Source: Streptacidiphilus carbonis
Lineage (GTDB): Bacteria; Actinomycetota; Actinomycetes; Streptomycetales; Streptomycetaceae
Reading direction: 5' to 3'
NCBI RefSeq assembly: GCF_000787775.1
Contig: NZ_BBPM01000020.1
Coordinates: 1 to 40,716, forward strand
Length of the DNA: 40,716 bases
The position numbers were made by a program, and so were the translations under genes. Shown in pieces: positions 1 through 40,716 of this stretch. Each line of letters begins with the position of its first letter. The first letter of the stretch is position 1. Below the pieces are notes generated by a model. The model was not told the origin of the DNA, made no database searches, and saw only the letters and a program-made list of their open reading frames with translations.

Positions 1-374
1 TCATTCGACCCGGTGCCGTGGACCGTCGACGGTGGCGGACCCTGGTCACAGAGCGTTGACCCGCTGTACGAGGCGAGCCTACCGCTCATGCGTTCACTCG
101 TTCTCTCCGTTCCGGACCGTGGTCAGCCACCCCGCCCCAACGGTGCGGACCGGGGGCGCATTCCCGGCAACCGGCAGCCCACTCCCGGCACTACTCCTCT
201 ATGGCAGCCTGAGGGATCGTCCGGGGAACCGCCCGCTGAACGGTGCAACACGGTTACCCGAACCGGGACCCGGCGCAGAAGCCGACATATGCAACGTCTA
301 AGGTGGCGTGGTACGCGCAGGACCGCCGGGAGGCTCGTCCCGGTCCTGCGGCTCTCCATCAACCAGGGGTGTTC
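1..374. other. Non-coding region upstream of ctaB
   Basis: I see no convincing gene here. It holds a perfect 12-bp palindrome, ACCGTCGACGGT, at 22-33, and a hairpin with 9-bp arms at 317-325 and 341-349 just before the ctaB start, probably in its mRNA leader. In Streptomyces, ctaB is usually divergent from a transketolase gene, so this may be a shared promoter region with that gene beyond the left edge; that is inference only. Confidence 0.5.
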
Positions 375-1316
375 GTGACCGCCGTCGAAACCCGCCCAGC
401 GGGGCTGGTCAAGGCGAACCCCGGGCAACGGCCGCTGCCGGCCCGTCTCGGGGCATTCGTCGCACTGACCAAGCCGCGGATCATCGAGCTGCTGCTGATC
501 ACCACCGTCCCGGTGATGTTCCTGGCGCAGCGCGGGGTCCCCGATCTGCTGCTGGTGCTGTACGTCGTGGTCGGCGGTTACCTGTCGGCCGGTGGCGCCA
601 ACGCCCTCAACATGTACATCGACCGCGACATCGACGCGCTGATGCACCGTACCGAGCGCCGTCCGCTGGTCACCGGGATGGTGTCGCCGCGCGAGTGCCT
701 GGTGTTCGGGATCGCGCTGGCGGTCGCCTCCACGGCTTGGCTGGCCGCGCTGGTGAACCCGCTGTCGGCGGCGCTGTCGCTGGCGGCGCTGCTCTTCTAC
801 GTCTTCGTCTACACCCTGGGCCTGAAGCGCCGCACCTCGCAGAACATCGTCTGGGGCGGCATCGCCGGCTGCATGCCGGTCTTCATCGGCTGGGCCGCGG
901 TCAGGGACTCGCTCGGCTGGGCGCCGGTGGTGCTGTTCCTGGTCATCTTCTTCTGGACGCCGCCGCACTACTGGCCGCTGTCGATGAAGGTGAAGGACGA
1001 CTACGCCAACGCCGGCGTCCCGATGCTCCCGGTGATCGCCACCAACGAGGCCGTCGCCAAGCAGATCGTGGCGTACAGCTGGGTGATGGTCGCGGTGTCG
1101 CTGGCGCTGTGGCCGCTGGGCCACACCAGCTGGCTCTACCCGGTGTCGGCGGTGCTGCTGGGGGCCTTCTGGCTGAAGGAGGCGCACGGGCTGCTGTCCC
1201 GCGCCAAGGCCGGGGTGGTCGGCGCCAAGCTGAAGGAGATGCGGCTGTTCCACTGGTCCATCACCTATCTGACGCTGCTGTTCGTCGAGATCGCGGTCGA
1301 CCCCTTCCTCAAGTAG
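375..1316 (+). CDS. ctaB: Protoheme IX farnesyltransferase (heme O synthase)
   Basis: Integral membrane UbiA-family prenyltransferase that attaches a farnesyl group to protoheme IX, giving heme O, the precursor of the heme A used by aa3-type cytochrome oxidase. The 313-residue product has the usual length and about eight or nine hydrophobic segments. The first Asp-rich motif is visible as N79-x3-D83-x3-D87 inside NMYIDRDID, and the second region is near [19 protein letters not shown] (about 200-220). I chose GTG 375 because AGGGG at 365-369 is a suitable ribosome site and the N-terminus ([10 protein letters not shown]) looks like actinobacterial CtaB; GTG 369 is an alternative, and the long upstream extension from 243 is unlikely. 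It works in the same pathway as ctaA, on the opposite strand about 0.6 kb downstream. Confidence 0.95.
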
Positions 1317-1364
1317 TCGGCCTCGAGCGGTCGTCTCAAGTGGTCGGCCGCTTCGAGCAGTCGG
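1309..1364 (+). repeat. Diverged tandem duplication at the 3' end of ctaB
   Basis: The stretch from 1309 (CTCAAGTAGTCGGCC then TCGAGCGGTCG) is repeated from 1336 (CTCAAGTGGTCGGCC, then TCGAGCAGTCG after three extra bases). The first copy contains the last ctaB codons and its TAG stop; in the second copy the TAG is TGG. It looks like a local duplication of the gene end. Confidence 0.55.
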
Positions 1365-1373
1365 CCAGGGATC

Positions 1374-1409
1374 AGCGCCCCGGTGTGCCACGCGGCACAC
1401 CGGGGCGCT
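1374..1409. terminator. Hairpin terminator after ctaB
   Basis: Perfect 16-bp stem (1374-1389 with 1394-1409) closed by the 4-base loop ACGC. There is no T-run, which is common for Streptomyces terminators. It lies 57 bp after the ctaB stop and just before the next gene's promoter. Confidence 0.8.
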
Positions 1410-1433
1410 GTCGTGCTGCGGCCTACCCGTGGG

Positions 1434-1449
1434 TAGCATCAGCCGTATG
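1434..1449 (+). promoter_or_regulatory. Candidate leaderless promoter of the 1447 gene
   Basis: TAGCAT at 1434-1439 fits the actinobacterial -10 pattern TAnnnT and sits 7 bases before ATG 1447, with no Shine-Dalgarno sequence. This geometry is typical of a leaderless transcript whose first base is the A of ATG. No clear -35 was seen; the upstream DNA is the ctaB terminator. Confidence 0.45.
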
Positions 1450-1788
1450 AGCGAAACGACCACTCCCGCCGCCCCCTCGGCTCGTGACGAGCGCCGTGCG
1501 GCCCGCATCGCCAAGCACATCAAGGCCTTCGCGGCGGCCCACGGCGGCAGCGCCGACGGGGTCGTCGAGTACGTCGGCGTGATCTCCACCCGGATCGCCC
1601 TGGTCGGCGCGGACGGCGCCTGGGGCGACCAGGTGGCGCCCAGCGTCGCGGTGGCCGAGCGGGCGGTCGAGCTCTCCGGGATCACCGTGCACGAGTCCTT
1701 CGAGGGCGAGCTGGGCCTGAAGGTCCGCACCGGCGCCTACGAGTGGAAGCGGATGGCCGGACTGCAGCTCGGCGGGAGCCAGACCTGA
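1447..1788 (+). CDS. Small conserved protein of unknown function
   Basis: A 113-residue soluble protein without signal peptide or membrane segment. I do not recognise a characterised family. It begins with a Thr/Pro/Ala-rich tail (1-15), then a basic helix (ERRAARIAKHIKAFAAAHG) and a compact mixed alpha/beta part with VVEYVGVISTRIALVGADGAWGD. ATG 1447 is preferred over in-frame GTG 1429 because of the -10-like TAGCAT placed for leaderless transcription. It sits alone between the ctaB terminator and the very strong hairpin shared with ctaA. GC pattern is that of a normal host gene. Its position suggests, but does not show, a link to heme or oxidase biogenesis. Confidence 0.8.
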   Translation: MSETTTPAAPSARDERRAARIAKHIKAFAAAHGGSADGVVEYVGVISTRIALVGADGAWGDQVAPSVAVAERAVELSGITVHESFEGELGLKVRTGAYEWKRMAGLQLGGSQT

Positions 1789-1789
1789 G

Positions 1790-1849
1790 GCAGGTATGCA
1801 GAAGGGGGACGGTCCGTGATTACGGACCGTCCCCCTTCTGCATACCTGC
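1790..1849. terminator. Bidirectional terminator, perfect 28-bp stem
   Basis: Arms 1790-1817 and 1822-1849 are perfectly complementary over 28 bp with the 4-base loop GATT. It starts one base after the stop codon (1786-1788) of the small gene and ends 42 bp before the ctaA stop on the other strand, so it can terminate both convergent units. The arm contains G5/C5 tracts. Confidence 0.9.
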
Positions 1850-1887
1850 TTGCGTCGTACCTGCCTGCGCCGTACCTGCTTGCTTCG
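1843..1887. repeat. Three tandem 15-bp repeats beside the terminator
   Basis: Three consecutive copies, TACCTGCTTGCGTCG (1843-1857), TACCTGCCTGCGCCG (1858-1872) and TACCTGCTTGCTTCG (1873-1887). The first copy overlaps the right arm of the 28-bp hairpin; the last ends 4 bp before the ctaA stop. Non-coding. Confidence 0.8.
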
Positions 1888-1891
1888 ACCG

Positions 1892-2872
1892 CTAGACCTG
1901 CGCCAGGCGCTCGGCCACCGCCTCGATGTTGGCCGGCCGCGGCAGCGCGCCGACCTCCGGGCGGGTGCGCAGCGACAGGTGCAGCCGCAGCACCGCCACC
2001 CAGACCAGGGCCGCGCCCAGCAGGTGCACCGCGACCAGCAGTTCAGGGGTGTGCGTGAAGTACTGCACGAAGCCGATCACGGCCTGCGACATCAGTACGA
2101 GGAAGAACTCGCGGGCCCGGCGGCGCGGTTCGGCCGGGGCGTCCACCGCCATCAGTACGAAGACCATCGCCAGCGCCAGGCCGATGGTGACCATGGCGAA
2201 GTCGGCGTGGAACTGGGTGATCTTCTCGGCGTCGAAGGGCATCCGCTTGACCGCGGCGCCGTCGCCGGAGTGCTTGCCGGTCCCGGTGGCCAGGGTGCCG
2301 GCCACGATCAGCGCCGAGGTCACCGCGATGGTCAGCCGCGACAGCTGGACCACCGGCCTGCCCACGGTGCGCACCGGTTCGCCGTCGCCCTCCCGGCTGC
2401 GCTGCCACATCGCCAGCGCGGTCAGGATCAGCACCGTCGAAGCCAGGAAGTGGCAGGCCACGATGAAGGGGTTGAGGTGCGTCAGCACCGTGATCCCGCC
2501 CAGGACCGCCTGAGCCACCGTCACCCAGAACTGCGCCCAGCCGAGCCGGGTCAGGCTGCGCCGCCAGGGACGGCCGCAGCGCGCGGCGATGATGGCCAGT
2601 CCGATCACGCCGCAGAGCACGTCGGTGAGCATCCGGTTGCCGAACTCGATGATGCCGTGGATGCCCATCGCGGGGGTGGTGGCGATGCTGCCGCCGGTAC
2701 AGGTCGGCCAGGTCGGACAGCCGAGGCCGGAGCTGGTCAGCCGCACCGCGCCGCCGGTCACCACGACCAGCACGCTCATCACCAGCGTCGCGAAGGCCGC
2801 CCAGCGGATGACCCGGTCGGGGACGGTGACGCGCTCGGCGAGGAGGGAGAAGGGTGTACGCACGCCAGTCAT
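1892..2872 (-). CDS. ctaA: Heme A synthase (COX15/CtaA family)
   Basis: Membrane oxygenase that converts heme O to heme A for the aa3 cytochrome oxidase. The 326-residue protein has about eight hydrophobic segments. Family landmarks are visible: the Cys pair C52 and C58 in GLGCPTWPTC on the first extracytoplasmic loop, H72 and the essential acidic E76 in HGIIEFGNR, and further paired heme-ligand histidines H132/H141 and H222/H283. ATG 2872 was chosen; the reading frame stays open upstream to 3154, but that part is Arg/Ala/Pro-rich and lacks family similarity. It converges on ctaB's neighbour, and the hairpin at 1790-1849 closes both units. Confidence 0.95.
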   Translation of the reverse strand: MTGVRTPFSLLAERVTVPDRVIRWAAFATLVMSVLVVVTGGAVRLTSSGLGCPTWPTCTGGSIATTPAMGIHGIIEFGNRMLTDVLCGVIGLAIIAARCGRPWRRSLTRLGWAQFWVTVAQAVLGGITVLTHLNPFIVACHFLASTVLILTALAMWQRSREGDGEPVRTVGRPVVQLSRLTIAVTSALIVAGTLATGTGKHSGDGAAVKRMPFDAEKITQFHADFAMVTIGLALAMVFVLMAVDAPAEPRRRAREFFLVLMSQAVIGFVQYFTHTPELLVAVHLLGAALVWVAVLRLHLSLRTRPEVGALPRPANIEAVAERLAQV

Positions 2873-2948
2873 CGTAGATTGCACGATTGAGGATCTTCCG
2901 GGCGGGTCTCCGGTGACACGCCCGGCGCTGACACGACCGCGGCCACGA

Positions 2949-2988
2949 CCGCGGCCCGCAACGGCGGAGGTGCCGGTGCGGGCCGCGG
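2949..2988 (-). terminator. Terminator after the LAETG surface protein gene
   Basis: Hairpin with perfect 12-bp arms 2949-2960 and 2977-2988; the loop can fold further (CGGC 2962-2965 with GCCG 2972-2975). It lies 20 bp downstream of the stop of the minus-strand gene ending at 3009 and upstream of ctaA, insulating ctaA. Confidence 0.65.
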
Positions 2989-3008
2989 GTCGAACAGTGG
3001 AGCGGTGA

Positions 3009-3917
3009 TCAGCTGTGGTTGCCCGCAGCGCGGCGACGCAGCACGAAGACCGCCGCACCGCCCGCGACGACCAGCGCGCCGGCGATGCCGGCGATGGTGC
3101 CGGTGCCGTCGCTGCCGGTCTCGGCCAGGCCGGTGCCGCCGCCGGAGGTAGCACCGGCGCTGACCGCCGCGACCTCAGTGGTGGACGCCGAGGCGGACGC
3201 CGAGCCGGAGGCGGCCTCGACCGAGGACGACGCCGAAGCGCTGTCGGACGGGGTCGTGGTGGCCGAGTCGCTCGCCGACGGGCTCACCGAGGTGCCGGCA
3301 GAGGCAGAGGCAGAGGCCGAGGTGCTGGCCGAGGCCGAGGTGCTGGCGGAGGCGCTGACCGAGGTGCTGGGGGCGGCCGAGCAGGTCTTGCTGCCGCCGT
3401 TCCAGGACTTGATCAGACCGCTGTCACCGGAGAACACGCCGTTGGGGTAGTGCGGGGCGTTGTCCCCGGAGTAGACCTTGGACCCCTTGTAGAGGTCGAT
3501 CTGGCCGAAGCAGCCGACGTCCGGGACCTTCACCGAGAGCTGCGCCGAGTGGCCGGCCTGCACGGTGGCGTGGGCGACGTCGACCAGCGTCTGGGTACCC
3601 GAGGTGGCCCAGGTGGCGCCCTCGGTGGCGTAGGAGGCCAGCGAGACGTCGCAGCTGCCGTGGCCGTCGGTCTTGACGGTGATCTGCACGGTGCCGGCGG
3701 CGGTCGGGACCAGCGAGTCCGAGGTGGAGATCGAGCAGTCGCCGTGGGAGCCGGTGGTGACCGACTGCGAGTGGCTGGAGCTGAAGCCGGTCTGGTGGCC
3801 GCTCCAGCCCTGGCCGGCTGCGAACGAGGTGCCCGCGGCACCGAGGCCGAGGGCAAGGGCCGCGGAGCCGGTACCGGCTATGCGCAGCAGTGTTGCGGTA
3901 CGACGAGTGTGGGACAC
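3009..3917 (-). CDS. LAETG-anchored (class E sortase) surface protein
   Basis: A secreted 302-residue protein probably linked to peptidoglycan. Order: signal peptide (about 1-34, RR then a hydrophobic run ending SFAA); a globular part (35-180) with four Cys (C61, C89, C136, C179) that could form disulfides; a Ser/Ala/Thr-rich low-complexity stalk (181-255) with repeated SAS units; the sorting motif LAETG (264-268); a hydrophobic segment; and a basic tail (RRRAAGNHS). LAxTG is the class E sortase signal of Streptomyces. GTG 3917 has a good ribosome site (AAGGGAAG). The globular part is not a family I recognise. The stalk DNA is built of about 18-bp repeats, so its length probably varies between strains. 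The sortase is not in the window. Confidence 0.88.
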   Translation of the reverse strand: MSHTRRTATLLRIAGTGSAALALGLGAAGTSFAAGQGWSGHQTGFSSSHSQSVTTGSHGDCSISTSDSLVPTAAGTVQITVKTDGHGSCDVSLASYATEGATWATSGTQTLVDVAHATVQAGHSAQLSVKVPDVGCFGQIDLYKGSKVYSGDNAPHYPNGVFSGDSGLIKSWNGGSKTCSAAPSTSVSASASTSASASTSASASASAGTSVSPSASDSATTTPSDSASASSSVEAASGSASASASTTEVAAVSAGATSGGGTGLAETGSDGTGTIAGIAGALVVAGGAAVFVLRRRAAGNHS

Positions 3918-4017
3918 GTCTTCCCTTTACTTTCCGGTCGAGCCTGGATCAGGTGGCACGCCCGAGGGCGGCCGGCGAGGACCGGAGTGGATGCACGTTC
4001 CCCCTCTTCCCCCTCAG

Positions 4018-4057
4018 GAGCATCACACATGCTCAATTTTCCCTGCAGTGTTGTCAA
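4018..4057 (-). promoter_or_regulatory. Candidate promoter and operator of the LAETG gene
   Basis: On the minus strand a perfect -35 TTGACA (4057-4052) is followed after 17 bp by GAGCAT (4034-4029). The -10-like hexamer is also one arm of an inverted repeat, GAGCAT-N5-ATGCTC (4018-4034), so a repressor could overlap the promoter. The flank (4050-4080) includes an A7 run and is unusually AT-rich for this genome. Confidence 0.45.
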
Positions 4058-4155
4058 TTCACAAAAAAACAGACAATTGCCGGGGAATGCGGAGCGAACG
4101 GCGGGCAGACCGCGGAAATTGTTCCACGGCTGTTACGACCCGCCGTTGCGGCCCT

Positions 4156-4926
4156 TCACTCCCAGCGGAAGAACCGGGCCGCCGCGGCCAGCGCCACGAC
4201 CGCCCAGGCGGCGAGGACGCCCACGTCGCCCCAGGGCATTCCGGCGCCCTGCTGCAGTACCGCGCGCAGCCCGTCCGACAGTGCGCTGATCGGCAGCGCT
4301 TCCAGCACCGGGCGCACCGCCCCGGGGAACCTGGACAGCGGCACGATCACCCCGCCGGCCAGCAGCAGCAGGATGAAGACCAGGTTGGCGGCGGCCAGGG
4401 TGGCCTCGGCCCGCAGGGTCCCGGCCATCAGAAGGCCCAGCCCGGAGAAGGCTGCGGTGCCCAGCAGCAGGAGCAGCAGCACGGCGGCGGGGTCGCCCTG
4501 CGGGTGCCAGCCCAGCAGCAGCGCGATCACCGACAGCAGGGCGACCTGCAGCACCTCGGTGACCAGCACGCTGCCGGTCTTGGCGGTCATCAGCGCCCAG
4601 CGCGGCAGCGGACTGGCGCCCAGCCGCTTGAGCACGCCGTAGCGGCGCTCGAAGCCGGTGGCGATGGCCTGCCCGGTGAAGGCGGTGGACAGCACGGCGA
4701 GGGCGAGCAGCCCCGGCGCGAGGAAGTCGACCCGCGCCCCGGGGCCGGTGGTGCTGACGATGTCGACCGCGCTGAACAGCACCAGCAGCACGCTGGGGAT
4801 GACCACGGTGAGCAGCAGCTGCTCGCCGTTGCGCAGCAGCATCTTCGTCTCCAGGCCGGTCTGCGCCCTGAGCATCACGCCGATGGGCGCGGCGCCCGGC
4901 TGCGGGGCGTAACTGGTGCTGCTCAT
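4156..4926 (-). CDS. ABC-2 type transporter permease
   Basis: A 256-residue integral membrane protein of the ABC-2 family, forming the channel for the ATPase encoded just upstream. About six hydrophobic segments are visible, starting with QLLLTVVIPSVLLVLFSAV (about 38-56) and ending with VGVLAAWAVVALAAAARFF. ATG 4926 overlaps the ATPase stop as ATGA (4923-4926), indicating translational coupling. A longer frame to 5193 is only the antisense shadow of the ATPase gene. The substrate cannot be read from the sequence; two-component exporters of this type carry drugs, lipids or peptides. This pair is commonly found beside suf in actinomycetes, but a functional link is unproven. Confidence 0.9.
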   Translation of the reverse strand: MSSTSYAPQPGAAPIGVMLRAQTGLETKMLLRNGEQLLLTVVIPSVLLVLFSAVDIVSTTGPGARVDFLAPGLLALAVLSTAFTGQAIATGFERRYGVLKRLGASPLPRWALMTAKTGSVLVTEVLQVALLSVIALLLGWHPQGDPAAVLLLLLLGTAAFSGLGLLMAGTLRAEATLAAANLVFILLLLAGGVIVPLSRFPGAVRPVLEALPISALSDGLRAVLQQGAGMPWGDVGVLAAWAVVALAAAARFFRWE

Positions 4927-5852
4927 GCGCGGAGGTCCCGTCCGGTGAGTTCGATGAAGACGTCTTCGAGGGTGCGGCGGCCCACCGCCAGCTGCTCCGG
5001 CATCACCCCGGACTGGGCGCACCAGCTGGTGAGGGTGGCCAGCAACTGGGGGTCGACCGAGCCCTCGACCAGGTAGGCGCCGGGGGTGGCCTCGGCCACG
5101 GCGGTGCCGTCCGGCAGCGCCTTGAGCAGGCCGCCCAGGTCCAGGCCCGGACGGGCGCGGAAGCGCACCGTGTCGGCGGCCTCGCTGCGGCACAGTTCCT
5201 CGGGGCTGCCCTCGGCGATCACCCGGCCGCCGTCCACGATGGCCACCCGGTCGGCGAGCTGCTCGGCCTCGTCCATGTGATGGGTGGTCAGCACCAGCGT
5301 CACGCCGTCCCGGCGCAGGTCCCGGACCAGGTCCCAGGTGGCGCGGCGGGCGTGCGGGTCCAGGCCCGCCGTGGGCTCGTCCAGGAAGACCAGCTCGGGA
5401 CGGCCGACCACGGCCATGGCCAGGGCGAGCCGCTGCTGCTGGCCGCCGGAGAGCCGGCGGTAGGAGGTGCGACCGCAGGAGTCCAGGCCGAGGCGGGCGG
5501 CCAGCTCGTCCACGTCCAGCGGGTGGGCGTGCAGTCTTGCCGTGTGCCGGAGCATCTCCAGGGCGCGCGCGCCGGGGTAGATGCCGCCGGACTGGAGCAT
5601 CACCCCGATCCGCGGGCGCATCTGAGCGGCCTGCGCCGGGTCGCCCGGGTCCAGGCCCAGCACCCGTACGGTGCCGGCGTCGGCGCGGCGGTAGCCCTCG
5701 CAGGTCTCGATGGTGGTGGTCTTGCCCGCACCGTTGGGGCCGAGCACGGCGGTGACGCCGCCCCGGCGCACGGTGAGGTCCAGGCCGTTCACCGCCGTCT
5801 TGTCGCCGTACCGCTTGACCAGGCCGGTGACCGCGACCGCTTCGGATTGCAT
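4923..5852 (-). CDS. ABC transporter ATP-binding protein (DrrA/CcmA-type)
   Basis: A 309-residue cytoplasmic ATPase that powers the adjacent ABC-2 permease. Walker A GPNGAGKTT (38-46), Q-loop Gln87, signature LSGGQQQR (134-141), Walker B LVFLDEP (154-160) and a switch His in LTTHHMDEAE (about 190) are all intact, followed by the about 90-residue C-terminal domain typical of drug or antibiotic exporters of the DrrA group. It is divergent from sufR, and TAGACT at 5865-5860 stands 7 bases before its ATG, fitting leaderless transcription. Because the 147-bp gap to sufR also holds an iron-box-like sequence, expression could respond to iron; this is inference. Confidence 0.92.
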   Translation of the reverse strand: MQSEAVAVTGLVKRYGDKTAVNGLDLTVRRGGVTAVLGPNGAGKTTTIETCEGYRRADAGTVRVLGLDPGDPAQAAQMRPRIGVMLQSGGIYPGARALEMLRHTARLHAHPLDVDELAARLGLDSCGRTSYRRLSGGQQQRLALAMAVVGRPELVFLDEPTAGLDPHARRATWDLVRDLRRDGVTLVLTTHHMDEAEQLADRVAIVDGGRVIAEGSPEELCRSEAADTVRFRARPGLDLGGLLKALPDGTAVAEATPGAYLVEGSVDPQLLATLTSWCAQSGVMPEQLAVGRRTLEDVFIELTGRDLRA

Positions 5853-5859
5853 GGCGAAG

Positions 5860-5865
5860 AGTCTA
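5860..5865 (-). promoter_or_regulatory. -10 box for leaderless ABC ATPase transcript
   Basis: On the minus strand TAGACT (5865-5860) lies exactly 7 bases before ATG 5852 and there is no Shine-Dalgarno, the usual picture for a leaderless mRNA. The -35 is weak. Confidence 0.45.
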
Positions 5866-5909
5866 CGAAGCGGACGGATCGGGACCGCGCGCGGGATCGA
5901 AAGCGCAGG

Positions 5910-5928
5910 TCAAGTTAGGCAATCCTTA
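5910..5928. promoter_or_regulatory. Iron-box-like sequence (IdeR/DmdR type)
   Basis: The 19 bases at 5910-5928 match the Streptomyces DmdR iron box (TTAGGTTAGGCTCACCTAA, from memory) at 13 of 19 positions, including the GTTAGGC core and CCTTA. It lies in the gap between the divergent ABC exporter and sufR. DmdR/IdeR binding would connect Fe-S assembly with iron supply. Six mismatches make this tentative. Confidence 0.35.
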
Positions 5929-5963
5929 GTGATAGATCAGACAGCGGACGCTCTTGAAGAGAG

Positions 5964-6000
5964 TTGTCCCGACGGAATGAATTACGCAACAATGGCGTTG
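5964..6000 (+). promoter_or_regulatory. suf operon promoter with SufR operator
   Basis: A perfect CAAC-N6-GTTG inverted repeat occupies 5987-6000 (CAAC 5987-5990, GTTG 5997-6000), the motif known for SufR repressors. It overlaps both a -10-like AACAAT (5988-5993; a TTGTCC -35 lies at 5964-5969, 18 bp away) and the first base of the sufR GTG. Bound SufR would block RNA polymerase directly, giving autorepression of the whole operon; the GTG would lie at the transcript start. Confidence 0.75.
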
Positions 6001-6815
6001 TGAAATACATGCGGGAGCGCGAGGAGGGACCCGAGGCAGTCGCTGATGCGACCGCCGCGGCCGTCATGCCCTCCGCCGTCTCCTCGCGGGAGCGGGTCGC
6101 CCGCTCCATTCTGGACCACGGGCCGAGCAGCGCCGCCGACCTCGCCGAGCGGCTGGGCGTCACCCAGGCGGCCGTCCGCCGTCATCTGGATTCGCTGCTC
6201 GCCGCTGGCCTGGTCGCCGCCCGCGAGCAGAAGGTCTACGGGCACCGCGGCCGCGGCCGCCCCGCCAAGGTCTTCCTGCTCACCGACTCAGGGCGGGACG
6301 CCTTCTACCAGGCCTACGACCAGTTGGCCGCCGACGCGCTGCGCTTCCTGGCCGAGGCCGCCGGCGGCGGCGAGGCGGGCCGCGAGGCGCTGGCCGCCTT
6401 CGCCCGGGCCCGGCTGGCCCGCGACGCGGACCGCTACCGCGAAGCGCTCGGCGACGGGCTCGGCGAGGGTGGGAGCGATCGTGAGCTCACCCCCACCGAG
6501 AAGCTCGCCGGGGCGCTGTCCACCGACGGGTACGCTGCCACGGTGCGGCGTGCGCCTCTCGGAGAGCAGCTCTGCCAGCACCACTGCCCGGTCGCGCACA
6601 TCGCCGAGCAGTTCCCGCAGTTCTGCGAGGCCGAGACCGAGGTCTTCTCGCAGCTGCTGGGCACCCATGTGCAGCGGCTGGCCACCATCGCCCACGGCGA
6701 CGGGGTCTGCACCACCTTCGTGCCCACCCCGGCCGTACCGGCCCACACGCTTTCCGTTACCGACACCAGTTCACCAGTCTCAAGTTCACCAGTCTCCGGG
6801 AGGAACCCCGAATGA
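6000..6815 (+). CDS. sufR: SufR-type Fe-S responsive repressor of the suf operon
   Basis: Winged-helix regulator, 271 residues, expected to carry a [4Fe-4S] or [2Fe-2S] cluster when Fe-S supply is good and then repress suf. The HTH lies at about 44-66 ([22 protein letters not shown]), the wing near [12 protein letters not shown], and the C-terminal half holds C192, C196, C209 and C237; the C196-x12-C209 spacing matches SufR proteins. I chose GTG 6000 ([10 protein letters not shown]) because the operator covers it; TTG 5964 or ATG 6009 are alternatives. The stop overlaps sufB (ATGA, 6812-6815), so it is the first gene of the operon it controls. The last about 20 residues are a Ser/Pro/Val tail from a 15-bp duplication, unlikely to matter for the fold. 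Confidence 0.92.
6768..6796 (+). repeat. 15-bp duplication in the sufR 3' end
   Basis: AGTTCACCAGTCTC occurs at 6768-6781 and again at 6783-6796, a 15-bp period that keeps frame and encodes SSPVS twice. Confidence 0.8.
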
Positions 6816-8224
6816 CCACCACCGCTCACCCGGAGCTTGAGGGCCTGGGCACCTACGAGTTCGGCTGGTCCGACTCCGACGCCGCAGGCGCGGCCGCCAA
6901 GCGCGGTCTGTCCGAGGCCGTCGTCCGCGACATCTCGGCCAAGAAGTCCGAGCCGGAGTGGATGCTGAACCTTCGCCTCAAGGGCCTGAAGCTGTTCGGC
7001 AAGAAGCCCATGCCGACCTGGGGCTCCGACCTCACCGGCATCGACTTCGACAACATCAAGTACTTCGTGCGTTCCACCGAGAAGCAGGCGGAGTCCTGGG
7101 AGGACCTGCCCGCCGACATCAAGAACACCTACGACAAGCTCGGCATCCCGGAGGCGGAGAAGCAGCGCCTGGTCGCCGGTGTCGCGGCGCAGTACGAGTC
7201 CGAGGTCGTCTACCACCAGATCCGCGAGGACCTGGAGGAGCAGGGCGTGATCTTCCTCGACACGGACACCGCGCTGAAGCAGCACCCGGAGCTGTTCCAG
7301 GAGTACTTCGGCACCGTCATCCCGGTCGGCGACAACAAGTTCGCCTCGCTGAACAGCGCGGTGTGGTCCGGCGGCTCGTTCATCTACGTGCCGAAGGGCG
7401 TGCGCGTGGACATCCCGCTGCAGGCCTACTTCCGGATCAACACCGAGAACATGGGCCAGTTCGAGCGGACGCTGATCATCGTCGACGAGGACGCCTACGT
7501 CCACTACGTCGAGGGCTGCACCGCGCCGATCTACTCCTCGGACTCGCTGCACAGCGCCGTGGTGGAGATCATCGTGAAGAAGGGCGGCCGCTGCCGCTAC
7601 ACGACCATCCAGAACTGGTCGAACAACGTCTACAACCTGGTGACCAAGCGGGCCGTGGCCTACGAGGGCGCGACCATGGAGTGGGTCGACGGCAACATCG
7701 GCTCCAAGGTCACCATGAAGTACCCGGCCGTCTACCTGATGGGCGAGCACGCCAAGGGCGAGACCCTGTCGATCGCCTTCGCGGGCGAGGGCCAGCACCA
7801 GGACGCCGGGGCCAAGATGGTCCACATGGCGCCCAACACCTCCTCCAACATCGTCTCCAAGTCGGTGGCGCGAGGCGGCGGCCGGACCTCCTACCGCGGT
7901 CTGATCGAGATCGGCGAGGGCTCCAAGGGCGCCAAGTCCAACGTGCTCTGCGACGCGCTGCTGGTGGACACCATCTCCCGCTCGGACACCTACCCCTATG
8001 TGGACGTCCGCGAGGACGACGTGTCCATGGGCCACGAGGCGACCGTCTCCAAGGTCAGCGAGGACCAGCTGTTCTACCTGATGAGCCGCGGTCTGACCGA
8101 GTTCGAGGCGATGGCGATGATCGTGCGCGGCTTCGTCGAGCCGATCGCCAAGGAGCTCCCGATGGAGTACGCGCTGGAGCTCAACCGGCTGATCGAGCTG
8201 CAGATGGAGGGCTCGGTCGGCTGA
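6812..8224 (+). CDS. sufB: Fe-S cluster assembly scaffold SufB
   Basis: Subunit of the SufBCD scaffold complex on which Fe-S clusters are built. The 470-residue length is standard. The C-terminal beta-helix core is well conserved: C380 in [11 protein letters not shown] corresponds to the essential E. coli SufB cysteine near the SufD interface, and H408/E409 in MGHEATVSK are the cluster-linked pair. Start ATG 6812 overlaps the sufR stop; the gene follows with no internal promoter seen. A 59-bp gap separates it from sufD. No oddities. Confidence 0.98.
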
Positions 8225-8283
8225 CCGGCCGCCCCCGCTCCCTGCACACCGACGCTTCCGTACGAGAGAGAGCAGTTCTAGTA

Positions 8284-9525
8284 ATGGCTGAGGCCACCAA
8301 CACGGCCGGTGGGTCGACCACGTCGGGCTCCATCGAGGTCGGCACCGCCGGCTCCGGCGCGCAACTGGCCGGACCCGGCACCGGGCGTGACACCGTCGCC
8401 GCCGTCCAGCCCGTCGACGCCAGGCTGGACGCCGTCGACTCCTACGACGTCGCCGACTTCCCGGTGCCCACCGGGCGCGAGGAGAACTGGCGGTTCACCC
8501 CGCTGAACCGGCTGCGCGGGCTGCACGACGGCAGCGCCGAGGCGACCGACGGCGCGGTCAAGGTCGACGTCAGCGCCCCCGCCGGGGTCGTCGTCGGGGC
8601 GCTGGACCGGAGCGACCCCCGGGTCGGGAAGGCCGGCAAGCCGGTCGACCGGATCGCCGCCCAGGCGTTCAGCAGCTTCGAGAAGGCCGGTCTGGTCTCG
8701 GTCCCGCGCGACACCGTGCTGACCGAGCCGATCCGGATCACCGTGCAGGGCCAGGGCGGTACCGGGTACGGGCACCAGGTGATCGAGGTCGGCGCCTTCG
8801 CCGAGGCGCTGGTCGTCATCGAGCACACCGGCGACGCGGTGCTGGCCGCCAATGTCGAGTACCTGATCGGCGACGGCGCCAAGCTCACCGTGGTCTCGGT
8901 GCAGGACTGGGACGACACCGCCGTCCACGTCGCCCAGCACACCGCGCTGGTCGGCCGGGACGCCTCGTTCAAGTCCGTGGTGGTCACCTTCGGCGGCGAC
9001 CTGGTCCGGCTGCACCCCCGGGTGGTCTACGGCGCGACCGGCGGCGAGGCCGACCTGTACGGGCTGTACTTCGCCGACGCCGGCCAGCACCTGGAGCACC
9101 GGCTCTTCATCGACCACGACACCCCGCACTGCCGCAGCAACGTCGCCTACAAGGGCGCGCTGCAGGGCAAGGACGCGCGGGCGGTCTGGATCGGCGACGT
9201 GCTGATCCGTGCCGCCGCCGAGGGCACCGACACCTACGAGCTCAACCGCAACCTGGTGCTCACCGACGGCGCGCGGGTCGACTCGGTCCCCAACCTGGAG
9301 ATCGAGACCGGCGAGATCGTCGGCGCCGGACACGCCTCCGCCACCGGCCGCTTCGACGACGAGCAGCTGTTCTACCTGCAGTCCCGCGGCATCCCGGCCG
9401 ACGAGGCGCGCCGCCTGGTGGTCCGCGGCTTCTTCGCCGAGCTGGTCCAGCAGATCGGCCTGCCCGAGCTGCAGGAGCGGCTGATCGAGCGGATCGACGC
9501 CGAGCTGGAGGCGACGGTCGCATGA
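8284..9525 (+). CDS. sufD: Fe-S cluster assembly protein SufD
   Basis: Paralogue of SufB that completes the SufBC2D complex and is needed for iron entry. The 413-residue protein has an N-terminal helical part (about 30-110, with FPVPTGREENWRFTPL typical of SufD) and a C-terminal beta-helix ending in GHASATGRFDDEQLFYLQSRGI, where SufB has [21 protein letters not shown]. The first about 40 residues are a Gly/Ala/Thr-rich tail. ATG 8284 follows a weak purine-rich site (GAGAGAGAG); the frame is open further upstream only as a shadow of sufB. Its stop overlaps the ferredoxin start (ATGA, 9522-9525). Confidence 0.96.
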   Translation: MAEATNTAGGSTTSGSIEVGTAGSGAQLAGPGTGRDTVAAVQPVDARLDAVDSYDVADFPVPTGREENWRFTPLNRLRGLHDGSAEATDGAVKVDVSAPAGVVVGALDRSDPRVGKAGKPVDRIAAQAFSSFEKAGLVSVPRDTVLTEPIRITVQGQGGTGYGHQVIEVGAFAEALVVIEHTGDAVLAANVEYLIGDGAKLTVVSVQDWDDTAVHVAQHTALVGRDASFKSVVVTFGGDLVRLHPRVVYGATGGEADLYGLYFADAGQHLEHRLFIDHDTPHCRSNVAYKGALQGKDARAVWIGDVLIRAAAEGTDTYELNRNLVLTDGARVDSVPNLEIETGEIVGAGHASATGRFDDEQLFYLQSRGIPADEARRLVVRGFFAELVQQIGLPELQERLIERIDAELEATVA

Positions 9526-9839
9526 GCTTCGTTCGAGTCGCCGCACTCAGCGAGCTGGAGGCCGACACCCCCAAGCGGGTCACCGTCGGCGAGACCCCGG
9601 TGTCGCTGGTGCGCGCCGAGGGCGAGGTGTTCGCGATCAACGACATCTGCTCGCACGCGAACGTCTCGCTGTCCGAGGGCGAGGTGGAGGACTGCTCCAT
9701 CGAGTGCTGGCTGCACGGGTCCAGCTTCGACCTGCGCACCGGCAAGCCCAACGGACTGCCCGCGACCCGGCCCGTTCCCGTGTACCCCGTAAAGATCGAA
9801 GGGGACGATGTGCTCGTCTCCGTCACCCAGGAGTCCTGA
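9522..9839 (+). CDS. Rieske-type [2Fe-2S] ferredoxin of the suf operon
   Basis: A 105-residue soluble non-heme Rieske ferredoxin. The ligand pattern C43-S-H45 and C62-W-L-H65 (CxH-x16-CxxH) is intact, so it should bind a [2Fe-2S] cluster. It resembles bacterial ferredoxin partners of dioxygenases and nitrite reductase small subunits, but its place inside suf, coupled to sufD by ATGA, suggests it supplies electrons to, or is a client of, the assembly machinery. Such a gene is a regular member of actinobacterial suf operons. Confidence 0.93.
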   Translation: MSFVRVAALSELEADTPKRVTVGETPVSLVRAEGEVFAINDICSHANVSLSEGEVEDCSIECWLHGSSFDLRTGKPNGLPATRPVPVYPVKIEGDDVLVSVTQES

Positions 9840-9844
9840 GCCTC

Positions 9845-10609
9845 ATGGCAACCCTTGAAATCACCGACCTGCACGTCACCGTCGAGACCGAGAACGGCCC
9901 CCGCGAGATCCTCAGCGGCGTGGACCTGACGGTGAAGCAGGGCGAGACCCACGCCATCATGGGCCCCAACGGCTCCGGCAAGACCACCCTCGCCTACTCC
10001 ATCGCCGGCCACCCCAAGTACACCGTCACCGGTGGCACGGTCACCCTGGACGGCGAGGACGTGCTGGCCATGTCCGTGGACGAGCGCGCCCGCGCCGGCC
10101 TCTTCCTGGCCATGCAGTACCCGGTGGAGATCCCCGGCGTCTCGATCTCCAACTTCCTGCGCACCTCCGCCACCGCGGTCCGCGGCGAGGCCCCCAAGCT
10201 CCGCACCTGGGTCAAGGAGGTCAAGGAGGCCATGTCCGGCCTGCAGATGGACCCCTCCTTCGCCGAGCGCAACGTCAACGAGGGCTTCTCCGGCGGCGAG
10301 AAGAAGCGCCACGAGATCCTGCAGATGGAGCTGCTCAAGCCCAAGATCGCGATCCTCGACGAGACCGACTCGGGCCTGGACGTCGACGCGCTGCGGGTGG
10401 TCTCCGAGGGCGTCAACCGGGTCCGCGGCACCGGCGAGGTCGGCACCCTGCTGATCACCCACTACACGCGCATCCTGCGCTACATCAAGCCCGACTACGT
10501 GCACGTCTTCGCGGCGGGCAAGATCGTCAAGTCGGGCGGCCCGGAGCTCGCCGACGAGCTCGAGAACGAGGGCTACGAGAAGTACGTGAAGGGCGGCGCT
10601 GCAGCGTGA
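9845..10609 (+). CDS. sufC: Fe-S cluster assembly ATPase SufC
   Basis: Cytosolic ABC-type ATPase that drives conformational change in SufBC2D. 254 residues, usual length. Walker A GPNGSGKTT (40-48), signature FSGGEKKRHEI, and the SufC-specific Walker B ILDETDSGLDVD followed by the switch His in LLITHYTRIL are complete. ATG 9845 has AGGAG at 9830-9834; the frame is open upstream only as a shadow of the ferredoxin gene. The stop overlaps sufS (GTGA, 10606-10609). Confidence 0.98.
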   Translation: MATLEITDLHVTVETENGPREILSGVDLTVKQGETHAIMGPNGSGKTTLAYSIAGHPKYTVTGGTVTLDGEDVLAMSVDERARAGLFLAMQYPVEIPGVSISNFLRTSATAVRGEAPKLRTWVKEVKEAMSGLQMDPSFAERNVNEGFSGGEKKRHEILQMELLKPKIAILDETDSGLDVDALRVVSEGVNRVRGTGEVGTLLITHYTRILRYIKPDYVHVFAAGKIVKSGGPELADELENEGYEKYVKGGAAA

Positions 10610-11883
10610 TCCACACCCCTCGTCCCGGCGCCGGCACGGCGTCCGCGCTCGACACCGACGCGATCCGCAAGGACTTCCCGATCCTGCAGCGGGTGCTGCA
10701 CGACGGCAAGCCCCTGGTCTACCTGGACAGCGCGGCGACCTCGCAGAAGCCCCGCCAGGTGCTCGACGCGATGAACGCCTACTACGAGCAGCACAACGCC
10801 AATGTGCACCGCGGCGTGCACACGCTGGCGGAGGAGGCCACGGCGCTGTACGAGGGCGCCCGTGACAAGGTCGCGTCCTTCATCAACGCGCCGAGCCGGG
10901 ACGAGGTGATCTTCACCAAGAACGCCTCGGAGTCGCTCAACCTGGTCGCCAACATGCTGGGCTGGGCCGACGAGCCGTACCGGGTGGACGCCGACGCCGA
11001 GATCGTCATCACGGAGATGGAGCACCACTCCAACATCGTGCCGTGGCAGCTGCTGTCGCAGCGCACCGGCGCCAAGCTGAAGTGGTTCGGGCTGACCGAC
11101 GACGGCCGGCTGGACCTCTCCAACATCGACGAGATCATCACCGAGAAGACCAAGGTCGTCTCGTTCGTGCTGGTCTCCAACATCCTGGGCACGGTCAACC
11201 CGGCCGAGGCCATCGTCCGGCGCGCGCAGGACGTCGGCGCGCTGGTCGTGGTGGACGCCTCGCAGGCCGCCCCGCACATGCCGCTGGACGTGCAGGCGCT
11301 GGAGGCCGACTTCGTCGCCTTCACCGGGCACAAGATGCTGGCGCCGACCGGCATCGGCGTGCTCTGGGGCCGCCAGGAGCTGCTGGAGGACCTGCCGCCG
11401 TTCCTGGGCGGCGGCGAGATGATCGAGACCGTGTCGATGAGCTCGTCCACCTACGCCCCGGCGCCGCACAAGTTCGAGGCCGGCACCCCGCCGATCTCCC
11501 AGGCCATCGGCCTGGGCGCGGCGATCGACTACCTCACCGCGATCGGCATGGAGAACATCGCCGCGCACGAGAAGGAGATCGTCGAGTACGCGGTGCGCCG
11601 GCTGCAGGAGGTCCCCGACCTGAAGATCATCGGCCCGGTCACGGCCGAGGACCGGGGCGCGGCGATCTCCTTCACCCTGGGTGACATCCACCCGCACGAC
11701 GTCGGCCAGGTACTGGACGAGCAGGGCATCGCGGTCCGGGTCGGCCACCACTGCGCCCGGCCGGTCTGCCTGCGCTACGGAATTCCTGCGACCACGCGGG
11801 CGTCGTTCTATCTGTACTCCACCGAGGCGGAGGTGGACGCCCTGATCGAAGGGCTGCACACGGTCCGCGCCTTCTTCGGCTGA
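10606..11883 (+). CDS. sufS: Cysteine desulfurase SufS
   Basis: Group II PLP enzyme that takes sulfur from L-cysteine as an active-site persulfide and passes it to SufU. 425 residues. PLP lysine K243 in TGHKMLAPTG, PLP-stacking region TEMEHHSN (137-143), Asp in VVVDASQ (216-220), and catalytic C383 in RVGHHCARPVC with the short loop of group II enzymes. GTG 10606 overlaps the sufC stop; the first about 18 residues are a variable tail. Confidence 0.98.
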   Translation: MIHTPRPGAGTASALDTDAIRKDFPILQRVLHDGKPLVYLDSAATSQKPRQVLDAMNAYYEQHNANVHRGVHTLAEEATALYEGARDKVASFINAPSRDEVIFTKNASESLNLVANMLGWADEPYRVDADAEIVITEMEHHSNIVPWQLLSQRTGAKLKWFGLTDDGRLDLSNIDEIITEKTKVVSFVLVSNILGTVNPAEAIVRRAQDVGALVVVDASQAAPHMPLDVQALEADFVAFTGHKMLAPTGIGVLWGRQELLEDLPPFLGGGEMIETVSMSSSTYAPAPHKFEAGTPPISQAIGLGAAIDYLTAIGMENIAAHEKEIVEYAVRRLQEVPDLKIIGPVTAEDRGAAISFTLGDIHPHDVGQVLDEQGIAVRVGHHCARPVCLRYGIPATTRASFYLYSTEAEVDALIEGLHTVRAFFG

Positions 11884-11902
11884 GAGAGGAGATGACGACG
11901 CG

Positions 11903-12358
11903 ATGAAGATGGACTCGATGTACCAGGAGATCATCCTGGACCACTACAAGCACCCCCACGGCAAGGGCCTGCGGGACGGCGACGCCGAGGTGCACCACGT
12001 CAACCCCACCTGCGGTGACGAGATCACCCTGCGAGTGCGGCTGGACGGCAGCACCGTGGCCGACATCTCGTACGACTCGCAGGGCTGCTCGATCAGCCAG
12101 GCGAGCGCGTCCGTGCTGAACGACCTGCTGGTCGGCAAGCAGGTCGGGGAGGCGCAGCAGGTCCAGGAGGCGTTCCTGGAACTGATGCAGAGCAAGGGCC
12201 AGTCCGAGGGCGACGAGGAGCTGCTGGAGGACGCCATCGCGTTCGCCGGTGTCTCCAAGTACCCGGCGCGGGTGAAGTGCGCCCTGCTCAGTTGGATGGC
12301 CTGGAAGGACGCCACCGCGCAGGCGCTGGCCGAGGCACCTGTCAAGGAGAGCGCATGA
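11903..12358 (+). CDS. sufU: Zinc-dependent sulfurtransferase SufU
   Basis: IscU-like protein of Gram-positives that accepts persulfide sulfur from SufS rather than acting as a classical scaffold. The zinc ligands C37 (NPTCGD), D39, C62 (GCSIS) and C126 (RVKCALL) are all present, and the insertion between the second and third Cys typical of SufU, absent in IscU, is visible (about 80-115). 151 residues. ATG 11903 follows GAGAGGAG at 11884-11891 with an 11-base spacer. The stop overlaps sufT (ATGA, 12355-12358). Confidence 0.96.
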   Translation: MKMDSMYQEIILDHYKHPHGKGLRDGDAEVHHVNPTCGDEITLRVRLDGSTVADISYDSQGCSISQASASVLNDLLVGKQVGEAQQVQEAFLELMQSKGQSEGDEELLEDAIAFAGVSKYPARVKCALLSWMAWKDATAQALAEAPVKESA

Positions 12359-12735
12359 GCGAGACCGAAGCACCGCAGGCCGAGGCGGCCGAGGCAGAGA
12401 GCACCTTCGTCGGCACCACGGCGGGCACCGTCGCCGTGGACGACCTGATGGAGGCGCTGCTGGACGTCGTCGACCCCGAACTGGGCATCGACGTGGTCAA
12501 CCTGGGCCTGATCTACGGCGTCCACATCGACGAGGGCGACGTCGCCACCATCGACATGACGCTGACCTCGGCGGCCTGCCCGCTGACCGACGTCATCGAG
12601 GACCAGGCCCGCACCGCCACCGACGGCCTGGTCCAGGATCTGCGGATCAACTGGGTCTGGATGCCGCCGTGGGGCCCGGACAAGATCACCGACGACGGCC
12701 GCGACCAGCTGCGCGCGCTGGGCTTCAACGTCTGA
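12355..12735 (+). CDS. sufT: SufT-like MIP18/DUF59 Fe-S maturation factor
   Basis: A 126-residue protein of the MIP18 (DUF59) family, which helps load Fe-S clusters onto client proteins. After an acidic Ala/Glu tail (1-24) the domain starts at VDDLMEALLDVVDPELGIDVVNLGLIY; the hyper-reactive C75 lies in TSAACPLTDVIEDQ, and the family ending MPPWGPDKITDDGRDQLRALGF is complete. Last gene of the operon; a stem-loop plus TTTT follows at 12763-12812. Confidence 0.94.
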   Translation: MSETEAPQAEAAEAESTFVGTTAGTVAVDDLMEALLDVVDPELGIDVVNLGLIYGVHIDEGDVATIDMTLTSAACPLTDVIEDQARTATDGLVQDLRINWVWMPPWGPDKITDDGRDQLRALGFNV

Positions 12736-12762
12736 GGCATTGTCAGGCATGGTGACGTACGA

Positions 12763-12812
12763 CCGCCGCCCGGTTCACCTCTTTGGGGGAAGGAACCGGG
12801 CGGCGGCCTTTT
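12763..12812 (+). terminator. Rho-independent terminator of the suf operon
   Basis: A 14-bp GC-rich stem (12763-12776 with 12793-12806), 16-base loop, followed after CC by TTTT (12809-12812). It lies 27 bp past the sufT stop. Confidence 0.85.
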
Positions 12813-12838
12813 GTCCGGCCGGAGCCCGCCGCTGCGGA

Positions 12839-12844
12839 TAGGGT
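12839..12844 (+). promoter_or_regulatory. -10-like TAGGGT before the 12906 gene
   Basis: TAGGGT matches the housekeeping -10 pattern of Streptomyces (TAnnnT) and falls 61 bp before ATG 12906, just after the suf terminator. A matching -35 at the right distance is not clear. Confidence 0.35.
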
Positions 12845-12905
12845 CAGCAATGCAGGCGGACCAGGTCCGCCGCACCCTCAACCAGGCGAGAGCGAGCGTC
12901 CGATC

Positions 12906-14558
12906 ATGGCAGGTCCGAGCCGTAAGAAGAAGGGTGGGCCGGCGGAGTTCCCGCTCCCGGCCGACCTGGATCTGAACACGCTCTACGGCGCGTCCGGGAA
13001 CGGGGACGGAGTCGAGTCGGAGGACTACGACGAGGCGGACGAGGAGCTGATCATCGTCCCCCCGGTGCGGCTGCTGCCGCGCGAGGAGCTGGCCGCCGAG
13101 GCGCTCCGGGTGCCGCTGTTCGAGCAGGCCATCCGGCTGGCCGGCTGGGTCGGCTCCGGACGTCCGGTGGACGAGTTCGGCGAGCTGGGCCGGGAGCAGG
13201 AGGAGCTGGCCGCGGCCGACCTGGCGCTCGGCGAGGGGGACGAGGGCGCGCTCGCGGTGGCCCGGGCCTGGACCCTGGCGATGGACCTCTCCCTGGTCGA
13301 GCTGGGCGAGCCGGACACCGACGGCGGCGACACCGCCCGTCCCACCGCCGCGCTGACGGCGCTCACCGGCGACGACCCCGAGGCCGTGCTGGAGGCCTGG
13401 CAGCTGGCTGCCACCACCATCGCCGACGTGGTCGTCGAGGCGGACCTGGACCCCAATGAGCTGGCGGCGCTGGAGGAGGCGGCCGAGGGCAAGGACGAGG
13501 AGGAGTCCGAGGCCATGTACGAGCGCCTGGAAGCGGCGCGCGAACAGGCATCCGGGCTGCTTGACGACGCCCTGCAGGTGCTCTACGAAGCCCGCGCCTT
13601 CGCCGACACCGAGACGGAGCAGACCGTCCCGCTGGGCGTGCTGGCCGCGCTGCTGGTGGTGCCGGACGGTGAGGAGCCCACCGAGGAGATGCTCGGCGAC
13701 ATCACCGCGGTGATGGTCGCGCTGGACCCGATGCTGCAGGACCTCGCCGACATCGGCGTGCTCGACTACCGGCCGATCGACCCGACCCTCTTCGAGGAGT
13801 CCGAGGGGGAGGATCAGGAGGACGCCCCCTCGCTGCCCGCCTTCGATCCGGACGGCGAGGTGGACGACGCCGAGGCGGCCCGGTTCGGCCTGGCAAGGCT
13901 CACCGCGCTGGGCGTGCACCAGGTCCGGCAGTGGCTGCTGGAGGAGGGCTACGAGGCGCCGCTCATCGGCGACCTGGCCCGGGGCACCGCGGCCGAACTG
14001 CTGGAGGGGATCTGCGCGGCGGTGAACGTGCTGCCGGAGGAGGAGATCACCGAGTGGCTGACCGACCGCGATCCGGCGCCGGCCGCGGCCGAGCTGCTCA
14101 CGGCCGCCCGCGGCAACGACCTGACCGGCCCGATGCGCCGGCTGCTCTGCGCGTCGGCGCTGAGCCGACTGGACGACACGGCCGAGCCGTCGTTGCGCGG
14201 GGTGCTGGACGACCCCGAGCTGGCCGGGCTGGCCACCACCTGGTTGGCGGAGAGGGGCGTCGGGGACTTCGAGCTCCCCGGCCGGCCGGTGATGCTGTGG
14301 ACGATGGTGGACACCCTGGCCGCCCAGCTGATCGAGGCGGGTCCGGGGGAGAGCGGCTTCACCGAGTTCGTGGCGAAGCTCTCGGCCGAGGAGCGGCCGG
14401 CCGAGCTCTTCGCGGAGCTGTGGCGGATCGAGCACCCCTACACCATGGCCGTGCTGGAGGCGGTCGGTGAGCGGCACCCGGACAAGGCCACCGCCAAGGA
14501 GGCCCGCAAGGCCGCCTACAAGGCCCGGTCGCGGATGGGCTCCGAGCGGCAGCAGTGA
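12906..14558 (+). CDS. Large acidic cytosolic protein of unknown function
   Basis: 550 residues, not a family I can name. No signal peptide or membrane segment. It starts with a basic tail (AGPSRKKKGG), then a strongly acidic linker (about 32-48, EDYDEADEE), and continues as an almost entirely alpha-helical Ala/Leu/Glu-rich protein with acidic loops at about 185-205 and 295-315. The C-terminal part (about 320-520) looks like helical repeats and ends in a basic tail (KARKAAYKARSRMGSERQQ pattern). ATG 12906 was chosen over an upstream frame because the sequence before it runs through the suf terminator. The ribosome site is weak. It converges on the 14574 gene with a 15-bp gap. Confidence 0.85.
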   Translation: MAGPSRKKKGGPAEFPLPADLDLNTLYGASGNGDGVESEDYDEADEELIIVPPVRLLPREELAAEALRVPLFEQAIRLAGWVGSGRPVDEFGELGREQEELAAADLALGEGDEGALAVARAWTLAMDLSLVELGEPDTDGGDTARPTAALTALTGDDPEAVLEAWQLAATTIADVVVEADLDPNELAALEEAAEGKDEEESEAMYERLEAAREQASGLLDDALQVLYEARAFADTETEQTVPLGVLAALLVVPDGEEPTEEMLGDITAVMVALDPMLQDLADIGVLDYRPIDPTLFEESEGEDQEDAPSLPAFDPDGEVDDAEAARFGLARLTALGVHQVRQWLLEEGYEAPLIGDLARGTAAELLEGICAAVNVLPEEEITEWLTDRDPAPAAAELLTAARGNDLTGPMRRLLCASALSRLDDTAEPSLRGVLDDPELAGLATTWLAERGVGDFELPGRPVMLWTMVDTLAAQLIEAGPGESGFTEFVAKLSAEERPAELFAELWRIEHPYTMAVLEAVGERHPDKATAKEARKAAYKARSRMGSERQQ

Positions 14559-14573
14559 CCCGGGCCGAGTGCG

Positions 14574-15491
14574 TCACGGCGTGGCCGGCGCCACGACCGT
14601 GACGGTGAAGGGGGTCGGGTGGTCGCCGCCGCAGTCCCAGTGGTTGCTGATGGTGCTCATCCCGCCGGCGAGCACGGTGCCGGGCCGCACCGAGGAGTCG
14701 ACCGTCAGGGTGGGGTAGCGGAAGTTGTCCCTCCAGGTCAGCGGTGAGCCCGGCTCCGAGCAGGTCATCATCCGGCCGGCGCCGTCGACGGTGCACCGGT
14801 ACGGGGCGTCGCCGGTCCAGCGGGTGTGTCCGGGGGCGGTCAGGGTCATCACCGTCGGGTTGTCGTCGTAGGCGATAGAGGGCCCGGCATTGTGCTCGGA
14901 GACCAGGAAACTGACGGTCTGTCCGGGTGACGCCTCGACGGTCTGCGGCATCAGCACGCTCAGTTTCACCACCGGGTCCCCGGTCACCACGTCGTAGAGC
15001 ACCGTGTCGTGGTCGTTCCCGGTGAACGAGGTGACATCGCAGTGCATCACACTGTTCGGCGCGTCCTCGCCGTGCACGCTCAGGGTGAGCACCGTGGTGG
15101 CCTCGGCGCCGGGGGCGAGCCCGGCCGGGACGGTGTACGAGCCGCCGGTCCCGAAGAAGGTGAAGCCGATCCCGGGCGGCCCGCTCACCTCATTGGGCGA
15201 GGGCAGGTGCACCACGACCAGGGTCGGGTCGGCGGTCGGCCGGTCGCCGGTGTTGGTGACATGGACCGTCATGGTCGGCCGGCTGCCGGGCGGCATCGGG
15301 TCGGTGGACCAGTCCAGGGCGATCCGCACCGGCCCGGTCGCGCTCGGCGCCGCCGGGGGAGCGCACAGGTCCGGGCGCGGATTCGCACGGGTCAGCGCCG
15401 AGGCGGGGACGGTCAGCGGCAGCACGGCCGCGGCCAGCGAGGTCAGAGCGGTCAGCAGGACGGCGGAGACCCGCCGCGGTGGAAATGTCAC
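14574..15491 (-). CDS. Secreted protein of unknown function with Ig-like repeats
   Basis: 305 residues with a clear Sec signal peptide (RRVSAVLLTALTSLAAAVLPL, cleavage near ASALT, about 35). The mature part is beta-rich and shows two units resembling the DUF11/CARDB-type extracellular beta-sandwich: MTVHVTNTGDRPTADPTLVVV and a second with VSFLVSEHNAGPSIAYDDNP. Four or five Cys may form disulfides. No catalytic motif and no membrane or sortase anchor is seen, so it is probably released. GTG 15491 has an excellent AAGGAG site seven bases upstream; the longer frame to 15722 is Arg/Pro-rich shadow. Function unknown, perhaps adhesion or cell wall. Confidence 0.82.
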   Translation of the reverse strand: MTFPPRRVSAVLLTALTSLAAAVLPLTVPASALTRANPRPDLCAPPAAPSATGPVRIALDWSTDPMPPGSRPTMTVHVTNTGDRPTADPTLVVVHLPSPNEVSGPPGIGFTFFGTGGSYTVPAGLAPGAEATTVLTLSVHGEDAPNSVMHCDVTSFTGNDHDTVLYDVVTGDPVVKLSVLMPQTVEASPGQTVSFLVSEHNAGPSIAYDDNPTVMTLTAPGHTRWTGDAPYRCTVDGAGRMMTCSEPGSPLTWRDNFRYPTLTVDSSVRPGTVLAGGMSTISNHWDCGGDHPTPFTVTVVAPATP

Positions 15492-15506
15492 TTCGCTTCT
15501 CCTTGT

Positions 15507-15538
15507 GTGACCGCCGGGGAATCGCGGTACGCGGTCAC
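15507..15538. promoter_or_regulatory. Inverted repeat between two divergent genes
   Basis: Perfect 8-bp arms GTGACCGC (15507-15514) and GCGGTCAC (15531-15538) lie 16 bp upstream of the secreted protein's GTG and in the intergenic region with the 15676 gene. It could be an operator or leader hairpin. Confidence 0.35.
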
Positions 15539-15629
15539 CATCCGCACGGACCCGGCCCCGCGCCAGTCGGCTACGCCGGACGGAGTACCGGAGCCGGTCA
15601 ACCCGCTGCCCCGGAGGCGCACCGCTCCG

Positions 15630-15635
15630 TAGGCT
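15630..15635 (+). promoter_or_regulatory. -10 box TAGGCT of the 15676 gene
   Basis: TAGGCT matches the Streptomyces -10 consensus and stands 41 bp before GTG 15676, leaving room for a leader with the GAAGGGGGA ribosome site. No good -35 seen. Confidence 0.45.
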
Positions 15636-15675
15636 GGTGGTCGGCGACCGCGGCTGTGCCGAAGGGGGATTCTGC

Positions 15676-16821
15676 GTGCAGTACAGGGGTGGCGGCTCCG
15701 GCTCCGAGGGGCCTCGTGACATCGTCCGTGAGTTGGCCGAGGCGGATCTGCAGTCCCTCGGGCACCGTACCTTCCGGGTCTACGGCCCGATCGCGCCGCT
15801 GCTCGGCTCGCCCGCGCTGACGTCCTGGGAGCAGCACAACGGCAAGCTCGCCGTCGTCGTACTCTGCCACGGCTCGCTGTTCGAACCGGACGGTCCTTAT
15901 GTCGAGGTCCGGACCCAGGTGGAGGGTCCTGGGCCGTGGCAGTACCCGCTGGAGGAACTGGTCGAGGACGAGCGGGAACGGCTGTACGAGCACGCCGGGA
16001 TCGACGAGGCTGCGGGGACGGATCCCGCAGAGGAGTCCGAGCCCTGGTTCACCGTGGACGGCATCCCGGTACGGGCCCGGCTGCGGGTCGAGGGGAAGCT
16101 GTGGGCGGCCAGGTTCGCCGTCGGCGGCCCCGACAGCCCGCTGCGGGGGCGCGGCGGCGATCCGGTGGTGCTGACGGTGACGGCGCGCGGCGTGGCCCCC
16201 GAGCGGGTCGCCCTGCGTACGGTCGAGGAGTTGCAGCCTTACGCGGCGGGGCGGCAACTGCTGCTGCAGTCCCTTCGCGAGCGGCGAGGCACACCCAAGC
16301 CCCATGTCAGTGAGCGCGAACTGCCCCAGGTCCAGGGGCTGGAGGCGCACCGCCGACTGATCGACCACTCGGTGCAGGAGTCGCTGCGGATCGAGGCGTC
16401 GCTGGAGTCGGGGCACAAGCCCCGGTTGTCGAGGACGCCGGACGACCGGGCCGAGCTGTGGGAGAGCGCGGTTCGCCAGCAGATGCGGCTGGCGGGGGAG
16501 GACCGGATGGAGGCCAACGAGGCGGTGACGGCCCTGGTCAACCAGATGGCGAAGCTGGCCCAGCGGGCCGACTGGTTCCCCGGCACGGAGGACGCACGGG
16601 CCGCGGTGGAGGAGAGCATCCGCTACACCGTCTTCGACAGCGACGTCCCCAGCATCGGTGCCCAGCGGGCCTGGCAGGCCGAGTGGGGCTGGAACTCCTC
16701 CCTGAGCGCGGCGACGAACGGCGAGCGCAGGCGCAGGCTGGAGGAGCACCTCGCTGCCGACGCGGCCTGGTTGGAGCAGTGGCAGACCTGGCTCATGGAG
16801 CGTTCCGAGTCCGGGAACTGA
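15676..16821 (+). CDS. Conserved actinobacterial protein of unknown function
   Basis: 381 residues, soluble, no recognised family. The N-terminal half (1-200) is mixed alpha/beta with Trp/Pro/Glu-rich stretches (PWQYPLEELVEDERERLYEHAG; GIPVRARLRVEGKLWAARFAV); the C-terminal half is helical with basic and acidic faces (RERRGTPKPHVSERELPQVQGLEA, then MRLAGEDRMEANEAVTALVNQMAKL) and may be a coiled coil or a helical bundle, ending with several Trp (AWQAEWGWN, WLEQWQTWLME). GTG 15676 has a strong ribosome site with a 6-base spacer. It converges on the PucR regulator with a 22-bp gap. Confidence 0.8.
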   Translation: MQYRGGGSGSEGPRDIVRELAEADLQSLGHRTFRVYGPIAPLLGSPALTSWEQHNGKLAVVVLCHGSLFEPDGPYVEVRTQVEGPGPWQYPLEELVEDERERLYEHAGIDEAAGTDPAEESEPWFTVDGIPVRARLRVEGKLWAARFAVGGPDSPLRGRGGDPVVLTVTARGVAPERVALRTVEELQPYAAGRQLLLQSLRERRGTPKPHVSERELPQVQGLEAHRRLIDHSVQESLRIEASLESGHKPRLSRTPDDRAELWESAVRQQMRLAGEDRMEANEAVTALVNQMAKLAQRADWFPGTEDARAAVEESIRYTVFDSDVPSIGAQRAWQAEWGWNSSLSAATNGERRRRLEEHLAADAAWLEQWQTWLMERSESGN

Positions 16822-16843
16822 TCGGTCCTCAGTTGGTGAAACG

Positions 16844-18457
16844 TCACTTCTCGACAGGGGGAAGCCGCAGTTGGAGCATGGCCAGCAGTCGCTGCTCGGG
16901 GCTGCTCAGGTCCAGCCCGGTGAGCTGCTGGGCGCGGCGGACCCGGTAGCGCAGGGTGTTGGGGTGGATGTGCAGCCCGGCGGCGGCCTCGCGGACGTCG
17001 CCGAGGCCGTCCAGCCAGGCCAGCACCGAGGCCGCCAGCCGGCCGCCGTGCCGGTCGTCGTGCGCCACCAGCGCGGTCAGTCGGGGGTCGCGGACCTCGG
17101 GGTTGGCGGCCAGCAGCTCCAGCAGTTCGCCGAGCAGCACCTGGGCCCTGACGTCGGGCAGCGCCGCGATGTCGGCGGTGATCCGTCCGGCCGCCATCGC
17201 GTCCATCACCCGGTCCGCCTCGGCCCGGGACGCGGCCACCGCGCCGAGGTCGGGGACCACCCGGCCGACCGCCCCGCGAAGCGGCCCGGCCGTGTGCCGG
17301 CGGGCCGCGTCGGCGATGTCCTGGGCCCAGCCCCGCAGGGTCTCCGGGGAGACGCCGCGCGGAAGTTCCGGCAGCAGCACATAGACCCGGTCGCCGACCG
17401 GGGCGACCAGGGCGCTCCGGTGCCGGGCGGCGGCGTGCACCGAGATGACGTTGAGGGTCTCGCTGCGGCTCGGCTCCGGACCGCCGGGCAGGGCGAAGCC
17501 GAGTACGGCGGCCGGGCGGCGGACGTCCAGGGCCAGGTGCCCGGCGAGGGTCTGCGGCCCGGTCGCCCCGTCCAGCAGCCCGGCCAGCAGGGTGCGGGTG
17601 AGCCGCAGGTCGGCGCTGACCTCGCTGCGGCGGCGGACCAGGTGCAGCGCGGCGACCCGGGCCGCGCCGAGCAGCGCCTGGTCGGCCCGCTCGGCCAGCG
17701 GGGCTGATCCCTCCTGCACCCAGATCGTCCCCAACTGCCGTTCGCCGGACCGGATCGCCACCACCAGGCGGCGGCGCAGCCCCAGCTCGGGGTGCGGGTC
17801 GATGGACACCACCGTGTCCAGGGTGCGCAGTTGCTGGAACACCCCCCATTCGCGCAGCTTGGAGAGGTACGGCTCGGGTCCCTGCCAGCCCAGGATGGTC
17901 AGCCGGCGCAGGTCGTCCGCCTCGTCGGAGTCGGCGGAGCGCGAGTAGGCCAGGATCCGGTTGGCGGTGTCCTCGATGCTGACGATGCCGCCGGTGAGCA
18001 CCGCTGTGGTCTGGGCCAGCCCGAACAGGTCGCCCTCCTGGGCGTCGGCGCTGCTCAGCTGCGGCCGACCGGCCGCGAGGGCGGCCCGGACCAGCGCGTC
18101 CAGCCGTCCCCAGCGGGCCTCCGGGTGGACCGACAGCAAAGCAACCCCTGCGTCTTCGGCAGCGGCGCGCAGCGCCTCCGGCGGGGTGCCGGGGGCCGGT
18201 TTCACCGCGACGGCCGTCGCGCCGTCCCGGGCGGCGGCGCGCAGCACCGGCAGGGCGGAGCGGCCGCGCACGCCCAGGGCCAGCACCAGGTCGCCGGGGC
18301 GGGCCGACGGCGGGTCCTCCGGGTCGAGCAGAGCGACCCCGGTGACCAGGGCGTCCAGGTCAGGGGCGTACTGCAGCTCGGCCAGCGGCTCGCCGAAGGA
18401 CATCAGCAGCTGGCGCAGCGAGACGCCGTCGGCGTCCGGCAAAGCTCCCTGCCCCAT
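16844..18457 (-). CDS. PucR-family regulator of proline catabolism
   Basis: 537-residue transcription factor. The N-terminal PucR-type sensor region spans about 15-130, a GGDEF-like or central CdaR part lies in the middle, and a Fis-like helix-turn-helix is at the C-terminus (about 475-525, VREAAAGLHIHPNTLRYRVRRAQQLTG). Divergent from pruA and putA; PucR-type activators that respond to proline control these genes in Streptomyces, so it probably is the proline-responsive activator. ATG 18457 was chosen because GAGGTGG lies six to seven bases upstream; GTG 18466 falls inside that site. TAACAT (18505-18500, minus strand) is a fair -10. Confidence 0.88.
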   Translation of the reverse strand: MGQGALPDADGVSLRQLLMSFGEPLAELQYAPDLDALVTGVALLDPEDPPSARPGDLVLALGVRGRSALPVLRAAARDGATAVAVKPAPGTPPEALRAAAEDAGVALLSVHPEARWGRLDALVRAALAAGRPQLSSADAQEGDLFGLAQTTAVLTGGIVSIEDTANRILAYSRSADSDEADDLRRLTILGWQGPEPYLSKLREWGVFQQLRTLDTVVSIDPHPELGLRRRLVVAIRSGERQLGTIWVQEGSAPLAERADQALLGAARVAALHLVRRRSEVSADLRLTRTLLAGLLDGATGPQTLAGHLALDVRRPAAVLGFALPGGPEPSRSETLNVISVHAAARHRSALVAPVGDRVYVLLPELPRGVSPETLRGWAQDIADAARRHTAGPLRGAVGRVVPDLGAVAASRAEADRVMDAMAAGRITADIAALPDVRAQVLLGELLELLAANPEVRDPRLTALVAHDDRHGGRLAASVLAWLDGLGDVREAAAGLHIHPNTLRYRVRRAQQLTGLDLSSPEQRLLAMLQLRLPPVEK

Positions 18458-18499
18458 TCGTCCCACCTCGTTGTCCGATCGACCAGTCCACCTGCCCAG

Positions 18500-18547
18500 A
18501 TGTTATCCGCTCGGCCAAATCCGGGGCCCACCGCCGAGCCTTAGCGT
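18500..18547. promoter_or_regulatory. Divergent promoters of the PucR regulator and pruA
   Basis: Minus strand: TAACAT at 18505-18500 for the regulator. Plus strand: TAGCGT at 18542-18547 for pruA, 54 bp before its GTG. The pruA -35 region is poor, as expected for a promoter that needs an activator such as the divergent PucR protein. Confidence 0.4.
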
Positions 18548-18601
18548 GCTGCACAACGGCAGAGACCCTGCCCCCGTCGTTGCCACAGGAGGAGAGCGCG
18601 C

Positions 18602-20233
18602 GTGTTGGACGCTGTGACCCGGATTCCCGCGCCGGTCAATGAGCCGGTGCACAGCTATGCGCCGGGCAGCCCCGAGCGGGCCCGGCTGGAGGCCGAGCTG
18701 AAGCGGCTCGGCGAGCAGGGCCCGGTCGAGCTGACCATGGCCGTCGGCGGGGTCCGCCGGCTCGGCCGAGGCGAGCCGATGGACGTGGTCCAGCCGCACC
18801 GCCACGCCGCCGTGCTCGGCACCCTGCGCAACGCGACCCGCGAGGACGCGCAGGAAGCCGTCGACGCCGCTCTGGCCGCCGCCCCCGGCTGGCGGGCGCT
18901 CTCCTTCGACGACCGCGCCGCGATCTTCCTCAAGGCCGCGGACCTGCTGGCCGGGCCCTGGCGGGAGACCATCGCCGCGGCCACCATGCTGGGCCAGTCC
19001 AAGACCGCCCAGCAGGCCGAGATCGACAGCCCCTGCGAGCTGGTCGACTTCTGGCGCTTCAACGTCCACTTCGCCCGGGAGATCCTGGCCGAGCAGCCGC
19101 AGTCCTCGCCGGGCGTCTGGAACCGCAGCGACCACCGGCCGCTGGAGGGCTTCGTCTACGCGATCACCCCCTTCAACTTCACCGCCATCGCGGGCAATCT
19201 GCCGACCGCGCCGGCGCTGATGGGCAACACCGTGGTGTGGAAGCCCTCGCCGACCCAGCAGTTCGCCGCGCACCTGCTGATGGACCTGCTGGAGGAGGCC
19301 GGGCTGCCGGCCGGCGTCATCAACATGGTCACCGGCGACGGCCTGGCCGTCTCCGAGGTCGCGCTGACCCACCGCGACCTGGCGGGCATTCACTTCACCG
19401 GCTCCACCGCGACCTTCCAGAAGCTGTGGGCCGCGGTCGGCGCCAACATCGGCGGCTACCGCAGCTACCCCCGCCTGGTCGGTGAGACCGGCGGCAAGGA
19501 CTTCCTGGTCGCCCACCCCAGTGCCGACCCGGCTGTGCTCAAGACGGCGATGACCCGCGGCGCCTTCGAGTACCAGGGCCAGAAGTGCTCGGCGCTGTCC
19601 CGCGCGTACGTCCCGGCCTCGCTCTGGGAGCAGATCAAGGACGGCTTCAGGGACGAGGTGGAGTGGCTCACCATGGGCGACGTCACCGACCTGGGCAACT
19701 TCATGGGCGCCGTCATCGACGCCCGCTCCTTCGCCAAGAACAAGGGCGCGATCGACCGCGCCGCCGCCGACCCGCGGGTCGAGGTGCTCGCGGGCGGCAG
19801 CTACGACGACTCGGTCGGCTGGTTCGTCCGTCCGACGGTGCTGGTCTGCGAGGACCCGGAGGCCGAGTACTTCCGTGAGGAGTACTTCGGCCCGGTGCTG
19901 GCCGTGCACGTGTTCGCGGACGAGCGCTACGAGGAGGTGCTGGAGCAACTCGACCGGGTCTCCTCCTACGCCCTGACCGGCGCGGTCGTCGCCCGCGACC
20001 GGGCGGCCATCGCCGCCACCATGGAGAAGCTGCGCTTCGCGGCCGGCAACTTCTACATCAACGACAAGCCGACCGGTGCGGTGGTCGGCCAGCAGCCCTT
20101 CGGCGGCGGGCGGGCCTCCGGCACCAACGACAAGGCGGGCGCGGCGCAGAACCTGCTGCGCTGGACCTCGACCCGGTCCATCAAGGAGACCTTCGCCCCG
20201 CCGACGGACTTCCGCTACCCGCACATGGGCTGA
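18602..20233 (+). CDS. pruA: 1-pyrroline-5-carboxylate dehydrogenase
   Basis: NAD-dependent aldehyde dehydrogenase that oxidises P5C/glutamate semialdehyde to glutamate, the second step of proline breakdown. 543 residues. Catalytic C329 lies in YQGQKCSALS and the general base E295 in LVGETGGKDF; the C-terminal QPFGGGRASGTNDKAGAAQNLLRWTSTRSIKE motif is typical of P5CDH. GTG 18602 follows AGGAGG (18587-18592); TTG 18605 would give the more usual N-terminus MDAVT and is possible. putA follows 50 bp later with no terminator, so both are probably one transcript. Confidence 0.96.
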   Translation: MLDAVTRIPAPVNEPVHSYAPGSPERARLEAELKRLGEQGPVELTMAVGGVRRLGRGEPMDVVQPHRHAAVLGTLRNATREDAQEAVDAALAAAPGWRALSFDDRAAIFLKAADLLAGPWRETIAAATMLGQSKTAQQAEIDSPCELVDFWRFNVHFAREILAEQPQSSPGVWNRSDHRPLEGFVYAITPFNFTAIAGNLPTAPALMGNTVVWKPSPTQQFAAHLLMDLLEEAGLPAGVINMVTGDGLAVSEVALTHRDLAGIHFTGSTATFQKLWAAVGANIGGYRSYPRLVGETGGKDFLVAHPSADPAVLKTAMTRGAFEYQGQKCSALSRAYVPASLWEQIKDGFRDEVEWLTMGDVTDLGNFMGAVIDARSFAKNKGAIDRAAADPRVEVLAGGSYDDSVGWFVRPTVLVCEDPEAEYFREEYFGPVLAVHVFADERYEEVLEQLDRVSSYALTGAVVARDRAAIAATMEKLRFAAGNFYINDKPTGAVVGQQPFGGGRASGTNDKAGAAQNLLRWTSTRSIKETFAPPTDFRYPHMG

Positions 20234-20283
20234 CGCTCCCTCACCGACCCCCTGCCACCACCTTTTCATTGCTTGGAGTCGTC

Positions 20284-21213
20284 ATGCTCCGCACCTCCCT
20301 GCTCGCTGCCTCCCGTTCGCCGCGCACCCGCGCGGTGGTGCAGCAGCTTCCGCCCACCCGGGCCCTGGTCGAGCGCTTCGTCGCCGGCGAGGAACTGGAC
20401 GACGCCGTGGCCGTCACCGACGAGCTGGTCGGCGCGGGGCGGCGGATCACCCTGGACCACCTCGGCGAGGACACCCGCGACGCGGCCCAGGCCGCGGGGA
20501 CCGCCGCCGCGTACGAGCGGCTGCTGAGCGCGCTCAAGGAGACCGGGCTGGCCGACCGCGCCGAGGTCTCGGTCAAGCTCTCGGCGGTCGGCCAGTTCCT
20601 GGGAGCCGACGGCGAGCGGGTGGCGCTCGACAACGCCCGCCGCATCTGCGAGGCCGCGGCGGACGCGGGCACCACGGTCACCCTGGACATGGAGGACCAC
20701 ACCACCACGGACTCCACCCTGGGCATCGCACGCGAACTGCGGGCCGATTTCCCCTGGTTGGGCGTGGTGCTGCAGGCCTACCTGCACCGCACCGAGGCCG
20801 ACTGCGCCGACTTCTCCGGCCCCGGCTCCCGGGTGCGCCTCTGCAAGGGCGCCTACCAGGAGCCCGCGTCGGTGGCCCACCAGTCCAAGCACGAGGTCGA
20901 CCTCTCCTACGTCCGCTGCCTCAAGCAGCTGATGCGCGGCGAGGGCTACCCCATGGTCGCCTCGCACGACCCGCGGATGATCCGCATCGCCGGGCAGCTG
21001 GCCCAGTGGAACAACCGCAAGGCCGACACCTTCGAGTACCAGATGCTCTACGGCATCCGCCCCGACGAGCAGCAGCGCCTGGTCGACACCGGCGCCACCA
21101 TGCGCATCTACCTCCCCTACGGCGGCGAATGGTACGGCTACTTCATGCGCCGCCTGGCCGAACGCCCGGCCAACCTGGCCTTCTTCCTCCGGGCCCTGGC
21201 CACCCGCAACTGA
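20284..21213 (+). CDS. putA: Proline dehydrogenase
   Basis: FAD-dependent monofunctional enzyme that oxidises L-proline to P5C, passing electrons to quinone at the membrane. 309 residues, usual for the short actinobacterial form. The beta/alpha-barrel motifs are visible: VSVKLSAVG, RLCKGAYQEP, EYQMLYGIR and the substrate-binding Arg pair in YGEWYGYFMRRLAERP-like C-terminus (Y-F-M-R-R). ATG 20284 with GGAG upstream. It lies directly behind pruA, and converges on terD with a 17-bp gap. Confidence 0.95.
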   Translation: MLRTSLLAASRSPRTRAVVQQLPPTRALVERFVAGEELDDAVAVTDELVGAGRRITLDHLGEDTRDAAQAAGTAAAYERLLSALKETGLADRAEVSVKLSAVGQFLGADGERVALDNARRICEAAADAGTTVTLDMEDHTTTDSTLGIARELRADFPWLGVVLQAYLHRTEADCADFSGPGSRVRLCKGAYQEPASVAHQSKHEVDLSYVRCLKQLMRGEGYPMVASHDPRMIRIAGQLAQWNNRKADTFEYQMLYGIRPDEQQRLVDTGATMRIYLPYGGEWYGYFMRRLAERPANLAFFLRALATRN

Positions 21214-21230
21214 CCCCGCTCAAGCCGCGG

Positions 21231-22439
21231 TCAGAGCAGTTTGGAGGCGGGCTTGACCATGCCTCGGGCGCTCTTGGCGTCCTCGTACTCCTCAAGGGCG
21301 GTCATGACCCATTCGCCGGTGTTCATGCGGATGAGCTTGCAGATCATGACGCCGGTGCGGGGTTCGGCGTGGGTGAGGTCGAAGCGGACGAGTTCGGCGT
21401 TGGTGTTGGCGTCGATGAGGCGGCAGTAAGCCTTGGCGACGTCGGTGAACTTCTGTCCTGAGAAGGAGTTGACCGTGAAGACCAGGCCGGTGACCTGCGG
21501 CGGGAGGCTCTGCAGGTGGACCGTGATGACCTCGTCGTCGCCGGAGCCGGCACCGGTGAGGTTGTCGCCCATGTGCTGGATGGCGCCGTTGAAGCCCTGC
21601 AGGTGCATGAAGTAGATCTTCTCCAGCTCCTTGCGGTGGCTGTCGAAGGCGATGACGCTGGCGTCCAGGTCGACGGCGCGGCCGCGGTGGGCCGGCTCCC
21701 AGCCGAGGCCCATCTTGACCGAGGAGAGGAACGGCTTGCCGTCCTTGACCAGCGAGACCGAGCCGCCCTTGGTGAGGGAGACGCGGCCCTTGTCGAGGGT
21801 GATCTTGGCCGGGCCGACGGGAGCGGCGGCGGCCGGCGCGGGGTCGGCGGCCGGCGCCGGGGTCGGCGTGGGGGAGGCCAGGTGCCAGTCGTCGGGCTCG
21901 GGCTGCGGCGGACGGACGGAGGCGGGCTGCGCGGCGGGCGCCGCCGCGGGCTCCTCCTCGACCGAGATGCCGAAGTCCGTCGCGATGCCCGCCAGCCCGC
22001 TGGCGTAGCCCTGGCCCACGGCGCGCAGCTTCCATTCCGCGCCGCGCCGGTAGAGCTCGACCACGATCAGCGCCGTCTCGGTGGTGAGCCGCGGCGGGGT
22101 GAAAGTCGCCAGGACGGTGCCGCTGGCGCTGTCCTTGACCGTGGCGGTCGGCTCGGTGCCCGCGAAGGTGGCGTGCTGGTCGTCCAGGCTGGCGGTGATC
22201 ACGATCTTGTCGATGTCGGCCGGAACGCCGCCGGTGTCCACGGAGATCCCGGCCTGGCTGTAGCTGACCCCGGGTCCGCTGGGAGCGTTGAAGAAGATCA
22301 GGTCGTTGTCCGAGCGGACCTTCCCGGCCGTGGTGAGCAGCAGCGCGGAGACGTCCAGCAGCTTGGCGGCGGCGACCTCCACGCTGACGCGCGTGCTGGT
22401 CAGCGGCGTGTTGCCGCCGGGCGTGAGGACTGCGGTCAC
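21231..22439 (-). CDS. Two-domain TerD-family stress protein
   Basis: 402 residues. N-terminal TerD domain (1-165) without the usual GLGWD calcium loop; a Pro/Ala-rich linker (about 170-225); then a full C-terminal TerD domain (226-402) with KMGLGWEPAHRG and VDLDASVIAFD, the calcium-binding acid cluster, here with Glu in place of Asp in GWD. TerD proteins occur in tellurite, phage-defence and envelope-stress gene sets, and in many copies in Streptomyces. No other ter gene is near. GTG 22439 has GGAG six bases upstream; the frame is open upstream to 23390 only as a shadow of the dehydrogenase gene. Confidence 0.88.
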   Translation of the reverse strand: MTAVLTPGGNTPLTSTRVSVEVAAAKLLDVSALLLTTAGKVRSDNDLIFFNAPSGPGVSYSQAGISVDTGGVPADIDKIVITASLDDQHATFAGTEPTATVKDSASGTVLATFTPPRLTTETALIVVELYRRGAEWKLRAVGQGYASGLAGIATDFGISVEEEPAAAPAAQPASVRPPQPEPDDWHLASPTPTPAPAADPAPAAAAPVGPAKITLDKGRVSLTKGGSVSLVKDGKPFLSSVKMGLGWEPAHRGRAVDLDASVIAFDSHRKELEKIYFMHLQGFNGAIQHMGDNLTGAGSGDDEVITVHLQSLPPQVTGLVFTVNSFSGQKFTDVAKAYCRLIDANTNAELVRFDLTHAEPRTGVMICKLIRMNTGEWVMTALEEYEDAKSARGMVKPASKLL

Positions 22440-22465
22440 AGGGGTCTCCAGGGCTCGCACGATGG

Positions 22466-22481
22466 CCGGATCCGGATCCGG
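22466..22481. promoter_or_regulatory. 16-bp perfect palindrome upstream of terD
   Basis: CCGGATCCGGATCCGG is a perfect palindrome 27 bp before the terD start. A minus-strand -10-like TAGGCG lies at 22489-22484, so the palindrome falls in the initial transcribed region, a place for an operator or leader hairpin. Confidence 0.4.
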
Positions 22482-22513
22482 ACGCCTACGGGACCCACCG
22501 TAACCGCAGAACC

Positions 22514-23350
22514 TCACATTCCGGAGCCGACCGGTCGGAATCCCTCGGGCTGGACCGTGGTGAACGCCCCGCCGAGGTACCGGTACTCGGGTGTACCCGG
22601 CACCAGCGGGCCGTGCTCGGCGACCACGGATTCGGCGAAGGCCTCGGAGTCGTCCAGGGGTTCGTAGCCGAGGGCGCGGGCCGGGGCCAGGTCCCACCAG
22701 CCGCGGGTGTTGGCGCTGACGCCGTAGACGACGGTGTGGCCGTCGACGTCCGCGGTGAGGGCCGCGTGCATCAGCCGGGCGCAGTCGGCGGGGCTGAGCC
22801 AGGTCTCCAGCATCCGGGTGTCGGCCGGGACGGCGAAGCAGGAGCCGATGCGGATCGAGACCGTCTCCACGCCGTACTTGTCGGCGTAGAGGGAGGCCAG
22901 CGACTCGCCGAAGCACTTGGACAGGCCGTAGAAGGTGTCCGGCCGGAACGGCGTCCCGATCGGCAGGTCCTGCTTGCGGTCCTCGGGGTGCTCGGGGCGG
23001 GGGGTGAAGCCGACCGCGTGGTTGCTGCTGGCCAGCACCACCCGGCGGACGCCCTCGGCACGGACCGCCTCGTAGAGGTTGTAGGCGCCCTCGATGTTGG
23101 CGGCGAGAATGCGGTCGAAGGTGTTCTCCAGGGAGAGCCCGCCGAGGTGGATCACCGCGTCCACGCCGCGGACGGCCTCCTGTACCGCGTCCCGGTCGTG
23201 CAGGTCCACGGCGAGGGCCTCCGGCGCGCCCGGCACCGGGGCGATGTCGCTGAGGCGCAGCGCGTAGCCGTAACCGGGGAGGCTCTCGCGGAGGAAGGTG
23301 CCGACGCCGCCGGCGGCACCGGTCAGGAGTACATGGTGCGGGGTGGGCAT
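22514..23350 (-). CDS. udh: Uronate dehydrogenase (NAD-dependent)
   Basis: SDR-family enzyme that oxidises D-glucuronate or D-galacturonate to the aldaro-lactone, the first step of the oxidative uronate route. 278 residues. Rossmann motif G11-x2-G14-x2-G17 (LLTGAAGGVGTFL); catalytic Ser in VVLASSNHAVGF (108-113); Y141-x3-K145 in FYGLSKCFGE. The SSNH...YGLSKCFGE...RIGSC pattern and length match uronate dehydrogenase of Agrobacterium type (from memory). Divergent from kdgD, which acts two steps later. No terminator is seen before terD, so read-through is possible. A generic NAD-dependent epimerase is the alternative name, but less specific. Confidence 0.85.
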   Translation of the reverse strand: MPTPHHVLLTGAAGGVGTFLRESLPGYGYALRLSDIAPVPGAPEALAVDLHDRDAVQEAVRGVDAVIHLGGLSLENTFDRILAANIEGAYNLYEAVRAEGVRRVVLASSNHAVGFTPRPEHPEDRKQDLPIGTPFRPDTFYGLSKCFGESLASLYADKYGVETVSIRIGSCFAVPADTRMLETWLSPADCARLMHAALTADVDGHTVVYGVSANTRGWWDLAPARALGYEPLDDSEAFAESVVAEHGPLVPGTPEYRYLGGAFTTVQPEGFRPVGSGM

Positions 23351-23379
23351 CAGGCCTCCGAAGAAGATTGAACAAGAAT

Positions 23380-23434
23380 GTGGATCGCATTCACATATAT
23401 AGCTAGCCTAGGAGCGGCTGCATGATGCAGTCAA
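23380..23434 (-). promoter_or_regulatory. udh promoter and operator region
   Basis: Minus strand: -35 TTGACT (23434-23429), 18-bp spacer, -10 TAGGCT (23410-23405). The spacer holds a perfect 13-bp palindrome CTGCATGATGCAG (23418-23430), partly over the -35. A second inverted repeat, GTGGAT-CGC-ATTCAC (23380-23394, one G-T mismatch), lies downstream in the leader. The gap is shared with kdgD, so binding could control both directions. Confidence 0.55.
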
Positions 23435-23465
23435 TAAGCCCAGCAGAGCCATCAGGAGATCCCCC

Positions 23466-24407
23466 ATGCCGGACCACGCCGTACCGCCCCTCGCCGACCG
23501 GCTGCACGGACTCCTCTTCTTCCCGGTGACGCCGTTCGCCCTCGACGGTTCGCTGGACCTCGACGTGCTCCGCACCCATGTCGCCGCCGGGGTCGCCGGC
23601 GGCGCGGGCGCGGTCTTCGCCGCCTGCGGCACCGGCGAGTACCATGCCCTCGACCTGGACGAGTACGAGGCGGTGGTCGCCGCGGCCGTCTCGGCGACCG
23701 GCGGCCGGGTCCCGGTGGTGGCCGGGGTCGGCCACGGTACCGCGCTCGCCAAGCAGTTCGCCGCCCGGGCCCGCCGGGCCGGCGCGGACGGACTGCTGGT
23801 GCTGCCCCCCTACCTGGTCAGCGCCGACCAGGACGGGCTGCTGCGGCACTTCGCCGCCATCGCCGCGGCGACCGACCTCGATCTGATCGTCTATCAGCGC
23901 GACAACGCCGTGCTCACCCCGGCGTCGGTGGTCGCGCTGTCCCGGCTGCCGCAGGTGATCGGCATCAAGGACGGCTGCGGCGACCTCGACCTGATGCAGC
24001 GGATCATCAGCGCGATGCGGACCGAGGCCCCGGACCGGCGCTTCCTCTACTTCAACGGCCTGCCCACGGCCGAGCTCACCGGCCTCGCCTACCGCGGCAT
24101 CGGCATCACCCTCTACTCCTCCGCGGTCTACTGCTTCGCCCCGGACATCGCCCTCGCCTTCCACCGGGCGCTGCTGGGTGGCGACGACACGCTGGTCAAC
24201 GCCCTGCTGGACGGCTTCTACCGGCCGCTGGTGGAGCTGCGGAACCAGGGACGGGGGTACGCGGTGGCGCTGGTCAAGGCGGGCGTGCGGCTGGAGGGGC
24301 TGGACGCCGGCGGGGTGCGGCCGCCACTGTCGGACCCGGCTCCGCAGCACGTCAAGGAGTTGGCCGAACTGATCGCCCGCGGGCGCGCGCTGCTCGCAGG
24401 CAACTGA
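23466..24407 (+). CDS. kdgD: 5-dehydro-4-deoxyglucarate dehydratase
   Basis: DapA-family aldolase-fold enzyme that dehydrates and decarboxylates 5-keto-4-deoxyglucarate to 2-oxoglutarate semialdehyde. 313 residues, usual length. Schiff-base lysine K168 in VIGIKDGCGD and Tyr143 in IVYQRDNA are in place; GTGEYHALDLDEYE is characteristic of KdgD. ATG 23466 has AGGAG seven bases upstream. It is followed 23 bp later by the unknown 381-residue gene, and its product is the substrate of the ALDH at 26595. The aldarate dehydratase that supplies its substrate is not in the window. Confidence 0.92.
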   Translation: MPDHAVPPLADRLHGLLFFPVTPFALDGSLDLDVLRTHVAAGVAGGAGAVFAACGTGEYHALDLDEYEAVVAAAVSATGGRVPVVAGVGHGTALAKQFAARARRAGADGLLVLPPYLVSADQDGLLRHFAAIAAATDLDLIVYQRDNAVLTPASVVALSRLPQVIGIKDGCGDLDLMQRIISAMRTEAPDRRFLYFNGLPTAELTGLAYRGIGITLYSSAVYCFAPDIALAFHRALLGGDDTLVNALLDGFYRPLVELRNQGRGYAVALVKAGVRLEGLDAGGVRPPLSDPAPQHVKELAELIARGRALLAGN

Positions 24408-24430
24408 ACGCGACTGAGAAGGGGCTGCTG

Positions 24431-25576
24431 ATGCGTACTTCTGCCTTCCTGTATCCCTGGGACGTCCTCGGCGACCCGGACGCCCCGGCCCGTATCGCCG
24501 ACCTGGGCGTGGACGCGGTCACCCTGGCCTCGGCGTACCACAGCACCCGGGCGCTGACCCCGCGTCATCCGCGGACCCGGATCGTCACGGCGCCCTACGC
24601 CGCGGTCTACTACCCGCCGTCCGAGGAGCTCTGGGCGGGACGGGCGCTGCGGCCGCGGCGGCAGCGGTGGATCGATGCCGAGGACGCCTGGGGCGAGGCG
24701 GCGGAGCGGTTGGCCGCGGTCGGCCTGGAGGTGGCCACCTGGGTGGTGCTGGCGCACAACTCCCGCCTGGGCGGGGAGAATCCGGACAGTACGGTGCTGA
24801 ACGCCTACGGCGACCGGTATCCCTGGGCGCTGTGCGTGGCACGTCCGGAGGTGGTCGAGTACTGCGCCGCACTGGCCGGGGAGGCGGGGGCGCGGCCGGG
24901 CGCGGTGGGCACGGAGCTGGAGTCCTGCGGGTGGTACGGGCTGGCCCATCTGCACGCGCACGACAAGATCGGCGGCGTAGGGCTGGACGCTGCGGCGCAG
25001 TACCTGATGTCGCTCTGCTTCTGCGAGGTGTGCTCCGCGGGGTATGCGGAGGCAGGGGTCCCGGATCTGGCGGGGGCGGTGCGGGCCGCGTTGGAGCCGG
25101 TGTGGGCGGGGCGGGCCGAACGCTTCGCTGACGAGTGGTCAGGGGTGGAGAAGCTGCTGGGCGCGGACCTCGCGGCGGTGACGCTGCGCCGGCGGAAGGA
25201 GCGGGCCCGAGCGGTGCAGCGGGCCTGTGTGGACGCGGTCCGGGGGGCGGCCGGGGCCGCGGGCGCGGCGGCGTTCTCGGTGCTGCTGCATGCGGACACG
25301 GCCGCGCACCGGGTCGGTGCGAACGTGGGGGTGGAGCCGGAGTGGCTGCTGGGGGAGGGCGGCGCGGACGGGCTGGTGCTGCCGTGCACGGGGACGCCTG
25401 CGGCGTTCCCGTCGATCCCGGGGCGGACGTACGCGGCGAACTTCACCGTGGTGCGGGGGATGGGGGGCGACCCTGCGGTCACGCCGCCTCCCGGGGCAAC
25501 GGAGTTGCGGCTTTACCATGCCGGGCTGGCCTCCGAAGAGGACCTTGCGGCGGTGCGGAGGAGCTTGCGACAGTAG
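24431..25576 (+). CDS. Unknown protein of the uronate cluster, GH-like
   Basis: 381 residues, no signal peptide, function unknown. The N-terminal 200 residues look like the front of a TIM barrel (FLYPWDVLG, DAVTLASAYHS, VATWVVLAHNSRLG), with acids at E162 and E164 in GTELESCGWYG and a C196-x-C198-x2-C201 cluster (CFCEVC), the pattern seen in the zinc site of family GH42 galactosidases; C135, C145 and C166 could add a fourth ligand. The second half is Ala/Arg-rich and helical. It is cotranscribed with kdgD (gap 23 bp, AAGGGG site). It could be an intracellular glycoside hydrolase that frees uronic acids, or a lactone/aldarate enzyme; neither is shown. Confidence 0.75.
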   Translation: MRTSAFLYPWDVLGDPDAPARIADLGVDAVTLASAYHSTRALTPRHPRTRIVTAPYAAVYYPPSEELWAGRALRPRRQRWIDAEDAWGEAAERLAAVGLEVATWVVLAHNSRLGGENPDSTVLNAYGDRYPWALCVARPEVVEYCAALAGEAGARPGAVGTELESCGWYGLAHLHAHDKIGGVGLDAAAQYLMSLCFCEVCSAGYAEAGVPDLAGAVRAALEPVWAGRAERFADEWSGVEKLLGADLAAVTLRRRKERARAVQRACVDAVRGAAGAAGAAAFSVLLHADTAAHRVGANVGVEPEWLLGEGGADGLVLPCTGTPAAFPSIPGRTYAANFTVVRGMGGDPAVTPPPGATELRLYHAGLASEEDLAAVRRSLRQ

Positions 25577-25578
25577 GT

Positions 25579-25666
25579 GGCTTGTCGCGCGGTTCCCCGC
25601 GCCCCTTGCATGTGCAACTGAGCCAGTTGCAGAACCTCAGGGGCGCGGGGAACCGCGCGACAAGCC
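25579..25666. terminator. Bidirectional terminator from a common Streptomyces repeat
   Basis: Perfect 28-bp arms at 25579-25606 and 25639-25666, with a smaller GCAACTG/CAGTTGC hairpin inside the loop. It separates the convergent kdgD operon and iclR. The arm, ending TTCCCCGCGCCCCT, resembles a sequence that is found between genes very often in Streptomyces genomes, and a single-arm copy occurs at 28119-28146. Confidence 0.85.
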
Positions 25667-25705
25667 CACCGCTCAGCCGCACTCGCCGACGTACCCCGAG
25701 AACCC

Positions 25706-26482
25706 TCAGAGGTGCCGCGTAGCCAGCGTCAGCCGGTCCCGCGCGTCGAAGAGGGCGTCGCGGATCATCTGCTCGCGCCCCGGAGTCAGCCGGGCCACCG
25801 GGACCGAGCAGCTGACGGCGTCGCGGGCCGGGGTGCGGTAGGGGATGGCGATGCCGAAGCACCGCAGGCCGAGGGTGTTCTCCTCGGCGTCGACGGAGTA
25901 GCCGCGTTCGCGGATCGCGTGCAGGTCCTCGATCAGGGCGTCGATGTCGGTGTGAGTGTGCTCGGTGAGCGGCTCCAGCCGGGCCGGCAGCAGCTTGCGG
26001 ACCTCCTCGTCGGAGTAGCTCGCGAGCAGCGCCTTGCCCAGGGAGGTGGAGTGGGCCGGCAGCCGGCGGCCGACCCGGGTGAAGGGCCGCAGGTAGTGCT
26101 GGGACTGGCGGGTGGCCAGGTAGATGACGTCCGAGCCGTCGAGGCGGGCCAGGTGGATGGTCTCGGTGGTGTCGTCGGCCAGCCGGTCCAGGGTGGTCCT
26201 GGCGGCGGCCACGACCTCGTCGCCGTCGATGTAGGAGGTGCCGACCAGCAGCGCGCGCACGCCGATGCCGTAGCGGGTGCCGGTGGACTCGGTCTCGACC
26301 CAGCCCAGCTCGACCAGGGTGCGCAGCAGCATGTAGAGGCTGCTCTTGGGGTAGCCCACGGCCTCCTGCACCTCGGCGAGGCTGTGCATGCCGGGCCGGC
26401 CCGCGAAGTACTCGAGCAGTTCGACGGTGCGGACAGCCGACTTGACCTGGGCTCCGCCCGCGTCGGATTGAGGCTGGGCCAT
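25706..26482 (-). CDS. IclR-family regulator of uronate catabolism
   Basis: 258 residues. N-terminal winged HTH (about 14-75, SAVRTVELLEYFAGRPG ... AVGYPKSSLYMLLRTLVELGWV) and the C-terminal IclR effector domain (85-250, with TIHLARLDGSDVIYLA and SLGKALLA). Effectors of such proteins are often sugar acids or keto acids, so a uronate-derived acid is likely. Divergent from the ALDH gene, with two GTTCAGCATA repeats between them. ATG 26482 was chosen (AAGGGG nine bases upstream) over an extension to 26551, which would run through the operator region. Confidence 0.9.
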   Translation of the reverse strand: MAQPQSDAGGAQVKSAVRTVELLEYFAGRPGMHSLAEVQEAVGYPKSSLYMLLRTLVELGWVETESTGTRYGIGVRALLVGTSYIDGDEVVAAARTTLDRLADDTTETIHLARLDGSDVIYLATRQSQHYLRPFTRVGRRLPAHSTSLGKALLASYSDEEVRKLLPARLEPLTEHTHTDIDALIEDLHAIRERGYSVDAEENTLGLRCFGIAIPYRTPARDAVSCSVPVARLTPGREQMIRDALFDARDRLTLATRHL

Positions 26483-26523
26483 CTGGGTTGACCCCTTTTC
26501 TGTAAGAGACGTATCGTCAGAGT

Positions 26524-26558
26524 GTTCAGCATACTGGACGGCGTTCAGCATATGGAAT
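26524..26558. promoter_or_regulatory. Candidate IclR operator, two repeats 19 bp apart
   Basis: GTTCAGCATACTGGAC (26524-26539) is an imperfect palindrome of type GTTCA-N6-TGRAC; a second copy, GTTCAGCATATGGAAT (26543-26558), begins 19 bp later, about two helical turns. They lie between iclR and the ALDH gene. A matching palindrome is found at 37195-37210 before the polysaccharide lyase. Confidence 0.5.
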
Positions 26559-26594
26559 GCTTGCGCTCAAAGCTTGCGTCTGGAGGCGGCCCCA

Positions 26595-28106
26595 ATGAAC
26601 ACCACCCCAGTGTGGAGTGTCGATGCCCGTACCGGTGACCGTACGGGGCAGGTCGCGGTGGAGGCGGACACCGCAGCGGTCGCCTCGGCCGTACGGGCGG
26701 CCCACGCCGCGCAGCCCGCGCTCGGCGACCGCACGGTGCGCGCCGCCTTTCTGCGAGCCGCCGCGGACCGGCTGGAGGCGCACGGCGCGGAGTTGATCGC
26801 GACCGCCGACCGGGAGACCGCGCTGGGCACCGGGCGGCTGACCGGGGAGCTGGCCAGGACCACCTACCAGCTGCGCTCCTTCGCGGACATCGTGGACGAG
26901 GGCGCCTTCCTGGACGTGGTGATCGACCACGCCGACCCGCAGGCCGCGCCCGCGCCGCGGCCGGACCTGCGGCGCTGGAAGGTGCCGCTGGGGGTGGTCG
27001 GCGTCTTCGCCGCCAGCAACTTCCCCTTCGCCTTCAGCGTGCCCGGCGGGGACACCGCCAGCGCTCTCGCGGCCGGCTGCGCGGTGGTGGTCAAGGCCCA
27101 CCCCGACCACCCCGGCACCAGTGAGCTCGCCGCAGCGGCGCTGCGGGAGGCGGCCAAGGCGGTCGGGCTTCCCGCGGACGTGCTGGCGCTGGTGCACGGG
27201 CGCCAGGCCGGGGTCGACCTGGTCCAGCACCCGCTGCTGAGCGCGGCCGGCTTCACCGGCTCCATCCCGGGCGGCCGGGCCCTGTTCGACCTGGCCGCGG
27301 CACGCCCGGTGCCGATCCCCTTCCACGGCGAGCTGGGCAGTCTCAACCCGGTGGTGGTGACCGAGCAGGCCGCGGCCGGACGCGCCGAGGAGATCGGGGC
27401 CGGGCTGGCCGGCTCGTTCACCCTGGGCATGGGTCAGTTCTGCACCAAGCCCGGGCTGGTGCTGGTGCCCGAGGGGGCGAGCGGCGAGCGGCTGGAGAAG
27501 TCGCTGGCCGCGGGCGCGGCCGACAGCCCGTCCGGGGCGCTGCTGGACGCGCGGATGCGGGCCGGGTTCCTGGCCGGGTTCGCCGAGCGGGCGGCGCTGC
27601 CGGGGGTGACCGTGCCGGTGGCGGCCGGGGAGGACGGGTACGCGGTGCGCGCCGGGTACCTGAGCGTGGCCGCGGCCCGGCTCGCCGAGGACGCTTACGA
27701 GCTGCTGCTGGAGGAGTGCTTCGGACCGGTGACGGTGGTGGCCCGGTACCGGGACGCGGCGGAGGTGGAGGCGGTGCTGGCCCGCTTGGGCGGCAACCTG
27801 ACGGCCACGCTGCACGCGGAGCCGGGGGAGGCCGACGCCGCCGAACTGCTGGCGCGGCTGACGCCGCTGGCCGGGCGGGTGCTGTTCGGCGGGTGGCCTA
27901 CCGGGGTCGCGGTGGCGCCGGCCATGCAGCACGGGGGGCCGTACCCGGCCACCACCTCGACCGGGACGTCGGTCGGGGGGACGGCGATCGAGCGGTGGCT
28001 GCGGCCGGTGGCGTATCAGGGGGTGCCGGAGGGGTTGCTTCCGGTCGAGCTGCGGGACGGTGGGGTGGGCGTGCCGAGGCGGGTGGACGGGGTGTTGGAA
28101 CGGTGA
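26595..28106 (+). CDS. 2-oxoglutarate semialdehyde dehydrogenase
   Basis: 503-residue NADP-preferring aldehyde dehydrogenase of the KGSADH group (2,5-dioxovalerate dehydrogenase), which turns the KdgD product into 2-oxoglutarate for the TCA cycle. Catalytic C283 in MGQFCTKPGLVLVP and base E246 in HGELGSLNPVVV are the KGSADH-type versions of the ALDH motifs. ATG 26595 has GGAGG eight bases upstream; TTG 26574 is a weaker option. It is divergent from the IclR regulator and, with udh and kdgD, forms the end of the uronate pathway. Confidence 0.9.
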   Translation: MNTTPVWSVDARTGDRTGQVAVEADTAAVASAVRAAHAAQPALGDRTVRAAFLRAAADRLEAHGAELIATADRETALGTGRLTGELARTTYQLRSFADIVDEGAFLDVVIDHADPQAAPAPRPDLRRWKVPLGVVGVFAASNFPFAFSVPGGDTASALAAGCAVVVKAHPDHPGTSELAAAALREAAKAVGLPADVLALVHGRQAGVDLVQHPLLSAAGFTGSIPGGRALFDLAAARPVPIPFHGELGSLNPVVVTEQAAAGRAEEIGAGLAGSFTLGMGQFCTKPGLVLVPEGASGERLEKSLAAGAADSPSGALLDARMRAGFLAGFAERAALPGVTVPVAAGEDGYAVRAGYLSVAAARLAEDAYELLLEECFGPVTVVARYRDAAEVEAVLARLGGNLTATLHAEPGEADAAELLARLTPLAGRVLFGGWPTGVAVAPAMQHGGPYPATTSTGTSVGGTAIERWLRPVAYQGVPEGLLPVELRDGGVGVPRRVDGVLER

Positions 28107-28118
28107 CGACGAGGGGTG

Positions 28119-28146
28119 GGCTGGTCGCGCAGTTCCCCGCGCCCCT
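28119..28146 (+). repeat. Single-arm copy of the dispersed 28-bp repeat
   Basis: Matches the arm at 25579-25606 at 26 of 28 positions (TTGTCG versus TGGTCG, GCGGTT versus GCAGTT). It lies 12 bp past the ALDH stop but has no opposite arm here, so it cannot form the same hairpin. Confidence 0.75.
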
Positions 28147-28193
28147 TTCGTTTGCCTGGCTGAGGTGGGCGGGTCGGTGGCAGCATGATCTGC

Positions 28194-30785
28194 ATGCCTG
28201 CTCTTACTCGTGCTGAAGCCGTTGAACGCCGTCGACTGTTGGAGGTCCGCAGTAGCACTGTGGACCTCGACCTGACCCAGGGGGACGAGGTCTTCGGGTC
28301 GGTCGCGGTGATCCGTTTCGCCTGCTCCAGTCCGGGCGCGAGCAGCTTCGTCGACGTGAAGCCGCAGACCCTGCTGCGGGCCGTCCTCAACGGGCGGGAG
28401 CTGGACCCGGCCGCGCTGGTGGACGGGCGGCTCCCGCTGGACGGCCTCGCGGCGGAGAACGAGCTGCTGGTCGAGGCGACCATGGCCTACTCCCGCACCG
28501 GCGAGGGCATGCACCGCTTCGTCGACCCGGCCGACGGCGAGGCCTACGTCTACACCCAGGCGTTCCTGGACGACGGACCGCGCTTCTTCGCCAGCTTCGA
28601 CCAGCCCGACCTCAAGGCCGCCTACGAGGTGAGCGTCACCGCGCCCGAGGGCTGGACCGTCGTCGGCAACGGCCTGGTCACCCGGCAGGAGGGCGGCCGC
28701 TGGGAGTTCGCGCCCACGCCGCCGATCAGCAACTACCTGGTCGCCATCGTCGCCGGGCCGCTGTTCACGGTGCGCTCCGAGCACGACGGCATCCCGCTCG
28801 GCCTGCACTGCCGGCGCTCGCTCGGCCCGTACCTGGAGGCGGACGCCGAGGAGATGCTGGACACCACCCGGCGCAGCTTCGACCACTACCACCGGGTCTT
28901 CGACCAGCGCTATCCCTTCGACTCCTACGACCAGTGCTTCGTACCCGAGTTCAACGCCGGGGCGATGGAGAACCCCGGCTGTGTGACCTTCCGCGACGAG
29001 TTCGTGTTCCGCTCGGCGGTCACCGACACCGAGCGCGAGGAACGCGCCATCGTCATCGCCCATGAGATGGCCCACATGTGGTTCGGCGACCTGGTCACCA
29101 TGCGCTGGTGGGACGACCTGTGGCTGAACGAGTCCTTCGCCGAGTACCTCGCCTACACCGTGGTCGCCGAGTCCACCCGCTTCTCCGGCGCCTGGACCGG
29201 GTTCGCCGCCGCCCGCAAGTCCTGGGGCTACGACGCCGACCAGCGTCCGTCCACCCACCCGGTCGCCCCGGAGAGCGTGGACGACACCGCGGAGGCGCTG
29301 CAGAACTTCGACGGCATCTCCTACTCCAAGGGCGCCTCCGCCCTGCGCCAGCTGGTCGCCTGGCTCGGCGAGGAAGCCTTCTACAAGGGTGTCAACTCCT
29401 ACTTCCAGCAGCACGCCTTCGGCAACGCCGCGCTCGCCGACCTGCTCCAGGCGCTGGCCGCGAGCAGCGGCCGGGACGTGCACGGCTGGGCCGAACGCTG
29501 GCTGCGCACCACCGGGGTGGACACCCTGCGGGTCGAGCCGGCCCGGTCGGACGAGGCACGCGCGGACGAGGCACAGGCGGACGGGACCTGGGCGGGCGGG
29601 GCCGACGGGGGCCAGGAGGGCGTCGGCCGGGGCGGGGCGCGGATCGTGCACAGCTCGGTCGACGGCCAACTGCGTCCGCTGCTGATCACCGCGGCCACCT
29701 ACGACCGCGCCGCCGACGGCCACCTGGTGCTGCGGGCCCGCCGACCGCTGGACCTCCCGGCCGAGCCCGACCACGAGCTGGACAGCGTGGGCGCCGGCGA
29801 CCCCGATCTGCTGCTGCTCAACGACACCGACCTCGGCTTCGTCAAGATCCGCCTGGACGACCGCTCCTGGCGGACCGTCAGTGACTCGCTGGGCGGGATC
29901 CCGGAGGAGCTGGCGCGGGCGGTGCTGTGGGGCGCCGCCAGGGACATGGTGCGCGACGGCGACCTGGACCCGCAGAGCTACCTGGAGCTGGTCGCCGCCC
30001 ATCTGCCGGGGGAGACTTCGGCGCACCTGATCCAGTCGGTGCTCGGCTTCGCCCGGTCCACCCTCGCCGAGCAGTACCTGACGCCCGAGCAGCGCCCGGC
30101 CGGGCTGGGGCTGCTGGCCGGGGTCGGCCGGGACCTGCTGCGCCGGACCGAGGGCGGTCCCGACGACGTGACCGGGCTTCGGCTGCTCGCGGTCCGCAGC
30201 CTGATCGCGGCCTCCTCCACCCCGGCCGAGCTGGCCGTGCTGCAGTCCTGGCGGGAGGAGGGCGGAGTGCCCGGCGGGCCGGAACTCGACCCCGAGCTGA
30301 GCTGGCAGCTGCTCCTGCGGCTGTGCGTGCTCGGCGCGGCCGGCGAGGACGAGATCGCGGCCGAGCTGGTCCGGGACACCAGCGCCACCGGCCAGGAGGG
30401 CGCGGCCCGCTGCCGGGCGGCACTGCCCGACCAGCAGGCCAAGGACGCCGCCTGGGAGGCGCTGTTCGACAGCGACCTGTCCAACTACCTGATCGCCGCG
30501 ACCTCCCAGGGCTTCTGGCAGCCGGAGCAGGCCGAGCTGCTGGGCGACCGTCCGCAGCGCTACTTCGAGGCCGTGGTCGGCACCGCGCAGCGGCGCGGGC
30601 CCGCGGTGGGCCGGCTGCTGGCCCGCTACGCCTTCCCGGCCTACCACGCCACCGAGCAGACGGTCGGAGCCGCGGAGGCCTGCCTGGCCAGGACGGATCT
30701 CACGGCGGCGCTGCGGCGCGGACTGGTGGACCAGGTGGACGACCTGCGCCGCGCGGTGCGGGCCCGGCAGGCCGTGGCGAAGTGA
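28194..30785 (+). CDS. pepN: Aminopeptidase N (M1 family)
   Basis: 863-residue zinc aminopeptidase that removes N-terminal residues from peptides in the cytosol. Exopeptidase motif GAMEN (G256-N260), zinc site HEMAH-x18-E (H290, E291, H294), and the C-terminal ERAP1-like helical domain (about 500-860). The start is ATG 28194 (MPALTRAEAV); ATG 28185 is in frame but too early, and CATGAT at 28184-28189 suggests a leaderless transcript. Odd: an Asp/Ala/Gly-rich insert at about 450-485 encoded by 15-bp tandem repeats, between the catalytic and C-terminal domains. Its stop overlaps the next gene (GTGA). Confidence 0.96.
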   Translation: MPALTRAEAVERRRLLEVRSSTVDLDLTQGDEVFGSVAVIRFACSSPGASSFVDVKPQTLLRAVLNGRELDPAALVDGRLPLDGLAAENELLVEATMAYSRTGEGMHRFVDPADGEAYVYTQAFLDDGPRFFASFDQPDLKAAYEVSVTAPEGWTVVGNGLVTRQEGGRWEFAPTPPISNYLVAIVAGPLFTVRSEHDGIPLGLHCRRSLGPYLEADAEEMLDTTRRSFDHYHRVFDQRYPFDSYDQCFVPEFNAGAMENPGCVTFRDEFVFRSAVTDTEREERAIVIAHEMAHMWFGDLVTMRWWDDLWLNESFAEYLAYTVVAESTRFSGAWTGFAAARKSWGYDADQRPSTHPVAPESVDDTAEALQNFDGISYSKGASALRQLVAWLGEEAFYKGVNSYFQQHAFGNAALADLLQALAASSGRDVHGWAERWLRTTGVDTLRVEPARSDEARADEAQADGTWAGGADGGQEGVGRGGARIVHSSVDGQLRPLLITAATYDRAADGHLVLRARRPLDLPAEPDHELDSVGAGDPDLLLLNDTDLGFVKIRLDDRSWRTVSDSLGGIPEELARAVLWGAARDMVRDGDLDPQSYLELVAAHLPGETSAHLIQSVLGFARSTLAEQYLTPEQRPAGLGLLAGVGRDLLRRTEGGPDDVTGLRLLAVRSLIAASSTPAELAVLQSWREEGGVPGGPELDPELSWQLLLRLCVLGAAGEDEIAAELVRDTSATGQEGAARCRAALPDQQAKDAAWEALFDSDLSNYLIAATSQGFWQPEQAELLGDRPQRYFEAVVGTAQRRGPAVGRLLARYAFPAYHATEQTVGAAEACLARTDLTAALRRGLVDQVDDLRRAVRARQAVAK
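29548..29592 (+). repeat. 15-bp tandem repeats inside pepN
   Basis: Copies at 29548-29562 (CGGACGAGGCACGCG), 29563-29577 (CGGACGAGGCACAGG) and a diverged third at 29578-29592. They keep frame and add the DEARADEAQADG linker. Confidence 0.75.
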
Positions 30786-31948
30786 GCGCGGCGGCCGTGG
30801 GGGAGGCGGGCGCGCGGGCGGCGCAGCCCCTGCACGTCAGGGGACGGGTGCTGGTCGGGCCCGAGGACGTGCGGGACGAGCTCTGGGTGGTCGGCGGCCG
30901 GGTGACCTACTCCCGGCCGCCGGGCGCGGCCGAGGCCGTCGCGGTGGACGGCTGGGTGCTGCCGGGGCTGGTCGACGCGCACTGCCACGTCGGCCTGGAC
31001 GGCCATGGCGCGGTGGACGCGGCGACCGCCGAGAAGCAGGCGCTGACGGACCGTGAGGCCGGCGCGCTGCTGCTGCGTGACGCCGGCTCGCCGTCCGACA
31101 CCCGCTGGATCGACGACCGGGACGACCTGCCCCGGATCATCAGGGCCGGCCGGCACATCGCCCGTACCCGCCGCTACATCCGCAACTACGCCTACGAGAT
31201 CGAGCCCGGCGACCTCGCCGCCTACGTCCGGCAGGAGGCGCGGCGCGGCGACGGCTGGGTGAAGCTGGTCGGCGACTGGATCGACCGGGAGACCGGCGAC
31301 CTGTCGGCGTGCTGGCCGCGCTGGGCCCTGGACGAGGCGATGGCCGCCGCCCACGCCGAGGGCGCACGGGTCACCGCGCACTGCTTCGCCGAGGAGTCGC
31401 TGGTCGACCTGGTGGAGGCGGGGATCGACTGCGTGGAGCACGCCACCGGCCTCACCGAGGAGACGCTGCCGCTGTTCGCCGAGCGGGGCGTGGCGATCGT
31501 GCCGACCCTGGTCAACATCGCGACCTTCCCCGACATCGCGCTCGGCGCCGAGGGCAAGTTCCCCGACTACGCCCGGCATATGAGGGAGCTTCACCGCCGC
31601 CGGTACGCCACCGTGGCGGCGGCCCACGAGGCGGGCATCCAGGTCTTCACGGGCACGGACGCCGGCGGCTCGCTGGCGCACGGTCTGGTGGCCGACGAGG
31701 TCGCCGAACTGGTCGTCGCGGGGCTGCCGCCGCTGGCCGCGCTGGCGGCGGCGAGCTGGTCCGCCCGCGAGTGGCTGGGCCGTCCCGGGCTGACCGAGGG
31801 CGCCCCGGCCGACCTGGTCGTCTACCGCGAGGATCCGCGCGCGGACGTACGGGTGCTGGCGGATCCGCGGGCTGTGGTGCTGCGGGGCGCGGTGCTCGGC
31901 GGTTCAGTGGCAGGCGGTTCGGCGGCAGGCGGTTCAGCGGTGGGCTGA
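30782..31948 (+). CDS. Metal-dependent amidohydrolase
   Basis: 388-residue amidohydrolase-superfamily enzyme of the imidazolonepropionase/prolidase-like subgroup. Metal ligands: H67-x-H69 in DAHCHVGL, probable carboxylated K161 in WVKLVGDW, H200 in TAHCF, H220 in VEHATG and D293 in GTDAGG. Such enzymes split cyclic amides or Xaa-Pro dipeptides; the exact substrate is unknown, but coupling to pepN (GTGA overlap 30782-30785) points to peptide use. The start is the overlapping GTG. The C-terminal end is a low-complexity GGS-x-AG tail made by 15-bp repeats, and its last 15 bases overlap the convergent rhomboid-like gene. Confidence 0.88.
   Translation: MSAAAVGEAGARAAQPLHVRGRVLVGPEDVRDELWVVGGRVTYSRPPGAAEAVAVDGWVLPGLVDAHCHVGLDGHGAVDAATAEKQALTDREAGALLLRDAGSPSDTRWIDDRDDLPRIIRAGRHIARTRRYIRNYAYEIEPGDLAAYVRQEARRGDGWVKLVGDWIDRETGDLSACWPRWALDEAMAAAHAEGARVTAHCFAEESLVDLVEAGIDCVEHATGLTEETLPLFAERGVAIVPTLVNIATFPDIALGAEGKFPDYARHMRELHRRRYATVAAAHEAGIQVFTGTDAGGSLAHGLVADEVAELVVAGLPPLAALAAASWSAREWLGRPGLTEGAPADLVVYREDPRADVRVLADPRAVVLRGAVLGGSVAGGSAAGGSAVG
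31898..31942 (+). repeat. Three 15-bp repeats at the amidohydrolase 3' end
   Basis: GGCGGTTCAGTGGCA (31898-31912), GGCGGTTCGGCGGCA (31913-31927) and GGCGGTTCAGCGGTG (31928-31942), in frame, giving GGSVAGGSAAGGSAV. The third copy overlaps the stop of the convergent gene at 31934. Confidence 0.85.
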
Positions 31949-32647
31949 GCGGCGGCGCCGACTGCGCAACCAGGCGATCGGGTCCCAGCGCTCGCCCCGG
32001 CCGCGGGTCAGCGGGTAGCAGGCCAGGCCGAGCAGGGTGGCGGTGAAGTGGCCGACGTCGGTGAAGGTGCGGCCGTGCACCAGCGCGGAGCCGTACCAGA
32101 GCAGCACCCCCGTCAGGTAGACCCAGCGCCAGGGGCCGCCGATCCGGTAGAAGAGGATCCCCTGGATCCCGGCCAGCGCGTAACTGACGCCCACGTCCAG
32201 GGTGTTGACCGCCGACTCAGGTGCACGGCCCTGGTGGATGGCCCAGTAGAGGACGCCCTCGCTGATGTAGGTGGCGCCGACGTGGGCGATGGTCAGGGCG
32301 GTCAGCCAGCGCCAGGTCCCCAGCCAGCGCTCGGCGGGCACATGGAAGATGTTGTAGACCACGAAGTAGACGATCCACCCGCCGCCGTCCAGCCAGAACG
32401 CACTGGCGATCAGCACCCGCACCGGGTCGGTCGACAGCTGGTGCAGATTGGTCGAGCGCTGCCGGAGGAACTGGTCGTGGAACGCCGGATCCATCCGCCG
32501 GATCACCACGGTGGTCCCCAGCAGCGCCAGCAGCCACAGGTACGTCCCCGGCGCACGCCGCGCATAGGCCCAGGCAGCGGCCAACGCCCGGGCCGCGGGC
32601 TGCGGCGGCTCCGGGGCGGCCTCTGCTGGGGCCGACTGCGCATTCAT
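31934..32647 (-). CDS. Rhomboid-like integral membrane protein
   Basis: 237 residues with six or so hydrophobic segments, first at TYLWLLALLGTTVVI (35-49). Resembles the rhomboid fold: a Ser in GVSYALAG (S155) where canonical rhomboids have GxSG, and a TM6 His in VGHFTATLLGL (H200) with a following Gly. The GxS is retained but the second G of GxSG is Tyr, so protease activity is uncertain. The N-terminus is Pro/Ala-rich and cytosolic. ATG 32647 was chosen; a longer frame to 32695 has no ribosome site. CACAAT (minus strand) six bases before ATG suggests a leaderless mRNA. Converges with and overlaps the amidohydrolase. Confidence 0.82.
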   Translation of the reverse strand: MNAQSAPAEAAPEPPQPAARALAAAWAYARRAPGTYLWLLALLGTTVVIRRMDPAFHDQFLRQRSTNLHQLSTDPVRVLIASAFWLDGGGWIVYFVVYNIFHVPAERWLGTWRWLTALTIAHVGATYISEGVLYWAIHQGRAPESAVNTLDVGVSYALAGIQGILFYRIGGPWRWVYLTGVLLWYGSALVHGRTFTDVGHFTATLLGLACYPLTRGRGERWDPIAWLRSRRRRSAHR

Positions 32648-32711
32648 ACGACGATTGTGTCCTGGTTTGCGGAGTTTGTCGCGGACGTGGAGCACAGGGC
32701 CAGTGTGGCAT

Positions 32712-32728
32712 TAGAGTGACGGACCATG
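32712..32728 (+). promoter_or_regulatory. Leaderless promoter of ung
   Basis: TAGAGT at 32712-32717 lies eight bases before ATG 32726 and no ribosome site is present, as in leaderless transcripts. The -35 is weak. Confidence 0.45.
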
Positions 32729-33403
32729 GCCGCACGTCCGTTGCATGAAGTTGTCGAGCCCGGTTGGGCCAAGGCGTTGGAGCCGGTCGCCGGACAGGTG
32801 GCCGCCATGGGCGACTTCCTCCGGGCCGAGATCGCCGCCGGGAGGAGCTACCTGCCGCCGGGGCCGCAGGTGCTGCGGGCGTTCCAGCAGCCGTTCGAGC
32901 AGGTCCGGGTGCTGATCGTGGGTCAGGACCCGTATCCCACGCCGGGGCACGCGGTGGGGCTGTCGTTCTCCGTGGCGCCGGAGGTGCGGCCGCTGCCGGG
33001 GAGCCTGGTGAACATCTTCCAGGAGTACCAGCAGGACCTCGGACTGCCCGCGCCGGGCAGCGGCGATCTGACGCCGTGGACCGAGCAGGGGGTGTTGCTG
33101 CTCAACAGGTCGCTCACCACCGCGCCGCGCAATCCCAATGCCCATCGGGACAAGGGGTGGGAGGCGGTCACCGAGCAGGCGATCCGTGCGCTGGTGGAGC
33201 GCGGGCCGGCGCTGGTGGCCATTCTCTGGGGGCGTGACGCCCGCAACCTCCGCCCCCTGCTGGGGCCCGCGCCCTGCCTGGAGGCCCCGCACCCCAGCCC
33301 CCGGTCGGCGGACCGCGGCTTCTTCGGCTCCCGCCCCTTCAGCCGCGCCAACGAGCTGCTGGTCAGGCAGGGCAGCGAGCCGGTGGACTGGCGCCTGCCG
33401 TAG
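32726..33403 (+). CDS. ung: Uracil-DNA glycosylase
   Basis: 225-residue family 1 UDG that removes uracil from DNA for base-excision repair. Water-activating D68 in [12 protein letters not shown], the uracil-binding N in LLLNRSLT, and H189 in the [18 protein letters not shown] loop are complete. Start ATG 32726; the promoter hexamer TAGAGT stands just upstream. Divergent from the rhomboid-like gene. Normal length and composition. High-GC bacteria often carry more than one UDG type; this is the Ung type. Confidence 0.97.
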
Positions 33404-33640
33404 CGCATCGGGCGACGGTGCCGATTGACGGGCTCCGGGCCTGAACTGGTGGGACGGGGGCGACACCTGAGGTTCTGTCACTCATTCGGGTGAATGCACT
33501 CTGTGTGTCTCCAGAGTGACGCATGGTTCGTAAGGATAGGCCGCATCCAAGATTGCGTCCGGGCGCTCCGTAACTGGGGGTGAGCGCCCGGTGCTGTCCC
33601 GTTGCCGTCTGTGATCGACGAACATTTGTGGGGGCTCGTA
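33404..33640. other. Region between ung and the LAETG gene
   Basis: No gene. It holds a small inverted repeat CATTC-GGGT-GAATG (about 33483-33496), a hairpin CACTCTG/CAGAGTG (33497-33503 with 33512-33518) that may end ung, and a hairpin with perfect 10-bp arms 33559-33568 and 33582-33591, probably in the leader of the next gene. Confidence 0.45.
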
Positions 33641-34621
33641 ATGATGACTATCCGCCGCACCGGCTCCGCCCTCGGTGCCTTACTCGCCGTCTCCCTGCTC
33701 GCGGCGGCCCAGCCCGCCCATGCCGACGGCTCCGCGTGGGGGACGGCGTCAGCCACCACCGCCGGGCTGTCGCTGGACGTGAAACTGATCAACGGCGCCG
33801 TGGACGTCCCGGTGGACCTCACCTTGAACGCGGTGCACGCGCCCAGGAGCGTGGACGGGTCGATGCTGACCACCGCCATCGGCGGGGTCGACCAGGGGCG
33901 GAGACTGACCCTGCTGGACGCCACCCTCGGCCACAGCGCCGCCACCGTGGACGAGCACGGTGCGCATGCCGAGGTCGACCTGGTGCAAGCGGCGATCAAT
34001 GTCCCCGGGCTGCTGACCCAGCTGGTGGGGCTCAAGGAGGTGCACGCCACGGCGGACTGCCCGTTGGACGGTCGGCCCAGCGCGGACGTCAATATCCTCG
34101 GGACGCTGAACGTGCTGGGCCACGGGGTCTCGCTGAGCGCGGCCGGGCCGAGCAGGGTCAGCGTGCCCGGAATCGGGGTGGTGGACCTGGAGCTGTCCAA
34201 GAAGACGGTGACCTCGACCACGGCCGCCGCGACGGCGTTGGAGCTCGACGTCCAGGTGAATCCGCTGAGTCTGAATGTCGCCGAGGTGAGCGGGAGGATC
34301 GAGCTGGCGGCGGTGCACTGTGCCAAGGGGAAGGGCGGCGGGGGCGGCGGGGCGACCGGGTCGTCCGCGCCGTCGGGTCCGGCCTCCGGTCCGGGTGCGC
34401 CGAGCGGTTCCGCCTCGACGGGCGGGGCGGCGCTGCCCCCGCCATCGCAGGTGTCGGCCTCGGACTCCGCCGTGCCGGCCTCGCCTGCCGCTGCCACCAC
34501 CGACCTCGCGGAGACCGGTGGCGGCAGCAACACCCCGGTGATCGCCGGGGTCGCGCTGGTGCTGGTCGGTGCGGGCGCCGCGGCCATGGGGACGACCCGC
34601 AGGCGGCGGCGCCGGCACTGA
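33641..34621 (+). CDS. SCO1860-like LAETG-anchored surface protein
   Basis: 326-residue secreted protein, attached to the wall by a class E sortase. Signal peptide about 1-28 (ends QPAHA), a beta-rich globular part (30-240) with DVKLINGAVDVPVDLTLNAVHAP and Cys at two places (TADCPL and VHCAKG), a Gly/Ser/Pro stalk (about 240-285), sorting motif LAETG (289-293), hydrophobic segment, then an Arg-rich tail (RRRRRRH). It resembles the SCO1860 family, which sits next to cobalamin genes in S. coelicolor as it does here. ATG 33641 has GGGGG six bases before; ATG 33644 is possible. The globular domain's function is unknown. Confidence 0.88.
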   Translation: MMTIRRTGSALGALLAVSLLAAAQPAHADGSAWGTASATTAGLSLDVKLINGAVDVPVDLTLNAVHAPRSVDGSMLTTAIGGVDQGRRLTLLDATLGHSAATVDEHGAHAEVDLVQAAINVPGLLTQLVGLKEVHATADCPLDGRPSADVNILGTLNVLGHGVSLSAAGPSRVSVPGIGVVDLELSKKTVTSTTAAATALELDVQVNPLSLNVAEVSGRIELAAVHCAKGKGGGGGGATGSSAPSGPASGPGAPSGSASTGGAALPPPSQVSASDSAVPASPAAATTDLAETGGGSNTPVIAGVALVLVGAGAAAMGTTRRRRRRH

Positions 34622-34647
34622 GAGCCGGTGAGCAGGAGAGCAGGGGT

Positions 34648-37116
34648 TCAGGAGAAGTGCACCGTCCTGGTGGTGCCGGGGAGGCCCTGGGTGAGGTCGA
34701 GGGTGACCACCGGGGCGGTGCCCTTGAGGTCGACGGTGACGCCCGGGTCGTCGCTGAAGCCGCGACGGTAGCGGGCCCGGCCGCCGAGGGTGACGGTCAG
34801 TGAGGTCTGCGCGCAGGTGGGGTCGCTGACCGCCAGCGTCAGCCGGCCGCCGTGGCTCTGCAGCAGCACCGATGCCGGACCGCCGACGCCCACGGAGGGG
34901 AGGGCGCCGGCGGTGAAGAAGTTGGCAGCGGTGAGGTCGAGACGCGCGGAGCGGATCGCTTGCAGGGCCCGGGTGTTGGACAGGACGGTGAGGTCCGGTC
35001 GCCCCGCCCTGCGGGCGGTCTCCGCCGCGCTCGCCCCCGGCAGCAGCAGATAGACGTACCCGCTGCCGCCGGGGTCGACGCCGTGGTCGAGCCACAGGGT
35101 GGCGTAGGTGTTGGTGCAGGGCGTGGTGGTACCGCCGGTGCTGGGGCCGTTGTCGATGTCGGCCCAGGCGCCGGTGCGCTGCTCGCGCAGGGCGCGCAGG
35201 GTTGCCCCGGAGGCGGCCCCGGACGGGAGGATGTAGCCGCCGACGCCCTCAAGATGGGCCCAGCCCGAGGCGGCGAAGCTGCCGGACCAGCCCGGAGTAG
35301 TGGGTGTAGGACGGCCGTTGACGGTCAGTCTGTTGCGGCCCGTCGCACGCAGGTTGCGGTTCTCGATGGTGGTCTCCACCGGGTGGCCGGAGCTCCCGGT
35401 TATCCCCGCGCCGAGCGCGACCACGCAGTCGTCCAGGCAGAACCAGGACTTCTTGGCCCGCAGCGGCGAGCCGTAGGGGACCAGGTCCAGGCCGACCGCG
35501 CCCCAACTGCCGGCCAGTACGGCCCCGCCGGACCAGGTGGTGGGCGGCAGGGTGCCGTTGCCGGCGCTGGGGGCCAGCGGCAGGGTGTCGGCGGTGACCC
35601 CGGGCAGCCTGGTGCAGTCCACGGTGGGCCAGTAGGCGTCCGTGTAGTGGCCGTTGTCGTCGTTGTAGAGGTAGGTCGCGCCGTCGCCGGTGTGCCAGCC
35701 GCGCTGGTTCTCGCCGTTGATGGCCTCCAGCCGGGCGATCCGGCTGCTGGAGAGGCCCACCGTCCAGGCCCAGCCGGGGCGGCGGTGCACGGCACGTTCG
35801 ATCGAGGGCTGCTGGACGTGGTTCGGCCCCTGGCCCACCGCGTGCACCTTGGTGTCGTCCAGGACGGACTTCACCAGGGCCATCCGCGCGGGCGTGGCCG
35901 TGGCCCTGATGGTGGTGAAGGTCTCGCGTTCGATCCAGCCCTTGGCGAGCGCTTTCCAACGCCTCTGCTGGTCCCGCGAGCCGACCGGGATCAGCCGGAG
36001 CACCGCTTCGGTGATGGCGTGCCCGGCGTCGTGGTCGGTCTCGCCCTGTCGGGACAGGAAGCGGCCGCGGACCACGTCCATCACCAGGCCGTCGTACATG
36101 AACGGCGCGTAGGTGAGGTCCACCGAGTCCAGGATGACCGAGAACCGGGGGTCGTCGATGGGCCAGGCGGAGCCGTTGAGCAGCAGTGAGAGCTGGCTGA
36201 GGTCGTTCAGCAGGACGTAGGAGTAGTGGCCGTTGTAGGGGATGGTGCCGTGCTGGATGTAGCCGCCGTCGCGGTAGTAGCCGTCCGAGGCGGTGACGTA
36301 GGGGTAGATGTCGGAGAGCTTGTCGCGGCCGAGCGCGATCAGGGTGCCGTCCTTGGCCAGGATGCCGCGCAGGATGGTGATCTGGCACATGTCGGAGCGG
36401 TTGGCCCCGGTGGTGAGCACGGTGCCGGACTGCTGGTGGGTGGGGTCGGGGACGAAGTGGGCGACGGTGGCCAGGTAGCTGGCCAGGTCGGCGGCGGGGA
36501 CCTGGCTGCCCAGCACCGCACAGGTGTTGACCAGGGCCTGCGGGGCGCCGATCTCCCAGTGGTACCAGTTGCCCACCTCGGCGGAGGAGGGGTTGTAGTA
36601 GTCCGCGCCGATCAGTCGGAGCGCGGCGACCAGGCGGGCGGCGACGGCGGCGTCCTGGTAGTGGGCCGAGCCCGGGGTCCCCCAGGCGATGGCGGTGTCG
36701 CGGATCCGGTAGTAGGTGCCGCTGGCGTTCTCGACATGGGTGAACGGCAGGTCGGTGTAGACGGCGGTCGGGGTGGCGGAGTCGTCGTAGAGCGCGATGG
36801 CGGCGGCCGCGATGGCGTCGATGGTGGCGATGGCCGCCGCATAGTCGGGGTCGGTCGGGTCGACCGCGCTGCCGCCGGTGAGGATGTCCGACCAGACGCC
36901 GCGGAGTTGGTCGAAAGCGTCCGCGGTGGCGTCCGGGGCGGCGCCGGCAGGGGAGGCCGCCGCCGCAGTAGGGGTCGCGGCAGCGGCGGTCGGGGTCGCG
37001 GCGTGCGCGGGGCTCGTGCCGCCGACGCCGATGAGTGCGGCTCCGGTCACGGCGGCGCCGGCGCCGAGGAGGTGGCGGCGGCGCAGTGGTGCGGCGAGGG
37101 GCGTGCTGTCGTCCAT
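34648..37116 (-). CDS. Tat-exported family 8 polysaccharide lyase
   Basis: 822-residue secreted lyase of family PL8 (hyaluronate, chondroitin or xanthan lyase). Tat-type signal (LRRRHLLGAG, cut near AHA about 39), an Ala/Pro/Thr linker, an alpha/alpha-toroid domain (65-420) and beta-sandwich domains. The catalytic set N240, H290, Y299 and R353 has spacings +50, +59 and +113, the same as N349, H399, Y408 and R462 of pneumococcal hyaluronate lyase (from memory), so it should be active. It splits bonds next to uronic acid and leaves unsaturated uronates. ATG 37116 has GAGGA. Upstream is a GTTCA-N6-TGAAC palindrome shared with the uronate cluster. Confidence 0.93.
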   Translation of the reverse strand: MDDSTPLAAPLRRRHLLGAGAAVTGAALIGVGGTSPAHAATPTAAAATPTAAAASPAGAAPDATADAFDQLRGVWSDILTGGSAVDPTDPDYAAAIATIDAIAAAAIALYDDSATPTAVYTDLPFTHVENASGTYYRIRDTAIAWGTPGSAHYQDAAVAARLVAALRLIGADYYNPSSAEVGNWYHWEIGAPQALVNTCAVLGSQVPAADLASYLATVAHFVPDPTHQQSGTVLTTGANRSDMCQITILRGILAKDGTLIALGRDKLSDIYPYVTASDGYYRDGGYIQHGTIPYNGHYSYVLLNDLSQLSLLLNGSAWPIDDPRFSVILDSVDLTYAPFMYDGLVMDVVRGRFLSRQGETDHDAGHAITEAVLRLIPVGSRDQQRRWKALAKGWIERETFTTIRATATPARMALVKSVLDDTKVHAVGQGPNHVQQPSIERAVHRRPGWAWTVGLSSSRIARLEAINGENQRGWHTGDGATYLYNDDNGHYTDAYWPTVDCTRLPGVTADTLPLAPSAGNGTLPPTTWSGGAVLAGSWGAVGLDLVPYGSPLRAKKSWFCLDDCVVALGAGITGSSGHPVETTIENRNLRATGRNRLTVNGRPTPTTPGWSGSFAASGWAHLEGVGGYILPSGAASGATLRALREQRTGAWADIDNGPSTGGTTTPCTNTYATLWLDHGVDPGGSGYVYLLLPGASAAETARRAGRPDLTVLSNTRALQAIRSARLDLTAANFFTAGALPSVGVGGPASVLLQSHGGRLTLAVSDPTCAQTSLTVTLGGRARYRRGFSDDPGVTVDLKGTAPVVTLDLTQGLPGTTRTVHFS

Positions 37117-37194
37117 GCGTGCGTCCTCGGTGACGTGGGGTCAGGTGAAGACATGACAGACCCGCTGCCGACCCGAGTCAAGATGCTGGACAAA

Positions 37195-37210
37195 GTTCAA
37201 GGATATGAAC
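37195..37210. promoter_or_regulatory. GTTCA-N6-TGAAC palindrome upstream of the lyase
   Basis: Perfect 5-bp arms around AGGATA, in the 114-bp gap between the lyase (-) and cobC (-), 79 bp before the lyase ATG. It is the same type as 26524-26539 in the iclR/ALDH gap. A minus-strand TTGAAC overlaps it. Confidence 0.45.
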
Positions 37211-37230
37211 GCTACTGAAGCAAAGCCGCA

Positions 37231-38316
37231 TCACAGCTGGAGCGCCGTCAACGCCTCGCAGAAGGCGTCCAGGGTGGCCTTGTCGCGGACCGCGATGCGC
37301 AGCCAGTCGGGCCCCAGACCTGGGAAGGTGTCCCCGCGTCTGACGGCGAAGCCGGTTCCGCGCAGCCGCTGCCTGATGCCGGCCGCACCGGGCGTCCGGA
37401 TCAGGACGAACGATGCAGCCGGCTGACCGTAGGTCCGGATGCTGGGCAGCTCGGCCAGTCGGGAGAGCAGGTAGTCACGGTCCTCGGCGGTGGCCCGGGC
37501 GGCCGCCTCGGCCTCGGCGAGCGCGGCGGGGGTGCTGCACGCCTCGGCGGCGGCCAGAGCGGGCGTGGACACCGGCCACAGCGGTTGGGCGGACTCCAGG
37601 GCGGCGACGGTGCCCGGGTCGGAGAGGACGTAGCCGATGCGCAGCCCGGCCAGCCCCCAGGTCTTGGTGAGGCTACGCAGCACCACCACGCCCGGCAGGT
37701 CGCGCCGCCCGGCCAGGCTCTCCGCCTCGCCCGGCACGGTGTCCGCGAACGCCTCGTCCACCACCAGGGTCCGGCCGGGACGGGCCAGTGCTGCGAGATC
37801 CGCGGCCGGGTGCAGGATCGAGGTCGGATTGGTGGGGTTGCCGACGACCACCAGATCGGCGTCGTCGGGAACGGCCGCCGGGTCGAGCCGGAAGCCGTCC
37901 CGGGGCCGGAGCAGCAGCCGCTGCACCGGGTGCCCGGCCTCCCGAAGCGCCGCCTCCGGCTCGGTGAACTGGGGGTGCACCACAACCGCCTTGCGCGGCT
38001 CGAGGCATCGGGCCAGCAGCACGAACGCCTCGGCGGCACCGGAGGTCAGCAGCACCTCGCTGTCGGGGCGCCGGTGCCGGCGGGCGACGGCGGCGCGGGC
38101 GGAGCCGCCGTCGGGGTAGGCGGCCAGGCCGCCCAGGGTGTCCGCCAGCAGCTCCCGCAGCCACGGCGGCGGCGTCCCGGCCCGTACGTTCACCGCCAGG
38201 TCGACCAGGCCGCCGCCGACCTCGGTGTCGCCGTGGTGGCGCAGGTCGTGGCGGTCGGCCCGGCCGTGGCCGCTCCGGTCGTGGCGGTCGGAACTGCCGC
38301 CCCGATCAGTGGACAT
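37231..38316 (-). CDS. cobC: CobC-like PLP aminotransferase/decarboxylase
   Basis: 361 residues, fold-type I PLP enzyme related to L-threonine-O-3-phosphate decarboxylase (Rv2231c/CobC group), making the aminopropanol part of cobalamin. PLP lysine K218 in LRSLTKTWGLAGLRIGYV, Asp in VVDEAFAD (187) and Asn in VGNPTNP (160) are in place. The first 30 residues are His-rich (H12, H17, H23, H27, H28), with a 15-bp direct repeat (38244-38258 and 38277-38291). ATG 38316 overlaps the cbiX stop by 11 bases. Last gene of the unit. Confidence 0.88.
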   Translation of the reverse strand: MSTDRGGSSDRHDRSGHGRADRHDLRHHGDTEVGGGLVDLAVNVRAGTPPPWLRELLADTLGGLAAYPDGGSARAAVARRHRRPDSEVLLTSGAAEAFVLLARCLEPRKAVVVHPQFTEPEAALREAGHPVQRLLLRPRDGFRLDPAAVPDDADLVVVGNPTNPTSILHPAADLAALARPGRTLVVDEAFADTVPGEAESLAGRRDLPGVVVLRSLTKTWGLAGLRIGYVLSDPGTVAALESAQPLWPVSTPALAAAEACSTPAALAEAEAAARATAEDRDYLLSRLAELPSIRTYGQPAASFVLIRTPGAAGIRQRLRGTGFAVRRGDTFPGLGPDWLRIAVRDKATLDAFCEALTALQL

Positions 38317-39205
38317 GCGTGTGCGAGCCGTGACCGTGACCGTGGTCGTGTGAAGGGTCGTCAGGGTGGTGGTGCGGGCGCTGGGCCGCGCCGACGCGGT
38401 CCTCGAAACCTGGCATGGCCACACGATAGACGCAGGTGTCGCAATTCATCCGAAGATCCCCCGCGAGGGCCTCGCGGTAGCGGGCCAGGACCAGCTCGGC
38501 CAGCTCCTCGGTGGGACCCATCACCGCAGCTCGGCGCAGGTCGGTGTCCGGGTGGCCGGCGGCCCAGTCGGCGGCCTGCCGTTCCACCCGTTCGGGGAGG
38601 ACGCCGGTGAACAGGAAGTAGGGCAGCACCACGATCCGACGGGCGCCGAGCAGCCGGCAGCGGGTCAGCCCGGTCGGCACGTCGGGCGCCGCGAGCGAGA
38701 CGAACGCGGTCTCCACCCCGGCCAGGCCCCGCCCCTCCCACAGCAGCCGGGCGACCTTGACCACCTCGGCGTTGGCATCGGGGTCGGTGGAGCCCCGGCC
38801 GACCAGCAGCACGGTGGTGTCGGCGCGGTCCTCGGGCGCCAGCACCTCGTCGAGCCGCCGCTCCAGCACGGTCAGCAGGGCGGGGTGCGGGCCGAGCGGC
38901 CGCCCGTAGGAGAAGGAGGTGCCGGGGTGACGCTCGCGCTCGCGGACCAGGGCGGCCGGGATGTCGCCCTTGGCGTGGCCGGCGGAGACCAGCACCAGCG
39001 GGACGGCGGCGAAGCGGCGGGCGCCGGCGGCGACCAGGTCGGCGACGGAGTCGGCCAGCGGCGGCGGGGACAGTTCGATGAAGCCGCCGCCGACCGGGGT
39101 GTCCGGCAGCCGGTCGCGCAGCCCCTCGACGAAGGAGCGGAACGCCTCGGCGCCGGCCTCGTCGCGGGTGCCGTGGCCGACGATGAGCAGCGCGGGAGGT
39201 GTCAC
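38306..39205 (-). CDS. cbiX: Sirohydrochlorin chelatase CbiX with His-rich tail
   Basis: 299 residues; inserts Co2+ (or Fe2+) into sirohydrochlorin-type rings in B12 or siroheme synthesis. Two chelatase repeats: H11 in LLIVGHGTRDE and H76 in VSAGHAKGDIP are the first-half metal residues; the second half has VGRGSTDPDAN. The end carries NCDTC (CxxC, about 263) and a tail with ten His in 23 residues (PHHHP ... SHTHVH), which could store or deliver cobalt. GTG 39205 overlaps the cobH stop (GTGA). The longer frame to 39535 is a shadow of cobH. Confidence 0.92.
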   Translation of the reverse strand: MTPPALLIVGHGTRDEAGAEAFRSFVEGLRDRLPDTPVGGGFIELSPPPLADSVADLVAAGARRFAAVPLVLVSAGHAKGDIPAALVRERERHPGTSFSYGRPLGPHPALLTVLERRLDEVLAPEDRADTTVLLVGRGSTDPDANAEVVKVARLLWEGRGLAGVETAFVSLAAPDVPTGLTRCRLLGARRIVVLPYFLFTGVLPERVERQAADWAAGHPDTDLRRAAVMGPTEELAELVLARYREALAGDLRMNCDTCVYRVAMPGFEDRVGAAQRPHHHPDDPSHDHGHGHGSHTHVH

Positions 39206-39798
39206 TTTGTCTCCTCGTAGAGATCGGGGTAGAGCAGCGCGTTGGCGGCAGCGGCGGCGACCGCCGAGCCGCCCTTCTCGGAGACGTTGCTGACGGCCGG
39301 AAGTCCGGAGGCGCGCAGCGCCGCCTTGGACTCGGCCGCGCCGACGAACCCCACCGGCAGGCCGATGACCAGCGCGGGGCGGGCGTCCAGCAGCAGCAGC
39401 TCCTCCAGCGCGGTCGGGGCGCAGCCGATCACCCACACCGCACCGTGGCCGACCTCCTCCAGCGCCAGCCTGACGGCGGCGGCGGAGCGGGTCAGCCCGG
39501 TGGCCGGGTCGCCCTTGGCGTCGCGGAGCCGGCACAGCGCCCGGCGGGTGGTGATGCCTGCGGCGACCATCTCCACATCGGCCACCAGCGGCGCCCCTGC
39601 CGCGAGCGCGTCGGCGGCGGCCCGCAGCACCGACTCCTCGGCGATCACCAGGTCGGCGAGGTAGTCGAGGTCGGCGCTCGAGTGCACCACCCGTTCGGCC
39701 ACGGCACGGGTGAGCGGCGGGAGCTGACTGGTGTCGGCGCGGGCCCGGAGACGCCGGTAGGACTCACGCTCGATGGGGTGCACCTGGCGCGCCGTCAT
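39202..39798 (-). CDS. cobH: Precorrin-8X methylmutase CobH/CbiC
   Basis: 198-residue enzyme that moves the C11 methyl to C12, giving hydrogenobyrinate or cobyrinate. Catalytic H39 in RAVAERVVHSSADLDYL; Gly-rich PVGFVGAAESKAAL (about 160) and SNVSEKGGSAVAAAAANALL are typical. ATG 39798 overlaps the cobJ stop (ATGA, 39795-39798), and the frame to 39933 is a shadow of cobJ. Slightly shorter than the usual about 208 residues. Confidence 0.94.
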   Translation of the reverse strand: MTARQVHPIERESYRRLRARADTSQLPPLTRAVAERVVHSSADLDYLADLVIAEESVLRAAADALAAGAPLVADVEMVAAGITTRRALCRLRDAKGDPATGLTRSAAAVRLALEEVGHGAVWVIGCAPTALEELLLLDARPALVIGLPVGFVGAAESKAALRASGLPAVSNVSEKGGSAVAAAAANALLYPDLYEETK

Positions 39799-40716
39799 GA
39801 CTGCCACCGGTATCCGCGCGGGGTGACCATCCGGTTCGCTACCGTGCGGGAAGCGGTGTTGCCGACCACCACGACGGTCGTCATGTCGACGGTGGTGACA
39901 TCCAGTTCGGCCAGGGTGGTGACGGTGTGCCACTCGTCGGCGCGGGAGATCGCATGGGCGACCCCGACCGGGGTGTCCGGGGTTCGATGCTCGGCGAGGA
40001 GCGACAGAGCCTTGGGCAGCTGCCAGTCGCGGCCGCGGCTGCGGGGGTTGTAGAAGGTGACCACGAGGTCCGCCTCGGCCGCCGCGCGCACCCGGCGCTC
40101 GATCACCTCCCAGGGCGTGTGCAGGTCGGAGAGGCTGATCGACGCATGGTCGTGGCCCAGCGGTGCGCCCAGCAGCGAGGAGGCGGCCAGCGCGGCGGTC
40201 ACGCCGGGGACGCCGACCACGTCGATGTCCGCACCGGCCTCGGCGAGCGCGGGGGAGGCCATGGCGTAGACGCCGGCGTCGCCGCTGCCGATCAGGGCGA
40301 CGGCGTGTCCCTGCTCGGCGAGGCGTACGGCGCTGCGCGCGCGCTCCTCCTCGGCGCCGAGCCCGGTCTCCTCGATCCGGGTGCCGGGCCGCAGCAGGTC
40401 GCGGATCTGGTCCAGGTACTGGTCCAGCCCGACGACGATCGACGCCCGGCGCAGTTCCTCGCGCGCCCGCGGGGTCAGCAGATCGCGCGCCCCCGGCCCC
40501 AGACCGACCAGCGCCAGCCGTCCGCGCGGGCGCTTCCTGGCGATGGCGACGGTGGCCATGGCGGCCCGTCCCTCGGGGGCGGACTTCCGCTTGGGCACCA
40601 GCAGTTCGGCGCCCTGGCCGCCGCTGAGCAGCGCGGCCGCCTCGGCGACGCTGGGGGTGCCCACAGCAGCCTGCGGGGCGGGGGAGGGGTTGGGCACGGG
40701 GACCGCGGCGAGCGCC
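39795..40716 (-). CDS. cobJ: CbiG-CobJ fusion, 3' part (cut by window edge)
   Basis: C-terminal domain (last about 240 residues) is precorrin-3B C17-methyltransferase: SAM site LVGLGPGARDLLT, LIGSGDAGVYAMAS, VVTFYNPRSRGRDWQLPKAL and VVVGNTASR. In front of it is the end of a CbiG domain (VGTPSVAEAAALLSGGQGAELLVPKRKS ... ATVAIA pattern), so the gene is a CbiG/CobJ fusion as in Streptomyces. The frame is open to 40716, the right edge, with no convincing internal start; the ATG-like position 40697 is a valine (GTG) in the middle of the CbiG region. Partial gene. Confidence 0.9.
   Translation of the reverse strand, partial: ALAAVPVPNPSPAPQAAVGTPSVAEAAALLSGGQGAELLVPKRKSAPEGRAAMATVAIARKRPRGRLALVGLGPGARDLLTPRAREELRRASIVVGLDQYLDQIRDLLRPGTRIEETGLGAEEERARSAVRLAEQGHAVALIGSGDAGVYAMASPALAEAGADIDVVGVPGVTAALAASSLLGAPLGHDHASISLSDLHTPWEVIERRVRAAAEADLVVTFYNPRSRGRDWQLPKALSLLAEHRTPDTPVGVAHAISRADEWHTVTTLAELDVTTVDMTTVVVVGNTASRTVANRMVTPRGYRWQS

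Follow-up and report, generated by a model that had tools for sequence, protein, structure and literature searches.

Paired palindromes in a stretch of Streptacidiphilus carbonis DNA (the window, 40,716 nucleotides of a host genome, G000, of 8.46 Mb) are probably tandem operators of the IclR-family protein encoded at 25706-26482, through which uronan lyases, import and the oxidative uronate route would be joined. Their sequence and their conservation in related genomes suggest that one repressor may jointly control how uronic-acid polymers are broken down and used. Control of two loci of the window by a single IclR protein had been proposed in a first-pass annotation of this DNA on the basis of two palindromes; the idea is well supported by the tandem architecture and its conservation, with IclR as the predicted binder. 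Both loci indeed share the element, but the membership appears larger than the two loci proposed.

The gene order in the window is udh, kdgD1, an ORF without known family, iclR, an aldehyde dehydrogenase gene, a peptidase gene and others, and finally a gene for a polysaccharide lyase of family 8 (PL8):

22514-23350, minus strand: udh, uronate dehydrogenase homologue (PDB uronate dehydrogenases 3rft and 6mfh, E 3e-72 to 8e-64)
23466-24407, plus strand: kdgD1, 5-dehydro-4-deoxyglucarate dehydratase (NF002958 above cut-off; KdgD equivalog TIGR03249 under its cut-off)
24431-25576, plus strand: ORF of 381 residues without known family, between kdgD1 and iclR
25706-26482, minus strand: iclR, IclR-family regulator and proposed binder of the elements (Pfam PF09339 and PF01614)
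26595-28106, plus strand: aldehyde dehydrogenase, proposed 2-oxoglutarate semialdehyde dehydrogenase (PF00171; PDB relatives 1eyy and 3v4c)
34648-37116, minus strand: secreted PL8 lyase (PF08124, PF02278 and PF02884 above cut-offs)

The regulator is assigned to the IclR family by PF09339 (56.9 bits) and PF01614 (129.4 bits), both above their cut-offs; it falls short of the KdgR equivalog NF011671 (132 bits versus a cut-off of 275) and of the BhcR equivalog NF045644 (171.8 versus 350). The nearest PDB structures of the PL8 product are chondroitin AC and xanthan lyases. By homology, the genome contains candidate genes for an oxidative uronate route: udh, two kdgD genes, a glucarate dehydratase homologue (gudD) and the aldehyde dehydrogenase, whose proposed substrate is deduced from the neighbouring genes.

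Architecture of the tandem element

The two palindromes first reported, GTTCAGCATACTGGAC at 26524-26539 in the iclR/aldehyde dehydrogenase gap and GTTCAAGGATATGAAC at 37195-37210 in the PL8 upstream gap, are present at these places. Their outer arms, described as identical, are so if R is allowed: the site at 37195-37210 has perfect arms, but the one at 26524 has one mismatched arm pair (GTTCA/TGGAC). The accompanying claim that no other GTTCA site in the window fits is contradicted by GTTCACCCCGCTGAAC at 8493-8508, an exact match, which is located in coding DNA, inside a SufB/D-domain ORF, and probably arose by chance. The single motif GTTCA-N6-TGRAC has 56 distinct exact matches in the 8.46 Mb, about 0.3 per 40.7 kb, so it is uninformative by itself and was dropped as evidence.

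Each reported palindrome is accompanied by a further site at a 19-bp period, so that the layout is 16-3-16; the additional sites are GTTCAGCATATGGAAT at 26543-26558 in the iclR/aldehyde dehydrogenase gap and AGTCAAGATGCTGGAC at 37176-37191 before PL8. The predicted operator is thus a tandem pair, and not a single palindrome as initially suggested, the reported palindromes representing one half each. For its detection a 20-point score was used, corresponding to two RTYCA-N6-TGRAY sites with a 3-bp spacer; in the window two places score 19 and one scores 16, all of them in gaps beside uronate genes:

23370-23404, plus strand: weak tandem element between udh and kdgD1, 16/20
26524-26558, plus strand: predicted tandem operator in the iclR/aldehyde dehydrogenase gap, GTTCAGCATACTGGAC-GGC-GTTCAGCATATGGAAT, 19/20
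37176-37210, minus strand: predicted tandem operator before PL8, read toward PL8 as GTTCATATCCTTGAAC-TTT-GTCCAGCATCTTGACT, 19/20

The score was designed after the iclR/aldehyde dehydrogenase element had been seen, so it is the PL8 element that constitutes the test. When the window was resampled 200 times with a first-order Markov model, at least 17 was reached in two resamplings and at least 18 in none, and with spacers of 0-29 other than 3 no place in the window scores at least 17. Genome-wide, a partner scoring at least 9/10 at the tandem distance accompanies three of the 56 single-motif places, the next best partner scoring 7; these are the iclR/aldehyde dehydrogenase gap, the PL8 gap and contig C97, position 11208, before a second kdgD with gudD, all of them preceding uronate genes. 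A looser tandem pattern built from these sites (up to two mismatches) recovers these three places across the genome; its reversed control finds none. The genome-wide scan proposed earlier as a check on the motif gives a divided answer: the single motif is common, but its tandem form is nearly unique and precedes uronate genes. Elsewhere in the host genome, over 270 kb picked mostly for carrying the single motif, a score of 16 occurs at every spacer (2-31 per spacer); weak lone elements therefore count only when conserved.

The centres of the paired sites are 19 bp apart at both elements. In its main text, a survey of the IclR family records tandem sites in 94 ortholog groups, the distance between centres being 18-22 bp; a separation of roughly two helical turns is consistent with IclR proteins binding as tetramers (Suvorova and Gelfand 2021, PMC8222616). 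The subgroup with the NGT-12-ACN motif described there resembles the present case in having palindromes with GTYC/GRAC arms and tandem sites, and sugar-acid and dehydrogenase genes are frequent in its regulons; however, uronate, hyaluronate and polysaccharide lyases do not appear in that main text (PMC8222616).

Conservation at the two promoters

Conservation of the palindrome in related species, raised earlier as a further check, is found for the tandem form at both promoters. On the iclR side, 25 IclR proteins were considered (the S. carbonis protein and 24 relatives with at least 79% identity): the element scores at least 16 in 24/25 of the loci and at least 17 in 19/25, the exception, L025, scoring 15. 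The exact motif reported in this gap is present at 12/12 loci within the genus and at 0/13 outside it. Over 17 rows, mean identity is 0.91 for the half-sites of the second site, 0.68 for those of the first and 0.30 for the flanks (the identity means of this comparison, and of that at PL8 below, leave out the near copies L032, L033, L002 and L003; L017 and L019-L023 are not among the iclR-side rows). The half conserved across the family is the previously unreported site at 26543-26558. At four more distant loci, L026, L028 and L029 of another family and L027, the iclR homologue and kdgD are transcribed away from each other, and the gap separating them contains a tandem scoring 17-20; locus L030 also carries a tandem, scoring 19.

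The PL8 element scores 17 to 19 in 9/9 orthologs (eight plus one from Kitasatospora), and the exact single motif is found before PL8 in four of eight. In seven divergent rows identity is 0.93 for the half-sites, 0.50 for the cores, 0.35 for the spacer and 0.28-0.34 for the flanks; the right half of site 2 doubles as the -35 box, and site 1 by itself still gives 0.93. None of 22 loci with more distant PL8 paralogs or fragments (L039-L060) scores at least 17. PL8 lies 0.2-23 kb from iclR in all eight genomes considered; in Streptacidiphilus pinicola (G001) and S. fuscans (G003) the two genes are immediate divergent neighbours, and the gap between them contains both elements.

Profile models reveal both a common part and a difference between the two promoter classes. 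R1, built from 24 iclR-side elements of relatives, recovers the iclR-side element of the window in the genome with E 8e-7 and gives the PL8 element a weak 5.2 bits; R2, built from eight PL8 elements of relatives, recovers the PL8 element with E 1.5e-7 and gives the iclR side a weak 5.8 bits. In these genome searches neither model recovers the element of the other class, so what the classes have in common lies in the half-sites and in how they are spaced; sequence alone does not prove cross-recognition. A third model, R3, is partly circular, having been trained on all groups with the elements of the window included; in the genome it places the three strong elements on top (E 6e-4 to 2e-3, the next at 0.3). 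Over 12 related genomes it returns 30 rows for 27 distinct sites, 25 of which are at the three expected promoters (10 of the 25 outside the training set, some of them near copies), the remaining two preceding genes for PL7 and PL5 lyases. At the level of gene content, 25 of the family's 37 genomes have both an iclR relative (at least 56% identity) and kdgD (E up to 1e-40), 11 have neither, and one (G035) has iclR only.

Further candidate members

The third strong element, GTTCAGTAAACTGAAT-CCA-GTTCATGAACATGAAC, immediately precedes the second kdgD (kdgD2), which is followed by gudD; it scores 20 in 7/7 orthologs, that of S. carbonis included, and is retained in L136-L138, where the upstream sequence, judged by eye, appears different. 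Directly upstream of kdgD2-gudD on C97 (L130:6511-8122) are genes for a KDPG/KHG aldolase and for a GntR/FCD regulator; given this adjoining gene, a second regulator may act there. The udh/kdgD1 gap, whose element scores 16 in the window, reaches 17 in G004 and G011, and in G013 (17) and G009 (18), which lack kdgD1 there, udh and the family-less ORF flank a similar element; udh/kdgD1 probably belongs to the regulon. Other kdgD loci (L140-L162) score at least 17 in 12/23 cases and below that in 11/23.

Import could be included through a sugar porter gene (PF00083, on C132), in front of which an exact match to the single motif, GTTCAGGGATATGAAC, is paired with a weaker site. A tandem scoring at least 16 is present within 420 bp in all 15 porter upstream stretches, that of S. 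carbonis included. A stretch of about 9.5 kb in G001 and of about 11 kb in G003 contains the porter, kdgD, iclR and PL8 genes, and the porter gene adjoins that of an IclR homologue of 43-46% identity in six genomes of genus g19. Uronate would be the porter's substrate.

Another candidate encodes a second type of lyase:

L131:8146-8925 (contig C131), minus strand: PL7 alginate-lyase-family gene (PF08787), with a tandem scoring 18 directly before it

Its close orthologs have a tandem of at least 16 or a perfect palindrome in 12/15 cases, that of S. carbonis included and L221 counted as a miss, since its upstream stretch is probably misplaced (the match starts at residue 31); the site is present at none of 10 distant PL7 homologues. 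In L218 and L219 a second perfect palindrome (GTTCACGTTTGTGAAC and GTTCACATCTCTGAAC) lies about 250 bp upstream of PL7 and perhaps serves the next gene. In G015 a model match precedes a PL5 alginate lyase gene (PF05426). Finally, on C58 (L132:15391-15806), a tandem of 17/20 stands just before the gene of a secreted protein cut by the contig end; this protein has no family or structure match and may resemble GH79 enzymes.

Proposed regulation and fate of the lyase products

The regulon would thus comprise iclR itself, the dehydrogenase, PL8, kdgD2-gudD, the sugar porter and PL7, and probably udh/kdgD1, and would connect secreted lyases for uronans with import and with oxidative breakdown to 2-oxoglutarate. 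IclR binding, repression and response to an effector are what we infer from the sequence: the tandem sites, with centres 19 bp apart, would face the same side of the helix, each element would be occupied by two IclR dimers, and the protein would leave its operators in response to an intermediate formed when uronate or aldarate is broken down. The position of the dehydrogenase operator relative to a promoter-like sequence is as follows:

26488-26517, plus strand: promoter-like TTGACC-N18-TATCGT for the dehydrogenase, with the operator beginning 6 bp past the -10

Since the operator begins just past the -10, bound IclR would block initiation or early elongation. TTGACC-N18-TANNNT is found at 10/19 loci on the dehydrogenase side; the others are partial, with none credible in L008 and L025. 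In the PL8 promoter it is the -35 box, TTGACT, that the operator covers, and IclR bound there would keep RNA polymerase out.

A different action at PL8 is conceivable, since some IclR proteins activate: within the same regulon, the near-gene site, around -35, would sit where class II activators usually bind, with a poor -10 for which TGTCAT at 17 bp is the only candidate. We regard activation as unlikely, because TTGACT is near the -35 consensus and kept in 9/9 orthologs, and because the dehydrogenase operator, downstream of its -10, suits repression; polymerase exclusion is the likelier role of the PL8 element. Less probable still is that the elements are real IclR-type operators on which different IclR paralogs, or the GntR/FCD protein beside kdgD2, act separately, with no single regulon. 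A first look at the genome yields 28 IclR-family candidates, which would fit such a division, as would the GntR/FCD gene upstream of kdgD2 and the weak cross-scores of R1 and R2; however, only one other IclR protein of the genome reaches E 1e-30, with 38% identity, the two species with PL8 divergent from this iclR also have porter, kdgD and PL8 clustered with it, and the kdgD2 element persists despite the differing upstream sequence of L136-L138 (by eye). That the two palindromes are alike by chance, as a single-site pattern occurring 56 times might suggest, is hardly credible, being opposed by the tandem architecture with its resampling and spacer controls and already contradicted by half-sites conserved between unconserved flanks.

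Two known systems come close to the proposed one. GylR of Streptomyces clavuligerus is an IclR-family repressor acting at its own and at a catabolic promoter, and it is reported to interfere with initiation at one of them and with elongation at the other; unlike the present case, it controls a glycerol regulon through an 18-bp palindrome (PMC9732521). KdgR of gamma-proteobacteria, which controls the pectin and galacturonate regulon, is similarly an IclR-family regulator of uronan degradation, but its listed motif has GAAAC/GTTTC arms. The KdgR regulon serves the isomerase route and not the oxidative one. Operator type and regulator family are already known; a literature search, covering mainly non-subscription main texts, returned no IclR regulon for uronate, hyaluronate or lyases in Streptomycetaceae, and the regulon for uronic-acid polymer use may be new. 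It would provide a testable regulon for this use in Streptomycetaceae and a likely role for an unnamed IclR protein, and it predicts co-regulation of an importer and several lyases.

The fate of the lyase products becomes a direct experimental question. PL8 enzymes give unsaturated uronyl products, which are normally opened by GH88/GH105 hydrolases; none of these is found above the Pfam cut-off in the host genome, and the pathway listed above takes saturated uronates, so the metabolic link from PL8 to the pathway is not closed. A tentative and rather doubtful reading is that in Streptacidiphilus and its relatives one IclR ties PL8, PL7 and PL5 lyases to the oxidative uronate pathway without GH88/GH105, the products entering by an undescribed step or acting mainly as inducer. 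The ORF at 24431-25576, which has no match in Pfam or NCBIfam, is a candidate that could supply a missing step of the uronate route; its homologues hold the same place in G013, G009 and G001.
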